64,000 nucleotides of DNA, taken from assembly GCA_011523795.1 (NCBI GenBank), contig WTFY01000002.1, forward strand, positions 62,001 through 126,000, in the 5' to 3' direction. Shown here one piece after another: positions 1 through 64,000 of the stretch. The notes below the pieces were generated by a model. The model did not search any database. It was not told the DNA's origin and saw only the letters and a program-made list of their open reading frames with translations. The translations under genes and the position numbers were made by a program. How positions within the stretch are numbered: position 1 is the first letter of the stretch; each line of letters starts with the position of its first letter. Source of the DNA: Gammaproteobacteria bacterium (GTDB lineage: Bacteria > Pseudomonadota > Gammaproteobacteria > UBA4575).

Positions 1-758
1 TGAATCTTGATGCGTTGCTGGTTACTCGAAGTGAGCGCGGAATGTCTTTGTATGTTCAGGGACAGCAGGCAAGGCATTTTCCTACCCGGGCCAAGGAAGT
101 TTATGATGTTACAGGTGCCGGGGATACGGTTGTCGGTCTGTTTGCATCTGCGATCTCTGCGAATTTTTCGCTACCGGACTCGGTAAAAATTGCCAATCTG
201 GGTGCGGGCATTGCGGTCAGCAGGCTTGGTACGGTTTCCGTGACACTCGAAGAGCTGAACCTAAGCCTGAACGAGCCCCTTGCCAAAGGAAAAAGAGTGA
301 CAGACCTCGATGAGCTGAGGCAGTCCCTGTCTGCTTTGAGGAAGAGCGGTGAAAAGATCGTTTTCACCAACGGGTGTTTTGACCTGATACATCAAGGCCA
401 CATTGCGTGCCTGCGTGATGCAAAATCCAGAGGCGACTGCCTGATCGTAGCCATCAACGATGATGCATCGGTCAGAAACCTGAAGGGAGAAGGCCGTCCT
501 GTCTGCAGTCTGAAGAATCGTATGGCCGTGCTGGAGGAACTCAGCTGCATTGACTGGATCATACCCTTCTCTGAAGAGACTCCGCTTGCATTGATCCAAG
601 AGCTGAAGCCCGATGTCTATATCAAGGGCGGGGATTACGAGAAGGAAAAACTTGTGGAGGCCGGCCTTGTCAGAAGCTATGGGGGTGAGGTCGTGTTGTC
701 ACCTTATGTAGAAGGCTGTTCGACGACAGGGATCATTGATTCCATACTGAAATCTTGA
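1..758 (+). CDS. hldE: Bifunctional heptose kinase/adenylyltransferase HldE (3' part)
   Basis: The 5' end lies outside the window; about 251 C-terminal codons are visible, with the frame open from the first bases. HldE phosphorylates D-glycero-D-manno-heptose 7-phosphate at C1 and later adenylylates the 1-phosphate, giving the ADP-heptose precursor of the LPS inner core in the cytoplasm. The visible part starts in the PfkB-type kinase domain (DVTGAGDT signature) and continues into the nucleotidyltransferase domain, with the FTNGCFDLIHQGH motif and the late KGGDY and GCSTT segments, all in the usual order. Other inner-core LPS genes follow in the next 8 kb. The identification is secure; only the start is missing. 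Confidence 0.95.
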   Translation, partial: NLDALLVTRSERGMSLYVQGQQARHFPTRAKEVYDVTGAGDTVVGLFASAISANFSLPDSVKIANLGAGIAVSRLGTVSVTLEELNLSLNEPLAKGKRVTDLDELRQSLSALRKSGEKIVFTNGCFDLIHQGHIACLRDAKSRGDCLIVAINDDASVRNLKGEGRPVCSLKNRMAVLEELSCIDWIIPFSEETPLALIQELKPDVYIKGGDYEKEKLVEAGLVRSYGGEVVLSPYVEGCSTTGIIDSILKS

Positions 759-835
759 CTCAGGGTGTCAAGCCGATACCAGCTCCATGCCCCGCAAATC
801 TCTTGGCATGAACTCGACTGCATGAATAGGCAAAT

Positions 836-1528
836 ATGAAAAGAGACCTCCACTGGCTGTTCTGGCTTATGTTGCCACTGGCCGTGTTTATCCTGCCCTA
901 TCTGTCCCGCCTGGGTGCACCAGGTTCAGATGCGTACCTGTATGGAGAAAATGGCTGGATAGAAGTATCGACTGCAGTCTACCTGCTGGTAGCAATTCTA
1001 TTTGGCATGAATATTTTGGCATCGGCAAGGAGTGATGGTCATGGCTGGATACGAGGATGGATGATCGTTATCGTGCTGGGCAGCTTGTATTTTGCCGGCG
1101 AGGAGATCAGCTGGGGACAGCATATATTTGGCTGGGAGACGCCAGAGCGGTGGATGGGACTCAATGACCAGGGTGAAACGAATTTCCATAACACCAGTGC
1201 ACTGCTGGACCAGCTTCCAAGAACATTGCTTTCATTTGCCGCACTGGTAGGGGGGATCATGGTACCCCTGTTGCGTATCATCAGGGGCAGATACCCAGGC
1301 AGGAGTTCTCCAAGTTACTGGCTTTGGCCTACCTTTGTCTGTATGCCCGCCGCCCTGTTTTCATTGCTTGTCAGCTGGCATGAGAAACTGTATCGGGTGC
1401 TGGGTGTTGAGATTCCACCCGTGCTGGACGTTCGGGCAGGTGAGGTCAAGGAGAGCCTGCTAGCACTGTTCATCATGTTTTATGTGATATCCATCTGGTA
1501 CAGAAAACGAATCTCAGTCCACGGGTGA
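836..1528 (+). CDS. Unknown six-helix membrane protein
   Basis: A 230-residue polytopic inner-membrane protein that I cannot assign to a named family. Hydrophobic segments lie near residues 8-24, 45-62, 74-90, 128-148, 163-185 and 205-222. Between helices 3 and 4 is a polar, conserved-looking stretch with GEEISWGQ, followed by GWETPE and a QGETNFHN motif; paired Glu, His and Trp residues there could form an active or ligand site, but that is inference. It lies 77 bases after hldE on the same strand, within the LPS block, and its last 15 bases overlap the end of the opposite-strand gene. A role in envelope metabolism is only a guess from position. Confidence 0.8.
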   Translation: MKRDLHWLFWLMLPLAVFILPYLSRLGAPGSDAYLYGENGWIEVSTAVYLLVAILFGMNILASARSDGHGWIRGWMIVIVLGSLYFAGEEISWGQHIFGWETPERWMGLNDQGETNFHNTSALLDQLPRTLLSFAALVGGIMVPLLRIIRGRYPGRSSPSYWLWPTFVCMPAALFSLLVSWHEKLYRVLGVEIPPVLDVRAGEVKESLLALFIMFYVISIWYRKRISVHG

Positions 1529-1918
1529 CTGATAACTGGCATATGATTTCTCTTCGACAATCACGGAGCCCAGCAGTGTATTGATCTCTTTCTTGATTGC
1601 CGCGCGCCTGTCGTTGCGCAGGTAAACAGAACGTGCAAGCTCTATGAATCCTTCATCAAAGTTCTTCTGTGACTCCTTGATACGTATCCTGTCTTCGATT
1701 GACCAGAGGTCCTGGTTGACTGCCCTGAGCGATTGTTTGAGCAGTTTGATGCTGCTGTCGTCAACATGGGTCTTTTCCCATGCCTGATTCAATAATTCCA
1801 GTTCGGTCTTTACGTTTTGCAGTTTCTCGGTGTCAGCGATCTGTTGCACCTTGATTTCTAGAATGGTGATTTTATCCAGCAGTTCGCCAGGTGACACGGG
1901 CACGCAGATTTTTTCCAT
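1514..1918 (-). CDS. DUF6165-like helical protein
   Basis: A 134-residue soluble, charged, mostly helical protein. Its N-terminus (VSPGELLDKITILEIK) resembles the DUF6165 family, which I recall from glycan and LPS gene clusters; no function is known to me. It has no signal peptide or membrane segment, and the middle looks like coiled helices rich in Lys, Glu and Leu. It sits 24 bases downstream of the GT9 glycosyltransferase on the same strand, so the two are probably co-transcribed. Its 3' end overlaps the convergent membrane-protein gene by 15 bases. The ATG start is the only good one, though no strong Shine-Dalgarno is seen. Confidence 0.75.
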   Translation of the reverse strand: MEKICVPVSPGELLDKITILEIKVQQIADTEKLQNVKTELELLNQAWEKTHVDDSSIKLLKQSLRAVNQDLWSIEDRIRIKESQKNFDEGFIELARSVYLRNDRRAAIKKEINTLLGSVIVEEKSYASYQSPVD

Positions 1919-1942
1919 TGCAAGATTTCACATCCGGGTAAG

Positions 1943-2983
1943 TTATTGATGGTTGACCAGGGTTTGCAGTTTGGAGGTCACATCCTCTACTGCAATCAGG
2001 TCCATGACTCCACGGTATTCGAGTTTCGTGCCCCATTTTAATTCATTTTCAGATTTGTTTTTGAAGACATGCGCGGCCTCATCGTATCGGTCTACACACC
2101 ATTGCTGGCTGAAATAGGGACCGCTTCGTCTCGGGTTGCTGGCCGCATACAGTCCGATAACGGGTGTGCCCAGGCCCGTGGCAATATGTGCAGGCCCTGA
2201 GTCCGGCGAGATGATGACGTCAGCACCTTGCAGCAATGCAAGAAATTGTTTCAGTGTATCCTTGCCGATCAGGTTCAGTGCCCTCGTTTTCATGTGGCTT
2301 TCGATTTTCTCACCCATTCGAAGTTCCGTGTAGGAGTTTCCCCCGCAAAGGATGACCTGGGCATCCAGTGAGCGGGCAGCAAAATCTGCAACCGCTGCGT
2401 AGCGTTCAGCACTCCAGTTTCTGAGAGGATGGGTAGAGCAAGGGCTGATGATCAACTTGAAACGATCTTCTGCAAGATATCTTCTGGCGAATTGTCGGGC
2501 CTCATCCGGAATGCTGTAATTCCAGTTCATTTCACGATAAGGCAGGCCGACGTGTTCAATAAAGCTGAAAAAGCTGTCCAAGACATGCTGTCGAGAAACC
2601 GGCTTGATGTGCTGGCGGATGAAAAAAGAGTGCAGGTCTTTTGAACGCTCCTTGTCATATCCCAGCTTCATTTCTGCAGGTATCATTGAACTGATGAAGT
2701 TGGCACGCAATGAGACCTGTGCACAAAGCAACACATCAAACTTTCGACGCCGGGTTTTCCTGAAGACAGACCGGTAACTGCTTATCGCATTCGCTTTGTC
2801 AAACTTGATAAACTCAATATCAGGAATGTCATGGACCAGTCTGGCTTCACTTTTCCCGATAATCCAGGTCAACTCGGTGTCTGGCCAGTGTTTTTGTATC
2901 GTGCGCACAACCGGGACCATGTGCGTCACGTCACCAATTGCGGAAAGCCGTACTATGCAGATGGATTTAGGTGGGTTGCCCAT
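1943..2983 (-). CDS. GT9 family heptosyltransferase-like protein (OpsX/WaaC group)
   Basis: A 346-residue glycosyltransferase family 9 protein, expected to transfer heptose from an ADP-heptose donor to lipid A-Kdo on the cytoplasmic face of the inner membrane. The N-terminal VRLSAIGDVTHMVPV segment and the C-terminal ISPDSGPAHIATGLGTPVIGLY segment are the typical acceptor and ADP-sugar binding regions of the family. Together with waaF downstream it would provide the two inner-core heptosyl steps, so heptosyltransferase I is the likely role, but another GT9 acceptor cannot be ruled out. It diverges from the Kdo kinase gene with only 44 bases between start codons and probably shares a transcript with the DUF6165 gene. 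Confidence 0.85.
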   Translation of the reverse strand: MGNPPKSICIVRLSAIGDVTHMVPVVRTIQKHWPDTELTWIIGKSEARLVHDIPDIEFIKFDKANAISSYRSVFRKTRRRKFDVLLCAQVSLRANFISSMIPAEMKLGYDKERSKDLHSFFIRQHIKPVSRQHVLDSFFSFIEHVGLPYREMNWNYSIPDEARQFARRYLAEDRFKLIISPCSTHPLRNWSAERYAAVADFAARSLDAQVILCGGNSYTELRMGEKIESHMKTRALNLIGKDTLKQFLALLQGADVIISPDSGPAHIATGLGTPVIGLYAASNPRRSGPYFSQQWCVDRYDEAAHVFKNKSENELKWGTKLEYRGVMDLIAVEDVTSKLQTLVNHQ

Positions 2984-3027
2984 GGGGAGTGAGAATCAAG
3001 TGATGTATAACCGCAAAAGCAGTGTAG

Positions 3028-3765
3028 ATGGATTCTGTTGAACTTGCCCGTTATGGTAACTACATTGTTGCCCATGACAAAAGCCTGTTTTCAGAATTCC
3101 CGGTTGAGTTGTTCAATCCGGAATGCCTCTCTTCTGATCCCTCCCTGAATTACAGGAAGCTCATGCCTGCCAGCGTAAAGGGCCGGGGGATATTGCATGT
3201 GTTTACTTACCACGGCTGTGCCCTCGTGTTGCGACACTACTATCGCGGAGGAGCAGTGTCCAAGTTCGTCAAGGACAGCTATCTGTGGTGTGGCTTGAGC
3301 CAGACCAGAGCCATGGCTGAACTCAAGATGCTGCTCACCCTGCGCCATCTGAACCTCCCGGTGCCGGTCCCCGTTGCTGCCCGGGTCCTGAGGGGCAGTC
3401 TGACGTACAGGGCAGACCTTGTTACACAGTTCATTCCCAAGGCCATTTCACTGAGTGCGAGGCTCGCAGAACATTCGCTTGCGCCAGACACCTGGCGCAG
3501 GATCGGCACGGTAATCAGGCAGTTCCATGATCATGGCTGCAACCATGCGGACCTGAATGCACACAATATACTGATTGACGAGAAAGAGAAGGTGTTTCTG
3601 CTCGATTTTGATCGGGCAGTTTTGGGCAGCAGCAACCAGTCGGCAAGGGAAAATAATATTGCGAGGCTGCGACGTTCGCTGCTGAAGCTGAAAAACACCG
3701 GGCCTTCGTTGAATTATTCTGAACAGGACTTCAAGTTCCTGATGGAAGGTTATCGTTCCAGCTAG
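3028..3765 (+). CDS. kdkA: 3-deoxy-D-manno-octulosonic acid (Kdo) kinase
   Basis: A 245-residue protein-kinase-fold enzyme that phosphorylates Kdo in the LPS inner core. The catalytic loop is clear (HDHGCNHADLNAHNIL, about residues 167-185), followed by the metal-binding FLLDFDRA. Family knowledge: KdkA acts in organisms whose inner core carries a single phosphorylated Kdo, so its neighbour waaA may be monofunctional here; that is inference. The gene converges with waaA and their stop codons overlap by four bases. The start lies 44 bases from the divergent GT9 gene, so both promoters must be packed into or beside that gap. Confidence 0.92.
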   Translation: MDSVELARYGNYIVAHDKSLFSEFPVELFNPECLSSDPSLNYRKLMPASVKGRGILHVFTYHGCALVLRHYYRGGAVSKFVKDSYLWCGLSQTRAMAELKMLLTLRHLNLPVPVPVAARVLRGSLTYRADLVTQFIPKAISLSARLAEHSLAPDTWRRIGTVIRQFHDHGCNHADLNAHNILIDEKEKVFLLDFDRAVLGSSNQSARENNIARLRRSLLKLKNTGPSLNYSEQDFKFLMEGYRSS

Positions 3766-5015
3766 TGCTGTTCCAGTATCGACTGCAGGAATTTCATGTA
3801 ATGCTCCAGGATCAGGGCTTTTTGTTTAACAAGCCGTAGTGCATTCATTCCGAGCCGGTCTCGCATGCATTGGTCATGGACAAGGCGTGCAAGTTGCGTC
3901 CCGAGCTCCCGGTTGTCGGAAACCTGCACAATGCCTTCTGCATCGAGCAGTTCCTTGGTTTCCCGTGAGAAATTATCCATGTGCGGGCCTACGATTGCAC
4001 ATTTGCCGAATCCAGCAGGTTCAAGAATATTGTGGCCGCCCCGTGGCACCAGCGAACCGCCTACAAATACCAGGAAGGCCCCGTTCAGGTAGCTGTCCAG
4101 TTCACCAAGGGTATCCACAACGTAGATTTCAGTTAACTCTGTAATGCTGTCTTGCTGGCTGCGTAATGCCGCCGTGAAATTTCTCTGTCTCAGCTGCTGA
4201 TACAACGCCTTGCCCCGCTCTGGATATCGTGGCGCAAGAACCATGAGGCAGTTGTTTTCTTTCAGCAGGGACATGTGTTCCAACAGCTGCAGCTCCTCAT
4301 CCTCATGCGTGGATACTGCCAGGAAATACGGACGTTGAATGTGAGTGGGCCGGGTCTTCTTGTCTGTTTGTGCGGCTGCAAATTTCAGGTTGCCTGCATT
4401 GAAAGTAGTCTGTTGCTCGGCACCCAGGTCGAGGAATCTCAAGCGATCTTCATCAGAGCGCGCAAGAATTGCCGTAAGATTCCTGAGCGAAGACCGGTAC
4501 TCATTTCTCAGCATTCTCTTCGCCTGCAGGGTCTTGCTGGATAGTCTTCCATTGACAATGGCTGTTGTGATGTTTTTTCTGGCCGCCTGGAGAATCAAGT
4601 TCGGCCAAATTTCTGTTTCAAGAATCAATACACAGCTCGGGCAGATTCGTGACAGGAATCTTTTGACTGCGAACGAGTAATCTAGCGGCAGGTACACGTG
4701 CGTGAACTGCTCGTGAGGCAGGCCGGATACGAGCTTGGCAGCGGTGGGTGTGTTCGTGGAAATGACGAGTCGAAACCCGGTGTCAGTGTGGTTCAGTCTG
4801 TCAAGCAAAGGCCTGGCTGCGATGAACTCTCCAACGGAAGCGCAATGTACCAGTACTGACGGCAATGTGGTGCGCGGGTAGGAGAATCCCCAACGCTGGA
4901 AAAAATATCGACAGCCACCATCTTTGAGGGACCTGTACAAGGTGTACAGGAGTGCTGCGGGACTCAGCAGGAATAGCAGGGCTCTATATCGCAGGGAGGT
5001 GCGATGGTTTGACAT
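3762..5015 (-). CDS. waaA: Kdo transferase WaaA
   Basis: A 417-residue GT30 enzyme that adds Kdo from CMP-Kdo to lipid IVA at the inner membrane. An N-terminal hydrophobic stretch (LLFLLSPAALLYTLY, about residues 13-27) anchors it. Visible family features include VHCASVGEF with the catalytic-base Glu near residue 63, LILETEIWPN, and GGSLVPRGGHNILEPA in the nucleotide-sugar domain. Its length is normal for the family. It starts only five bases after tolC, suggesting one transcript pcm-rhodanese-tolC-waaA. With kdkA opposite, the enzyme may transfer one Kdo rather than two, as in Haemophilus-type cores (established for that genus, inferred here). Confidence 0.96.
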   Translation of the reverse strand: MSNHRTSLRYRALLFLLSPAALLYTLYRSLKDGGCRYFFQRWGFSYPRTTLPSVLVHCASVGEFIAARPLLDRLNHTDTGFRLVISTNTPTAAKLVSGLPHEQFTHVYLPLDYSFAVKRFLSRICPSCVLILETEIWPNLILQAARKNITTAIVNGRLSSKTLQAKRMLRNEYRSSLRNLTAILARSDEDRLRFLDLGAEQQTTFNAGNLKFAAAQTDKKTRPTHIQRPYFLAVSTHEDEELQLLEHMSLLKENNCLMVLAPRYPERGKALYQQLRQRNFTAALRSQQDSITELTEIYVVDTLGELDSYLNGAFLVFVGGSLVPRGGHNILEPAGFGKCAIVGPHMDNFSRETKELLDAEGIVQVSDNRELGTQLARLVHDQCMRDRLGMNALRLVKQKALILEHYMKFLQSILEQH

Positions 5016-5020
5016 AAAGG

Positions 5021-6355
5021 CTAGTTCAGCCAGTCATCTATCTTTGTCAGGTCATCTGCCGACAGGACACCCGAGGCTTGTTTGAGCTGCAGCGTACTCA
5101 GAAGGTAGTCGTAGCGTGCATTCAGGAAGTCCCGTTTTGCCAGGAAGGTATCCTGCAAGGCAAGCAGCACGTCTACCGAGGTGCGTGTGCCGGCCTGGAA
5201 TTCGGCTTCAGTAGCACGGGCTGCAGCCTCGGTGGACTCCAGCGCTGTTGCCAAGGCCTTGACCCGGTTTATTGCGGAAATCACGTTCAGGTAGGCATCA
5301 CGGGCATCCTGTACCGTCTTGCGCCGCGTTTTCTCATATTCGCTCAGTAACACAGAGGCTTCGTGGTGTGCCTGCCTGATTCTGTAATAGGTTCTGCCGC
5401 CTTCGGCGATCGGTATATTCAGTTGCAGGCCTATGGTGGTATCCTCAGTCGATCTTGACCCGGACAGTCCGCCAGTATTCTCATCGGCATATGTCGCTAC
5501 CAGGTCCAGCGTTGGAAGATGCCGGGATTTCTGAAGCTTGATTTCTTGCTGGGCGATCTTGTTGGCGTATTCGCGAGACAGTAAAAGCAGGTTCTGTTCC
5601 AGCGCTTTGGTAACCCAGTCTTCCGGGTTGTCAGGAGTGGGCGACACAAGCTCCATCCTGTCGGATAGTGTGTGCAGGAATTCCGGGCGATCCGCAATGA
5701 TGACTTCCAGTGCATCTTTGGTGATCTCAAGTTCGTTCAACGCTTCAATTTCCTCTACAACTGCCAGGTCATAGGAAGCCTGGGCTTCATACACGTCTGT
5801 GACGGCTATCAGACCTACTTGGAAATATTCCTTTGCCTGTCCTAGCTGGCGTTGAATGGCTTTTTTCTCGAATTTCCGGAGTGTGACGATATCCTGTGCA
5901 GCGAGCACACTGAAGTAGGCGCTTGCCGTACGCATGATCAGCGCTTGATAGGCGGCGTCCAAATCTATCTTGGCCTTTGCCACAGTATTTTTTGCCTGGC
6001 GTAACTGTACAAGAAATTCCGGATGATAAAGGGCCTGGCTGATATTCAGTCTGTAACCATGAGAGTTGAAATCCACTGTTCTGCCTGATATCCCGAACGT
6101 CTCCCCGTCACTTTCATGCCGGTTGTCTGCTGTCTGGGCAGTCATGCTCGCATGGGGCAACAGGTTGGCACGAGCGATCGGCTGTGTCAGGATTTGGGCC
6201 TGATAGTTCGATTCTGCGATCTGCACATCGACATCGTGTTGTTTGGCCATCAGGAAAATTTCCATAAGGCTTTTTGCCGCAGCAGGTCCAGACAAGGCAT
6301 AAACCGTACAGAATATGAACAAGGGAATCAGCAATATCTTGGATTTCTGTTGCAT
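5021..6355 (-). CDS. tolC: TolC family outer-membrane channel protein
   Basis: A 444-residue outer-membrane efflux protein with an N-terminal signal peptide (hydrophobic run at about residues 6-26 ending in Ala-rich ALSGPAAA). The two repeated outer-membrane-efflux halves are visible: long polar helices rich in Gln, Ala and Glu, with SQALYHPEFLVQLRQA in the first half and a QLNIPIAEGGRTYYRIRQA repeat in the second. It should form the trimeric exit duct for tripartite pumps or type I secretion. No pump or adaptor gene is adjacent, so its partner is unknown. It follows the rhodanese gene by 41 bases and precedes waaA by five. Confidence 0.92.
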   Translation of the reverse strand: MQQKSKILLIPLFIFCTVYALSGPAAAKSLMEIFLMAKQHDVDVQIAESNYQAQILTQPIARANLLPHASMTAQTADNRHESDGETFGISGRTVDFNSHGYRLNISQALYHPEFLVQLRQAKNTVAKAKIDLDAAYQALIMRTASAYFSVLAAQDIVTLRKFEKKAIQRQLGQAKEYFQVGLIAVTDVYEAQASYDLAVVEEIEALNELEITKDALEVIIADRPEFLHTLSDRMELVSPTPDNPEDWVTKALEQNLLLLSREYANKIAQQEIKLQKSRHLPTLDLVATYADENTGGLSGSRSTEDTTIGLQLNIPIAEGGRTYYRIRQAHHEASVLLSEYEKTRRKTVQDARDAYLNVISAINRVKALATALESTEAAARATEAEFQAGTRTSVDVLLALQDTFLAKRDFLNARYDYLLSTLQLKQASGVLSADDLTKIDDWLN

Positions 6356-6396
6356 GGCTTTTTTCGGCGGTCTGGAAGTGTACGATCCTACAAGTT

Positions 6397-6723
6397 TCAG
6401 TAAACGGGCATGGACGGATCAACCTCTTTTGCCCATCCATCGATTCCACTCGAAAGGTTGATGACTTTGGTGAAACTGTGCTTTGCCAGATAGCTGGCAA
6501 CTGCCCGGCTGCGGATGCCGTGATGACAGATGACAACAATTTCCTGGTCGGGATCGAGGTCTCGCAGGGCGGCAGGGATTAGCCGGATCGGTACGAGAGT
6601 CGTCTCAGGCAGATGGCAACGTTCGTATTCCCAGGGTTCTCTGACATCGAGCAGTACAGGCCTGGTCGTGGCCAGTTGCAGGTGTTTCTTGAGTTCTTGA
6701 GGACTGTACTCCCTGAACGTCAT
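6397..6723 (-). CDS. Single-domain rhodanese-like sulfurtransferase
   Basis: A 108-residue rhodanese domain protein. It shows the usual LLDVREPWEYERCHLP opening and the active-site loop CHHGIRS near residues 62-68, whose Cys would carry the persulfide. No signal peptide is seen, so it is cytoplasmic. It may transfer sulfur to an unknown acceptor. The start ATG overlaps the pcm stop as ATGA, which implies translational coupling. Rhodanese genes of this short type are often found next to pcm and tolC in gammaproteobacteria, but the reason is not known to me. Confidence 0.9.
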   Translation of the reverse strand: MTFREYSPQELKKHLQLATTRPVLLDVREPWEYERCHLPETTLVPIRLIPAALRDLDPDQEIVVICHHGIRSRAVASYLAKHSFTKVINLSSGIDGWAKEVDPSMPVY

Positions 6724-7373
6724 AACTGGAAAGCCTGGGGTTCTTCTAGGCCCATCAAGGGAGGAAGGTTGGTTTCTAGCAGTGCTGAGCGACTCAAGGC
6801 CTCTGCATCTACCTTGGTGAATAACTGTGCCTGCATCACTGGAGCCTTGCCTGTTACTACAAACATGCGCCCACCTATTGCCAGAAAGGGCTCGAATGTA
6901 TCCTGGTAAACTGGCATTGAGGCAGTGACAGCGATGATATCATACTGGCCTGTTAAACGTTCTTGAAAGGCGTCACCCAGAGCAAAGCGGGCATTGCTGA
7001 TTCCAACTAATTTTACATTCTCCTGTGCCTGGCTTGAAAGGTCTTTGAACCATTCAATCGTGTCTACATGGCTGCCCAGCTTGGCCAGGCATGCAGTGAC
7101 ATACCCGCTTCCGGTACCAATTTCCAAGATCCTGTCACCAGGTTTGATCTGCAGGGCCTGCAGCATGCGTGCCTCTAGTTTCGGGGACATCATGAACTGC
7201 CCTTGCGGCAATGGGATTTCCAGATCGGAAAACGCCAGCTTGCGGTATCGTTCAGGCACGAACTGCTCACGAGGAGTCTGTTCAATCACCTTGAGCACAT
7301 CATTGTCCAGAACCTCCCAGGGACGAATCTGCTGTTTGATCATGTTGATTCGTGCTTGCTCGATATCCATCAT
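6720..7373 (-). CDS. pcm: Protein-L-isoaspartate O-methyltransferase family protein
   Basis: A 217-residue SAM-dependent methyltransferase of the PCMT family, which methylates isoaspartyl residues in aged proteins so they can revert to aspartate. The SAM-binding loop ILEIGTGSGYVTACLA is at about residues 81-96, and the upstream LPQGQFMMSPKLEARML segment matches the family substrate region, with Met and Ser replacing the more usual SQP-type motif. That suggests the divergent PCMT branch found beside tolC rather than the classical enzyme, so its substrate is less certain. It is the first gene of the pcm-rhodanese-tolC-waaA run and diverges from waaF across 142 bases. Confidence 0.88.
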   Translation of the reverse strand: MMDIEQARINMIKQQIRPWEVLDNDVLKVIEQTPREQFVPERYRKLAFSDLEIPLPQGQFMMSPKLEARMLQALQIKPGDRILEIGTGSGYVTACLAKLGSHVDTIEWFKDLSSQAQENVKLVGISNARFALGDAFQERLTGQYDIIAVTASMPVYQDTFEPFLAIGGRMFVVTGKAPVMQAQLFTKVDAEALSRSALLETNLPPLMGLEEPQAFQL

Positions 7374-7515
7374 CCTGCCCAGGGCTAGTCTGTTATAGTT
7401 TCATGCGATTGCGCACTATACCAGTATCATATATGCAAGAACTATAGCCCTGCACCTTTATTCGGGGCCTGCTGAATCAGTCCTTTTCCACGACGCCGGT
7501 AAGACGAAAATACTT

Positions 7516-8544
7516 TTGAAAACCAGGAAAATACTTGTAATAGGCCCGGCATGGGTCGGAGACATGGTGATGGTCCAGAGCCTGTTCATGGCTTTGAAGC
7601 AACGGAGTCAAGAAAACATCATCGATGTAGTGGCGCCTGCATGGTCTGCTCCCGTGCTTGCCAGGATGGCAGAGGTGAGAAAGACCATTCAAGTCGATCT
7701 GGCTCATGGCGAACTGGGATTACTGAAACGCTTGCGCATGGGCAGTGCATTGCGGGGCAGGTACGATCAATGCATCATTTTGCCCAGGTCTTTCAAGTCT
7801 GCACTCATTCCCTATTTTGCAGGTATCCCTCGGCGTACTGCCTATCGAGGCGAAATGCGTTTTGGAGTCGTGAATGACATGCGAATGCTGAACAGGGACA
7901 TGCCATACAGGGCAGTGGAGAAGTATGTCGGTCTGGGGCATGAACGGTCGCAGTCAGGGCAAATTCCTGAGATTTGTTACCCGAAGCTGCAGGTACATGA
8001 GGACAAGCGCAGCAAGGCAGCAGCTAGGCTCGGAGTGGACGAGTCGAAACCAGGTATCGCCCTGATGCCTGGTGCCGAATTCGGGCCTTCCAAGCGATGG
8101 CCGGCAAGGTATTTTGGTGAACTCGCCATTCTGTTCAGAAAGCAAGGCTTTGAAGTCTACGTTTTCGGTTCTCCCAATGACCGTGCCATCGGGCAAGAAG
8201 TCGTGAGCGCATCCGGTGGAATTGCCAAAAACCTATGCGGGCAGACCAGCCTTGAGGAAGTCATCGATTTGCTATCGCTGGTAAAGGTCGCAGTGACCAA
8301 TGATTCAGGGTTGATGCACATCGCCGCCGCGGTGGGCCGGCCGGTGGTTGCCATGTACGGGTCAATAACGCCTGAATACACTCCGCCGTTAACCGACTCG
8401 GCGGTCATCCACTACCTGGATCTGGATTGCAGCCCGTGCTGGGAAAAACAGTGCCCATATGGGCACTACAATTGCCTGCGCAATCTTTCTGTCGGCCAGG
8501 TGTATGATAGTGCGCAAGAGCTACTCGGCACCACATCCGACTAG
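7516..8544 (+). CDS. waaF: ADP-heptose--LPS heptosyltransferase II
   Basis: A 342-residue GT9 enzyme that adds the second heptose of the LPS inner core. The start is a TTG, giving KTRKILVIGPAWVGDMVM, which aligns with the family N-terminus; no ATG or GTG is suitable. FKSALIPYFAGIPRRTAYRGEMRFG, MPGAEFGPSKRWP and VTNDSGLMHIAAA are all characteristic of WaaF. The C-terminus carries a cysteine cluster (DLDCSPCWEKQCPYGHYNC) common in non-enteric WaaF proteins and possibly metal-binding. The gene converges with the radical SAM gene, the two coding ends overlapping by four bases. Confidence 0.95.
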   Translation: MKTRKILVIGPAWVGDMVMVQSLFMALKQRSQENIIDVVAPAWSAPVLARMAEVRKTIQVDLAHGELGLLKRLRMGSALRGRYDQCIILPRSFKSALIPYFAGIPRRTAYRGEMRFGVVNDMRMLNRDMPYRAVEKYVGLGHERSQSGQIPEICYPKLQVHEDKRSKAAARLGVDESKPGIALMPGAEFGPSKRWPARYFGELAILFRKQGFEVYVFGSPNDRAIGQEVVSASGGIAKNLCGQTSLEEVIDLLSLVKVAVTNDSGLMHIAAAVGRPVVAMYGSITPEYTPPLTDSAVIHYLDLDCSPCWEKQCPYGHYNCLRNLSVGQVYDSAQELLGTTSD

Positions 8545-9938
8545 AGAAAGTAATCACCCCGGTCAAAGCTTGGAGCTAGCGAATCCAGTTTTTCCGGGTG
8601 ATTAATCAGATCTTCGATAAACCAGTTCGCATGGTTATACAGGCAGGTTACATCCTTGCATTCCTCGGTGGCGTCAAACGTCTCGATCAGCTTCAGTGTG
8701 TTCCTTTGTGTGGCCTGTAGTCCATTTTGTGTGGCATAAGCATGCTTCCCTCCCAGCAGGGCTTGCGGTACATGGCGGTATACCGGGCAGTTGAACACGC
8801 CCAGCGGACTGAGTACCTGCCTGAAATACTGCATGTGACAGTTGTGGGGCTGCTTGCTGTAGTCCATGTATGTACCGTTTTCCAGTACCCGCAGGTTTGT
8901 GCTCTCGATTACTGAGAATTTGCCGTCCTCCAGTTGCTTGGCCTGAACGATGGCATCGCGGATCCGGTGCATGGTGGAGGCAACTGATTCCTGTTGCTTG
9001 TCTATTCCCACGATTTCGGCGTTGTTCTGTTCGGATCGGGTTAGGAACGGCTTGTAGGAAATGTAGTCAAAGTCATGTTGTTTGGCGAGCTTGGCAGCGG
9101 CAACCATTTCATCAATGTTTTCAATAATCTGCGTATCATTGGTCTCGCAGTCTTTCCAGACGATGATGAAACTGAACCCGATCATGAACCGGGGGTTCAG
9201 CTTTTTGATCGCAGGTATATGGTCGCAAATCCACTCCAGTGTGCACTTCTTGCTGCCGGGTTTGTGCATGGCACGAAACGTTTCATTTGTACCCGAATCA
9301 AGAGACAGTCGCACCCAGTCCCGTTCCTGCAGCACATCGGCGACGGCTTCAATTTTCTTCATCATGCTGCCGTTGGTTACCACGCCGATCTGTGCGCCCA
9401 TGGATTTGAGATGTCGTACAACATCTTCGAAACCCTTGTAGGCGGTGGGTTCACCGCCGCCGATAATGATGACCGAGCGCAGGCCATTGTCAACCAGGTG
9501 AGTCAATGAGTCCTTGAGCAGTTCATGATCGTAGTTGATATTCTTGTTCAGGATATCCATGTCTACGCAGTGGTCACACCGGTAATTGCAGGCCGTGGTT
9601 ACATCCAGGTTGATGGAAACTGGAGCCTGTCCCGGTGCGGTTTCCAGCGCCTGTTCAAATGTCATGGATCCTGTCGCAAATCCTTCTCTCCATCGTGCCT
9701 GCCAGCGCACATAATCCTTCAGGCTTTCAAGCACCTCGGGCTGGAGTAGCTTGCCCATGAAATCATGCAGGGGAGACAGTTCTGTCTGTTTGTTGACCTG
9801 GCATGGGATCGCTTTTACATGCAAGGGCTTCCGTGCAATATCCTGGTCCGAGCCTGGTTCAAACTTGCTGAAATGGATCAGGGGTGAAATCTGGATCAGC
9901 ACTTCGCCACTGTCGGAATGAATTTTTCCTACCGTCAT
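8541..9938 (-). CDS. Radical SAM protein with C-terminal cysteine cluster, function unknown
   Basis: A 465-residue radical SAM enzyme. The [4Fe-4S]-binding CNYRCDHC motif is at about residues 137-144, followed by IIGGGEPTAYKGF (the GGE SAM-binding motif) and VRLSLDSGT. In the last third, Cys residues in HNCHMQYF, FNCPVYR, EECKDVTC and neighbouring His residues resemble a SPASM/twitch-like auxiliary cluster, so a second Fe-S cluster is plausible. The substrate is not recognisable. Its ATG overlaps the stop of the upstream oxidoreductase gene as ATGA, so the two are translationally coupled and probably act on one substrate. Position beside waaF suggests a sugar or envelope product, but that is inference. 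Confidence 0.85.
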   Translation of the reverse strand: MTVGKIHSDSGEVLIQISPLIHFSKFEPGSDQDIARKPLHVKAIPCQVNKQTELSPLHDFMGKLLQPEVLESLKDYVRWQARWREGFATGSMTFEQALETAPGQAPVSINLDVTTACNYRCDHCVDMDILNKNINYDHELLKDSLTHLVDNGLRSVIIIGGGEPTAYKGFEDVVRHLKSMGAQIGVVTNGSMMKKIEAVADVLQERDWVRLSLDSGTNETFRAMHKPGSKKCTLEWICDHIPAIKKLNPRFMIGFSFIIVWKDCETNDTQIIENIDEMVAAAKLAKQHDFDYISYKPFLTRSEQNNAEIVGIDKQQESVASTMHRIRDAIVQAKQLEDGKFSVIESTNLRVLENGTYMDYSKQPHNCHMQYFRQVLSPLGVFNCPVYRHVPQALLGGKHAYATQNGLQATQRNTLKLIETFDATEECKDVTCLYNHANWFIEDLINHPEKLDSLAPSFDRGDYFL

Positions 9939-10906
9939 GATTGGGTGCCTACAGCCTGGTAAATTTGCAACAGGTGTTCCATCCCGTCTATTAATGCAGT
10001 TTCATCCAAGGCGGATACAGAATGTATGGATCCTAAAAAGTTTTTGACCGAGGACAATAAAGGGTCCGCGATCTGTAATTGTTTTCCGGGCACCTTCAAT
10101 GATATCAGGTAATCTGGCAGATCAACATGCCTGTCTACACGCCTGTCGTTGATGGCATAGGCAGCCGGTTTGGGTATCTCGGCGGTGGGACTCAAGAACA
10201 AGGCAGTCTTGCAATCCCCTGCTGCGTGCTGGTAGTAAAACTGGATGTGCAGTTCCTCGGCTGCATTGGAACTTGTACGGCTGCAGTGGATGTCATGAAT
10301 CCGTCCACCCCCAAACAGGGCATACAGCATGCTGAGCAGGTGGGGTACCGAATCGACGATCATTTCCTTGCCGGCACTGACTGGAGAAAGCCACATGGTA
10401 AAGCTCCTGATTTCCCTGGCGGGCTGGCTGTGTTCCGGGCTTAACTCGTAGTAGCCGGGCAGCGTGAACGGCCACTGTGTGTTCAGTTGCAGGACAATGT
10501 CTTTTCTATTACATAGCTGGACAAGGCGGATGGTCTCGACCATGACGAGCCGGGCATCTGTCTCCGATCTCACTTCCTTCCTTGGCCACCAAAGTGGTTT
10601 TTCGCAGAATATGTGGCAACCTGCTTCAGCTGAGGGACCCAGGTGCTGGAGATGTGTCGTGGTGGGAGAGCAGATTGCCACGATATCGACAGGAACGCTC
10701 TCAAGCATCTTTTCCGTGTCTGCAAAGGCCTCGCAGTTGTCTCCGTATTCCTTTCTCAGGTGCTCTGCCGCACCCGCTGCCGACTGCCTGGAACTGCTGA
10801 CGACTGCGCTTAAATGAGCGCCCAGCATATGAAAGATTTTTGCAACGTAAGGTCCGGTACCCTGTTTGTTGCGAGAGGGGCCTATGATGGCAACGTTGTA
10901 AGGCAT
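9935..10906 (-). CDS. Gfo/Idh/MocA-like oxidoreductase
   Basis: A 323-residue predicted NAD(P)-dependent oxidoreductase. The N-terminus MPYNVAIIG opens a Rossmann fold, although the dinucleotide loop is unusual (GPSRNKQGTGPYVAK). SPTTTHL and the CEKPLWWP segment match the conserved EKP motif that supplies the catalytic Lys in Gfo/Idh enzymes. The frame stays open upstream to 11113, but that extension has no family character, so I chose the ATG directly before the Rossmann strand. These enzymes usually oxidise or reduce a sugar or cyclitol hydroxyl. Its stop overlaps the start of the radical SAM gene, so they form a two-gene operon. Confidence 0.78.
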   Translation of the reverse strand: MPYNVAIIGPSRNKQGTGPYVAKIFHMLGAHLSAVVSSSRQSAAGAAEHLRKEYGDNCEAFADTEKMLESVPVDIVAICSPTTTHLQHLGPSAEAGCHIFCEKPLWWPRKEVRSETDARLVMVETIRLVQLCNRKDIVLQLNTQWPFTLPGYYELSPEHSQPAREIRSFTMWLSPVSAGKEMIVDSVPHLLSMLYALFGGGRIHDIHCSRTSSNAAEELHIQFYYQHAAGDCKTALFLSPTAEIPKPAAYAINDRRVDRHVDLPDYLISLKVPGKQLQIADPLLSSVKNFLGSIHSVSALDETALIDGMEHLLQIYQAVGTQS

Positions 10907-10920
10907 GGGTCTACGGGGAA

Positions 10921-10942
10921 GCCCAGATGGAATCATCTGGGC
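10921..10942 (-). promoter_or_regulatory. Perfect hairpin in the leader of the oxidoreductase/radical SAM operon
   Basis: Arms GCCCAGAT and ATCTGGGC are perfectly complementary over eight bases with a six-base loop. It ends 14 bases before the ATG of the oxidoreductase, so in that mRNA it would sit over or just upstream of the ribosome-binding region. No T-run follows on either strand, so it is not a classical terminator. Translational control or mRNA protection is possible; chance is not excluded. Confidence 0.45.
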
Positions 10943-11188
10943 GGTGCGTACAGGGTCTGTACCATTTAGGTTTCTGCATGAGTCAGTATATTCTTGAATG
11001 GCTTTTCCTGTGCAACAATGAGCATTATCCTTTAGTATTGCAAGTCCAAGGGCCGAAGGTGCCGGGTCGTTGATAATCTGGCCGGTGTTTCCTATGGAGG
11101 CCGGGCCAGGCAACGCATGCGAGGGAAAATGCTTTGCCGCTGGCCTGCTGACATGCGGTTTTGTGCCGCTGTCGCATCACCGCCATAG

Positions 11189-13096
<1,908 letters not shown>

Positions 13097-13130
13097 ACGC
13101 ACACACTGTCTGTTCTCAGGTGTTACGCTC

Positions 13131-13754
13131 GTGTTTAGAGAATTGTGCATTGTAGACAAGCACCAGGCTCTGCCGGGTCGTGACGAACCGATGCAAGTGA
13201 CGGATGTGCATCATGTGAACGGCAATTTGCTATGCCCGCCTTTTCCTGGGGACATGGATCTGGCGATGTTTGGCATGGGCTGTTTCTGGGGTGCAGAGAG
13301 AAAGTTTTGGCAACAGTTCGGGGTGTATTCCACCTCTGTAGGCTACTCCGGGGGCATTACCCCAAATCCGACTTATCGAGAGGTATGTACCGGCATGACG
13401 GGGCATAATGAGGTCGTGCGTGTAGTATTCGCCTCCGAACTGGTCAGCTACGCTAATTTGGTGAAATTGTTCTGGGAGTCCCATGATCCAACCCAGGGCA
13501 TGCGCCAGGGAAATGATGTAGGGACGCAATACCGCTCCGGGATCTATGTGTACAACGAAGAACAGCAACAGATTGCGGAACAAACGAGAGAGCGGTATCA
13601 ACTGGCGTTAGGCCAGAAGGGCTATCCTTCCATTACAACTGAAATCCTCCCGGCGCCGGAATTCTACTATGCGGAGAACTACCATCAGCAGTATCTGTCC
13701 AAGAATCCGGGTGGCTATTGCGGGCTGGGAGGCACAGGGGTTGCACTGAAGTGA
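13131..13754 (+). CDS. msrA: Peptide methionine sulfoxide reductase MsrA
   Basis: Reduces the S-epimer of methionine sulfoxide in proteins, repairing oxidative damage in the cytoplasm. [13 protein letters not shown] contains the catalytic Cys, followed by [23 protein letters not shown] and [11 protein letters not shown]; the resolving Cys lies in the C-terminal GYCGLGGTG. The N-terminal [10 protein letters not shown] matches the E. coli long form (ALPGRNTPM), so the start must lie upstream of the first ATG (13191). The GTG at 13131 gives a 207-residue protein close to the 212 residues of E. coli MsrA; a TTG at 13143 is an alternative. It follows thiC by 34 bases and precedes pdxH by 18. Confidence 0.93.
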
Positions 13755-13772
13755 TCGCACCTTTGAGTCTTG

Positions 13773-14426
13773 ATGCCTAGGGTCACCGACATTCGGAAGC
13801 TGAGAAAGAACTATCAGGCAGTAGTGTTGGAAAAACGCAAAGCCAAGAAAGATCCCTTTGACCAGTTTCACACATGGTTTGAAGAGGCCCTAGCCTCTGA
13901 CTTTGTAGAGCCTAATGCGATGAACCTGGCCACGGTCAGCCGCACAGGGGACATTTCTTCCCGCATGGTGCTGTTGAAAGCGTATGACAAGTCTGGCTTT
14001 GTGTTTTTTACCAACTACAACAGTGACAAGGCGCAGGACCTGCAATCCACACGGATTGCCGCACTTTGTTTCTGGTGGGATATGCTATACCGCCAGGTAC
14101 GAATAACAGGCCACGTCGAAAAGATACCCGCTGCAGACTCAGCCGAGTATTTCCATACACGACCCCGGGGCAGCCAGTTGGGAGCGCTGGCATCCCAGCA
14201 AAGCAAGGTCATAAAAGACTACTCGGTGCTGGAGAGGGCCTACAGGCGCCTGGAAATTCGATACAGGGGGCAGGAAGTCATACCCAGCCCAACGCACTGG
14301 GGTGGATTCCGGGTGATACCCAGCCAGTTTGAATTTTGGCAGGGCCGTCCTAACCGGCTTCATGACCGGTTGCGCTATTCGCTTGCCCCGTCCGGTGATT
14401 GGAAGGTGGAGAGGCTGTCCCCCTAG
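13773..14426 (+). CDS. pdxH: Pyridoxamine 5'-phosphate oxidase
   Basis: An FMN enzyme of 217 residues that oxidises pyridoxamine or pyridoxine 5'-phosphate to pyridoxal 5'-phosphate. Typical segments are DPFDQFHTWFEEAL, EPNAMNLATV, SRMVLLKAYDKSGFVFFTNY with FMN-contact residues, and the C-terminal FWQGRPNRLHDR, with the PLP-site Arg and His. The ATG at 13773 was chosen over a TTG three bases earlier. It is the last gene of the apparent thiC-msrA-pdxH run, which joins two cofactor genes and a repair enzyme; a shared regulatory logic is not obvious. Confidence 0.97.
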   Translation: MPRVTDIRKLRKNYQAVVLEKRKAKKDPFDQFHTWFEEALASDFVEPNAMNLATVSRTGDISSRMVLLKAYDKSGFVFFTNYNSDKAQDLQSTRIAALCFWWDMLYRQVRITGHVEKIPAADSAEYFHTRPRGSQLGALASQQSKVIKDYSVLERAYRRLEIRYRGQEVIPSPTHWGGFRVIPSQFEFWQGRPNRLHDRLRYSLAPSGDWKVERLSP

Positions 14427-14453
14427 ATAGAGGCCGGGACCTGATGGCATGAA

Positions 14454-14672
14454 TTATTCATACACCAGGTGCCACTCCGGATCCTGTTTCAGCTTTTCCG
14501 GCCAGTACGTATTTTCCGGGTTCTCAGCATTCAGTTCTTCGCACTTTTTGCGTGCTTCGCCATAAGTCATCGTTTCATCCTTGAACTTTCCGGTTTCAAA
14601 TTCGTACTTGCGTTTCCATGCAATGATGTAGCCGGCATCTTGGTCGCGACGAATCAAGTTTTCTTCGGTCAT
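14454..14672 (-). CDS. Small acidic hypothetical protein
   Basis: A 72-residue charged soluble protein, not recognised. The ATG at 14672 is preceded by AGGA with seven bases spacing, which decides the start; the frame also runs upstream to a TTG at 14747 without a ribosome-binding site. It contains RDQDAGYIIAWKRKYEFE and ends in DPEWHLVYE; the mix of charged and aromatic residues looks like a real folded protein. It converges with pdxH, 27 bases apart. No function can be offered. Confidence 0.6.
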   Translation of the reverse strand: MTEENLIRRDQDAGYIIAWKRKYEFETGKFKDETMTYGEARKKCEELNAENPENTYWPEKLKQDPEWHLVYE

Positions 14673-14850
14673 AAACATATCCTGTAATTTGTTCAGGCCA
14701 ACGGGACGCCCATTTCTGGGGTTCCAGGAAGGCGTGTATTCGGTCAAGAGCAGGAGTTTTTACCAAAAATGCCTGCATCAATGCAACTATCAGCATCATA
14801 TCCCGGGCGTAGTGGAGAACCCACCAGGAATTTCCTAGTAGCCTGCCGGC

Positions 14851-15246
14851 TTATTCGATCCTCCGTTGTGGAGGCTTGGGGTCGGGCAACTTGTGGCAGG
14901 CATCCAAACACACCTTCCACTGTACACGGTAAACATTCCTGTTGGGAATGGGTCCTTTGGGCCCGCTGTGACTAATCGTTGCAGACTGGGGACCCGTCAC
15001 CTGCTGGTAATAGCTTGCAACTGCCCTGGGGAATCCGGCGCATTCAAAGGGCAGATCAAAATGTACCTCGAAAACGGGCGCCCCGTCATTTTCGTCAACA
15101 GGCCGGATATCTGCCAACAGATGGGAGTGGAACTTTCCGTCGAATTCCACATCGAACAACACCTTGCAAAGCGGTTTGCCTGCATTGTCGCCAAGCTCAA
15201 TCTGGTCGGGGAAAAGACCATGAAAAAAGAAAGCTGCCTTGTCCAC
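14851..15246 (-). CDS. Hypothetical protein
   Basis: A 131-residue frame with a GTG start and no recognised family. The central part alternates hydrophobic and polar residues (KVLFDVEFDGKFHSHLLADIRP, in part) as in a beta-rich soluble domain, and its amino-acid balance is better than that of the frames on the opposite strand, which is the main reason to prefer it. No signal peptide or membrane segment is visible. The Shine-Dalgarno is weak and the start is uncertain. It may be a small conserved protein of this lineage, or a chance frame; I give it even odds. Confidence 0.45.
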   Translation of the reverse strand: MDKAAFFFHGLFPDQIELGDNAGKPLCKVLFDVEFDGKFHSHLLADIRPVDENDGAPVFEVHFDLPFECAGFPRAVASYYQQVTGPQSATISHSGPKGPIPNRNVYRVQWKVCLDACHKLPDPKPPQRRIE

Positions 15247-15277
15247 GCAGAGATTATGGTACGGTACAACCGGCCTT

Positions 15278-15499
15278 GTGAAGTATAAACTGAAAACGAG
15301 CGTATCTGAATTCGTTATCCATCAGGAACCCCTGGGCTTGTGGGACCTGTGGGTGGATGACATGCCCACGCGTACGTTTCCCACGCCCGATGATGCTGCC
15401 AGGGCCGTATATGAACAGGATTCCGGCTATATTGTCTGGGATCAGCTGGAGGAGCACAATGCACCTGAAGGCCTGGGCGGCTGGGAGAAGCACGAATAG
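15278..15499 (+). CDS. Small hypothetical protein
   Basis: A 73-residue acidic protein when begun at the GTG at 15278; a TTG at 15239 would add 13 residues. The sequence SEFVIHQEPLGLWDLW, then FPTPDDAARAVYEQDSGY and a final WDQLEEHN, reads like a compact alpha/beta domain, and PDDAARAV looks like a helix start. I do not recognise the family. It is divergent from the 131-residue hypothetical gene, the start regions nearly overlapping, and lies 170 bases from the convergent metY gene. Confidence 0.55.
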   Translation: MKYKLKTSVSEFVIHQEPLGLWDLWVDDMPTRTFPTPDDAARAVYEQDSGYIVWDQLEEHNAPEGLGGWEKHE

Positions 15500-15632
15500 G
15501 CTCTCTCGGGACCTGTGCATGCCTACTGGAGTACCCCCCAGCCTGAATTCGAACGGCCATACTGGACGTGCAATGAAATACTCGACCTTCCCTCTACATC
15601 CTGGCAACCCTGGTCTCTTTGCAGCGGGCAAT

Positions 15633-15655
15633 GCATCAGATGGAGGTTCTGATGC
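15633..15655. terminator. Hairpin between metY and the 73-residue gene
   Basis: Arms GCATCAGA and TCTGATGC are perfectly complementary with a seven-base loop (TGGAGGT). It lies between two convergent genes, 18 bases beyond the metY stop, which fits a bidirectional transcription barrier. No T-run follows on either side, so it is not a textbook intrinsic terminator. Confidence 0.4.
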
Positions 15656-15672
15656 CAGCGCGTCGACCGCTT

Positions 15673-16947
15673 CTAGCTGGCCTTGGCCAGAGCCTGATCG
15701 ATATCTTCCAGAATGTCGTCTATATGTTCTATACCGATGGAAAGACGAACCAGGTCGTCACTCACGCCGGCGACTGCCTGTTCTTCCTTGCTCAATTGCC
15801 GATGAGTGGTCGTGGCAGGATGACAGGCCAGTGATTTTGCATCACCAATGTTTACCAGCCTGACGACCAGATTCAGCGAGTCGATAAACTTTACTCCGGC
15901 TTCGAGTCCACCCTTGATTCCGAAACTCAGGATTCCGGAAGCATGTCCCCTGCAGTATTTCTGTACGAGTTGGTGATCCTCATGCGAGGGTAACCCCGCA
16001 TAGTTGACCCAGGTTACACAGGAGTGTCCCTGCAAGTGTTCGGCTACGGCAAGCGCATTCTCACAGTGGCGGTCCATGCGAACGGGCAGGCTTTCTATGC
16101 CTTGAAGTATCAAAAAACTGTTCAGGGGTGAAATTGCAGGACCCATGTTGCGAAGCTGGACAACCCGCACGCGACCGATATAGGCCGCGTCTCCCAGTGC
16201 CTCGGTATAGACCACTCCATGATAGGAAGGGTCTGGTTCACTTAGCATCGGAAAGCGCTGCTCGTATTTCTTCCACGGGAATTTCCCCGAGTCGACGATA
16301 ATGCCCCCGATTGACGTGCCATGACCAGTCATGTATTTGGTCAACGAGTGGATAACGATGTCGGCCCCGAACTCGAATGGCCTGCATAAGTAGGGTGTTG
16401 GCACCGTGTTATCGACCATGACCGGCACGCCGACCGCATGTGCAGCCTCTACTGTTTTTTCCAGGTCTATGATGTTGCCCGCCGGATTACCTAGAGATTC
16501 GCAGAAAACGAGTTTCGTATTTTCGTCCATGGCTGCAGAGATGGCACTTATATCCCGATAATCCACGAACCGGACTTCAATTCCCATTTTAGGCAAGGTG
16601 TGAGCGAACAGGTTGTAGGTGCCTCCGTATAAAGTCGTGACCGAAACGATATTGTCACCTTGTTCGGCAATCGCAAAAATGGCATGAGAGATGGCAGCCA
16701 TGCCTGATGATACGGCCAGCGCACCCACGCCTCCCTCCATGGCGGCAACACGCTGCTCAAGAACAGCAGTCGTCGGGTTCATGATTCGTGTGTAAATGTT
16801 GCCTTCGACTTTCAAGTCGAACAGGTCTGCACCATGCTGTGTATCATCAAATGCATAGGAGGTGGTTTGAAAGATTGGCACGGCAACCGCTTTGGTCGTG
16901 GGGTCCGGCGAATAACCACTGTGTATCGCGAGTGTCTCGATTTTCAT
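15673..16947 (-). CDS. metY: O-acetylhomoserine (thiol)-lyase / sulfhydrylase
   Basis: A 424-residue PLP enzyme of the Cys/Met metabolism family, which makes homocysteine directly from O-acetylhomoserine and sulfide. The N-terminus ETLAIHSGYSPDPTTKAVAVPIFQTTSY is typical, and SLTKYMTGHGTSIGG contains the Schiff-base Lys near residue 209. Length and the long C-terminal part match MetY rather than the shorter MetB/MetC/MetZ enzymes. The ATG has a good Shine-Dalgarno (AAGGAA). The 225-base leader behind bolA shows no SAM riboswitch I can recognise. Confidence 0.95.
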   Translation of the reverse strand: MKIETLAIHSGYSPDPTTKAVAVPIFQTTSYAFDDTQHGADLFDLKVEGNIYTRIMNPTTAVLEQRVAAMEGGVGALAVSSGMAAISHAIFAIAEQGDNIVSVTTLYGGTYNLFAHTLPKMGIEVRFVDYRDISAISAAMDENTKLVFCESLGNPAGNIIDLEKTVEAAHAVGVPVMVDNTVPTPYLCRPFEFGADIVIHSLTKYMTGHGTSIGGIIVDSGKFPWKKYEQRFPMLSEPDPSYHGVVYTEALGDAAYIGRVRVVQLRNMGPAISPLNSFLILQGIESLPVRMDRHCENALAVAEHLQGHSCVTWVNYAGLPSHEDHQLVQKYCRGHASGILSFGIKGGLEAGVKFIDSLNLVVRLVNIGDAKSLACHPATTTHRQLSKEEQAVAGVSDDLVRLSIGIEHIDDILEDIDQALAKAS

Positions 16948-17172
16948 GAAGTTTTTTCCTTACGATGTAAAAATTCCAAGATATGCTGTGACCTGAAGAG
17001 GTGGAAGGCTTATAAACCTGGAAATGATCCTGGAGTGTTTGTCAAAAGATTTCCTCTCAAAAGCGTTAAACCCCTGCGTGTGCGGCACACCAGACATGAC
17101 AGATACTGTTTATCCCGCTTACTGTGGCAGGCTAGGGTTCAGTATGGAAACAGGCACAACAACTTTCCCCGA

Positions 17173-17418
17173 TCAGTTTGCGGTTTGCTGCTTCCATTCC
17201 GACGGGGTGAAGGTCTTTATACTCAGTGCATGCAGTGCACCACTGGCAATTTGGGGTTTGACAGCTGAGTAGACCAGTTGGTGCCCCTTTACCATGCTTA
17301 TCCCATCGAAGCACTGGCTGATCACAGTCGCTTCGAACTTGCCTTCGTCACCCGTGACGAACACCTCGGAGTCAGGTACACCATTTTCGATCAGAGTCTT
17401 GATATCTTCCGGGAGCAT
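17173..17418 (-). CDS. ibaG: BolA family protein (IbaG type)
   Basis: An 81-residue BolA-fold protein. The helix-strand order and the segments MLPEDIKTLIENGVPDSEVFV, FEATVISQCFDGISMVKGHQLVYSAV (in part) and the C-terminal HALSIKTFTPSEW match the short BolA/IbaG group. The conserved His in VKGHQ and the Cys in SQCF are the usual residues for sharing an Fe-S cluster with a monothiol glutaredoxin. A CGFS glutaredoxin (grxD) lies elsewhere in this window. Usually IbaG sits near murA and mla genes; here it is between rnd and metY. Confidence 0.92.
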   Translation of the reverse strand: MLPEDIKTLIENGVPDSEVFVTGDEGKFEATVISQCFDGISMVKGHQLVYSAVKPQIASGALHALSIKTFTPSEWKQQTAN

Positions 17419-17514
17419 AACCGTACCGGGTCGTTGAGCCAGTCAACCGATTGGCTTATTTACCTGGTCTGTACGTTGTGCGTGGATTATAACCGGTAAT
17501 GTCTCCAGTTTTCA

Positions 17515-18618
17515 TTATTCTTCACCCAAAATTTGCTCGAGTTCTTCCCCGATTAGGTCGTGCCGCCAACCCAGTATTGCATGAGGCGCCTCCAGTCCAT
17601 TGATCAGTTTCACCAGCATGGCCCGGCTGGCCAGGAAATCAGGCTGGACATGCAGTTGTTTTGCGCGTTCCTGGACGAACTGGCTTGCCAGCTTGAGGTT
17701 CTTGCGCTGGTTGCGGGACAGCACTAGATGCCGAAGCGATAATGGCCAGTCTTTCTCGGGTGTTTGCCGAGCCGCCTCAACGCAACCGAGTAACGAATGT
17801 GCATACCTGTCCCTCTGTTTGCGAGTCAGTGTTTTGATTTCCATGAGAGATGAAACACTTGCGGGTTGTTTGACCGCCAGTTCACACAGGGCTTCATCGC
17901 GCATGATCCATTGTCTTGGCCTGTCCCGTGTCATGGCCGTTCTGTCACGCCAGGATGCAAGTGCCTTGAGCACGACCAGTTGTACCGGCAGCAGCTTTCG
18001 GGCCCCTTTTACCGATTTCCATGAATTATCCGGATCAGGCTTGTATTGCCTGTCGTGGCACAAACGCTGGCATTCATTATCTACCCAGTGAGTTCGATCC
18101 CTTTCAGCAAGCTCCAGTCTGAGGGACTTGTATATCGGTGACAGGTACCGCACATCGTTGGCCGCATAGCGAATCGCTCGATCAGGTAAAGGTCTTCTGG
18201 TCCAGATCTTGCGCGACAAGGACTTGTCCAGCTGTATACCACACATTTTGAGGACCAGGTAGGCATAGCTCACCTGATGGCCATACCCCAGTGCGCTGGC
18301 AGCGATCTGTGTGTCGAAAACAGGTGCCGGAACCGTGTTACTGAGTAAATAAAGAATTTCCAGGTCCTGGCGAGCAGCGTGAAAGACCTTTGTCAAGGCT
18401 TTCGACCCAAGGAGTTCATACAGTGCCGAAAGATCATCGAGGGCTAATGCGTCAATACAAGCAATCCGGATTTGCGTGGCCACTTGGACCAAGCAGAGTT
18501 TCGGGTAGAATGAGTCCTCTCGCATGAATTCTGTGTCGACGGACAACCACTCCTGGGTGGCTGCATGCACACAAAAAGCCTTCAATTTTGCGGGTTTACT
18601 TATAATCTCGATTTCCAT
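17515..18618 (-). CDS. rnd: Ribonuclease D
   Basis: A 367-residue 3'-5' exoribonuclease that trims tRNA precursors. The DEDD catalytic residues are in SVDTEFMREDSFYP (Asp and Glu), VFHAARQDLEIL and YAANDVRYLSPIY. An HRDC nucleic-acid-binding domain follows at about residues 210-290 (LKALASWRDRTA). The ATG at 18618 was preferred over a TTG three codons upstream. Its start codon is only 13 bases from the divergent chaN start, so each promoter must lie inside the other gene's coding region, or both lack an ordinary leader. Confidence 0.93.
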   Translation of the reverse strand: MEIEIISKPAKLKAFCVHAATQEWLSVDTEFMREDSFYPKLCLVQVATQIRIACIDALALDDLSALYELLGSKALTKVFHAARQDLEILYLLSNTVPAPVFDTQIAASALGYGHQVSYAYLVLKMCGIQLDKSLSRKIWTRRPLPDRAIRYAANDVRYLSPIYKSLRLELAERDRTHWVDNECQRLCHDRQYKPDPDNSWKSVKGARKLLPVQLVVLKALASWRDRTAMTRDRPRQWIMRDEALCELAVKQPASVSSLMEIKTLTRKQRDRYAHSLLGCVEAARQTPEKDWPLSLRHLVLSRNQRKNLKLASQFVQERAKQLHVQPDFLASRAMLVKLINGLEAPHAILGWRHDLIGEELEQILGEE

Positions 18619-18631
18619 GACAGGCAATTTG

Positions 18632-19597
18632 ATGACAGCTCGTTTTTCAAGATTTCATGCACTGGCATGGGCGCTGCTGGGATGCGGTCTTGGATTGCTT
18701 CAGGATCCCGCTGCCGCCAGCAACTGGCAAGCACCTTTTTATCAGGGCCATGTGCTGACCGGCAAAATCTGGGATACAGGACAGAGCGCCTGGATTTCTA
18801 AAGAACAATTGTTTGCCGAGTTGTTGCAGCATGAATACATTTTGTTGGGGGAGGTGCATGATAACCCGGATCATCACCTGCTGCAGGCAGAAGTCCTTGA
18901 CCAGCTTGTACAGGCCGGGGAAAGGCCTGTGGTTGTGATGGAGATGTTGGCACAAGGGACATGGCAGGACCAGCCGGCTTACTGGAGCGATCTCGGATTA
19001 TTGCAGCAAGCGGTTGAGACACGAAATGCGGGTTGGCCTTGGAAGTTGTATGCACCTGTATTACGTGCGGTTGTACGTCACGGTCTTGAGTTGGTTGCGG
19101 GTAATATTGGAAGCGAAGCCCTGCATGCAGCGTCAGAAAAAGCAGGGGCCAACTGGGTCCGGGGGATTGCCACGCGATCCGGAATTCCGGTTCATAGCTT
19201 GCAACAGCTGAAAGATGATATAGCCGAATCGCATTGTGGCTACGCCCATTCAGGGCATGTCCAGTTTATGGCAGGTGCTCAATTGCACAGGGATCGTGTC
19301 ATTACACAGGCACTGGTAGACAGTCTGCCGCCGGTTGTGCTCCTTGCAGGAAGGGGGCATGTAAGGACGGACTATGCGGTCCCCATGCATTTGCGCAATA
19401 TATACCGTCGCGCGTCCTATCTGTCAGTGGCACTGATTCCTGTAAAACCAGAGGCACTCCGTCCTGAAGACTACCTGAGAGGTGTTCAGGAGGCATTCGA
19501 TATCCTGTATTTCACACCTAGCCACACCGATCAGGATCCGTGCATAGAGTTTGAGGCACAGTTGAAAAGGCTCGGGCAAAGGGAAGCATCCGAGTAA
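18632..19597 (+). CDS. ChaN-family (DUF399) haem-binding-like secreted protein
   Basis: A 321-residue protein with an Arg-containing signal peptide (ALAWALLGCGLGLLQDPAAAS). LLGEVHDNPDHHLLQ near residue 70 is the conserved ChaN motif; family members bind a pair of haem groups and are thought to act in iron uptake. The later HVRTDYAVPMHL segment also fits the fold. The Cys in the signal region is not in a normal lipobox, so a periplasmic rather than lipid-anchored form is more likely, in contrast to Campylobacter ChaN. The frame extends upstream into rnd, but the signal peptide decides the start. It converges with mreD. Confidence 0.85.
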   Translation: MTARFSRFHALAWALLGCGLGLLQDPAAASNWQAPFYQGHVLTGKIWDTGQSAWISKEQLFAELLQHEYILLGEVHDNPDHHLLQAEVLDQLVQAGERPVVVMEMLAQGTWQDQPAYWSDLGLLQQAVETRNAGWPWKLYAPVLRAVVRHGLELVAGNIGSEALHAASEKAGANWVRGIATRSGIPVHSLQQLKDDIAESHCGYAHSGHVQFMAGAQLHRDRVITQALVDSLPPVVLLAGRGHVRTDYAVPMHLRNIYRRASYLSVALIPVKPEALRPEDYLRGVQEAFDILYFTPSHTDQDPCIEFEAQLKRLGQREASE

Positions 19598-19649
19598 TCG
19601 CTTCCAGCAAGATTCAAGCCTGGAGCAAACAGTTCTTTGGCAGAACGGT

Positions 19650-20129
19650 TCAGCGTTTCCAATGTAACGCACGCAAGGTCCAGTAGACTCCTGGCCAGAC
19701 TACCATGCTGGAAAGTATGGGTGCCCAGTACATCCATGTTCCGTATCCCTCACCCAAAACACCCAGAATCCAGAATGAAATACCCATGTAGGGCAACAGG
19801 ACGATTCCAACGAATATGGCCTGTTGATACAGGGGGTATTCCCGAACCTGCATGTGATACCGAATGGTCAGATAGGCAGTCACTGCAAATCCGAGAGCAT
19901 GCTGTCCCAGCAGGGTGCCATGAATGACGTCTACGCAAAGACCCAGTATCCAGGCAATCGCGATGCCAACATTTTTCGGCAGGGTCATGTTCCAGAAAAT
20001 GAGCGTCAAGGCAAGCCACTCGGGGCGCCAGAGGCGCACCGATTCTGGAAGCGGGATCAGCATGAGCACCATAGCGGCTATAAACGTGATACCAATGATG
20101 ACAGGACCTGGAGTCTGCATCTTGTTCAC
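19650..20129 (-). CDS. mreD: Rod-shape determining protein MreD
   Basis: A 159-residue inner-membrane protein of the elongasome with about five membrane segments (GPVIIGITFIAAMVLMLIPL onwards). WRPEWLALTLIFWNM and GLCVDVIHGTLLGQHAL are the characteristic MreD motifs. The start is a GTG whose sequence GTGA overlaps the mreC stop, so translation is coupled to mreC. It is the last gene of mreBCD and converges with chaN, 52 bases apart. No rng or maf gene follows, unlike in many gammaproteobacteria. Confidence 0.96.
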   Translation of the reverse strand: MNKMQTPGPVIIGITFIAAMVLMLIPLPESVRLWRPEWLALTLIFWNMTLPKNVGIAIAWILGLCVDVIHGTLLGQHALGFAVTAYLTIRYHMQVREYPLYQQAIFVGIVLLPYMGISFWILGVLGEGYGTWMYWAPILSSMVVWPGVYWTLRALHWKR

Positions 20130-20992
20130 TGGGCGCCTGTCTGGTTTTTTGCGCCACTGCCGGAAAGCTGGTTGTCGGTCAGTACGAGCAGAATTTCCTG
20201 GATCGCGTTAAGGTCCATCAAGGGTTTGGCCTCAACGCTTAAAAAGGCCTCACCAGATATTGGACTGATTTTCGTGATTTGCGCCACTGGGTAATCGGGT
20301 GGGTAGCGACCGTCCAGGCCCGATGTTGTGATCAGGTCACCGATCGCTATGTCTGTAGTGCTTACAACATGCTGGAGCTCGAGCTTGTCAGCGTTTCCGG
20401 TACCCACGACTAGATTTCGATGGCCGCTGCGGGCTACAACGCCAAGCAAGGCATGATTGGGATCTGAAATCAAAATGGCAACAGAATGCACCAGACTTAC
20501 CTTGTCCACCTGGCCAATGATGCCTTTTGGTCCGAGCAGCGGTTGCCCTTCATACACACCGTCTCGTGTGCCCTTGTTGAGGACAACACGATGGCGGAAC
20601 GGGTCCAGGTCCACGGAAATCAGTTCTGCAATCAGGACCTGTTCTTTCTTCAGTGTCTTGGTGGAGGCGAGAAGCTTCCGCAGACGGCTGTTTTCATGTT
20701 CCAGGACGGTGAGCCTTTGCAGTTTCCGCTCGAGAAGAACTTGCTTTGCATGCAACCTTGAATTTTCCTGCAGCAACTCTTGCCGGGAGGAAAATATCTC
20801 TGTGCCCTGGCTGTACATCCTTGAAGGCAGTCCTGCCAGATATTCCATGGGGTATATCACTACACCTATTCCCGAACGCAGGGCGCCTAGACGATTGTAA
20901 TGATAATCGGTGATCATCAGGCCGATGGATAGCATGGCCAAGAGAATCAACTTTACAGCAGGGGCGGAATCAAGGATAAACAGAGGTTTGAT
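20126..20992 (-). CDS. mreC: Rod-shape determining protein MreC, probable AUC start
   Basis: MreC is a bitopic periplasmic scaffold linking MreB to cell-wall synthases. The protein has an N-terminal membrane helix, a coiled coil at about residues 65-110 (ENSRLHAKQVLLERKLQRL, in part) and the two beta-barrel domains (PLLGPKGIIGQV, ITTSGLDGRYPPDYPVAQI). The first ordinary start codon is a TTG at 20950, inside the membrane helix and without a ribosome site. Upstream in the same frame is ATC at 20992, giving IKPLF, which lines up with the conserved MKPLF/MKPIF start of MreC; a strong GGAGGG lies six bases before it, and a TGA precedes that. I therefore annotate AUC initiation (288 residues). A base error in an ATG is the alternative. 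Confidence 0.85.
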   Translation of the reverse strand: MKPLFILDSAPAVKLILLAMLSIGLMITDYHYNRLGALRSGIGVVIYPMEYLAGLPSRMYSQGTEIFSSRQELLQENSRLHAKQVLLERKLQRLTVLEHENSRLRKLLASTKTLKKEQVLIAELISVDLDPFRHRVVLNKGTRDGVYEGQPLLGPKGIIGQVDKVSLVHSVAILISDPNHALLGVVARSGHRNLVVGTGNADKLELQHVVSTTDIAIGDLITTSGLDGRYPPDYPVAQITKISPISGEAFLSVEAKPLMDLNAIQEILLVLTDNQLSGSGAKNQTGAQ

Positions 20993-21063
20993 AGCTCGCC
21001 CTCCTCAGTGGTGAGTTCGTACAATCCACAGGCTGATCCAGAAAACCACTCTGAGCGTCTGTA

Positions 21064-22146
<1,083 letters not shown>

Positions 22147-22148
22147 CT

Positions 22149-22177
22149 ACTCTATCAGCGGCAAAATTTTTGAGCAA
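22149..22177 (-). promoter_or_regulatory. Putative sigma-70 promoter of mreBCD
   Basis: Read on the minus strand, TTGCTC (-35, four of six matches) is followed after 17 bases by TAGAGT (-10, four of six). The predicted transcript would start near 22142 and reach the mreB ATG at 22107 with a leader of about 35 bases. It lies in the 243-base divergent region between mreB and gatC. Confidence 0.5.
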
Positions 22178-22350
22178 GCTCATATTGATATATGGTAATT
22201 TGTTTTGAGCAGCGCTCCGCATGCCTACACTTGTCGGAATCGGGTGTTGCCACATCTGGTCGCATCGGATGGGCTGGTTTCAACTTTCGCATGAAGTCGA
22301 ACAGCCATGCGGTCACATGGCAAGTTCATCGTATGGGATAGGGATTGGCG

Positions 22351-22638
22351 ATGTCCATATCACTTGAGGAAATTCAGAAAATCAGCCTGCTGGCCAGGCT
22401 GCATGTGAGTGCGGAAGAAGCCGGGCAATATGCCGTGGACCTGCCCGGAATTCTGGCCTGGGTACAACAGATGAACAAGGTGGATACTCAGGGTATAGAA
22501 CCCATGGCGCATCCCATGGATGCCAGCCAGCGTTTGCGCGAAGACACGGTCACGGAAACGGACCAGCGCAGCAGGTTCCAGTCTGTTGCACCCAGCACTG
22601 AAAAGGGCCTTTACCTGGTCCCCAAGGTAATCGAGTAG
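22351..22638 (+). CDS. gatC: Asp/Glu-tRNA amidotransferase subunit C
   Basis: A 95-residue GatC, the belt subunit that wraps GatA and GatB in the amidotransferase converting misacylated Asp-tRNA(Asn) or Glu-tRNA(Gln). The sequence LEEIQKISLLARLHVSAEEAG and the PMAHPMDASQRLREDTVTET stretch match the family, and the C-terminal FQSVAPSTEKGLYLVPKVIE reads correctly. The ATG at 22351 is used in preference to a TTG six bases upstream. It opens gatCAB, with gatA 55 bases later. Confidence 0.97.
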   Translation: MSISLEEIQKISLLARLHVSAEEAGQYAVDLPGILAWVQQMNKVDTQGIEPMAHPMDASQRLREDTVTETDQRSRFQSVAPSTEKGLYLVPKVIE

Positions 22639-22693
22639 CGGTTCCGGGCAGGTCTCTCCAGAACCCTGAAATTTCAGGTTGCACATTTTTTCT

Positions 22694-24145
22694 ATGGAAG
22701 AACTTTCTGTTCGACAGCTTGCGCAGGGATTGGCCCATCGACAGTTCTCCAGTGTCGAGCTTACCCGGCATTTCCTGGCCCGGATGCAGGCACACAGGCA
22801 TCTGAATGCCTTTATCACGGAGATGGGTGAGCAGGCAGTGAGGCAGGCTAGGCTCGCTGACCAGCGAATCAGGAGTGGAGATCATGGGCCTTTGACCGGA
22901 ATACCACTTGCGCATAAGGACATATTTTGCATGCAAGATGGGAAAACAACGTGTGGGTCCAAAATGCTCGACAACTTCATTGCCCCCTATGATGCAACGG
23001 TAGTGCAAAAGCTGGAGCAGGCAGGATGTGTCGTGCTGGGGAAGACCAATATGGATGAATTCGCGATGGGATCCTCCAGTGAAAACAGCTTTTACGGGCC
23101 GGTTAGGAACCCGTGGAATTCGGATTGTGTGCCCGGCGGTTCTTCAGGCGGATCTGCCGTTGCCGTAGCGGCCCGTATGGCGCCTTTGGCAACCGGGACA
23201 GACACGGGTGGCTCGATCCGGCAGCCGGCCGCATTTTGTGGGATAACAGGCCTCAAGCCAACCTACGGCCGCGTATCGCGTTATGGCATGGTCGCCTATG
23301 CCTCGAGCCTGGACCAGGCTGGTCCCTTTGGCAAGTCTGCCCTGGACTGTGCCTATCTTCTGCAAGCAATGTCCGGTTTTGATGACAGGGACTCAACCTG
23401 CATGGACGAGCCAGTGCCCGTGTACCCCCGGAAACTGGACAGGTCTCTGAGGGGAAAGGTGGTCGGTATTCCTGATGAATATTTCAGTGAAGGCTTGGAT
23501 CCCGAGGTAAGAGTATTCATGGAGCGTGCGATCGCCTGGGCCGAGAAGGAGGGCTGCATTATCGAGAATATCCGCCTGCCGAACACGGACCTTGCAATTC
23601 CTGCATACTACGTAATTGCCATGGCGGAGTGTTCTTCTAACCTTTCCCGTTATGACGGAGTCCGGTTCGGATACCGTTGCCGGGAACCGAAGAATCTGCA
23701 TGACTTGTACCATCGCAGTCGCAGCGAGGCTTTTGGAGCCGAAGTCAAGCGGCGAATCATGATCGGAACCTACGCGCTTTCTACCGGGTATTACGATGCC
23801 TATTACCGCAAGGCACAGCAGATTCGCCGCCTCATCAGTGAGGACTTCAACAAGGCATTCCAAGATGTGGATTATATTCTGGGCCCGACTACACCAGAAC
23901 CGGCTTTCAGAATCGGTGAAAAGGTGGATGACCCCGTCACCATGTACTTGTCAGACATCTATACCATCTCGGTGAACCTGGCAGGAATTCCTGCCGTATC
24001 GATTCCTTGCGGCATCCACAAGGGGCTTCCAGTGGGCATGCAGCTGATCGGTAATCATTTCGAGGAAGACAAGTTGCTTAACTTCGCACACCAGTACCAG
24101 CAGGCGACTGACTGGCATACAAGGTGTCCTCCGGGCTTCGAATAA
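22694..24145 (+). CDS. gatA: Asp/Glu-tRNA amidotransferase subunit A
   Basis: A 483-residue amidase-signature enzyme that hydrolyses glutamine to feed ammonia to GatB. The catalytic triad is visible: Lys in PLAHKDIF, the cis-Ser in [15 protein letters not shown] and the nucleophile Ser in [14 protein letters not shown]. The C-terminal [12 protein letters not shown] and [10 protein letters not shown] blocks are also present. The ATG at 22694 is preferred over an upstream TTG at 22679. It is followed by gatB after 13 bases. Confidence 0.98.
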
Positions 24146-24158
24146 TGGAATCAGGATC

Positions 24159-25598
24159 ATGACGGCCAAGTGGGAAGCGGTGATAGGGCTGGAAATTCAC
24201 GTACAGCTCGCAACGCGAAGCAAGATTTTTTCTGCGGCTTCCACTGCGTTTGGTGCAGAACCCAATACCCAAGCCTGTGCCGTCGACCTCGGCCTGCCGG
24301 GGGTTCTGCCCGTTCTCAACTCCGAGGCTGTCAGGATGGCCGCCATGTTCGGCCTGGCAGTCAATGCCAAGATTGCAAAACGCAGTGTTTTTGCCCGGAA
24401 AAACTACTTCTACCCTGATTTGCCCAAAGGCTATCAGATCAGCCAGTACGAATTGCCAATCGTTGAGCATGGCCAGCTAGAGGTTGTGTCAGACGGGGGG
24501 GGCCGCAAGATTGTCGGGATCACGCGTGCCCATCTGGAAGAGGATGCCGGCAAATCCCTGCACGAGGAGTTTTCGGATCAGACAGGAATTGATTTGAACC
24601 GGGCAGGCACACCGTTGATTGAGATTGTGTCAGAGCCAGATATGCGTTCTGCAAAGGAGGCCGTATCGTACATGAAAAAAATACACTCGATTGTCCGGCA
24701 CCTTGAAATTTCAGATGGCAACATGCAGGAAGGCTCGTTTCGATGTGATGCGAACGTGTCGGTGCGGCCAGCTGGCCAGGAAGCGCTGGGCACCCGCACC
24801 GAAATCAAAAATCTGAATTCATTTCGGTTTGTGGAACGGGCGATCGAATTTGAAATCAAACGCCAGATCAGGGTACTTGAAGATGGCCGCGAAGTGGTTC
24901 AGGAAACACGGCTGTACGATGCCGGGGAGGACGAAACCCGCCCTATGCGAAGCAAGGAAGAAGCTGATGACTACCGCTACTTTCCTGACCCTGATTTGTT
25001 GCCCGTAGTAATCAGGTCCGAAGTGATTGAAGATATCAAGCGGCAGCTCCCGGAATTGCCGGCAGAAAAAGCCTCACGCTTCAGGCTCGAATATGGCCTG
25101 AATGAACAGGATGCGGAAATTCTCGCCATGAACAAGGAAGTAGCAGAGTATTTCGAGCAGACAGTACGCAAAACAAGTGCCGATACCAGGCGGGTGGCAA
25201 ACTGGGTAACTGGAGAACTCAATGCAGCCCTGAGCGTGGACAACCTTGACATCACTTCAAGTCCTGTCACCAGTGACATGCTGGCAGGGCTACTGACCCG
25301 GATTGAAGACGGCACCATTTCAGGCAAGATTGCCAAGGAAATTTTCCGATCCATGTGGGCAGGCGAGGGCGAAGCAGACTCGATTATCGAGTCCAAGGGT
25401 CTCAGACAGATCACGGATACACTGGAGATTGAATTGCTGGTTGACCAGGTTTTACTCGACAATCCGGTTCAGGTGGGCCAGTTCAAATCTGGCAAGGACA
25501 AGGTATTTGGCTTCTTTGTCGGGCAAGTGATGAAACTTTCGAAGGGTAAAGCGAACCCGCAGCAGGTAAACAGCCTGCTGCGCAAAAAACTTCAGTAG
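24159..25598 (+). CDS. gatB: Asp/Glu-tRNA amidotransferase subunit B
   Basis: A 479-residue subunit that phosphorylates and transamidates the misacylated tRNA. The N-terminal [13 protein letters not shown] and KIFS segments, the [16 protein letters not shown] motif, [14 protein letters not shown] and the C-terminal GatB/YqeY helical domain (about residues 330-479) are all intact. The start has a short AGGA upstream. The gene converges with prmC, with only ten bases between stops. The tRNA-Gln(UUG) gene in this window may be one of its substrates if the organism lacks or supplements GlnRS, which cannot be judged here. Confidence 0.98.
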
Positions 25599-25608
25599 CC
25601 GTCTATCA

Positions 25609-26442
25609 CTACGGGGCGCGTGCACAGCTGACACGTTCCTGACCGGAAAGATCCTGATAGGTGTCTATCCGGATGAAGCCTTTTTGACTGAGCAGCCTGC
25701 GAACAACGGCTCCTTGGTTGAAGCCGTGCTCGATGAGCAGGCATCCTTGCCTGTTAAGGAATTGCCCTGCATGCTTGATTATTTGTTCGATATGCTCCAG
25801 TCCTGATTTACCGCTTATCAGAGCCAGACGAGGTTCATACCGGGCAACATGCCTGTCAAGATTCGGGTCGTTTTCTGATACGTAAGGAGGGTTGGATACG
25901 ATTACATCGTAACGGGCCCGGTGCAGATTGGTGAACCAGTCACTGTGGCTTAAAGTGATTTCTACTTCATGCCGGTCAGCGTTTTGTCTCGCGACTTTCA
26001 GCGCAGATTTGGAAATATCGGTGGCCGTTACGCTGCAGGATTCCCGCTCCTTTGCAATCGCCACGGCGATGGCACCTGACCCGGTTCCAAGGTCCAGTAT
26101 CTGCAGGCATTGCCCGTCAGGAATCAGTTCCAATGCGATCTCAACGAGCTGTTCTGTTTCGGGGCGGGGAATCAATACATGTTGGTTTACGAGGAGTTCG
26201 AGCGACCAGAATTCCTTGGTTCCCGTGATGTATGCAAAGGGTTTGCCCTCAAGCCTGCTGGAGCAATGGATCTCAAATATCTCTTCTTCCCTTGCAGGCA
26301 GTTCATCATCAGGATGGGCAACCAGCCTGGCTTGCTCGATGCGGCATGCGTGACAGATGAGAAGCTGTGCTTCCAGTTTGGGGTTGTCACAGACATCGCC
26401 AAGCTTTGCTGCTGCACGATCGATTGCCTGTTGGAAGGTCAT
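25609..26442 (-). CDS. prmC: Release factor glutamine methyltransferase
   Basis: A 277-residue SAM enzyme that methylates the Gln of the GGQ motif in release factors 1 and 2. It has the N-terminal helical substrate domain, the SAM loop ILDLGTGSGAIAVAIA (about residues 114-129) and the diagnostic NPPY at about residues 182-185. The neighbour prfA encodes its substrate and lies 14 bases upstream, giving the conserved hemA-prfA-prmC order. It converges with gatB. Confidence 0.97.
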   Translation of the reverse strand: MTFQQAIDRAAAKLGDVCDNPKLEAQLLICHACRIEQARLVAHPDDELPAREEEIFEIHCSSRLEGKPFAYITGTKEFWSLELLVNQHVLIPRPETEQLVEIALELIPDGQCLQILDLGTGSGAIAVAIAKERESCSVTATDISKSALKVARQNADRHEVEITLSHSDWFTNLHRARYDVIVSNPPYVSENDPNLDRHVARYEPRLALISGKSGLEHIEQIIKHAGQFLNRQGCLLIEHGFNQGAVVRRLLSQKGFIRIDTYQDLSGQERVSCARAP

Positions 26443-26456
26443 GCCGCGTGATGTCG

Positions 26457-27542
26457 TTACTGTTCATTCATGGAGGCCAGCAGGTCGGCCTGATGTTCAT
26501 TGCGCAGGGGCTGGATTAACTGGTCTAGATTACCCTGCATCATCTCGTCCAGCTTGTACAGGGTCAGGTTGATCCGGTGGTCAGTGATGCGTCCTTGAGG
26601 AAAATTGTAGGTGCGGATGCGTTCAGAGCGATCCCCGCTTCCCACCAGGTTACGACGTGTTTCAGCCTGCCTGTCAGACTGTTTCTTTCGCTCATGGTCA
26701 AGCAGGCGTGCACTTAACAAGGACATGGCACGAGCACGATTCTTGTGCTGGGAACGTTCATCCTGACATTCCACGACTACTCCGGTGGGGAAATGCGTGA
26801 TTCGGATGGCAGAGTCTGTCTTGTTAACATGTTGTCCGCCTGCCCCGGAAGCCCGGAAAATGTCGACCCTCAAGTCCGCCGGGTCAATATGCACATTATC
26901 TATCTCGCTCACCTCGGGCATTATGGCGATCGTGGCTGCCGAAGTGTGTACCCGGCCCTGCGATTCGGTGACCGGCACCCGCTGTACCCTGTGCGCACCG
27001 GATTCAAACTTCAGGTTTGAATAAACGCCTGCCCCGGAAATCTTGGCAATGATTTCCTTGTAGCCCCCGTGTTCCCCCTCGCTTTTGTGAATTACCTCCA
27101 GTTTCCACTTCTTGCTTTCCGCATAACGTGAATACATGCGGAACAGGTCGCCGGCAAAGATTGCCGCCTCATCTCCTCCAGTCCCTGCACGGATTTCCAG
27201 GTAAACATTGTTCTGGTCATGCGGATCCTTGGGCAACAGCAGCGTTTGCAGTTCCACTTCAAGCCTTTCGATATCCTGTTCTGCAGTCTCGATTTCTTCC
27301 ATGGCCATCAATTTCAGACTCTCATCCTTGTCGTTCAAAAGCTCCCTGGTGGAAGAAAGGTCTTCGGCTGCACGCCGGTACTCATTGAATTTTTTCACAA
27401 TGGGTTCAAGCTGGGCATACTCCTTGGATAATGAGGTATACCTGTCCTGGTTGCCTGCCACTTCCATCTCCGTAAGCTCCATAGAGATTTCTTCGTGACG
27501 CCCTCTTATGGCTTCAAGCTTTTGTATGATTGAATCTTTCAT
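26457..27542 (-). CDS. prfA: Peptide chain release factor 1
   Basis: A 361-residue class I release factor that reads UAA and UAG. Domain 3 has [22 protein letters not shown], whose GGQ enters the peptidyl-transferase centre, and the preceding [14 protein letters not shown] is the standard domain 2 landmark. The N-terminal coiled-coil region and the C-terminal [14 protein letters not shown] segment are normal. It is the middle gene of the hemA-prfA-prmC operon, 53 bases after hemA. Confidence 0.98.
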
Positions 27543-27595
27543 AATCGGGGCAGGTTACCATGTAGTTCTTTGAATCCGGCTGTGGGTGCTGCTGG

Positions 27596-28873
27596 TCAGA
27601 ATGCATCTGAATCCACGGATTCGATATTGAACAGTATGCGTGCGGCTTCAATCAATTCGTTCTTTCCCTGCTTGGCTGCCTGATTCAGGGCTTCAGTCGG
27701 GTCGTGCGTGAATTTGTTGGTCAGGGTGTGTGCCAGGTATTGCAGGACTTCATCGACTGACTTGCCCTGTTCAAGCATCTTCTTCGCTTTTTCCAGCATG
27801 TCGTCTCGCTGCCGTTCAACCCGGCTGCGAAAAGCACGCACTGTATCTACAGCGCCTTGTCCGCGTTGCCAGAGGGAAAATTTTTCCACCTCTCCTGCAA
27901 TCATCACCTCGGCTTCCCTGACGGCATTTTTGCGTGATTGCAGGTTGTGCTCAATGACGTCATGAAGGTCATCTATGGTATACAGGTAAACATCTGAAAG
28001 CTTGGCCACTTCCGGTTCGATATCTCGAGGCACGGCAAGGTCGATCATGAAAATGGGCTTGTGCTTGCGGGATTTGAGGGCACGTTCCACGAGTCCCTTT
28101 CCGAGTATGGGCAGCGAACTTGCCGTGGCGGTGATGACTATTTCCGATTCGGGCAGTACTTCTTCCACATAACCCAGGCCTATTCCGCGGCCGTCTACCC
28201 TGTCAGCAATGTCTTGGGCGCGTTCTATGCTTCGGTTTGCTACGATGATTCTTCGAATTTCCGCTGCCTTCAAGTATTCAGCTGCAAGTTCAATGGTTTC
28301 GCCTGCGCCGATGAGCAGGGCGGAATGATGCCCTAGTTCCCCAAATATTTTTTTTGAAAGCGAGACAGCAGCCGATGCCACCGACACCGGGTTTGCCCCA
28401 ATTTCTGTATTAGTGCGCACCTTCTTTGCAACACTGAAGGCATGCTGGAAAAGCTGGTTCAGATTCCTTCCCAGTGTTCCTGCACTGGAAGCGCTCTGGT
28501 ACGCTGATTTCAGCTGTCCCAGAATCTGCGGTTCTCCAAGCACCATGGAGTCCAGTCCGCATGCCACTCGGAAGATGTGGCGCACCGTAGATCGGTCAAG
28601 GTAATCATACAAATACGCAGCGGTATGTTCGGAATTCAAGCCATGAAAGGTGTTCAGCCAGTTCAGAATACCCCTTCTGCCTTCCAGTTCATGCGTGACA
28701 TTGCAGTACAGTTCGGTTCTGTTACAGGTCGAGATAATCAGAGCTTCATCCACCTGGGGTACCTCAATCAGGTTTTGCAGAGCCGTTTTCAGGTTCTGGT
28801 CACTGATCGCCACGAGTTCTCGCACCTGTACAGGTGCGGTGGTGTGGTTAATGCCGAGTGTGAGTAAATGCAT
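27596..28873 (-). CDS. hemA: Glutamyl-tRNA reductase
   Basis: A 425-residue NADPH enzyme that reduces glutamyl-tRNA to glutamate-1-semialdehyde, the first committed step of haem synthesis by the C5 pathway. The catalytic Cys is in ISTCNRTELY near residue 50, the Rossmann domain has LLIGAGETIELAA, and the C-terminal dimerisation helix is long and charged. The frame continues upstream to 28957, but MHLLTLGINHTTAPVQVRE at 28873 is the conserved N-terminus. It diverges from the TPR-lolB operon across about 170 bases. Confidence 0.98.
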   Translation of the reverse strand: MHLLTLGINHTTAPVQVRELVAISDQNLKTALQNLIEVPQVDEALIISTCNRTELYCNVTHELEGRRGILNWLNTFHGLNSEHTAAYLYDYLDRSTVRHIFRVACGLDSMVLGEPQILGQLKSAYQSASSAGTLGRNLNQLFQHAFSVAKKVRTNTEIGANPVSVASAAVSLSKKIFGELGHHSALLIGAGETIELAAEYLKAAEIRRIIVANRSIERAQDIADRVDGRGIGLGYVEEVLPESEIVITATASSLPILGKGLVERALKSRKHKPIFMIDLAVPRDIEPEVAKLSDVYLYTIDDLHDVIEHNLQSRKNAVREAEVMIAGEVEKFSLWQRGQGAVDTVRAFRSRVERQRDDMLEKAKKMLEQGKSVDEVLQYLAHTLTNKFTHDPTEALNQAAKQGKNELIEAARILFNIESVDSDAF

Positions 28874-28922
28874 GAAAACAGGCAGTATACGTGTCAGATA
28901 CGCAGTGGTCAGGTCGTCTTGT

Positions 28923-28939
28923 ATCGGGCATGGCCCGAT
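28923..28939. promoter_or_regulatory. Operator-like palindrome between hemA and the lolB operon
   Basis: ATCGGGC and GCCCGAT flank a three-base centre, forming a perfect 17-base inverted repeat in the divergent hemA/TPR region. Between it and hemA, minus-strand CTGACC and TATACT are 17 bases apart and could be a hemA promoter, giving a very short leader. A regulator site or a small hairpin is possible; nothing identifies the binder. Confidence 0.35.
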
Positions 28940-29042
28940 GGCCCCTGGTAACTGCAAATTCTGTCATATGCATGTGTATTGCCCAGTTATCTGGAGTAAT
29001 ATTACGTATAGTCTAATTGAGCTAGTAACTCAACACAGCAAG

Positions 29043-30800
29043 TTGAAGGTCGATTTCACAAAACAACGGGCCTTGTTCATGCCCGTGATGCTTGTGACGG
29101 GTATGATCCTGTCCGGCTGCACTTCCCTGCAAACTGGCGACAGCGGAGAGGATACCCTGGCAGACCCGGATCGGGCACTGAAAATCAGCGAGACCCCGGA
29201 CTCCGAATACCGTGACCGCTCTGACCTGATTTATGAAGTGCTGCTGGGAGAGCTCTCAGGGCAGTTCAGTGATGTCGATCAGGCCCTGGAGCATTATGTC
29301 CGTGCTGCACACCTGAGTGATGACCCGGCCATTGCCGAGCGAGCCACACGTATTGCCATGGTGGCCAAGGACTGGGAGTCCGGGCTTGAAGCAGCCTATC
29401 GCTGGTCAGAGCTGGCCGGAGACAACCTGAAGATCAGTCAAATTCTAGGTGTGCTGGAACTGCGCAGTGGCAATCTTGACAGGGCAGCAGTGAACTTTGA
29501 ACAAATTATGTCGTTTGCGCAGGACTCCCCGGCCAAGGGCTATAGCATCATAGGTGCCGTGCTTGCCCGTGAGCCCGACACGGCCCAGGCAGTATTATTG
29601 CTTGAGAGGCTGGTGGAGAAATTTCCTGAAAATCCTTACGGACACCTCACTTTAGCCAGTATTGCATTCCAAGCCAAGGATTATATGCGCACAGTCCATG
29701 AAAGCCAGCTTGCACTGAAGCTGAAGCCTGATCTGCTGGAAGCGGACGTCATGCATGCTCAGGCACTGATGGAGCTTGAGGAAACGGACGAGGCCCTTCG
29801 GGAGATGAAGCGCATAGTCGAACATACGCCTGACAATCGCGAGATTCGCTTGTCCTATGCGCGAATGCTGCTTGCGGCACAGAAATTTGAGCAAGCCGTG
29901 GCCGAGTTCAAGTTGCTGCATGCGGAGAACCCCAATGACAGCGAACTCATCCATACCCTGGGACTTCTGCAGTTCCAGCTCGGGCGGTATGCTGCTGCTC
30001 GGGCAAGTTTCAGTCGCTTGGTAGAGCGCAATCAGCGCAAGGATGAGGGACATTACTACCTGGGGCGCATAGCTGAGGCACAGCAGGACTTGACAGCTGC
30101 GATTGCCGAGTACGAAAAAATAGAAAAAAGGCAATATTTTCTTGATGCCAAAAGCCGCATAGCGTTCCTGTATGCTGAATACGACAGCCTGGACAAAGCA
30201 CAGCAGTACCTGGAAGAAGTTCGCCACGGGCTGGATGATTCCGGGGATATTGTAGAGGTGTATCTCATCGAGGGGCAGCTGTTGTACAGCCAGAAGCTCT
30301 ATGTTGCCGCCATGGATATTTACAGCAAGGGTCTGCAGGAGTTTCCGGGGCACAGTGACCTGCTGTACGCCCGGGCATTGATGGCTGAAGAAATCGACCG
30401 CATAGACTTGCTGGAGTCAGACCTGAAGGCCATCTTGTCGCAGGAGCCTGACAATGCCATGGCTCTGAATGCCCTGGGCTATACCCTTGCAGATCGTAAT
30501 TTCAGAATAGATGAAGCCCTGGAGTACATCCAGCGTGCCCTTGAAATTCGACCGGATGACCCCGCGATCATTGACAGCATGGGCTGGGTGCAGTTCAGAT
30601 TGGGTAATTATGAGCAGGCAGAAATGTATCTGCGCAAGGCGTATCGGCTGCTTGAGGATGCTGAGATCGGTGGACACCTGGTGGAGCTGTTCTGGGCTCA
30701 GGGAGATTACCAGGAGGCACGGGACATGATGCAGAAGGTACTCAAGCAGTTTCCGGACGAGGAGTATCTGCTGGAATTGAAATCGAAGCTTGAGATGTAG
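29043..30800 (+). CDS. TPR-repeat lipoprotein
   Basis: A protein of about 585 residues with an N-terminal lipoprotein signal (Lys and Arg near the start, hydrophobic VMLVTGMI, lipobox LSGC with Cys near residue 26), followed by many tetratricopeptide repeats. Units such as NPYGHLTLASIAFQAKDY, NDSELIHTLGLLQFQLGRY and PDDPAIIDSMGWVQFRLGNYEQA (in part) are spaced by about 34 residues. It is probably an outer-membrane-anchored periplasmic scaffold. Its steady pairing with lolB in gammaproteobacteria suggests envelope assembly, but no precise role is known to me. The TTG at 29043 gives the positively charged n-region; an ATG at 29079 is the alternative. lolB follows immediately. Confidence 0.85.
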   Translation: MKVDFTKQRALFMPVMLVTGMILSGCTSLQTGDSGEDTLADPDRALKISETPDSEYRDRSDLIYEVLLGELSGQFSDVDQALEHYVRAAHLSDDPAIAERATRIAMVAKDWESGLEAAYRWSELAGDNLKISQILGVLELRSGNLDRAAVNFEQIMSFAQDSPAKGYSIIGAVLAREPDTAQAVLLLERLVEKFPENPYGHLTLASIAFQAKDYMRTVHESQLALKLKPDLLEADVMHAQALMELEETDEALREMKRIVEHTPDNREIRLSYARMLLAAQKFEQAVAEFKLLHAENPNDSELIHTLGLLQFQLGRYAAARASFSRLVERNQRKDEGHYYLGRIAEAQQDLTAAIAEYEKIEKRQYFLDAKSRIAFLYAEYDSLDKAQQYLEEVRHGLDDSGDIVEVYLIEGQLLYSQKLYVAAMDIYSKGLQEFPGHSDLLYARALMAEEIDRIDLLESDLKAILSQEPDNAMALNALGYTLADRNFRIDEALEYIQRALEIRPDDPAIIDSMGWVQFRLGNYEQAEMYLRKAYRLLEDAEIGGHLVELFWAQGDYQEARDMMQKVLKQFPDEEYLLELKSKLEM

Positions 30801-30801
30801 G

Positions 30802-31434
30802 ATGCGCTGCTGGATGTGGCGGACTGGAATTGTCTGGGTCTTGCTGTGTGTACAGGCCAGTTGTGTCGTGGTTCGCGAGCATGCTTCGCCCGTCGAGCTG
30901 ACGACAACCAGGTTGGCTGCATGGGAAGTCCACCATGCACAACTGGACAAGCTGTCGAGTTGGAAGCTGAAAGGGCGCATCGCCGGAAAATCCAATAACG
31001 AGGGATTTCGTGCGGGAGTACGCTGGCACCAGCAGCAGGAGGAATTCAATATCGATTTGTTGGGTCCATTGGGCAGAAAAGTCGCAGTAATCTCCGTTCA
31101 GGATGGTCAAGTTCAGCTGAATACGTCCAAAGGAGAGCATTATGCTGCACAGGACCCTGAGATCCTGATGCAGGACCTGCTCGGGTTTGCGCTGCCTGTC
31201 AACGGCCTGCATTACTGGGTGCGGGGTGTGCCGGATCCGGGGCAGGTCTACTCGATCTTGGAACTGGATGAGCAGGGCCGCCTGAGACGTCTCAGGCAGT
31301 CCGGGTGGGACATAGGCTATGACCGTTATCATGAAGGCAAGCCGGCACTGCCCGCATTCATCAGAATTACCAGTCCTGCGCTGAATGCGAAAATCATTAT
31401 TGACAAATGGCTCCGAAACGCTGCCGCACTGTGA
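30802..31434 (+). CDS. lolB: Outer-membrane lipoprotein receptor LolB
   Basis: A 210-residue lipoprotein that receives lipoproteins from LolA and inserts them into the outer membrane. It has a signal peptide ending in lipobox VQASC, then the LolA/LolB half-barrel: WKLKGRIAGKSNNEGFRAGVRW, FNIDLLGPLGRKVAVI and the C-terminal PAFIRITSPALNAKIIIDKW read as the family. The ATG comes one base after the stop of the TPR gene, so translation is probably coupled. ispE follows after 33 bases, the usual gammaproteobacterial order. Confidence 0.93.
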   Translation: MRCWMWRTGIVWVLLCVQASCVVVREHASPVELTTTRLAAWEVHHAQLDKLSSWKLKGRIAGKSNNEGFRAGVRWHQQQEEFNIDLLGPLGRKVAVISVQDGQVQLNTSKGEHYAAQDPEILMQDLLGFALPVNGLHYWVRGVPDPGQVYSILELDEQGRLRRLRQSGWDIGYDRYHEGKPALPAFIRITSPALNAKIIIDKWLRNAAAL

Positions 31435-31467
31435 TGGCCTGAGTCAGGCCTGACGGGGAATCGTGTG

Positions 31468-32331
31468 ATGAATACCGGTCGTCAGCCAGTAGGGATCGCC
31501 CAGACCTGGCCTGCTCCAGCGAAGCTGAATCTCTTTTTGCATATAACCGGGCGCCGCAACGATGGATACCATTTGCTTCAGACTGCAATCCAGTTTGTCG
31601 ATATTTGTGACCTGTTGAACTTTCGCATACGCGATGACGGTGTAATTCGGTGCGTCAATTCTGATCGCAGTATTTCCAGTGATAGCGATCTGGCTGTACA
31701 GGCTGCACGACTCCTGCAAGACGCATGCTCCATGGGGTATGGCGCAGACATTCACTTGGAAAAGGTCATTCCGAAAGGGTCGGGTCTGGGAGGGGGCAGT
31801 TCGGATGCTGCCACGGTGTTGCTTGCTCTCAACAAGCTATGGAACTGCGGTCTGGACAGAAGAAGACTTGAGAAACTGGGTTCACAACTCGGTGCTGATG
31901 TACCGGTTTTTATCCGGGGCAAGGCAAGCTGGGTGGAAGGGGTTGGCGAGCCGCTGCACGCGGTGAATCTTCCTGAAGCCTGGTATGTGATTGTATATCC
32001 GGGCGTGCATCTTGACACCCGGCAGATGTTTGCGGATCCAAGCCTGCAGCGGGATTGCGCACCTGTCCTGTTCCGCGATTTCTCGCTGCGAGAGGCAGGG
32101 AATGTCTTCGAGCCGATTGCCCGACGGCACGCACAGGTCGAACGTGCCTGGCAGTGGTTGAGTCAGCATCTGCAGGTACGGCTCACGGGTTCGGGAAGCT
32201 GCCTGTTTGCATGCGGCCGGTCCCGGAGCCAGGTCGAGGAAATTGCCGCAGACTGCCCGTCAGATTTCACGGTTTTTGTGGCGAAAGGCATGAATCATTC
32301 TCCAGCATGTTCGATAAGTCAGTATAATTAG
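31468..32331 (+). CDS. ispE: 4-diphosphocytidyl-2-C-methyl-D-erythritol kinase
   Basis: A 287-residue GHMP kinase of the non-mevalonate isoprenoid pathway, phosphorylating CDP-methylerythritol. [22 protein letters not shown] is the typical N-terminus, and [20 protein letters not shown] is the GHMP ATP loop at about residues 95-113. The C-terminal [10 protein letters not shown] is motif III. The ATG at 31468 is used although GTG precedes it directly. Its stop overlaps a TATAAT box that probably serves the next gene, tRNA-Gln. Confidence 0.97.
32323..32328 (+). promoter_or_regulatory. Putative -10 box for tRNA-Gln/prs
   Basis: A perfect TATAAT inside the last codons of ispE, 22 bases before the tRNA. 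No good -35 is found 16-18 bases upstream, so the call rests on the -10 and its placement. Confidence 0.4.
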
Positions 32332-32350
32332 GTATAGTTCGCAACGAGTT

Positions 32351-32425
32351 TGGGCCGTCGCCAAGCGGTAAGGCACCGGGTTTTGATCCCGGCATTCGCA
32401 GGTTCGAATCCTGCCGGCCCAGCCA
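32351..32425 (+). tRNA. tRNA-Gln (UUG)
   Basis: Seventy-five bases including an encoded CCA. Acceptor arms TGGGCCG and CGGCCCA pair perfectly; the anticodon stem CCGGG/CCCGG encloses the loop TTTTGAT, giving anticodon TTG. The T-loop GTTCGAATC is standard. It lies between ispE and prs, the common gammaproteobacterial place. Confidence 0.97.
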
Positions 32426-32462
32426 ATCTTTGTTTCTTTGGCGCATAAGGCATCGTACCAAT

Positions 32463-33437
32463 ATGATTCGTGAAAGAGTTTTGCCGGTAGACAGCAACCT
32501 GATGGTATTTTCCGGCAATGCGCATCCCAAGCTGGCCCAGGATATGGCTGACTATCTGAATGTTTCCTTGGGCAAGGCCTTGATAAGCCGGTTCAGCGAC
32601 GGCGAGGTTCAGGTTGAAATACAGGAAAATGTACGTGGAAAGGATGTTTTTGTCGTGCAACCGACGAGCTTGCCGACGAATGACCACATCATGGAGTTGC
32701 TGATCATCGTGGATGCCTTGAGGCGTTCATCGGCTGAACGCATAACCACAGTGATTCCATATTTCGGTTATTCTCGCCAGGACAGGCGCGTACGTTCGAT
32801 ACGGGTTCCCATCTCTGCCAAGGTGATTGCCAACCTGCTATCAAGTGTAGGAACCAACCGGGTTCTCACGGTTGATCTGCATGCAGATCAAATCCAAGGG
32901 TTTTTCGATATACCGGTGGACAATATCTATGCATCGCCAGTGATGCTCGGGGACATTTACAAGCGCAAGCACTCCAATCTGATTGTGGTATCACCTGATG
33001 TTGGTGGTGTGGTGCGCGCCAGGGCTCTGGCAAAAAGGCTGGATGATGCGGACCTGGCCATCATTGACAAACGCCGGCCTAAGGCCAACCAGGCTAAGGT
33101 GATGCACATTATCGGTGATGTGGAAGGCAAGGACTGCTTCATCATTGATGATCTGGTAGACACTGCAGGTACACTGTGCCAGGCAGCGAGTGCCTTGAAA
33201 GAGCACGGGGCCAATACAGTCCAAGCGTATGCTACTCATCCTGTGCTTTCGGGAAAAGCGGTAGAAAACATAGAAAATTCTGAACTTGATGAATTGGTTG
33301 TCACTGATACAATTGCGCTACGCGAAGATGCCAGGGCATGCGGTAAAATACGCCAATTGGAAGTCTCGGCACTGATTGCCGAGTCCATGCGACGCATTAA
33401 TCAGGAAGAATCGGTCAGCACCCTTTACATGGACTGA
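32463..33437 (+). CDS. prs: Ribose-phosphate pyrophosphokinase
   Basis: A 324-residue enzyme (from the ATG chosen) that makes PRPP from ribose 5-phosphate and ATP for nucleotide, histidine and NAD synthesis. [41 protein letters not shown] (ATP binding), [12 protein letters not shown] and the PRPP loop [10 protein letters not shown] are all present. The start is not certain: ATG at 32463 lacks a Shine-Dalgarno, and TTG at 32481 gives [10 protein letters not shown], close to other Prs starts. It lies 37 bases after tRNA-Gln. Confidence 0.97.
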
Positions 33438-33487
33438 GTTGTTTCGGGCTCATGGTGAGCAAGGCAACGAGAAGTTGGAGAGAATGA

Positions 33488-34150
33488 ATGAACGTTGATT
33501 TCAAGTTGACAGCAAGCCTGCGTAGCGAACGCGGTACCAACGCGAGCAGGAGGTTGCGAGCGGCCGGCATGGTGCCTGGAGTCCTCTATGGAGGCGGGGA
33601 GCCTCCTGCCGAGGTAAGCTTTGAACATGACATCCTGATGCATAACCTCGAAGACGAGGCATTCTATTCACATGTTCTGACAGTCGAGGTGGATGGCAAG
33701 CCTCAGAAGGCAATCCTGCGGGAACTGCAACGGCATCCCTACAAGCCTGCCATCCTGCATGTGGACCTGCTGCGTGTGCGAGAGGATACCCAGATTAATG
33801 TGCATGTACCACTGCATTTCATCAACGAGGATACCTGTCATGGAGTCAAGCTGGAGGGTGGTGTGCTGAGCCACAATTTTGTTGAACTGGAAATCACCTG
33901 CCTGCCAAAAGATCTCCCTGAGTTTATTGAAGTGGATGTTCAGGATCTCAAGCTCAACGAGGCCATTCATTTAAGTGAAATCAAGGTCCCTGAGGGAGTT
34001 ACTATCGTGGAACTCGCTCATGGAGAGGGGCACGATCATGCCGTGGTGTCAGTCCATGCAAAGCGTACCGCTCCTCAATCTGAGGAAGAAGAAGATGAAC
34101 AGGCAGATGAATCTGCTGAACTGGAGGAGGGCGAGTCAGACTCTCCATGA
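33488..34150 (+). CDS. rplY: Large ribosomal subunit protein bL25 (CTC/TL5 form)
   Basis: A 220-residue protein binding 5S rRNA. The N-terminal L25 domain (LTASLRSERGTNASRRLRAAGMVPGVLYGG, in part) is followed by the CTC extension (EVDVQDLKLNEAIHLSEIKVPEGV) and a very acidic tail (EEEEDEQADESAELEEGESD). This is the long form, as opposed to the 94-residue E. coli protein. A clear GGAGAG stands before the ATG. It is followed by pth after 19 bases, the conserved order. Confidence 0.96.
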   Translation: MNVDFKLTASLRSERGTNASRRLRAAGMVPGVLYGGGEPPAEVSFEHDILMHNLEDEAFYSHVLTVEVDGKPQKAILRELQRHPYKPAILHVDLLRVREDTQINVHVPLHFINEDTCHGVKLEGGVLSHNFVELEITCLPKDLPEFIEVDVQDLKLNEAIHLSEIKVPEGVTIVELAHGEGHDHAVVSVHAKRTAPQSEEEEDEQADESAELEEGESDSP

Positions 34151-34169
34151 TTCCTGATCCATTGTGTCC

Positions 34170-34748
34170 ATGCGTAACGGCATTCGGCTGATCGCTGGGT
34201 TAGGCAATCCGGATGAAAGACATCTACAGACCCGGCACAATGCCGGGTTTTGGTTTGCGGATGCCGTTGCAAGAAAGCATGGCGTCGAATTCAGTCGCAA
34301 GCTTGCATTCAAGGCCGAAGTAACGGACTTCCTTCATGAAGGTGAAAAGATCTGGTTGCTGAAGCCGTTGACCTACATGAACAAGATCGGGGCCTCGTTG
34401 CGTTCATTTGCGCATTACTATGATATTCCAGTAAAAAAAATGCTGGTTGTACATGACGAGATTGACTTGCCGAACGGTACTGCGAGGCTTAAATGGGCAG
34501 GCGGCCACGGGGGACACAACGGGTTGCGTAGTACCTTTGCGCACCTGGGTCCAGAATTTTTGCGACTGCGCCTTGGGGTCGGACACCCCGGATGTAAAGA
34601 CGATGTAACAGGGTATGTACTCGAAAAGCCGGGCAGTCAGGAGCATGCCGCAATCAACAGGGCTATCGACGATGCTATCGCGGTACTGGATGATCTGTTT
34701 AATGGTGATACACAGGCTGCCATGAAGAGACTCCACACCGGACAGTAA
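34170..34748 (+). CDS. pth: Peptidyl-tRNA hydrolase
   Basis: A 192-residue enzyme that recycles tRNA from dropped-off peptidyl-tRNA. LIAGLGNPDERHLQTRHNAGFW holds the catalytic His, KPLTYMNKIGASL follows, VVHDEIDLPNGTARLKWAGGHGGHNGL (in part) carries the other active-site residues. The ATG at 34170 is preferred over GTG at 34164. Two bases separate it from ychF, so the pair is probably coupled. Confidence 0.97.
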   Translation: MRNGIRLIAGLGNPDERHLQTRHNAGFWFADAVARKHGVEFSRKLAFKAEVTDFLHEGEKIWLLKPLTYMNKIGASLRSFAHYYDIPVKKMLVVHDEIDLPNGTARLKWAGGHGGHNGLRSTFAHLGPEFLRLRLGVGHPGCKDDVTGYVLEKPGSQEHAAINRAIDDAIAVLDDLFNGDTQAAMKRLHTGQ

Positions 34749-34750
34749 GC

Positions 34751-35842
34751 ATGGCATTTAAATGCGGAATAGTAGGCTTACCCAATGTAGGCAAGTCGAC
34801 CCTCTTCAATGCGCTCACAGCAACCCGGGTAGCCGCAGAGAACTACCCGTTTTGTACCATCGACCCGAACGTAGGTGTCGTACCGGTACCTGACCCCAGG
34901 ATTGACGCGCTCGCGCGGATTGCGGAGTCGGACAGGGTTGTCCCGACCACGATTGAGTTCATCGATATAGCAGGTCTTGTTGCAGGCGCATCAAAGGGTG
35001 AAGGACTTGGTAACCAGTTCCTGGGGCATATACGTGAAACGGATGCGATTGCACAGGTTGTGAGGTGTTTCGAGGATGAAAATGTGACTCATGTCAGTGC
35101 GAACGTCGATCCGGTCTCAGATGTGGAGACCGTCACCATGGAGCTTCTCCTGGCTGATCTTGAGACCGTGGAAAAAGCCATAGGTAAAACGCAGCGTCTT
35201 GCGAAATCAGGCTGCAAGGAGGCGCTTTTGCAGGTGGGTGTGTACGAAGACCTGAAAAAACACTTGGAGGACGAACATCTTGCCCGGAAATTTGAGCCGG
35301 GCGATGAACAGGTACCGTGTCTGGATGCGCTGCAGCTGCTTACCGGGAAGCCGATGTTTTTTGTAGCAAATGTTGCGGAAGACGGGTTTGAAGACAATGA
35401 ACATCTGGCCCATTTGCAGGAGTACGCCAGCAGGCAATCTATGGAGGTGATTCCTGTGTGTGCCAAAATCGAGGCAGAGCTTGCGCAGTTCGAGGAAACC
35501 GATCAGCGGATGTACCTGGGTGAACTTGGACTGGACGAGCCAGGCCTGAACCGGGTGATTCGCACCGGATACGCTTTACTTGGACTGCAGACTTTTTTCA
35601 CAGCCGGTCCGAAGGAGACCAGGGCATGGACAGTGAGGTTAGGCTCAACCGCCACACAGGCTGCGGGCAAAATACACACTGACTTTGAAAAAGGCTTCAT
35701 TCGTGCCGAAGTGGTCAGTTACCAGGATTACATCGAAGCCGGTGGTGAGCTGGGTGCGAAAGGACAGGGCAAATGGCGCCTGGAAGGGAAAAGTTATGTG
35801 ATGCAGGAAGGGGATGTCGTGCACTTTCGATTCAATGTTTAG
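34751..35842 (+). CDS. ychF: Ribosome-binding ATPase YchF
   Basis: A 363-residue OBG-family P-loop protein. GIVGLPNVGKSTLFNALT is the Walker A, DIAGLVAGASKGEGLGN the switch II region, and the G4 position has NVAE instead of NKxD, which explains the known preference for ATP over GTP. The C-terminal TGS domain (about residues 278-361) includes TWTVRLGS-like sequence and DFEKGFIRAEV. It is the last protein gene of the lolB-ychF block and is followed by tRNA-Met. Confidence 0.97.
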   Translation: MAFKCGIVGLPNVGKSTLFNALTATRVAAENYPFCTIDPNVGVVPVPDPRIDALARIAESDRVVPTTIEFIDIAGLVAGASKGEGLGNQFLGHIRETDAIAQVVRCFEDENVTHVSANVDPVSDVETVTMELLLADLETVEKAIGKTQRLAKSGCKEALLQVGVYEDLKKHLEDEHLARKFEPGDEQVPCLDALQLLTGKPMFFVANVAEDGFEDNEHLAHLQEYASRQSMEVIPVCAKIEAELAQFEETDQRMYLGELGLDEPGLNRVIRTGYALLGLQTFFTAGPKETRAWTVRLGSTATQAAGKIHTDFEKGFIRAEVVSYQDYIEAGGELGAKGQGKWRLEGKSYVMQEGDVVHFRFNV

Positions 35843-35848
35843 GCAGCA

Positions 35849-35878
35849 TTGACATCTGCCGGAACGATTCTGTACTGT
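35849..35878 (+). promoter_or_regulatory. Putative promoter of tRNA-Met
   Basis: A perfect TTGACA is followed after 18 bases by TACTGT (weak -10, three of six). The predicted transcript would start about 15 bases before the tRNA. The -35 makes it credible. Confidence 0.45.
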
Positions 35879-35898
35879 TTCCGGGCTTGATAGCGAGT

Positions 35899-35975
35899 GG
35901 CTATGTAGCTCAGTTGGTTAGAGCACAGCATTCATAATGCTGGGGTCGTTGGTTCAAGTCCAACCATAGCCACCA
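35899..35975 (+). tRNA. tRNA-Met (CAU), elongator type
   Basis: Seventy-seven bases with encoded CCA. Acceptor arms GGCTATG and CATAGCC pair; anticodon loop TTCATAA sits on a CAGCA/TGCTG stem. The sequence is very close to E. coli elongator tRNA-Met and lacks the initiator CCC/GGG stem features. It marks the left edge of a looser, possibly acquired segment. Confidence 0.95.
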
Positions 35976-36169
35976 TTTCAAAATCCGAAGACGTCCTGTA
36001 ACGTTTTTATCTATCTGATTTTTTGAAGTGGTGCAGATTGTGTACCCGCCCCCGTTCGTTGTTAGTGCCCATTTCGGTAAAAAGGCCGTTGCACATCAAA
36101 CCGAGCCAGAGCCGTACTCAGAATCTGAGGCCAAGGAACCGTTCTTGTGCAGGCTATTGCGCAAGATCA

Positions 36170-36306
36170 CAAAGAGAAAGGTGGCGTGAAGCATGGGGTG
36201 CAAGTGGATTGGAAAAGTTCATGGGTTCAACTGAAATTGATGAGACTTATCTGGGTGGTAAAGAACGCAATAAGCATGGCAAAAAGAAATTGAAAGCTGG
36301 CCGTTA
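36170..36306 (+). pseudogene. IS1595-type transposase remnant
   Basis: About 45 codons in one frame carry STEIDETYLGGKERNKHGKK and KLKAGR, the DDE motif region of IS1595/ISXO2-like transposases (first catalytic Asp in DETY). Upstream, WREAWGASGLEKF fits the same protein. Before and after this stretch the similarity stops, no other catalytic motif is seen, and I find no terminal repeats, so this is an internal fragment of a dead insertion sequence. The open frame continues to 36589, antisense to the lipoprotein gene, which is coincidence. Confidence 0.75.
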
Positions 36307-36393
36307 TTGTAAATGCTTTCGGTTTCAGGGTGCCGCTAGCCGCTTCTCACGCCCTTTTGGCAGACGAACTTCGCTGAGCTGGAGTACTCTATA

Positions 36394-36981
36394 TCAATTC
36401 CTGGTCCCCTGGTATGTTCCAAACCATGATGATCTTGAGCCGCCAGGGAAATTCGTAACCCCGCTGTGCGTGCCTCTGACATCACGATCTGATGAGAACA
36501 CCCCGAACCACGATCCATCGGTAGTGCCAGTATCAATGTCCGGATGCGTGATTTCAACATCGTCGCCAACGAAATGGCCATTCTCGTGAATATCTGCAGC
36601 ACTGAACCGTATCACGTAGCCTGACTGGAAAATATTTTCAAGCATCCGAATGCTTGTGCTTCCAGGCTCGGTGATGGTTATGTTCAGCAGGTCGATGTTG
36701 CTGATGTCTCCGGATATCTGCAGGCTATCGAAATCAACAATGAGCCTGAGATCGCCTTGGTACTCACCCCTTGAGATTGACCCAATGGGCCGGTTTGCAA
36801 AATCAGTGCCGTAATACGTTGAGAAATTACCCGAGGCATCTCCGATATAGGTGGCAGTACCGCTCAACGGAAGCTGAAAAGATTCACCCATCATGGATGT
36901 GGGCAATTCAGGCAATACGCTGCTTCCACCGCCACCACAGGCGACCAGCAGTAGACAGAACATGACCGAAAAGTATTTCAT
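36394..36981 (-). CDS. Lipoprotein with TbpB-like beta-rich domain
   Basis: A 195-residue lipoprotein: the signal peptide ends in LLLVAC, Cys at residue 15, followed by a Gly/Ser linker (GGGGSS) and a beta-rich body (GTATYIGDASGNFSTYYG, and near the end GSWFGVFSSDRDV and WFGTYQGTRN). Such G-F/Y repeats ending in G-x-R-N resemble the small transferrin-binding-protein-like barrels found on the outer membrane; that assignment is tentative. Its 3' end abuts the IS1595 remnant, so the C-terminus might have been altered by an old insertion. No neighbour suggests a ligand. Confidence 0.7.
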   Translation of the reverse strand: MKYFSVMFCLLLVACGGGGSSVLPELPTSMMGESFQLPLSGTATYIGDASGNFSTYYGTDFANRPIGSISRGEYQGDLRLIVDFDSLQISGDISNIDLLNITITEPGSTSIRMLENIFQSGYVIRFSAADIHENGHFVGDDVEITHPDIDTGTTDGSWFGVFSSDRDVRGTHSGVTNFPGGSRSSWFGTYQGTRN

Positions 36982-37326
36982 GGTATTTCTTCGAAAGATT
37001 ATTTATTCATGGAATTAGTAATCATGGGTTTGTGTGCTGGCAATCTTGCACGGCAGCTCGCCATTTACTCGGATCTTGAAGGTACCAGTGAACCCACCCG
37101 TTGCCTGCCCTGGACCGAAGAGGCGTTGCGCCTGTACCCGGATAACAAAATTATTATGCCCTCGTACTGATTGCGAGCAGTTCGTTCTAAGTTGCTACGA
37201 AAATAAAGGAGTTGGCGCTGGGTTTTGCGGCTATGATGTTAAAGCTGTCGCCCCTGGCACACATCCACAAAGCTTGACATTCCGATTCAGACTCAATGAG
37301 CTTCAATGAAACTGCTTTATTTCAAT
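36982..37326. other. 345-base stretch with a decayed frame
   Basis: No intact gene is supported. On the minus strand, one frame (37015-37302) reads like protein, including KLCGCVPGATAL, PQNPAPTP and GGFTGTFKIRVNGELPC, but is broken by two in-frame TAG codons. The plus strand over the same bases is open for 91 codons without a recognisable product (CEQFVLSCYENKGVGAGFC in its middle). Either could be the remains of a small secreted, Cys-containing protein. Confidence 0.35.
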
Positions 37327-37695
37327 TCACCTGCCTAATACGTCGTCACGGTGTTTTTCAATGGTCTCAATGACTTCATCAATTGAATCGTTATCAATAT
37401 TTAAATCATTTAACGCTTTTCTCACACACTCCATCATGGCATCTACATGCTCGTCCCCTAAGCCGCCCTCAACGGCATGCTTGTGTGCACGACGCATATC
37501 CTTGCCAATGTAAAGAGACGGGCCTCCAAAAATATAGGTTAGAAAGGCGCTCATTTTGCGCTTTTGCTTTTCAATGTCGATATCTTGAAAAAAGTGGTTG
37601 ATGCGTTCGTCAGATAAGATATTGACGTACAGAAAATGTGAGGCCTTCTCGACAATTTCCTTGCCTCCGATCTTTTCAAATAATGTGGGGTTCAT
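37327..37695 (-). CDS. glbN: Group 1 truncated haemoglobin
   Basis: A 122-residue two-over-two globin. MNPTLFEKIGGKEIVEKASHFLY is the usual opening, FFQDIDIEKQKRKMSAFL follows, and RRAHKHAVEGGLGDEHVDAM contains the proximal His. Such proteins bind O2 or NO and may protect from nitrosative stress. The frame extends upstream to 37737, but the ATG at 37695 starts the globin fold. It stands alone in the accessory segment. Confidence 0.93.
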   Translation of the reverse strand: MNPTLFEKIGGKEIVEKASHFLYVNILSDERINHFFQDIDIEKQKRKMSAFLTYIFGGPSLYIGKDMRRAHKHAVEGGLGDEHVDAMMECVRKALNDLNIDNDSIDEVIETIEKHRDDVLGR

Positions 37696-38156
37696 GGGAC
37701 TTGCTCTACAGTTTTGTTCGGCTTCTGAGCATAACATAAAAGAACTTGTCTACTTAAGTGCCGGGTTGTCAGGCTCTTCAGGTGTGTACCGGGAAACAAG
37801 CAACCTGAAGCGACGGTTTCATAGACACGAAGGCAGTCATCCAGTGATTGATGAGGCAAGGAGCTAGCAAATACAAACATCAAGAGTGTACTGCCTACAC
37901 TTAATTCCAATGTGGAATTGCAGGAGGTGGCTGCTACACTTGCCAAAGTTTCAACCCATCAGGCATCGGCCCACACTGATTCATCATACATTTCATTCTT
38001 TGTTCCTGAGCTTTCGAACTAATGACTTAAAGGTGCATGTTATATGAACAAAGTTACAGGACATCTATACGGGCAATCGGTCTTACCAAGTTATGCCGTC
38101 TTCATCTGATATGCGGTACTATGAAGATCTCGACGAGTGAACATTGGGGATAGACC
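37696..38156. other. 461-base stretch without an intact gene
   Basis: No complete gene is seen. From 37855 to 38023 the plus strand has a 55-codon frame without a start codon whose product looks natural (VELQEVAATLAKVSTHQASA, then SSYISFFVPELSN), possibly the end of a lost gene. The rest is AT-rich and holds the region upstream of avtA. No promoter was clear enough to call. Confidence 0.35.
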
Positions 38157-39425
38157 ATGATGCTTTCGGCGTTCGGTCAACGGCTCATGAGCACATCGGG
38201 TACAAGGTCGCTCATGAATGATCTTGGCGAGGTCGCGAACGCTGGCAGCAAGATCGCGAATCTCGGGGGTGGAAACCCGAGCCACATCCCGGGTACAGAG
38301 ATGGTTTTCCGGCATCGGATGCAGGCACTCATGCAGCGCAATGGCGCATTCGAGAGAGCGATCGGGACCTACGACGCACCGGAGGGGCATCGAGGCTTCG
38401 CCCGCGCACTTGCCAGCCTGCTCCGACGCGAGCAGGGATGGGAGTTGAGCGAACGCAATATCGCTGTCACCAACGGCAGTCAATCTGCCTTTCTCGCCTT
38501 GTTCAACTTGTTTGCGGAGTCTGGAGTTGGTGGGAACGGACACCAAGCCGGTCAAATTCTCTTGCCGCTCTCGCCTGAATACATTGGGTACACGGATGTG
38601 GGGTTTATCCCGGGCTTGTTGACGTCGTGTCGCTCAACCATTAACAAGCTGGGAGACAGGCTGTTCAAGTATGGAGTGGACTTTGAGGGTCTGGAAGCCG
38701 TAAACGACGTGGCTGCAATCTGCCTATCGCGGCCCACAAATCCGACTGGCAACGTCGTGACCGATGAGGAGTTGCGGCGCCTTGGCGTATTTGCCCGTGC
38801 CCGTGGCGTACCGCTCATCGTGGACAGTGCCTACGGACTGCCCTTTCCTGGCATTGTGTTCGGCGATGCGGAACCCGTCTGGGATAACAACATGGTTCTC
38901 TGTATGAGTCTTTCGAAACTTGGGATGCCAGGGCTTCGTACCGGGATCGTGATTGCCAAAGAGGAGATCATTTCCGCCCTTGGGGTAATCAACGCGGTCT
39001 TCTGTCTTGCGCCTGGAAGCCTTGGCCCTGCACTTGCCGCCGATCTCGTTGAGAGCGGTGAGATGCTTGCGTTATCCCGGGAGGTTATCCGACCTCACTA
39101 TGCCGAGCGTGCCAAACGAGCCCTTGAACTGCTGAGAGAGGGTTTCGACGGCTACGATATCCTGATCCACTGCCCTGAAGGAGCATTCTTCTTGTGGTTG
39201 TGGATGCCGGGACTTTCGATCACCAATGCCGTACTCTACGAACGGTTGAAGGCGCGTGGGGTTATCGTGGTATCTGGTCATCATTTTTTCCCGGGACTTG
39301 AGATGGACGACTGGTCCCACAAAAATGAGTGTATCCGAATCAGTTATGCCGATGACTGGAACCGGATTGAGCATGGGTTGACGATCATCGTCGACGAGGT
39401 GCGACGCGTCTATGACGGCAGTTGA
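38157..39425 (+). CDS. avtA: Valine--pyruvate aminotransferase AvtA
   Basis: A 422-residue class I aminotransferase that interconverts valine/2-oxoisovalerate with pyruvate/alanine. The protein aligns along its length with E. coli AvtA by memory: NLGGGNPSHIPG, AVTNGSQSAFLALFNLF, LSPEYIGYTD, CLSRPTNPTGNVVTDEEL and CMSLSKLGMPGLRTGI, where the Lys binds PLP. The C-terminal VVSGHHFFPGL also fits. It lies alone between unrelated accessory genes, and its codon use looks more GC-rich than its surroundings, compatible with separate acquisition. Confidence 0.93.
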   Translation: MMLSAFGQRLMSTSGTRSLMNDLGEVANAGSKIANLGGGNPSHIPGTEMVFRHRMQALMQRNGAFERAIGTYDAPEGHRGFARALASLLRREQGWELSERNIAVTNGSQSAFLALFNLFAESGVGGNGHQAGQILLPLSPEYIGYTDVGFIPGLLTSCRSTINKLGDRLFKYGVDFEGLEAVNDVAAICLSRPTNPTGNVVTDEELRRLGVFARARGVPLIVDSAYGLPFPGIVFGDAEPVWDNNMVLCMSLSKLGMPGLRTGIVIAKEEIISALGVINAVFCLAPGSLGPALAADLVESGEMLALSREVIRPHYAERAKRALELLREGFDGYDILIHCPEGAFFLWLWMPGLSITNAVLYERLKARGVIVVSGHHFFPGLEMDDWSHKNECIRISYADDWNRIEHGLTIIVDEVRRVYDGS

Positions 39426-39604
39426 CAAGAACGAGGCGGTCTCTGGATAAAGGAATTTTTATTCAGGATAGAACCGAAGCCAATCAAATGTCTGATATTT
39501 CAAGTTATCAGGCACTCAGGCCTAGACTTTTGACGGGTAGTGAAAGTGGCTTGTATGGATGGCGAAAATCACTTGGTACAAATGAGGACCAATCTATTTC
39601 ATAC

Positions 39605-39913
39605 CTATCGGTTCTCAGGGCTTATATCTTTAACTGACTCTGTAAATTCTTTTATTTCCTTGATGCTGTATTTCGTATGTACACGGGTTGTTGATGCGGG
39701 TTGTTTTTCCAGGCTTACACCGGCACGGCGTTCAGTTTTAGGCCGGATAGGGCGTGGCAATAGTTCGCCTCCACAGTTAGGGCATACATTGTAAAGAACA
39801 TTTTCTGCACAGGTTCTACAATACGTACATTCATATGAGCAGATGCAAGCCTCGGTTGAATAAGGTGGTAAATCCCTATCACACACTTCACAATTGGGTC
39901 TAAGCTCTAACAT
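39605..39913 (-). CDS. DUF1272 zinc-ribbon protein
   Basis: A 102-residue protein with the DUF1272 signature: MLELRPNCEVCDRDLPP, CSYECTYCRTCAENVL and CPNCGGELLPRPIRP. Cys pairs in this arrangement should bind zinc. The function is unknown. The C-terminal 40 residues are polar and less conserved. It reads opposite to avtA and GST. Confidence 0.88.
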   Translation of the reverse strand: MLELRPNCEVCDRDLPPYSTEACICSYECTYCRTCAENVLYNVCPNCGGELLPRPIRPKTERRAGVSLEKQPASTTRVHTKYSIKEIKEFTESVKDISPENR

Positions 39914-40086
39914 GGTTTCATTCCTGGATCTTCAATTACATTTAATCGCTGGATCAGAGCCACCATCTATATACCAGAATTTGCACAGGAACAAGAACAA
40001 CTGTCTCAAGAGCACCCAGGGATTGGCAAGGTCGAGATGCCTGTACTTGGAATAAAATTGCACTGCTACACGGTGCACATGCAAAA

Positions 40087-40761
40087 ATGAAACTGATTAT
40101 CGGTGACTACAACTACTCCACCTGGTCGATGCGTCCTTGGCTGTACGTGCACAAGCATGGTCTGCCAGTGGAGGTCAAGCGCTACGACTTGTTTAGCGAA
40201 GACTTGCGTCAAGTTCTTTTGGAGCGGTTTTCTAATGACAAGGTGCCAGTTTTGCTGGATGGTGCAACTGAAGTGTGGGATTCGCTCGCAATTCTGGAAT
40301 ATCTGGGTGAGCGTTTTCCCGATTCGAAGCCTTGGCCAGAAGACACGGAGGCCCGGGCAGTCGCACGGTCGGTGAGCGCAGAAATGCATTCCAGCTTTGG
40401 CGCCTTGCGCAATGAAGCGCCGATGAACCTGCGCCGTCAGTTTCCCGGATACAGATTGAGTGAGGAAGCGATAGCAGATGTAGGCCGGGTCCAGGCAGTC
40501 TGGCGTTATTGCCGGGAGGGCTTTGCGAATGACGGACCTTGGCTTTTCGGGGAGTTTACCATTGCCGATGTTATGTATGCTCCAGTGGTCATGCGTTTTC
40601 GTAGCATCCCGGTGAATCTGGACGACGATGCCGCCGGTTATTGCAGTACTGTGGAATCTGATCCGTCAGTTCGTGAATGGATTCGCCGTGGCTTGGAGGA
40701 AACTCATCGAGTCGATGAGGACGAACTGGACTGGCCCTCGAAACCAGTCACAGAAATTTAG
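40087..40761 (+). CDS. Glutathione S-transferase family protein
   Basis: A 224-residue GST. The thioredoxin-like N-terminal domain begins KLIIGDYNYSTWSMRPWLYV, with Ser/Thr near the expected catalytic site, followed by NDKVPVLLDGATEVWDSLAILEYL (the cis-Pro and glutathione gamma-glutamyl site WDSLAI). The C-terminal helical domain contains FTIADVMYAPVVMRF, the usual ST-A-D motif. Substrate is unknown. A frame of unclear meaning ends in an ATGA overlap with the start, but no gene is supported there. Confidence 0.9.
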   Translation: MKLIIGDYNYSTWSMRPWLYVHKHGLPVEVKRYDLFSEDLRQVLLERFSNDKVPVLLDGATEVWDSLAILEYLGERFPDSKPWPEDTEARAVARSVSAEMHSSFGALRNEAPMNLRRQFPGYRLSEEAIADVGRVQAVWRYCREGFANDGPWLFGEFTIADVMYAPVVMRFRSIPVNLDDDAAGYCSTVESDPSVREWIRRGLEETHRVDEDELDWPSKPVTEI

Positions 40762-41115
40762 CTGTCAATACTCTGAGCATGGTCCAGGTGCTGTAAAAGA
40801 GTCGAACTAGGACCTGGATCAAGATTAGGGTGGCATGACACGGTAGAGCGCCCTGGTCTACCCAGGTCCGTCCACCTTGCCTGCATGCCTGAACATCCTT
40901 CCCCGGTCCTTCATATCCTTCGCAGGCGTAACTGTACAATCGCCATTGAGATAACTGGTGCCGCCAGCGACCATCATGTCAGTCGGATGGTTGATCAGGG
41001 GTAATTGCTGTTGGTGGTGGACAGTTTACGGACTGGTAACGCGGTTGGGCACCTTTGCTGATCATGAATGGTTCATGCAACCATGCTGCCCCTTCATGGT
41101 CTTGAAGGCCATGAC
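40762..41115. other. 354-base convergent gap with nested hairpin and a short frame
   Basis: Between convergent GST and SYLF genes. GGACCTG at 40810 pairs with CAGGTCC ending at 40869, and inside it GGTAGA pairs with TCTACC, giving a two-part stem that might end transcription or be a structured RNA. On the minus strand a 39-codon ATG frame (40858-40977; MMVAGGTSYLNGDC and KDMKDRGRMFRHAGKVDGP) reads like protein but has no ribosome site and no family I know. No other feature is seen. Confidence 0.35.
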
Positions 41116-41826
41116 TTACTCCGTTGAGGGTTCTGTTGAGGGGTTGCTTTGGGCAGTAAGCTTGGCCACCGCTGCACGTAGGTCGTCAGCATGTGAATTG
41201 ATAAATGAATGCTCGATAAGTATGGAGCGGGGACTGCTTTTTTCATTTCCGTAGTAGACCTGGTTCAGGTCCTCACGGACCTTGATTACTGCACCCTCAA
41301 CGTTCAGGCCTCCGTATATGCCTTTGGCTCTGGAAAAGGCCAGGATGTCTACCACTTGGGCTTTGGCACCCGCACCGATAGGGCCCGCTGCAATGCCAAT
41401 ATCTCCGCCCAGCTTGAACGAAGAGGTGAGCAGCTTATCCACACCCTTGTCGGTCATTATCATCAGAATGATTTCAGCAATTTCAAGTCCAGCTTGCAGT
41501 CCGAACGTACCAGTGCCCATGGTGTAGAATGCGGGGTTGCTCCAGATGTTGTTTTCTCCCCTGGCAAGTAATACACCACTGCCTCCGGAGCCTCCAAATA
41601 TGAAACCGCCTTTCACCAGTTGGGGCACTATCAAGACTCCCTTGGCCCTGTTCATGTTCTGACGGAACCATTCCATGTCCGGGTCAATAGAAAAGGTGTT
41701 GACAGATTTTGCAGCAGCATCCACCAATGTTTGAGCATCAAGTTCGGTTGCTTCGGAGGCCTGTATGCTTGAAGTCAAGAACAGGCTGGCCAGGAACAGG
41801 CTTATCAGGGCAATTTGTCTTAGCAT
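41116..41826 (-). CDS. SYLF-domain (Ysc84-like) periplasmic protein
   Basis: A 236-residue protein with a signal peptide (LISLFLASLFLTSSIQAS). The SYLF/Ysc84 lipid-binding region covers most of the rest: AKGVLIVPQLVKGGFIFGGSGGSGVLLAR, AGLEIAEIILMIMTDKGVDKLL and the Gly-rich GGDIGIAAGPIGAGA (quoted in parts). Bacterial members are thought to bind phosphoinositide-like or other lipids in the envelope, but no clear role is established. It follows bufC by 88 bases on the same strand, so it may be read with the bufferin operon; functional linkage is uncertain. Confidence 0.88.
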   Translation of the reverse strand: MLRQIALISLFLASLFLTSSIQASEATELDAQTLVDAAAKSVNTFSIDPDMEWFRQNMNRAKGVLIVPQLVKGGFIFGGSGGSGVLLARGENNIWSNPAFYTMGTGTFGLQAGLEIAEIILMIMTDKGVDKLLTSSFKLGGDIGIAAGPIGAGAKAQVVDILAFSRAKGIYGGLNVEGAVIKVREDLNQVYYGNEKSSPRSILIEHSFINSHADDLRAAVAKLTAQSNPSTEPSTE

Positions 41827-41914
41827 GGGACTCTCTGGTTACGGGGTTTGCGCTTCAAGTGTATCAGAATCTTTCATCCGGTCTAGCAGGAATAGCAGGT
41901 TCTGCATGTCATGG

Positions 41915-42721
41915 TCAGGACTCAGTATGTCGAGCAATAATTTTGTATCCGCAAATCCATCTTTTGTGAATCAACTCAGGAATGATGCGCTGCAAGGGGA
42001 TGTCCATCTTTTCCAGTTGGGCCAGGGATTCAAGCTCGCCAAATGTGTGGCAGCTACTGGTTTTTTCCATCACCCACCAGCTTGCCTGATCGACTTTGTG
42101 GATTACAGGCTTGAAGTTTTCTCTGGCAATACACAGGTACTGGGGCTTATCTATCGACCCGATGACTTCAACTTCATCCTGCTCCTGGTGGGCTGTCCAG
42201 ATTTCGTATACAGGGTAGGCAGATTCGAGTATCGATAACGATGCACCCAAAGTAAAGCAGATATTCCGGTAGTCGCCCTCGTCGAGTGTTGCCAGCATGT
42301 CAAAGTCAAAATCCGGATCATCCTTCGCACGATAGGATTGTTCAATGGCCAGTTCGAGCTTCGCGAGATCAGGCAAGTACGGGTAATCGACGAGTTCTGG
42401 ATGGTTATGAACCCAGTCCAGCATGAATGTCGGGAAGGATTCTCCATACAGGTTTAAATCCTGGCTTGTTGCAGGATTTGCATGGTAATACTCGGTTGCA
42501 ATTTGCCTGAAATACCGTTCTCCGAGAATTTTTTCACTGCATGAGTACATGCCGGCTAGCGCACGGATGTGTGCTGAGCGCATGGTGTTGCGGTAAATCT
42601 CGAGTCTTTCCTGATTGGACAGAGTCCCGCCTTCGGAAAGTGGAGGCAGGCATTCGGCGTTGGTGTCCCGGTTTCTCAAGCAGTCCCAGAACTGGCGTTG
42701 AATCGATTGCAGTTGATGCAT
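41915..42721 (-). CDS. bufC: BufC/HvfC-type DUF2063 partner of RiPP modification
   Basis: A 268-residue protein with an N-terminal DUF2063 domain (QRQFWDCLRN, SNQERLEIYRNTMRSAHIRAL, YFRQIATEYYHANPATSQDLNLYGESFP, in parts) and a beta-rich C-terminal half. Established for bufferin and HvfABC systems: this partner binds the precursor and works with the DUF692 enzyme to modify its Cys residues. The start lies six bases after the bufB stop, consistent with one operon bufA-bufB-bufC. Confidence 0.88.
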   Translation of the reverse strand: MHQLQSIQRQFWDCLRNRDTNAECLPPLSEGGTLSNQERLEIYRNTMRSAHIRALAGMYSCSEKILGERYFRQIATEYYHANPATSQDLNLYGESFPTFMLDWVHNHPELVDYPYLPDLAKLELAIEQSYRAKDDPDFDFDMLATLDEGDYRNICFTLGASLSILESAYPVYEIWTAHQEQDEVEVIGSIDKPQYLCIARENFKPVIHKVDQASWWVMEKTSSCHTFGELESLAQLEKMDIPLQRIIPELIHKRWICGYKIIARHTES

Positions 42722-42727
42722 GGCAAG

Positions 42728-43585
42728 TCAGTTCAGATTGTCTGCTGCAGACTGCTGGTATCGCCTTGCCTGCTCCGCTTCTTCCAACAGCACGGAAAAT
42801 GGTGGCAGCTCATTGTCCCATTCGATCAGGGTGGGAATGGAAGTGCTGTTACTTGCAAGCCCGCGGTATAGTTCCCACACGGGTGCGGAAACGCGTCGGT
42901 TGTGTGCATCGAGCAAGTAAGACCCTTTGTGTTCGAAGCCTGCAAGGTGTATTTCTGCAACTCGGTCGAGCGGGATGTTCCGGATGTATTCTTGTGCATC
43001 GACTGCATGGTTATACTGGCTGACGTAGATGTTGTTCAAGTCCAGCAGGATTTTGCAGCCAGATTCGATGGAGACGGCTGCCAGGAATTCCCATTCCTTG
43101 AGGGTGGAGCAGGCAAATTCCAGGTAGCTGGATACATTTTCCACGACCAGTGTAGTTTCCAGAAAGTCCTGCACCTGTCTGATACGCCGACTCACATGAT
43201 GCACCGCCTCTTCTGTGTAGGGAAGAGGCAGCAGGTCATGTGCGTGGTGACTTTCAAAAGATGTCCAGCACAGATGATCCGAGATGCAGACAGGCTCGAG
43301 TTCTTTTGCAAGAGCTTTGATCTTCTCGAGGTAGACAAAGTCGATCGGGTCTGTACCGCCCAGTGACATGCCTACACTGTGCAGGCTTACCGGGTAGTCC
43401 TGTCGGACCAGAAAGGCCTGCTGTTTCGCATAGCCACTCTCATTGAGATGGTTGTCTGTGAGAAGCTCGAAGAAGTCCAGATCGGGCTGAGTAGCCAGGA
43501 TTTCGTTGACATGCGCGGAGCGAAGCCCTACCCCTATCCTTGGGGTAGAAGGCTTTTCGGAATCCGTTGAAGGCCCGCTTTGCAC
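42728..43585 (-). CDS. bufB: BufB-type DUF692 multinuclear iron oxidase
   Basis: A 285-residue TIM-barrel enzyme of the MbnB/TglH/HvfB (DUF692) family. Family metal ligands are in place: His in SLHSVGMSLGG, Asp/His in ISDHLCW, Glu/Asn in VENVSSYLEF, Asp/Asn in LLDLNNIYVSQYNH, His in EIHLAGFEH, Asp/His in DAHNRRV and Glu in IEWDNELP. Family knowledge: the di- or tri-iron centre oxidises Cys of a peptide precursor, giving thiooxazole or oxazolone/thioamide groups. The start is a GTG, 16 bases after the bufA stop. Confidence 0.92.
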   Translation of the reverse strand: MQSGPSTDSEKPSTPRIGVGLRSAHVNEILATQPDLDFFELLTDNHLNESGYAKQQAFLVRQDYPVSLHSVGMSLGGTDPIDFVYLEKIKALAKELEPVCISDHLCWTSFESHHAHDLLPLPYTEEAVHHVSRRIRQVQDFLETTLVVENVSSYLEFACSTLKEWEFLAAVSIESGCKILLDLNNIYVSQYNHAVDAQEYIRNIPLDRVAEIHLAGFEHKGSYLLDAHNRRVSAPVWELYRGLASNSTSIPTLIEWDNELPPFSVLLEEAEQARRYQQSAADNLN

Positions 43586-43601
43586 GTCACACCTGGCTGG
43601 C

Positions 43602-43886
43602 TTATTTTGCGGGTTTTACTGCCTTGACTGTCCCACCGATCTTGGTGCAGGTACCTTCAGGCATATAGACCCACTCGTGCTCGGAATTGTCTTCAGTAGC
43701 CATGCCTGCACACTGATGGGTTCCATCTAGTGCACCACAGTCATTCATGCCGGCCTTGGCTACTCCGGCACATTTTTCCCAGTTTTTGGGTGCATCCGGT
43801 ACGGCCATTGCGTTCTGCAGCGCCATGCTGGCACCCAGTGCAAATATTCCAGCCATGGTGGATCGAAGAATGGTCTGTTTTTTCAT
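43602..43886 (-). CDS. bufA: Bufferin-type copper-binding RiPP precursor (DUF2282)
   Basis: A 94-residue precursor: a signal peptide (about residues 1-28, ending AMA) and a core with four Cys at residues 39, 50, 59 and 80, in EKCAGVAKAGMNDCGAL, THQCAG and EGTCTKIGG. This is the DUF2282 pattern of bufferin 1-type precursors. Established for this family: BufB and BufC turn Cys residues into copper-chelating heterocycles and the peptide is exported to the periplasm. The ATG has a strong AGGAG eight bases upstream, deciding the start against a longer frame to 44129. It heads bufABC. An extended -10 promoter lies about 60 bases upstream. Confidence 0.92.
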   Translation of the reverse strand: MKKQTILRSTMAGIFALGASMALQNAMAVPDAPKNWEKCAGVAKAGMNDCGALDGTHQCAGMATEDNSEHEWVYMPEGTCTKIGGTVKAVKPAK

Positions 43887-43945
43887 GAGTCTTGTCTCCT
43901 TTGTTGATTTGTAAGTGCCGGGCACAGATGATGCGGTTCCCAGGG

Positions 43946-43954
43946 ATTCTAGCA
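43946..43954 (-). promoter_or_regulatory. Extended -10 promoter upstream of bufA
   Basis: On the minus strand the sequence TGCTAGAAT is an extended -10 (TGn plus a five-of-six TATAAT match). It would start a transcript about 50 bases before the bufA ATG. No good -35 is needed for this promoter class, and none is seen. A copper or ECF regulator site could not be identified. Confidence 0.45.
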
Positions 43955-44154
43955 AAAGCCACCTGTCAGTATGACCTTGTTTTCGGCGTTTAGTTGCAGC
44001 GCAAGTACAGGGGCAGGTACACCGGTCGCGAGGTGAGGCTGGCCTGGATATCATCGGGTTGCCTTCCCGCAGCAGGTTCAGGGACAAAATGATGTATCGA
44101 AGTTCCAAGCCAGGGTTATCTGTTCGCATCTCTGCGACGTGCCGGTTTCTTGCG

Positions 44155-44712
44155 TCATCCTGATGTGGGCTGTATGCAGGCCTTGATTATGCGGTCTACA
44201 CATTGATAGGCGTACCGGTAGCCATGGGTCCACTCGCTGCGGCGGGGCCCCGCTACATTCAGAGAACTGATCCTGAATTTCCGGATATGGTCCAAGGTCT
44301 TCTCCGCTGCCTGTTCGAATGTCAGCAGCCTGGCATTGACTGAAACCATGGGTTTGCCAAGTTGCAGGCAATAGTCCTTTGCAAGTGCAGTGCCTCCTTC
44401 CAGCTTCTGTACAAAGATGATCAGGGTGCCCTGGCTTTGCAGGACGTTTGCATGAGTGCGCCCGGCGTATTTTGTACTGCCGTGTTCTTGCAGCGGGTAA
44501 CGGATGGGAATCATGCCATCTTCTGCCCTGCGGCCTTTGGGGCAGTAGCCACCACAGGGGAAGTCATTTTCAAGTGCAGCATCCAGTGCGGCCCGGTCGA
44601 CACCCGTTTGGCCACCCGAGACAATTTTGCTCAGGACATACGCTTGGCCAGGGGTGGACAGGGTATTTTCAGCAGGCGTCACGGGCCTTGCTTGCGAAAA
44701 GCCCGGCTGCAC
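44155..44712 (-). CDS. YpsA-type SLOG / molybdenum-carrier-like protein
   Basis: A 185-residue protein of the circularly permuted YpsA SLOG / putative molybdenum carrier family. SKIVSGGQTGVDRAALDAALENDFPCGGYCPKGRRAEDG (in parts) is the defining nucleotide-binding Rossmann-like motif, and GTLIIFVQKLEGGTALAKDYC follows. Such proteins bind nucleotides or molybdopterin, but the exact ligand is not known. The start is a GTG at 44712 and is uncertain; the fold itself begins near residue 28. It lies between pckG and the bufABC operon. Confidence 0.83.
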   Translation of the reverse strand: MQPGFSQARPVTPAENTLSTPGQAYVLSKIVSGGQTGVDRAALDAALENDFPCGGYCPKGRRAEDGMIPIRYPLQEHGSTKYAGRTHANVLQSQGTLIIFVQKLEGGTALAKDYCLQLGKPMVSVNARLLTFEQAAEKTLDHIRKFRISSLNVAGPRRSEWTHGYRYAYQCVDRIIKACIQPTSG

Positions 44713-44723
44713 GCCGGCATGGT

Positions 44724-44765
44724 GGTGCGTAGCCCCGTATGCAGCCCGCTATGGGGCTACGCACC
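44724..44765. terminator. Perfect 13-base inverted repeat after pckG
   Basis: GGTGCGTAGCCCC and GGGGCTACGCACC are perfectly complementary with a 16-base loop. It lies seven bases downstream of the pckG stop and before the SLOG gene. As RNA it would be a very stable stem. No T-run follows, so it may be a processing site, a factor-assisted terminator or a mobile palindromic repeat; only one copy was noticed in the window. Confidence 0.55.
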
Positions 44766-44771
44766 GTGATG

Positions 44772-46529
44772 TCAGGCAGCCTTGCTTTGCAGTGCAGAAG
44801 AGATCTTGCTGAGTTCACTGAGCATGGTTTCCGGCATGCGTTCACCGAACTCGGCAAAATATTTGTTGATATCCGAAGCTTCCTGTTCCCACTTGGCCAG
44901 ATCTACAGACAGCAGTTCCTGCATGGTCTCCATGGAAACATCGATGCCATCGGTGTTGATGTCTTCAGGATTTGGCAAAAAGCCAATCGGGGTCTCCCTC
45001 GCCTCGACCTTTCCTTCACATCGGTCAACGACCCAGGCCAGTACCCGCATGTTCTCGCCGAATCCCGGCCACATGAACTTTCCATCCTTATCACGCCTGA
45101 ACCAGTTTACGTGAAAGATCTTGGGCAGCTTGTCGGACTTGCTTCCGAAACTGAGCCAATGCGCGAAATAATCCCCAAAGTTGTACCCGCAAAACGGCTT
45201 CATGGCCATGGGGTCGCGTCGTATCTGTCCTGCACCGCCTATGGCTGCAGCCGTCATTTCCGATGCGCAGGATGCACCCACCAGTACACCATGGGTCCAG
45301 TCCTTGGCTTCGTAGACTAGCGGAGCAAGTTCCTTGCGCCGACCACCAAAGACCAGAGCGGAAATGGGTACGCCGTCCGGGTGTTCTGACATACGGGAAT
45401 AGACAGGATTGTTTTTGGCAGGAACCGTGAAGCGCGAATTGGGATGTGCCGCAGGACCTACTTCAGGATCGTAAGCGTTGCCTTTCCAGTCCAGTGCCGG
45501 TTCTTTACCGTCATCCTTTTCTTCCCACCAGGGCTCGTTGCCTGCAGTCACCCCGACGTTGGTGAAAATCGCATCACTCTTCAGGGTATCGTAGGCATTC
45601 TTGTTTGACCATTCGTTGGTACCGGGCACGACACCAAAATAACCGGATTCCGGGTTGATGGCCCAGAGACGTCCGTCTTCTCTCAAATGCAGCCAGCAGA
45701 TGTCATCGCCTACCGTAGTGACTTTCCAGTCCTTGTACTGTTCCGGGGGGATCAGCATGGCAAGGTTGGTCTTGCCACATGCCGACGGGAAGGCGCATGC
45801 CACGTAATGCGTTTCGCCCTGAGGACTTTCCAGACCAACAATCAGCATGTGCTCGGCCAGCCAGCCCTCGGTGCGGGCCTGCCAGCTGGCTATTCTCAGG
45901 GCATGGCATTTCTTCCCGAGCAGCGCATTACCCCCGTAACCTGATCCGATGCTCTTGATATAGAGCTCTTCTGGAAAATGCATGATAAAGCGTTTCTCAG
46001 GATCAAGGTCACCTGTGGAGTGCAGTCCCCTGACAAATGTGCCTTCTCTTTCAATACGTTCCAGCGCAGGAGTGCCGATACGAGCCATGATTTTCATGTT
46101 GGCTACTACATAAGGGCTGTCCGTGATTTCCACGCCGTTACGGGACAGGGGCGAATCGATAGGTCCCATGCAATATGGAATCACATACATGGTGCGGCCC
46201 TGCATGCAGCCATCGAACAGGGTATCCAGTTTTGCATGTGCTTCCACCGGGTCCATCCAATGGTTGTTCGGGCCTGCGTCTTCTTCACTCTTGGAACACA
46301 CGAATGTAAGGTGTTCCACGCGTGCCACGTCCGATGGATCGGAACGATGCAGGTAGCAGTTGGGATGAGTTTCCTCGTTCAGCCTCATCAAGGTACCACT
46401 TTCAAGCATCTGGTCTATCATGGCATTGTATTCAGCATCACTGCCATCACACCAGACAATCTTGTCCGGTTTAGTAAGTGCCGCTACTTCTTCTACCCAA
46501 TCTGCAAGGGCATCATTTTTAGTCGTCAT
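44772..46529 (-). CDS. pckG: Phosphoenolpyruvate carboxykinase (GTP)
   Basis: A 585-residue GTP-dependent PEPCK that converts oxaloacetate to PEP for gluconeogenesis. FPSACGKTNLAML is the kinase-1a P-loop with the reactive Cys, VGDDICWLH the metal site, and RRKELAPLVYEAKDW, NWFRRDKDGKFMWPGFGENMRVL (in part) match the GTP class, as does the length. E. coli uses the unrelated ATP form, so the presence of PckG is a distinguishing trait. The ATG at 46529 has GGAAC upstream; the frame is open further up without family similarity. Confidence 0.97.
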   Translation of the reverse strand: MTTKNDALADWVEEVAALTKPDKIVWCDGSDAEYNAMIDQMLESGTLMRLNEETHPNCYLHRSDPSDVARVEHLTFVCSKSEEDAGPNNHWMDPVEAHAKLDTLFDGCMQGRTMYVIPYCMGPIDSPLSRNGVEITDSPYVVANMKIMARIGTPALERIEREGTFVRGLHSTGDLDPEKRFIMHFPEELYIKSIGSGYGGNALLGKKCHALRIASWQARTEGWLAEHMLIVGLESPQGETHYVACAFPSACGKTNLAMLIPPEQYKDWKVTTVGDDICWLHLREDGRLWAINPESGYFGVVPGTNEWSNKNAYDTLKSDAIFTNVGVTAGNEPWWEEKDDGKEPALDWKGNAYDPEVGPAAHPNSRFTVPAKNNPVYSRMSEHPDGVPISALVFGGRRKELAPLVYEAKDWTHGVLVGASCASEMTAAAIGGAGQIRRDPMAMKPFCGYNFGDYFAHWLSFGSKSDKLPKIFHVNWFRRDKDGKFMWPGFGENMRVLAWVVDRCEGKVEARETPIGFLPNPEDINTDGIDVSMETMQELLSVDLAKWEQEASDINKYFAEFGERMPETMLSELSKISSALQSKAA

Positions 46530-46871
46530 CTTAAGGTTCCCTGTTGGTTGAAAGAAACATCTTGCAGCTGGACTGGAACTTGATTTCGTGGCCAAGCCCG
46601 ACTGCGAGAACCCCCGATTATACATAGTGAAAGTTATCATATAAGCCCGAAAACAAAATTTCTGGGACGCTAGTTCCGGTTTCTATCTCTAAAGAGACAT
46701 AAATTCGCCGTAAACAATACTTCAATGGTCCTATATTTTTTTTCGGGATTCGTACATGATGATTCCTGCACAATTTCTGACCGGCTCGGCTTTCAATATC
46801 CTGTTTTCATCCAATACCAGGGTAGTGGTATAACGACACCTGCATGGGATGTGCAAGCCTGTAGAGTAATT
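46530..46871. other. 342-base divergent region between pckG and mazG
   Basis: No gene is supported. A minus-strand TATAAT lies at 46617-46622, 88 bases before the pckG ATG, without a good -35. AT-rich sequence with an eight-base run of T lies near 46736. The plus strand is open from 46725 into mazG, but the upstream part shows no family similarity. Confidence 0.4.
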
Positions 46872-47657
46872 ATGGAAAACCTGTATCGACTGATCAGCAT
46901 CATGCAGATACTGCGTGACCCGGAACGTGGTTGTCCCTGGGACCTGCGTCAGACATTTGCTTCAATCGTACCTTGTACAATCGAAGAGGTTTATGAGGTA
47001 GCAGCTTCCATAGACAGGCAGGATTTTGCACAGCTCAGGGATGAACTGGGTGATTTGTTGTTACAGATCATTTATTACACGCAAATGGCCAGAGAGAAGG
47101 ATCTGTTCGATCTTGACGATGTGGCAAAAAGCATCAGTGACAAGCTGGTTCGGCGCCACCCCCTGATTTTCAACCAGGATGATGAGAATGCCGCGGCAAC
47201 ATGGGATGACATAAAGGATGCCGAGCGCGAACGGAAAAATGAACGTCACCGGGAAGGTGGTCTGTTGGACGATGTGCCGGATGCACTCCCACAGCTCTTG
47301 CGCGCAGAAAAGATTCAAAGGCGAGCAGCCAGGGTGGGCTTTGACTGGCAGGATGCAGGTCAGGTGTACCAGAAGATTGAAGAGGAACTCGTTGAACTGC
47401 AAGAAGTGTTTGTCAACGACGAGCAGCAGGTCAAGCAGGAGGAAGAACTGGGTGATCTACTCTTTACGGTGGTCAATCTGGCCCGGCACCTGAACGTCAA
47501 TGCAGAAGAGGCCCTGCGGAAAAGTTCCGGCAAATTTGTTCGCCGTTTCAGGCATGTTGAAAAAATGCTGTTTCGAAAGGGGATGAAGCCTGGGGATTAC
47601 ACGATGGAAGAGATGCAGCAGGCTTGGGAAGAGGCCAAGGACTGCTCGGACAGGTGA
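46872..47657 (+). CDS. mazG: Nucleoside triphosphate pyrophosphohydrolase MazG
   Basis: A 261-residue protein that hydrolyses NTPs and dNTPs to monophosphates. It contains two MazG domains: the first with CPWDLRQTFASIVPCTIEEVYEV and DELGDLLLQIIYY, the second with EEELVELQEV and EELGDLLFTVVNLARHL. EExxE and ExxD metal ligands are kept in both. Length equals that of E. coli MazG. The ATG at 46872 aligns with the family start. In E. coli mazG follows relA; here neither relA nor mazEF is adjacent. Confidence 0.96.
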   Translation: MENLYRLISIMQILRDPERGCPWDLRQTFASIVPCTIEEVYEVAASIDRQDFAQLRDELGDLLLQIIYYTQMAREKDLFDLDDVAKSISDKLVRRHPLIFNQDDENAAATWDDIKDAERERKNERHREGGLLDDVPDALPQLLRAEKIQRRAARVGFDWQDAGQVYQKIEEELVELQEVFVNDEQQVKQEEELGDLLFTVVNLARHLNVNAEEALRKSSGKFVRRFRHVEKMLFRKGMKPGDYTMEEMQQAWEEAKDCSDR

Positions 47658-47675
47658 GCGTACGTTACAGCAGTT

Positions 47676-48521
47676 TCAAATGCGTACGGAAAAGTCCACT
47701 GCCTGAATGTTTTTTGTGATCGCGCCAATCGAAATGTAATGCACACCGGTTTTGGCCGTTTCACGAATGTTGTTCAGGTCGATGTTGCCTGAGGCTTCAA
47801 GTTTTTTCCTGTCCCGGTTGAGCCGGACAGCCTGTCGCAATTCGGGCAGGGAGAAGTTGTCCAGCAATACCGCATCGGCTTGTGTTTGCAGGGCCTGCTT
47901 GAACTCTTCAAGATCTTCCACTTCGACCTCAAGCTTGAGTCCAGGGAATTTTTGTTTGGCCGTGGTGACTGCCTTGTGAATCGAGCCGGCCATGGCAATG
48001 TGGTTTTCCTTGATCAGGATGGCGTCGTACAGGCCCATTCTGTGGTTAATTCCACCACCACATTTCACGGCATATTTCTGCGCGTAACGCATGCCCGGTA
48101 GAGTTTTACGCGTATCAAGGATCTGTGCAGACGTACCGGATATTCGCTCCACGTATTGCCGTGTACAGGTTGCCGTGGCAGACAGAGTCTGCAGGAAATT
48201 GAGCGCGGTACGTTCGGCGCTGAGGATGGCCTTTGCCTTGCCTTGTACCGTACAGACGGTGGTGTCGGCCTGCATGCTGCAACCGTCTTCTGTCTGCCAG
48301 TCGATTTTGATGTCCGCATCAAGCAGGTGCAGCGCCTGGTTGAACCAGTGCTGACCGCACAGGATGGCCTCGTCGCGGCAGATGACAGTTGCTTCGGTCA
48401 GCTTGTCGCAACTGGACAGCGAAGCCGTCACATCACCCGGTCCGATATCCTCTTGCAGGGCAATGCGAACTGCATCGCGTATGGCTTCCAACGCCTCCTG
48501 ACTGTGTACTGGCGTACTCAT
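47676..48521 (-). CDS. nadC: Nicotinate-nucleotide pyrophosphorylase (carboxylating)
   Basis: A 281-residue quinolinate phosphoribosyltransferase of NAD synthesis. EDIGPGDVTASL, DTRKTLPGMRYAQKYAVKCGGGINHRMGLYD (in part) and the LIKENHI segment with quinolinate-binding Arg, Lys and His are intact. The start ATG overlaps the stop of the symporter gene as ATGA, so the two are coupled. It converges with mazG. Confidence 0.97.
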   Translation of the reverse strand: MSTPVHSQEALEAIRDAVRIALQEDIGPGDVTASLSSCDKLTEATVICRDEAILCGQHWFNQALHLLDADIKIDWQTEDGCSMQADTTVCTVQGKAKAILSAERTALNFLQTLSATATCTRQYVERISGTSAQILDTRKTLPGMRYAQKYAVKCGGGINHRMGLYDAILIKENHIAMAGSIHKAVTTAKQKFPGLKLEVEVEDLEEFKQALQTQADAVLLDNFSLPELRQAVRLNRDRKKLEASGNIDLNNIRETAKTGVHYISIGAITKNIQAVDFSVRI

Positions 48522-49888
48522 TTCTCGGGGTCCGTGCCCATTGTGCCCGTACCGTGTTGTTTTTTCAGGTACTTTTGGGTAATTCTGAATATGATCGGAC
48601 TCAGCAGCGCCAGGGCGATCAGATTGGGTACGGCCATGAATCCGTTCATGACGTCGGCAAGCAGCCAGACCAGTTCAAGCTTGATCAAGGCCCCAGTAAG
48701 GATGGCAATGACCCACAGAATCCTGTAAGGGATAATGACCCGTACACCAAAAATGAACTCGGCGCAGCGTTCGCCGTAATAACTCCAGCCCAGCAAGGTG
48801 GTGAAAGCGAATACGACCAGACCGAACGTGACGATGTAATTTCCACCCGCGATGCCCTGTCCGTAGGCCAGAGTTGACAGGGATGCACCTGTCTCGCCGC
48901 TGGTCCATGCACCGGTCAGCAGAATCACCAGTGCTGTCATGGTGCACACGATAAGCGTGTCGATGAAGGTGCCGAGCATGCCGATCATGCCCTGACGCAC
49001 AGGATCGTTTGTTTGGGCTGCCGCATGTGCGATGGGGGCACTGCCGAGCCCCGCCTCATTCGAAAATACACCTCTCGCGACTCCGAAGCGGATCGCTGCC
49101 CAGACAGCCGCACCAGCAAATCCACCCGTGGCAGCCGTGCTGCTGAAAGCGCTGGTAACAATCAGTTTCAGAGCCTCGCCGACATGCATGAAGTTAGCAA
49201 AAATGATGATGAGCGAGCCCAGCACGTAGGCGATAGCCATGATGGGAACGAGTTTTCCTGCGACATCTCCTATGCGCTTGATACCTCCCAGGATCACGAG
49301 GCCGACCAGCAAGGCCAGAACGATGCCCGTTATGGTGGGGCTGAGGCCAAAGTTGGAGTGTAGGGCGTCGGATACCGAATTGGACTGAACCATGTTGCCG
49401 ATTCCGAAGGCGGCAACCGTTCCGAACAGTGCGAAGAGAAAGCCCAGCCACTTCCAGTTTTCCCCGAGTCCGTTCTTGATGTAGTACATGGGGCCGCCGA
49501 CCCGTCTGCCTTCTGCATCCACTTCCCGATACTTGACGGCAAGCACGGCCTCGCCGTACTTCGTTGCCATGCCGAACAGCGCGGTAATCCACATCCAGAA
49601 CACAGCACCCGGACCCCCCAGAAAAATGGCTGTTGCCACACCCGCTATGTTTCCCGTTCCTATTGTGGCGGACAGGGCCGTCATCAACGCCTGGAAGGGA
49701 CTGATTTCTCCCTGGTCCTTGTCAGCCTTGCCGGATAAAAGCAGTGAGAATCCGTGTCCGATCTTCAGCCATGGAACCAGCTTCAGTCCAATCGTAAGAT
49801 AAATTCCCACTCCAAGCAGCAAAGCCAGCATGACAGGGCCCCATATGAAGCTGCTTAGCTGGCTCAAGATTGAATGTATAATTTCCAT
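48518..49888 (-). CDS. Sodium:alanine symporter family (AGCS) transporter
   Basis: A 456-residue inner-membrane carrier of the alanine-or-glycine:cation symporter family, with about ten membrane segments. GPVMLALLLGVGIYLTIGL, ATIGTGNIAGVATAIFLGGPGAVFWMW (in part), GGPMYYIKNGL and SNEAGLGSAPIAHA are the family signatures. It should import alanine, glycine or a related amino acid with Na+. An ATG one codon inside a GTG is chosen as the start; a GGGGG-rich Shine-Dalgarno precedes both. It is coupled to nadC by an ATGA overlap, a pairing whose logic is unclear. Confidence 0.93.
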   Translation of the reverse strand: MEIIHSILSQLSSFIWGPVMLALLLGVGIYLTIGLKLVPWLKIGHGFSLLLSGKADKDQGEISPFQALMTALSATIGTGNIAGVATAIFLGGPGAVFWMWITALFGMATKYGEAVLAVKYREVDAEGRRVGGPMYYIKNGLGENWKWLGFLFALFGTVAAFGIGNMVQSNSVSDALHSNFGLSPTITGIVLALLVGLVILGGIKRIGDVAGKLVPIMAIAYVLGSLIIIFANFMHVGEALKLIVTSAFSSTAATGGFAGAAVWAAIRFGVARGVFSNEAGLGSAPIAHAAAQTNDPVRQGMIGMLGTFIDTLIVCTMTALVILLTGAWTSGETGASLSTLAYGQGIAGGNYIVTFGLVVFAFTTLLGWSYYGERCAEFIFGVRVIIPYRILWVIAILTGALIKLELVWLLADVMNGFMAVPNLIALALLSPIIFRITQKYLKKQHGTGTMGTDPEK

Positions 49889-50062
49889 CACTCCCCCTGT
49901 ACGAACTTGGTGGTTGACTTGCTAGAGTATTGGACCAGATGTATGCCGTGCGTGTGTTTGCGGCCTGGATAGAATTAGTGTTGTACTGCAGTCTTGGTGC
50001 CGCCCGGTTATGCAGGTCGTCCCTGAGCTTGTAATGCTACTCTGAAATCGAGAATATATCTA

Positions 50063-51055
50063 ATGGCCTCAGACTTGCCCAGCGACCGGTTCCGGATCAA
50101 GACGCTGTCCTGTCAGGACATGCTGGAGACCTTGAGACGCGATGCGCGTGAAGGGCTTGTTCAGGCACCTAGAAGCCTGCCGCCCAAGTATTTTTACGAC
50201 GAGACCGGTTCCAGGCTCTTCAACGAAATCTGCAAGACCCGGGACTACTACGTTACTCGCACCGAGCGCGAACTGCTTGAGCAGCACGCCGACGAAATCA
50301 TTGCCATGACCAGGCCAAGGACCTGTGTTGAACTGGGAGCCGGGACATCGGTCAAGACGGAGATCCTGCTTTCCAGGCTGACTGCCCTTCGTGATACGGC
50401 TACGTATGTCACGATCGATGTCTGCGAAGAAGTACTCCTTGAGTCCGCCAGGCGCCTGCTTCGGGATTTTCCCGGGTTGGCGATTGAGTCCCTGGCGGGT
50501 GAATACTTGGCTGGCATCGATGCTCTGCGCGAGCCCGAAAAGCCGGTGTTGTATATTTTCCTGGGCAGTTCACTTGGCAACTTTTCCGAGCCTGACTCCA
50601 TTGAACTGTTAAGCAGGGTAGTGAGGAGGATGGCACCCGGAGACAGCTTCCTGCTGGGCCTTGACCGGGTCAAGGACAAGGATGTGCTGGAGCGGGCCTA
50701 CAATGATGAACAGGGCGTGACCGCGCAGTTCAACCTGAACGTGCTGAACGTGCTGAATGCACAGCTCGGAGCCGATTTCCGGCTCCAGGCGTTTTCACAC
50801 CGTGCCGTATACCGGGAAGCCATGGAACAGATCGAGATGCACCTGGTTGCCAGAATTTCACAGGTGATCGCCTTGCCCGGTATTGACGAGATGATTCGCC
50901 TGCATGCAGGCGAACACATCCTTACCGAGATCAGCCGCAAGTATACCCGATCCTCCATCCAGCGCCTGCTGTCCAGGAGCGGCCTGTGCGAGCAGGCCCA
51001 CTTCGAGCCTGAAAACGGGTATTTCTCACTGGTACTGGCAAAACCTGTACACTGA
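50063..51055 (+). CDS. egtD: L-histidine N-alpha-methyltransferase EgtD-like
   Basis: A 330-residue SAM methyltransferase of the EgtD family (DUF2260), which trimethylates histidine to hercynine in ergothioneine synthesis. PRSLPPKYFYDETGSRLFNEIC and YYVTRTERELL are the diagnostic N-terminus, CVELGAGTSVKTEILL the SAM loop, and FLGSSLGNFSEPDSIELL and LLGLDRVKDKDVLERAYND (in parts) follow. No egtB (sulfoxide synthase) lies beside it in this window, so full ergothioneine synthesis is unproven; hercynine or another product is possible. Confidence 0.9.
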   Translation: MASDLPSDRFRIKTLSCQDMLETLRRDAREGLVQAPRSLPPKYFYDETGSRLFNEICKTRDYYVTRTERELLEQHADEIIAMTRPRTCVELGAGTSVKTEILLSRLTALRDTATYVTIDVCEEVLLESARRLLRDFPGLAIESLAGEYLAGIDALREPEKPVLYIFLGSSLGNFSEPDSIELLSRVVRRMAPGDSFLLGLDRVKDKDVLERAYNDEQGVTAQFNLNVLNVLNAQLGADFRLQAFSHRAVYREAMEQIEMHLVARISQVIALPGIDEMIRLHAGEHILTEISRKYTRSSIQRLLSRSGLCEQAHFEPENGYFSLVLAKPVH

Positions 51056-51082
51056 GTGCCCGGTCCAATACGGGTGCCGGGA

Positions 51083-51985
51083 TCAGACGATCAAGAATTC
51101 CAGCAGGGCTTTCTGTGCGTGCAGCCTGTTCTCGGCTTCATCCCAGACTACGCTTTGAGGGCCGTCGAGGACACCTTCCGTGACTTCCTCGTTCCGGTGC
51201 GCAGGAAGGCAGTGCATGAACAATGCATCCCTGCTGGCCATTGCAAGCAGGGCTTCATTGACCTGAAAGGCCCTGAAAACATCCTGCCTTGCACCGTGTT
51301 CCTTCTCCTGTCCCATGCTTGCCCATACATCCGTGACAACCAGGTCAGCATGTTCGACGGCCGCCGCAGCCTCTGTCATCAACTGTACCCGGTCGCCTGC
51401 CGGTTTGACTACCGAAGACTTGGGGAAATAGTTTTCAGGGCAGGCGATGTTCAGCCTGAAGTCAAACTGCCGCGCAGCGTTGATATAGGAATGGCACATG
51501 TTATTGCCATCTCCCACCCAGGCCACCGTGGCTCCCCTGATGTCGCCCCGATGCTCAAGCCAGGTCTGCATGTCGGCCAGTAGCTGGCACGGGTGGTACA
51601 GGTCGGTCAGGCCGTTGATCACGGGTACGGAGGAATGCGCCGCAAACATTTCCACCCTGTCGTGTTCAAAAGTCCGGATCATGACGGCATCCACCATTCT
51701 CGACAATACCCGCGCACTGTCCTCGATGGGTTCGCCCCGGCCGAACTGGGTATCGCGGGGGGAGAGAAACATCGCCTGACCACCCAGCTGGATCATGCCC
51801 GTTTCAAAGGAGACTCGTGTGCGGGTGGATGACTTGTCAAAAATCATGGCCAGGGTCTTGCGGGCCAGCGGCGTGTGAACCTGACCTGCTTTCAGGTGTT
51901 TCTTGAGTTCAATGGCGCGCAGCAGCAATGTCCTGAGCTCGTCAGGCGAGAGGTCCAGAAGGCTGAGGAAATGACGGCTATGCAT
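51083..51985 (-). CDS. argF: Ornithine carbamoyltransferase
   Basis: A 300-residue enzyme making citrulline from ornithine and carbamoyl phosphate. [15 protein letters not shown] is the carbamoyl-phosphate loop, [15 protein letters not shown] the next contact region, and [13 protein letters not shown] holds the ornithine-site Cys. Its length is normal. It overlaps the end of argD by eight bases, so the two are one operon. It converges with egtD. Confidence 0.98.
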
Positions 51986-53174
51986 GTCGGTCTTCCGGTC
52001 GTTTCACGGGTGAACCCGCAAATTCGAGAATGCAGCGGACCAGGATGTCCACAATCTGGTCTGCATGCATTTTCTCCAGGATCAGTGGAGGCAACAGACG
52101 GATGACGCGTTCTGCAGTGACATTGACCAGCAGCTTGTTCTCGAGGCAAAGGTCTGCGACCTGGCCGCAGGGCTGCGCCAGCTCGACGCCGATGATCAGC
52201 CCCATGCCACGAATCTCCTGCACACAGCCCACATCGGAAAGCCTTTCCTGGAGGCTGTCCAGCATGTATTCACCGAGTCGCTTGGCATGAGCCCTCAGGT
52301 CATTTGCCTCGATCGTATCCAGTGTGGCAAGCGCCGCACGGCATGCCAGGGGATTGCCGCCAAAGGTCGAACCGTGCGAACCGGGCGTGAACAGGCTGGC
52401 CACGGATTCTCTTGCCAGGCATGCGCCGATCGGCACGCCGTTTGCCAGGCCCTTTGCAGTGACCAGGACGTCTGGCAGGATCCCTTCATGCTGGAAGCAA
52501 AACCATTTGCCCGTTCTTCCGGTTCCTGTCTGCACCTCGTCGAGCATGAGCAGCGCTGCATGGCGGTCACACAGCCTGCGCAGTTCAGCCAGAAATCCGG
52601 GAGTCGGGATGCAGATTCCACCCTCGCATTGAATCGGCTCGATCAGGACCGCTACCGCTTCCGGGTTGTCGCTCAGCGCAGTCTGCATTGCATCCGCATC
52701 ATCGTAGGGTACGCGTATAAAGCCAGGTACCAGTGGCTCGTACCCGGTATGTACCGCGGGATTCCCCGTGGCGGTAAGTGTTGCCATGGTGCGGCCGTGG
52801 AAACTGTTCTCGGTGACCAGGATGACAGGATGCTGAACTTGCCTGCTGTGCGCATACAGCCTGGCTAGCTTTATGGCTGCCTCATTCGCTTCCGCGCCGG
52901 AGTTGCAGAAGAATGCGGCATCCATTCCCGACAGGTCGCAAAGCCTTGCCGCGAGCTCTTCCTGGAGCGTGATTCCGTACAGGTTGGAGGTGTGCAGGAG
53001 ACGGGTGCACTGATCGGATACCGCGGCCGAGACCGCAGGGTGGGCGTGACCGAGACCGCACACCGCAAGTCCTGACAAAGCGTCAAGATACCGGTCTTCC
53101 CTGCTCTTTCCGGGATAGAGCCACACGCCTTCGCCCCGCTCAAATGAGACGGGTTTGCGAGCGTAAGTGGCCAT
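51978..53174 (-). CDS. argD: Acetylornithine aminotransferase
   Basis: A 398-residue class III PLP aminotransferase of arginine synthesis. [46 protein letters not shown] and [23 protein letters not shown] (in part) are typical, with the PLP Lys in [12 protein letters not shown]. The ATG at 53174 has ACAGG six bases upstream and gives normal length; an ATG 18 bases earlier has no ribosome site. A strong terminator for puuD ends only about 36 bases before this start, leaving little room for an own promoter. argF is coupled downstream. Confidence 0.96.
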
Positions 53175-53210
53175 TATGTGCCTGTTGTTCATCGATTTGT
53201 CACATTCAAC

Positions 53211-53240
53211 AAATAAAAACGGCAGCCACGTGGGCCGCCG
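53211..53240 (-). terminator. Intrinsic terminator after puuD
   Basis: On the minus strand, CGGCGGCC pairs with GGCTGCCG (one G-U pair) around a five-base loop and is followed by TTTTTATTTG. A second perfect GC-rich hairpin (GGGCAGGGC and GCCCTGCCC around GGA) lies between it and the puuD stop at 53265-53285, without a T-run. Together they should stop puuD transcription before argD. Confidence 0.75.
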
Positions 53241-53300
53241 GTGATTCAGCCTTATCGCGAATGAGGGCAGGGCGGAGCCCTGCCCGCTGTACATTGTTAC

Positions 53301-53885
53301 CTATATAAAGAAACCGTGTCCTGCCGCCACCATGCATGCCAGCATGGGGATGGAAAGAAGCGTATTGGTGCGCGAGGCCATGAAGGCGATTTTTTTGGAC
53401 CTCGCCTTTTCATCGTCGCTCGCCTGGACCATGCCGAGCACTTTTTTCTGGTTGGGCCAGATCAGTACCCATACGTTGAACAGCATGATGGTGCCAAGCC
53501 ATGCACCGACACCGATTGTGGTAACCCCGTTCAGTGCAAAGAAATTGTTGACAAACCCCCCGACGTACTCGAGTGCCCAGGCTCCAGTCAGCCACGTGAC
53601 CACCGCGCCCCAGCGAAACCAGACCAGTGCCCGCGGGGCCACGTACTTGCCGATCGCTGCCGGTCCCGGGCCACTTGCGTCGGCCGTTGCATCAGCCATG
53701 GCGGGAACCTGCACGAAATTGAAGTAGTACAACAGGCCGATCCAGACGATGCCAGCCAGGACATGTAGCCAGACTGCAAGCGACCACCCGACCAAGCTAA
53801 ACGTAGGCGTGAAGCCAAGACCAAGCAAAATGGCAACGATTGTACCTGCAATGATAGTACCGAGAATTGAGTTCAATGGATTCAT
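53301..53885 (-). CDS. Urate oxidase N-terminal (PuuD-type) membrane protein
   Basis: A 194-residue membrane protein with about four or five helices (NSILGTIIAGTIVAILLGLG, WLHVLAGIVWIGLLYYFNFV, and later helices). HVLAGIVWIGLLYYFNFVQVP with its conserved His and the RWGAVVTWLTGAW segment match the membrane domain of PuuD urate oxidase. The usual C-terminal cytochrome c domain is absent, so an electron acceptor would have to be another protein, and urate as substrate is not certain. A good AGGAG precedes the ATG. It diverges from hyuB. Confidence 0.83.
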   Translation of the reverse strand: MNPLNSILGTIIAGTIVAILLGLGFTPTFSLVGWSLAVWLHVLAGIVWIGLLYYFNFVQVPAMADATADASGPGPAAIGKYVAPRALVWFRWGAVVTWLTGAWALEYVGGFVNNFFALNGVTTIGVGAWLGTIMLFNVWVLIWPNQKKVLGMVQASDDEKARSKKIAFMASRTNTLLSIPMLACMVAAGHGFFI

Positions 53886-54001
53886 GAAGTACTCCTGTTT
53901 TGCTTACAAGTGGTTGTTTGAATCTGCCTTTTTGGCGTATTGTCTGCGGCAGATTATAACGAATCTACCCGGTAAACTTAATATTTTGTTGTACGCCACC
54001 C

Positions 54002-55537
54002 GTGAACCCCATCGAGCTTAGCATCTTTGCTCGCAGGATCGACGCCGTCTGTGATGAGATGGGTGCGCAACTCCGGTTTGCTGCATTTTCGCCCAACATC
54101 AGGGACCGGCTGGATTTCTCCTGTGCGGTGTTCGACCCGCAGGGCGGACTGTGCGCGCAGGCCGCGCACATCCCGGTGCACCTGGGGAGCATGGCCTTTG
54201 CCATGCAGCAGATCGTGGCCGCGAGGAACTGGCGCCCGGGTGATTTTATTACCTTGAACGATCCCTATCTCGGAGGTACCCATCTGCCAGATGTGACCGT
54301 GGTGAGCGCCGTGTTTGTACAGGGTCAGCTTATGGGTTTTGTGGCGAATCGGGCACACCATGCAGATATCGGTGCCGAGACACCGGGTTCCATGCCGGTA
54401 TCCACGAGTCTGTATCAGGAAGGTGTGGTCATCCCCCCAACCTGCATCGGCCGTGACGGTGAAATTGACCAGCAGGTCATCGCAGAACTGTTCAGGGATG
54501 CCAGGAATCCGCGCGATACCCTGGGTGATATTGCGGCCCAGTGCAGCGCAAACCTGCTCGGAATCCGGCGCCTGAAGGAGTTAGTGGAAAATTTTGGCCG
54601 AAGCCGGTATCTGGACCTGCTGGGTGAACTGAATGATTACGGCAGGCAGATCGCGCAATCCACCGTGGCAAGGATTCCGGAAGGCACCTACGCCTTCACG
54701 GATTACATGGAGGATGACGGACAGGGCAGTACCGACCTGGCTGTTTCGGTTGCTCTGCAGGTGGGTGACGGGCAAGTGGAACTGGACTTTGCCGGCACTG
54801 CTTCACAGGTGACGGGCAATATCAATTGCCCCCTGTCGGTGACTGCTGCCGCGGTATTCTACGTGTTCAGGTGTTTGATGCCAAAAGAGACGCCCGCCTG
54901 CGCGGGCAGTTTCTCCCCTTTCCGGCTCAGGGTGCCAGAGGGGTCCCTGCTGAACGCAAACCGCCCGGCGGCGGTGGCTGCCGGGAATGTCGAGACCAGT
55001 TCGAGGATCGTGGATGCGGTACTGGGCGCACTGAGCGAGGCGCTTCCCGGTGAAGTGCCTGCCTGCAGCCAGGGGACCATGAACAACCTCGCACTGGGTA
55101 ATTCGACCGGACGGGCATGGGGATATTACGAAACCGTCGCGGGAGGCATGGGTGGCTCGAGGCATGTGCCAGGGCTGTCAGCGGTGCAGACCCACATGAC
55201 CAATACGCAAAACACCCCGGTCGAGGTGCTGGAAATCAGTTACCCGCTGCGTGTAAGGCGTTATGCGATACGCGAGGGTTCAGGGGGCTTCGGCTTGCAC
55301 AGTGGAGGGGACGGCCTGATCCGGGAGCTCGAGTTTCTTGACTCGGCAACGTTCACCATACTGTCTGAACGGCGCATTCGCCCTCCCTGGGGGCTGAACG
55401 GTGGTCAGGCGGGCAAGGCGGGGGCCAATTTCCTGAACGGTGAAAGGCTGCCTGGCAAGGTACGGCGAGATGTGCGGGCGGGTGAATGTCTTCGCATCGA
55501 GTCGCCTGGCGGTGGAGGTTGGGGTCAGGTGACATAG
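54002..55537 (+). CDS. hyuB: Hydantoinase B / 5-oxoprolinase beta-type subunit
   Basis: A 511-residue HyuB-family protein. [23 protein letters not shown] opens the family; [38 protein letters not shown] and the late [12 protein letters not shown] are typical. HyuA and HyuB normally form one enzyme that opens 5-oxoproline or hydantoin rings using ATP; no hyuA lies beside this gene, so it works with a distant partner or alone. The start is a GTG. The next gene, an NAGGN-type amidotransferase, starts six bases after its stop, so co-transcription is likely. Confidence 0.88.
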
Positions 55538-55543
55538 CTTCTC

Positions 55544-57364
55544 ATGTGCGGAATATGTGGTGAATTGCGCCTGGACGGGACTGCACCCGCGCCGCAGACG
55601 ATCCAGGACATGGTGCAGGTACTGCAGCGGCGCGGTCCGGATCATGAAGGCAGCTACTTTTCCGGTGCAGTCGGGCTGGGCCACAGGCGCCTGGCCGTCA
55701 TCGATCTTTCGGCTCAGGCCAACCAGCCCATGATTGATACGGACACCGGCATGGCCATCGTGTTCAACGGCACGATTTACAACTACCCGGAGCTGCGACG
55801 CCAGCTGACAGGACTGGGTCACACGTTTCGCTCGACAGGGGATACCGAGGTGATCCTCAAGGCCTACGCCCAGTGGGGCCCATCGAGTGTCTCGAGGCTG
55901 GCAGGCATGTTTGCCTTCGCGCTGTGGGATGCAGCCAGCCAGGAGTTGTTTCTGGCTCGCGACCGGCTCGGGATCAAGCCGCTGTACTACGCGAGAGACA
56001 AGGGATTTTTCCGTTTCGCATCGACCTCGCAGGCCCTGCTGGCTGCTGGAGACGTGGATACCTCGCTGGACCGGTCCGGCCTGCACCATTTCCTGAGCCT
56101 GCATGGCGTGGTGCCGGCACCCGGAACGATCCTGCAGGGCCTGAAAAAGTTGCCACCCGGACATACCATGCGGGTTCGGGGAACGGGTGACAGCAAGGTC
56201 GAACGCTACTGGCGTCTGCGCGCAGACCAGGTAGATACTGGGAAGAGCGAACAGGAATGGTGCCATGACATCGAGAGGGTACTGCAGCAAGCCGTCGAGA
56301 AAAGGTTGCGTATTGCGGATATTCCGGTGGGCGTGCTGCTGTCCGGAGGTCTGGACTCTAGCCTGCTGGTAGGCCTGCTCGACCGGTCCGGCGTACAGGA
56401 CATACGAACCTATTCCGCAGGATTCGAAGATCAGCCCGAAGAGCGTGGAAACGAATTCGAGTATTCGGATGCGGTTGCACGGTTTTTCGGCACACGCCAC
56501 CACAGGATCTGCATTGACAACCGGATGGTGCTTGAGCGCCTGCCCATGGCAGTCGAACACATGGCCGAACCGATGGTGGGTCAGGATGCCATCGCGTTTT
56601 ACCTGCTGGCCGAACAGGTCAGTCAGCACGTGTCGGTGGTTCTGTCTGGTCAGGGTGCGGACGAGGTGTTTGGCGGGTATTTCTGGTATCCCAGGATGCA
56701 GGCAGAGGAGTCGTTCAGCGTGGACAGCTTTGCTAGGCATTATTTCGATCGCAGCCATGCTGAAATGAAAGATACATTGTGCCGGGACCTGGTCAGCAGG
56801 GACTTTGCATCGGACAGCGTCAGGCGATTGCTGGGCGAGGCGGATACGGACGACTTCATATGTGCAGTGCTGCACATGGATGTAACGACATTGATGGTGG
56901 ACGATCCCGTGAAACGCGTCGACAACATGACCATGGCACATGGCCTGGAAGCCCGGGTGCCTTTCCTGGATCACGACCTGGTAGAACTGGCCATGCGCCT
57001 GCCGGCAGGGTACAAGCTGGGCAGTGGCGGCAAGCATATCCTGAAGAAAATAGCCAGCAGCCTTCTGCCGCCCAAGGTGATCGATCGTGAAAAGGGTTAT
57101 TTTCCCGTGCCAGCGCTGAAATACGTACGTACCGGGTTCAGGCAGTTCATGCACGACATCCTGCATTCGGATGCCTGCATTCGACGCGGCATTTTCCGGC
57201 GAGAATATGTGGACGCGCTGCTGGCTGAACCGGAGCGATTCATGACACCGCTCAGGGGAAGCAAGCTGTGGCACCTGGCCTTGCTGGAACTATGGCTGCA
57301 GCGCAATGTGGATAGATGCCTTGCTAGCGTGCCTCCTCACAGTACAATAGAAGCCAGTTTTTAG
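55544..57364 (+). CDS. asnO: Asparagine synthase-like amidotransferase, NAGGN type
   Basis: A 606-residue glutamine-dependent amidotransferase with the catalytic N-terminal Cys (MCGICGELRLDG), glutaminase landmarks (RRGPDHEG, GHRRLAVIDLS, FNGTIYNYPELR) and the C-terminal synthetase loop LLSGGLDSSLLVGLL. LVDDPVKRVDNMTMAHGLEARVPFLDH, DREKGYFPVPALKY and TPLRGSKLWHLALLELWLQ closely match the enzyme that finishes the osmolyte N-acetylglutaminylglutamine amide (NAGGN) in Pseudomonas and Sinorhizobium, rather than ordinary AsnB. The usual partners (GNAT/ATP-grasp ngg and an M42-like peptidase) are not in the window. It follows hyuB by six bases. Its minus strand is open for 664 codons, which I take as a composition effect. 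Confidence 0.9.
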   Translation: MCGICGELRLDGTAPAPQTIQDMVQVLQRRGPDHEGSYFSGAVGLGHRRLAVIDLSAQANQPMIDTDTGMAIVFNGTIYNYPELRRQLTGLGHTFRSTGDTEVILKAYAQWGPSSVSRLAGMFAFALWDAASQELFLARDRLGIKPLYYARDKGFFRFASTSQALLAAGDVDTSLDRSGLHHFLSLHGVVPAPGTILQGLKKLPPGHTMRVRGTGDSKVERYWRLRADQVDTGKSEQEWCHDIERVLQQAVEKRLRIADIPVGVLLSGGLDSSLLVGLLDRSGVQDIRTYSAGFEDQPEERGNEFEYSDAVARFFGTRHHRICIDNRMVLERLPMAVEHMAEPMVGQDAIAFYLLAEQVSQHVSVVLSGQGADEVFGGYFWYPRMQAEESFSVDSFARHYFDRSHAEMKDTLCRDLVSRDFASDSVRRLLGEADTDDFICAVLHMDVTTLMVDDPVKRVDNMTMAHGLEARVPFLDHDLVELAMRLPAGYKLGSGGKHILKKIASSLLPPKVIDREKGYFPVPALKYVRTGFRQFMHDILHSDACIRRGIFRREYVDALLAEPERFMTPLRGSKLWHLALLELWLQRNVDRCLASVPPHSTIEASF

Positions 57365-57386
57365 GGCACCTAGGGAGAGCAACGCG

Positions 57387-57707
57387 ATGGACGTATTGGA
57401 GCGAATCAAGAATCAGGTGGAGTCCAATCCAGTAATTCTGTACATGAAGGGCACGCCGCAGATGCCACAGTGCGGATTCTCAAGCCGCACGGCAGAGGCA
57501 CTCAAGTCCTGCGGCCGTGAATTTGCCTATGTGAACGTCCTCATGGATCCAGAGATATTTGAAAACCTGCCCCGCTTTGCAGACTGGCCCACCTTTCCCC
57601 AGCTGTACATCAACGGTGAATTGATCGGCGGTTGCGACATCACGCTGGACCTGCATGAGAAGGGTGAGTTGCAGAAAATGGTCGAGGCTGCCTCAAAAGA
57701 CGGTTAG
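57387..57707 (+). CDS. grxD: Monothiol glutaredoxin Grx4
   Basis: A 106-residue CGFS glutaredoxin. ILYMKGTPQMPQCGFSSRTAEAL has the single active Cys; WPTFPQLYINGELIGGCDI holds the glutathione site. These proteins carry and hand over [2Fe-2S] clusters, often with a BolA partner; an ibaG-type bolA is present at 17 kb. A good GGGAGAG precedes the ATG. It follows the amidotransferase by 22 bases and converges with rnt, which is also its common neighbour. Confidence 0.97.
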   Translation: MDVLERIKNQVESNPVILYMKGTPQMPQCGFSSRTAEALKSCGREFAYVNVLMDPEIFENLPRFADWPTFPQLYINGELIGGCDITLDLHEKGELQKMVEAASKDG

Positions 57708-57734
57708 GCGCCACTTGCTCTCGCATCTCGTCCC

Positions 57735-58361
57735 TCAGGACGACATGCCGTCCCACTTGTTCAGCACGCTGCAGAAAATAGCAGCGGTTTTTTCCGCATC
57801 GTAGACCGCAGAGTGTGCGCTGCTGTTCTCCCATTCGAGATGGGCTGCCTCAGCGATCCTGGACAGGACCGTCTGGCCATAGACGAGTGCCCCAAGCGTG
57901 ACGGTGTCGAGGCTGCTGAAGGGATGGAAGGGGTTATTCTTGATACCGGTACGGGTGATCGCAGCCTTGATGAAGTTCAGGTCGAAGAAGGCATTGTGCC
58001 CTACCAGGATTGCACGGGTGCACTGGTTTTGCTGGATGTGGCGGTGTACAGGCGCGAAGATTTTTTCCAGTGCCTCCTTTTCAGTCAGGGCAACCCTCAG
58101 TGGATGGAAGGGATCGATCTTGTTCACTTCCAGTGAAGAGGGGTCCAGGTTTGCCCCGTCAAACGGGCGTACATGTGCCGCGATCGTCCGCTGGCAGAAA
58201 AACTGCCTTTCCGTATTGATGCCAATCAGCACGGCAGCCACTTCAAGCAGGGCATCGGTTTCTGCATTTAATCCGCCGGTTTCCACATCCACGACCACCG
58301 GGCAGAAACCGCGGAAACGATTGCCAACCGGTATGAAGTCTTGCTGGGTTGCAGGGTTCAT
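57735..58361 (-). CDS. rnt: Ribonuclease T
   Basis: A 208-residue DEDDh exoribonuclease that matures tRNA 3' ends and other small RNAs. VVVDVETGGLNAETDALLEVA carries the first Asp and Glu, VGHNAFFDLNFI the second Asp, and the end HSAVYDAEKTAAIF the His and last Asp. Conserved positively charged patches are present in QRTIAAHVRPFDGANLDP. It converges with grxD and diverges from argG over 87 bases. Confidence 0.96.
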   Translation of the reverse strand: MNPATQQDFIPVGNRFRGFCPVVVDVETGGLNAETDALLEVAAVLIGINTERQFFCQRTIAAHVRPFDGANLDPSSLEVNKIDPFHPLRVALTEKEALEKIFAPVHRHIQQNQCTRAILVGHNAFFDLNFIKAAITRTGIKNNPFHPFSSLDTVTLGALVYGQTVLSRIAEAAHLEWENSSAHSAVYDAEKTAAIFCSVLNKWDGMSS

Positions 58362-58395
58362 GTGCGATTTATCAAATCAGGTTAGGGCTTTCAGC

Positions 58396-58401
58396 TATAA
58401 T
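58396..58401 (+). promoter_or_regulatory. Putative -10 box of argG
   Basis: A perfect TATAAT 47 bases before the argG ATG, in the gap to rnt. The -35 is poor at the expected spacing. No clear ARG box was found. Confidence 0.4.
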
Positions 58402-58448
58402 CAGGCACGAATTTGCTAGGTCATTAATCAAGCATCTACACGCATAGT

Positions 58449-59669
58449 ATGTCATCAGTCCAAAAAGTTGTACTGGCCTATTCCGGCGGTCTCGACACTT
58501 CTGTGATTCTGAAATGGCTGTCAGAGACCTACCAGTGCGACGTTGTGACCTTCACTGCGGATATCGGCCAGGGACAGGAAGTCGAGCCTGCAAGGGCCAA
58601 GGCGGAGGCCCTGGGGGTACGTGAAATCCATGTGGAGGACCTGAAAGACGAGTTTGCAAGCCAGTATGTATTCCCGATGCTGCGTGCCAATGCACTGTAT
58701 GAGGGAGAATACCTGCTCGGCACGTCCATCGCCCGCCCGCTGATTGCCAAGCGCCTGGTTGAAATTGCCCGGGAAGTCGGCGCAGACGCCATTGCCCACG
58801 GAGCTACCGGCAAAGGGAACGACCAGGTGCGTTTCGAGTTGGGCGCCTATGCACTGGACCCGGATATCCAGATCATTGCGCCCTGGAGGGAATGGGATCT
58901 CAATTCACGGGAGAAGCTGCTGGACTATGCCGCCCGCCATGACATCGCCGTGGAACACAAGCGAGGCCACCAGTCCCCGTACTCGATGGATGCCAATCTG
59001 CTCCATATCTCGTACGAAGGGGGCAGGCTGGAAGATCCTTGGCAGGAGCCGGAAGAGGAGATGTGGAAACTGACCTGCTCACCCGAGCAGGCTCCGGATC
59101 AGCCGCAGTACATCGAAATCGGGTTTGAACAGGGTGATGCGGTGAGCCTGGACGGAACAAGTTATCCACCGGCCCACCTGCTGGAGACCCTCAATGCCAC
59201 GGCTGGAGCGCATGGTGTCGGGAGGCTGGACATTGTAGAAAACCGTTACGTCGGCATGAAATCACGGGGATGTTACGAAACGCCTGGCGGGACGGTATTG
59301 CACAAGGCCCGTCGGGCGATGGAATCCATCACGCTGGACCGCGAGGTCGCGCACCTGAAGGACGATTTGATGCCCCGCTACGCGTCACTGGTCTATAACG
59401 GGTACTGGTGGAGTCCAGAACGACACGCATTGCAGGAACTGATTGATGCCAGCCAGGCGGAAGTCACAGGGACGGTGAGGGTCAAGCTGTTCAAGGGCAG
59501 TACGCAGGTCGTGGGCAGGAAATCCGATGCGCACAGCCTGTTTGACCCCGGAATTGCCACATTTGAGGATGACAAGGGTGCCTACGATCAAAAGGATGCG
59601 GAGGGATTTATAAAATTAAATGCCCTGCGTATGCGAATTGTGGCAAAATCCTCCAGGGTCCGTTCCTGA
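58449..59669 (+). CDS. argG: Argininosuccinate synthase
   Basis: A 406-residue enzyme condensing citrulline and aspartate with [19 protein letters not shown] is the ATP-pyrophosphatase loop, followed by [26 protein letters not shown] and [14 protein letters not shown]. Full length and no anomalies. argF, argD and argG are thus all within 8 kb but in two transcription units. mlaA follows after 26 bases. Confidence 0.98.
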
Positions 59670-59695
59670 AACTGTACACCTGGGATGAAATAAGC

Positions 59696-60430
59696 ATGAT
59701 TGGAATGTCTAGGCGAGTCATCGTACTTCTGGCAGCCCTGGCCGTGGGCATGGGTGCGAGTGCCCTGGGTGCAGCCCCTCATCCTGATGACCCGCTGGAG
59801 GGGTTTAATCGCAAGGTTTACAGCTTCAATGACACACTCGACCAGGCGTTTTTGACCCCCGTGACCAATGGGTACCGGGCCGTTGCCCCGGAGTTTGTCG
59901 AAACAGGCGTCAGCAATTTCTTCTCCAATATCTCGGATATTGGAAACGCCGTGAACAACATTTTGCAGTTCAAGTTCGTCTCGGCAGGGTCGGACATCGG
60001 ACGCGTGCTGATCAACTCGACGTTCGGCATTCTGGGGCTGTTCGACGTGGCGAGCGAAGTGGGTTTGCAGAAACATGACGAGGATTTTGGACAGACCCTG
60101 GGGTACTGGGGGATCGGTACAGGGCCTTATCTGATGTTGCCTTTGCTCGGGCCCAGCAACCTGCGCGACACCCCTGGCAAGGTGCTGGACATACTGTTCT
60201 GGTCCGCCACCATATCGGGCGCCTCGTCTTCGGAGGAAAGGGCGATTATCGCCCTGAATGTCGTCAATACCCGGTCGGAGTACATGGATCTTGAGGAGAG
60301 GGTCGAGGATCTCAGTCGTGATCGCTACGTATTTATACGAGATGCCTACCAGGATCGCCGGGAATTCCTGGTCCAGGACGGCAAGGGGTCGCTTGACGAT
60401 GAACTGTATGAAGGACTGGAAGACAACTAG
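59696..60430 (+). CDS. mlaA: MlaA (VacJ) phospholipid-transport protein
   Basis: A 244-residue VacJ/MlaA-family protein that removes phospholipids from the outer leaflet of the outer membrane and passes them to MlaC. DPLEGFNRKVYSFNDTLDQ, NFFSNISDIGNAVNNILQ, STFGILGLFDVASEVGL and GYWGIGTGPYLMLPLLGPSNLRD (in part) are all typical. The signal peptide ends in SALGAAPH and has no lipobox Cys, unlike the E. coli lipoprotein, so this form may not be lipid-anchored. No other mla genes are adjacent. Confidence 0.93.
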   Translation: MIGMSRRVIVLLAALAVGMGASALGAAPHPDDPLEGFNRKVYSFNDTLDQAFLTPVTNGYRAVAPEFVETGVSNFFSNISDIGNAVNNILQFKFVSAGSDIGRVLINSTFGILGLFDVASEVGLQKHDEDFGQTLGYWGIGTGPYLMLPLLGPSNLRDTPGKVLDILFWSATISGASSSEERAIIALNVVNTRSEYMDLEERVEDLSRDRYVFIRDAYQDRREFLVQDGKGSLDDELYEGLEDN

Positions 60431-60450
60431 GCTTTGTCTGTCACATTGCT

Positions 60451-61284
60451 GTGGGTAGATGCATCGTATGCAACAAGTCTGCGGGCCCATTCTACTCCTT
60501 GCACAAGGCATGTTTTCCAGCCTATGAGAATGCGAGCCGGTGTATACAGCATACCCTCGAGGATGCTGTTAAGTCAGCCAACAGGGTTGACGAAGTCAGG
60601 CAGTCCGTTGAGGCCTGCCTGCCGTCACGGGGATTTTCTCCGGGCCTTCTGGCCACCCTGGTCCGGCGAGCATGGAAGGAGCAGGCCACCCGCCTTGTTC
60701 GAAGCAAGTCACTCAATCCGGAGTATGCGAACAACCTGCTGAGCATTGCATGCGCCCTGGGCGTGGATGACAGGACCGTGGCTCCGGACTTGTTTCTGAA
60801 GCTTTCCAACATCGAATACCTGGCCTGCTTGCAGCAGGGACAACGGCCTTTGAAAGCCTTTTCGACCGGATTGGATGAATTCGACATGGATGCTGCAGAA
60901 TCCCTGCTTTGGGTCTTCGAAGGCGTCGACAAGGCCGGGCAGAAACTGCCTGACAAACCCGGCAAGTGGGCCTTGATGCAAACCATCCTGAACAACCAGT
61001 TCAAGCGGTCAAGATACAGGGAACAGGAGCTTGAGGTCCGGGCGCAGGGAAAGCTGGCTGTCACGAACCAGGGCATTCACTATGCCTCGGAAGCCGAGAC
61101 CGAGAAACTGGGATTTACCGAAATTTACGCCATAACGCCCCTTGCGGATGGAGTTCGCATCCAGCCGGTCTACAGGGACTCCAGGTCAAGTACGTATATA
61201 ACCGGTGATGGTCGTTTTACGTATGCCCTGTTGCAATATGCCCAGGATCAGGCAGGCGGCCTAACCGCAGAAAATCCTTTTTAG
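60451..61284 (+). CDS. Cys-rich N-terminus plus bacterial PH-like domain protein
   Basis: A 277-residue protein of unknown role with a GTG start. The N-terminus has CIVCNKSAGPFYSLHKACF, a Cys/His set that may bind zinc (treble-clef or B-box-like). The middle is helical, and the C-terminal 90 residues (GKLAVTNQGIHY, IYAITPLADGVRIQPVY, YITGDGRFTYALLQYA) resemble the PH-like domain often fused to SHOCT regions. No signal or membrane segment is seen. It follows mlaA by 20 bases, which suggests but does not prove a joint role. Its last 24 bases overlap the opposite-strand gene. Confidence 0.75.
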   Translation: MGRCIVCNKSAGPFYSLHKACFPAYENASRCIQHTLEDAVKSANRVDEVRQSVEACLPSRGFSPGLLATLVRRAWKEQATRLVRSKSLNPEYANNLLSIACALGVDDRTVAPDLFLKLSNIEYLACLQQGQRPLKAFSTGLDEFDMDAAESLLWVFEGVDKAGQKLPDKPGKWALMQTILNNQFKRSRYREQELEVRAQGKLAVTNQGIHYASEAETEKLGFTEIYAITPLADGVRIQPVYRDSRSSTYITGDGRFTYALLQYAQDQAGGLTAENPF

Positions 61285-61449
61285 CCAGTCAACAAAACCT
61301 CCGCTGGACTGTGCCTGTACAGTTTCTCCAGCAGCAGGTTCTGGTTCAGCTGAAGAAGCCGGGGTTTCGGTTTTTTCTTCCTGTGTCATCTTGAGGGCAG
61401 CCTCATAGTGACGCCGAAGCACGGAATCTGTCGGAACTGAGTCGCTCAT
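61261..61449 (-). CDS. Small protein with TDSVLRRHY motif
   Basis: A 62-residue protein, [19 protein letters not shown], with an Ala/Glu/Pro-rich middle and a WLKRIFCG end. A PTDSxLRRHYE start occurs in many small gammaproteobacterial proteins, as I remember; no function is known. The ATG at 61449 is chosen; the frame goes nine codons further. It overlaps the 3' end of the PH-like protein gene. Confidence 0.65.
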
Positions 61450-61608
61450 GGTCGTGACCTCACTTGGTCTAGTCATGTCTGTCAGAATCCGGAATCCTCA
61501 CCCCGGACCCAGCTAGACTGTAGCATTATTCATACAGTGATGCATGGAAAACTGTTATCATCGCCCAGGGGTGCTGTACATGGGGACACGAGTTTCTGGA
61601 GGTCACAC

Positions 61609-62241
61609 ATGAACCGGAAGGCGCTGGAAATGCTTGCGGGGGGACGTTACCTGGAAGAAGACAGGCCTATGGACAAGGGCCAGCGTGACATTGAGCTTGA
61701 AGCACTGGTCCGCAAGATGCTGAGACTGGTCGGGGAGAGTCCCGACCGGGAGGGGTTGCAGGACACCCCGAAACGGGTTTCCAATGCCCTGCATTTCCTG
61801 ACCAGTGGCTATGAGCTCAGCGTACAGGATGTGGTGAGTGATGCCCTGTTCGAGGAACGTTGCGAGGAAATGGTCATTGTCAAGGATGTGGAATTCTATT
61901 CCCTGTGCGAGCATCACATGCTACCGTTTTTCGGCCGTGCACATATCGGTTACCTGCCGAAGGAACGGGTGATCGGGCTGAGCAAGATTGCCCGCGTGGT
62001 GGATGTGTTCGCAAGGCGCCTTCAGGTCCAGGAAAGGCTGACCACGCAAATTGCGAGCGGCCTGCTCAATGTGCTGGATGCACACGGTGTGGCAGTAGTG
62101 CTGGAAGCGAGCCATTTCTGCATGGTCATGCGCGGTGTGCAGAAGCAGAACAGCAAGACGGTCACGAGTTCCATGCAGGGTGCCTTCAGGGAGGATTCCC
62201 GCTCCCGGGCAGAATTCATGGAATTGATCCGGCAATCGTAG
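61609..62241 (+). CDS. folE: GTP cyclohydrolase I
   Basis: A 210-residue enzyme opening folate (and queuosine or pterin) synthesis by converting GTP to dihydroneopterin triphosphate. [27 protein letters not shown] (in part) has the zinc Cys and His residues, [25 protein letters not shown] and [17 protein letters not shown] with the third zinc Cys follow. The ATG has a perfect GGAGG eight bases upstream. It stands alone, with yciI convergent. Confidence 0.97.
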
Positions 62242-62271
62242 GAATCGACCGGAACTCAGTCGCCAGGTGTG

Positions 62272-62571
62272 TCAGGGCAAGACGCGTTTGAAAGGTTTGA
62301 CCACGACCTTCGCATACACTCCGGCTTCGATATAGGGATCCGCATCGGCCCATTCCTGAGCATGCTGCTGGGAGTCAAACTCGGCGATGATCAGGCTTCC
62401 GGTGAAGCCCGCATCACCCGGGTCGGGACTGTCCACCGCTGGGTGGGGGCCGGCCAGTACCAGGCGCCCCTGGTTTTTCAGTTCGTCCAGGCGTGCAATA
62501 TGCAGGGCCCGGACAGACTTGCGCTTTTCCAGGCTGTCTGGAACGTCCTCGCTGAGGATGGCATAAAGCAT
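62272..62571 (-). CDS. yciI: YciI family protein
   Basis: A 99-residue YciI-like (ferredoxin-fold) protein. [28 protein letters not shown] (in part), [31 protein letters not shown] (in part) with the conserved His, and [16 protein letters not shown] match the family. The conserved His and Asp may form an active site, but no reaction is agreed. It converges with folE. Confidence 0.95.
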
Positions 62572-62651
62572 GGTAGCCGATGATCTGGAGGTTTAGGATG
62601 CGTTTTCAGGGAGACAGTTTTGCCTCGGATTCAGTCACATGGTCAAGCATA

Positions 62652-62765
62652 TCAGATAATCTGTACCGTACCCAGCAGCCCGTGCACATGCAGGTGAAAC
62701 GGGCAGTTCCAAAACCGCCGGCCCGCAGGACTCGCGATGTACACGGGTTCGGCTGTTGTGGATGA
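62652..62765 (-). pseudogene. Cupredoxin C-terminal remnant
   Basis: Thirty-seven codons in one frame, ending at a stop, read TAEPVYIASPAGRRFW then NCPFHLHVHGLLGTVQII. This looks like the last strand and loop of a blue-copper domain (Cys, His, His ligands; a Met ligand would be replaced by Leu in HGLLGT). It has no start or ribosome site and runs upstream only as antisense of yciO, so it is probably the tail of a lost gene. Similarity is by eye only. Confidence 0.4.
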
Positions 62766-62768
62766 GCG

Positions 62769-63395
62769 ATGTCTCAGTATTTCGTGATTCACCCCGAAAC
62801 GGCGCAGAAACGCCTGGTCCAGCGGGTCGCTGACATCGTCGACCAAGGGGGCGTGATCGCATATCCGACCGATTCCTGTTATGCACTGGGATGTCACATC
62901 GGGGACAAGCGGGCCATGCAGAGAATTCGCCGGATTCGCCGTCTCGATGAAAAGCACCACTTCACTCTGGTTTGCCGGGACCTGTCCGAACTGTCCAGCT
63001 ATGCGATCGTGGATAACAGCGCCTACAGGCTGATGAGACGCTGTATGCCCGGACCCTATACTTTCCTGTTGAAAGCAACTCACGAGGTGCCACGCAGGCT
63101 GCTGACGCCGAAACGCAGAACCATAGGCCTGAGGGTCCCGGATCATCCTGTGGCCCTGCAGATATGTGAAGCGCTGGGCGGACCCCTGATGAGCAGTACG
63201 CTGATCCTGCCGGGTGACCCGGAGCCCATGTCGGATCCGCAGGTCATGCGTGAGCGCCTGGAGCACGAGGTAGATCTGGTGGTGGATGGCGGGTATTGCG
63301 GTGTCAAGGCTACCACGGTCATCGATTTGACCCGGGGAAGCCCGGTGGTCATGCGGCAGGGCAAGGGGGAGAGCGACTGGCTATCCGGCACCTGA
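62769..63395 (+). CDS. yciO: YciO-type YrdC/Sua5 domain protein
   Basis: A 208-residue protein of the Sua5/YciO/YrdC family, related to the threonylcarbamoyl-AMP synthase used for the t6A modification of tRNA. GGVIAYPTDSCYALGCHIGDK and TLVCRDLSELSSYA are the fold motifs; PGPYTFLLKATHEVPRR and IGLRVPDHPVALQI follow. YciO itself does not always have the TsaC activity, so the substrate is open. It lies 43 bases before the site-2 protease gene. Confidence 0.93.
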   Translation: MSQYFVIHPETAQKRLVQRVADIVDQGGVIAYPTDSCYALGCHIGDKRAMQRIRRIRRLDEKHHFTLVCRDLSELSSYAIVDNSAYRLMRRCMPGPYTFLLKATHEVPRRLLTPKRRTIGLRVPDHPVALQICEALGGPLMSSTLILPGDPEPMSDPQVMRERLEHEVDLVVDGGYCGVKATTVIDLTRGSPVVMRQGKGESDWLSGT

Positions 63396-63438
63396 TGGTG
63401 CAACCGCGCAGTAATGTTGCGTATAATGTGCCTCGTTG

Positions 63439-64000
63439 ATGAACACCATCCAGATCATTGCCATCTGGGCCATCCCGGTCCTGTTTGCCATCACCCTGCA
63501 TGAGGTCGCCCACGGATGGGCCGCCAGGCATTATGGCGACCACACTGCAGCCCTCATGGGCAGGCTGAGCCTGAACCCTCTTCGGCACATTGACCTGGTC
63601 GGCACGATCCTGGTACCGGCCCTGTTGCTGGTCTTGGCGGGCTTCGGTTTTGGCTGGGCCAAGCCGGTACCGGTCAACTTCGGCCAGTTGCGCAATCCCA
63701 AACGGGACATGGTGTGGGTGGCGGCGGCAGGACCTGCTGCCAACCTGGTGATGGCGCTGGCCTGGGCCATCGTCATGAAGATCGGGCTCTCGCTGCCTGG
63801 ATTGTCTGAATGGGTGGCCACTCCCCTGATCCTTGCAGGCCAGGCCGGGATAGCCATCAATCTGGTGCTTTTGCTGCTCAATCTGCTGCCGGTACCCCCA
63901 CTGGATGGAGGCAGGATCCTGGCGGGGCTTGCCCCCCAACGGTTCAGCGGCATGCTGGCGAGAATCGAGCCAATGGGCATGTTTATCGTGTTCGGGCTGC
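63439..64000 (+). CDS. Site-2 protease family membrane metalloprotease (5' part)
   Basis: The gene runs off the window end; 187 codons are visible. ATLHEVAHG-like sequence (here ITLHEVAHGWAARHYGD) supplies the HExxH zinc site near residues 20-24 and NLLPVPPLDGGRIL the third ligand Asp, both within membrane segments. It belongs to the M50 (S2P/Rip) family, short cytoplasm-facing type without PDZ domain in the visible part. Adjacent yciO and this gene are a common pair. Its substrate is unknown. Confidence 0.93.
   Translation, partial: MNTIQIIAIWAIPVLFAITLHEVAHGWAARHYGDHTAALMGRLSLNPLRHIDLVGTILVPALLLVLAGFGFGWAKPVPVNFGQLRNPKRDMVWVAAAGPAANLVMALAWAIVMKIGLSLPGLSEWVATPLILAGQAGIAINLVLLLLNLLPVPPLDGGRILAGLAPQRFSGMLARIEPMGMFIVFGL

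Follow-up and report, generated by a model that had tools for sequence, protein, structure and literature searches.

The mreC gene of a gammaproteobacterium is predicted to start at AUC, one case of an AUH start that appears to prevail in sampled families of the class

Results

Organization of the mreC locus

The window, by which we mean the whole stretch of 64,000 nucleotides analysed here, carries on its minus strand the genes mreB, mreC and mreD in this order, an arrangement that fits the membership of the middle gene in the MreC family. Its product matches PF04085 (MreC) with an E-value of 7e-35 and 120 bits, against a gathering cut-off of 28. The features of the locus are the following:

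19650..20129, minus strand: mreD, with a GTG start (20129) that overlaps the mreC stop as GTGA
20126..20992, minus strand: mreC coding sequence from the predicted AUC start, 288 residues (open frame, PF04085 match, homologues)
20948..20950, minus strand: TTG, first in-frame standard start of mreC, in the membrane helix; dG -0.6, no Shine-Dalgarno; judged not to be the start
20990..20992, minus strand: ATC (AUC), predicted start codon of mreC
20999..21004, minus strand: GGAGGG, Shine-Dalgarno of mreC, 6 nt ahead of the ATC; dG -12.6
21005..21007, minus strand: in-frame TGA closing the mreC frame upstream
21064..22107, minus strand: mreB, ATG start, operon gene upstream of mreC

The minus-strand letters at the mreC start are CAC TGA GGA GGG CGA GCT ATC AAA CCT CTG TTT, and the frame from the ATC runs open to the TGA at 20126, giving a product that begins I-KPLF. 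Between the upstream TGA and the TTG at 20950 this frame contains no ATG, GTG or TTG. The original prediction, which had mreC begin at the AUC, had located the TGA, the GGAGGG, the six bases after it, the ATC AAA CCT CTG TTT and the TTG correctly, and had rightly described the TTG at 20950 as lying in the membrane helix without a ribosome site (dG -0.6).

The Shine-Dalgarno of mreD is weak (dG only -2.5) and its translation is probably coupled to that of mreC via the GTGA overlap. The ATG of mreB (22107) has no Shine-Dalgarno (dG +2.2), in striking contrast to the strong one of mreC, and the other members of the family show no evident one ahead of mreB; a leaderless or otherwise Shine-Dalgarno-independent start of mreB is possible. 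Because of this, the MreB:MreC ratio is not readable from the start codons alone. Elsewhere in the window, two longest open reading frames, 17515-18627 (minus strand, RNase D-like) and 18524-19597 (plus strand, ChaN-like), both labelled from reading their translations alone, share about 100 bases at their 5′ ends in head-to-head orientation, and at least one of the two starts is probably called too far upstream.

Conservation of the AUC codon among relatives

As the window is part of a 22-contig draft assembly, a sequencing or assembly error at the mreC start, with ATG as the real codon, might be suspected. The original prediction had named this possibility and the comparison of orthologues as a way to judge it, and the relatives refuted it: all congeners, including three separately assembled named MAG records, carry ATC at the same mreC position, a recurrence that excludes an assembly error, and AUH (AUC, AUU or AUA) is found here in more than 100 other genomes, some of them single-contig. 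We therefore give the error reading a negligible probability. Elsewhere in the family, the corresponding mreC codon is ATA at nine loci and ATT at one; one genus has TTG and another ATG. In one of the relatives (G003) we observed a 3.66 kb contig (L034; G003:C4) with a second mreB-mreC pair, nearer to the window's species than the other copy in G003; this is probably a foreign contig binned in and not a duplication.

Class-wide census of mreC starts

For the census, mreC starts were sampled evenly over gammaproteobacterial families and placed by an iterated N-terminus profile; after removal of identical starts there were 198 loci, of which 196, from 82 families, had a visible upstream stop. 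ATG, GTG and TTG were taken as standard starts; alphaproteobacterial MreC, whose N-terminus is different, lies outside the classification. At 124 of the 196 loci no standard codon occurs in frame from the upstream stop through codon 3, and 121 of these 124 have AUH at the start (ATC 53, ATT 35, ATA 33), a proportion that excludes chance. The upstream stop lies no more than five codons away at 43 of the 124, so that a start ahead of the AUH would hardly fit in. Thirteen loci are ambiguous, having an aligned AUH together with an in-frame standard codon upstream (distant in nine cases, within three codons in four). At a few loci (L095, L119, L244 and L097) the aligned position offers no AUH and no convincing standard start; in L095 and L119 an ATA stands three codons ahead of it.

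Counted by family, 51 of those sampled have AUH only, six are mixed and 25 are without AUH. mreC of E. coli K-12 starts with ATG, as does that of every sampled member of four groups (f172, f173, f124 and f154), and at NUG-start loci the ATG, GTG or TTG often occupies the aligned AUH position or a neighbouring one. These data indicate that AUH is, as judged from genome sequence, the prevailing mreC start state in the sampled gammaproteobacterial families, with AUG in other lineages, the one of E. coli among them. The original prediction, which had considered an AUC start in a shape gene unusual, underestimated its extent: the AUH start of mreC is a class-wide trait rather than something special to a single genome. 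The 25 families and E. coli, which use other starts, also tell us that the AUH start is not indispensable. On a FastTree tree, the minimum numbers of changes are 27 between AUH and NUG and 40 among AUH codons; being built on 82 residues, the tree is weak and yields minimum counts without direction, and these are not by themselves proof of selection for a weak start.

Comparative evidence for translation from the AUH codon

Since loci had been grouped by their missing standard starts and not by their Shine-Dalgarno, the strength of the latter is a measure independent of the grouping. At the 121 AUH loci its duplex dG averages -7.5, with 93% at or below -5 and a spacing of mostly 4-8 nt, compared with an average of -1.6 at in-gene control codons. 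Family means are -7.4 for AUH mreC vs -3.1 for NUG-start mreC (Mann-Whitney p 1e-8), and the stronger Shine-Dalgarno with AUH is also seen inside the two mixed families f1 and f33.

The pattern of substitutions among related loci within families was consistent with this. After the AUH, codon positions 1, 2 and 3 collected 377, 167 and 801 substitutions, respectively, and single changes comprised 576 synonymous and 166 nonsynonymous ones, whereas before the AUH the substitutions are spread evenly (1079, 1012 and 1055). The onset of codon-like substitutions right after the AUH argues that coding begins there. Amino-acid conservation begins at the same point (K2, L4, F5, G8, P9, R14), and upstream of it, where stops occur, only the Shine-Dalgarno is conserved. 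For the window, the original prediction of an AUC start is thus borne out by a conserved position, a Shine-Dalgarno, codon-like substitutions from there on and the lack of any usable alternative, and we consider it almost certain, on comparative grounds, that the start site of mreC is the AUH codon.

Current annotation would instead have MreC begin at the first downstream standard codon, which is the TTG at 20950 in the window and a GTG in Pseudomonas. Such a start has in its favour a standard codon and the published residue numbers of the P. aeruginosa protein, which match a downstream start. The next standard codon after the AUH, however, lies at a variable distance (median 16 codons, range 3-26) and has no Shine-Dalgarno to speak of (mean dG -0.9; 3% at or below -5), its use would cut into the membrane helix, and the residues skipped are conserved and show codon-like substitutions, so that this reading is hardly credible. 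The existence of such internal codons could also suggest dual starts, with full-length MreC made from the AUH and a short form from an internal NUG; as the internal NUG codons are unconserved in position and have no Shine-Dalgarno sequences, this too is very improbable, if marginally less so.

The N-terminus of Pseudomonas MreC

Genomes of group f145 encode an MreC near-identical to the solved chains 6zlv and 6zm0, which we take to be P. aeruginosa MreC structures, and their mreC starts with ATC. For the PAO1 protein, residues Pro114, Phe115, Arg175, Glu188 and Arg190 have been published (PMC8137920), and these numbers match the f145 sequences only with an offset of 16, which makes the annotated residue 1 an internal GTG. 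The same work accommodates both cytoplasmic residues and the membrane region in residues 1-14 of MreC (PMC8137920), too few for a cytoplasmic part plus a membrane region. Both the offset and the too short N-terminus are what would be expected if annotation had disallowed a real AUC start. Based on the near-identity to the solved chains and on the residue numbering, with f145 DNA rather than PAO1 DNA as the sequence compared, an AUH start of P. aeruginosa mreC seems to have been missed in annotation.

Specificity of the AUH start within the genome

As a specificity control, 200 kb of the window's genome were compared with 200 kb from a congener's syntenic contig, covering 169 conserved genes. 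In three of the 169, the two genomes have in common an AUH behind a strong Shine-Dalgarno, upstream of any standard codon that both possess; of these three, only mreC and infC were credible AUH starts. The third, G000:C4:128769, encodes an RluB-like pseudouridine synthase and was rejected: its S4 domain begins shortly after a TTG and well downstream of the Shine-Dalgarno-like sequence and the ATT. infC, located outside the window (L159; G000:C4:165644), has an ATT start with a Shine-Dalgarno dG of -12.2, and its start is AUH (ATT or ATC) in most relatives examined. mreB, used as a negative control, has ATG throughout the family. pcnB was tried as a further AUH gene and discarded, a suitably placed ATG, GTG or TTG being present in nearly all relatives examined, two loci aside.

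Discussion

We propose that the AUC of mreC would be picked out by its strong, optimally spaced Shine-Dalgarno and would be decoded as formyl-methionine, followed by KPLF. The third position of AUH would mispair with the initiator tRNA and IF3 would discriminate against it, as in infC, while the strong Shine-Dalgarno would keep the weak site usable. Through mispairing and IF3 discrimination, MreC, and MreD coupled to it by the GTGA overlap, would be held low, and MreC output would become sensitive to IF3 and initiation capacity. Taken as a whole, the explanation of the mreC AUC start as one case of the prevailing gammaproteobacterial AUH start, with the IF3 mechanism inferred, appears to us highly probable.

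AUH is known as a weak start against which IF3 discriminates, a property that gives infC its autoregulation (PMC9410913). The mreC start resembles that of infC in combining AUH with a strong Shine-Dalgarno, in having no nearby standard start and in being conserved across lineages; it differs in that the infC product, IF3, is the very factor that discriminates its own codon, which makes infC autoregulatory, whereas the mreC product is an elongasome protein. Two AUU starts are ascribed to E. coli, those of infC and pcnB (PMC9410913). The AUU of pcnB is described as limiting its translation (Binns and Masters 2002, cited in PMC9410913), and pcnB would thus resemble mreC as a non-ribosomal gene with a limiting AUH start; unlike in mreC, the AUH of pcnB is not conserved among relatives of the window's species. 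In S. aureus, reporter output from AUU and AUA starts with extended Shine-Dalgarno sequences was about 10% of that from AUG, rising in one case to 30% in rich medium (PMC13009471). cvfC1 (AUU) and ccpN (AUA) of this organism share with mreC a conserved AUU or AUA start with an extended Shine-Dalgarno, but conservation of cvfC1 is reported among staphylococci (PMC13009471), while the mreC AUH spans many families of a class. The GTC start of Streptomyces sigR is likewise reported to be a non-canonical start repressed by IF3 (PMC5472188), although it is not AUH and belongs to another gene and another phylum.

As for dosage, MreC acts on PBP2-RodA, and its overexpression alters E. coli shape, an effect counteracted by MreD (PMC7793260); it has also been proposed that MreC serves as a signal once it accumulates past a threshold (PMC8137920). 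Given that MreC dosage matters in E. coli, the suggestion of the original prediction that the AUC could limit MreC relative to MreB is plausible. By analogy with the AUH effects in infC, pcnB and S. aureus, and in view of these dosage effects, the most likely role of the AUH start would be to limit MreC, and MreD by coupling, in a way responsive to IF3 and initiation capacity, a role that we favour by a slight degree. The main rival to this limiting role is compensation: the AUH would be used but merely tolerated as a weak codon, the strong Shine-Dalgarno making up for it, and it would neither regulate nor, on balance, limit MreC. The association of strong Shine-Dalgarno sequences with AUH and of weaker ones with ATG-start mreC looks as if net output were conserved and speaks for compensation. 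On the other hand, a poor codon that is one mutation away from AUG is the sole state in 51 sampled families, the same kind of codon is a regulatory element in infC (PMC9410913) and MreC overexpression changes E. coli shape (PMC7793260); compensation therefore has a substantial but clearly smaller probability than the limiting role. Still more broadly, and as a tentative suggestion that we place somewhat below even, mreC and infC may form a conserved IF3-responsive set of AUH-start genes in Gammaproteobacteria, tying the activator of RodA-PBP2 directly to the balance between initiation factor and ribosomes; lineages of the E. coli type, because of their AUG start, would then be without the link between IF3 and mreC.

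Our literature searches found no paper on a non-AUG start of mreC; most subscription papers and preprints were outside their reach, and prior notice is possible. As far as we have found, then, AUH starts are a known kind of start and mreC is new as a widespread member. Such starts, otherwise known mainly from infC, are treated as rare curiosities, and mreC would be the most widespread case outside infC, with the same limit of search. A practical consequence is that the annotated MreC of many genomes, apparently that of P. aeruginosa among them, would be wrong and would lack the cytoplasmic tail together with part of the membrane anchor. For the biology of these bacteria, an AUH start of mreC would connect translation initiation with cell-wall elongation in a simple and testable way, in a system for which a signalling role of MreC dosage has been proposed (PMC8137920, PMC7793260).
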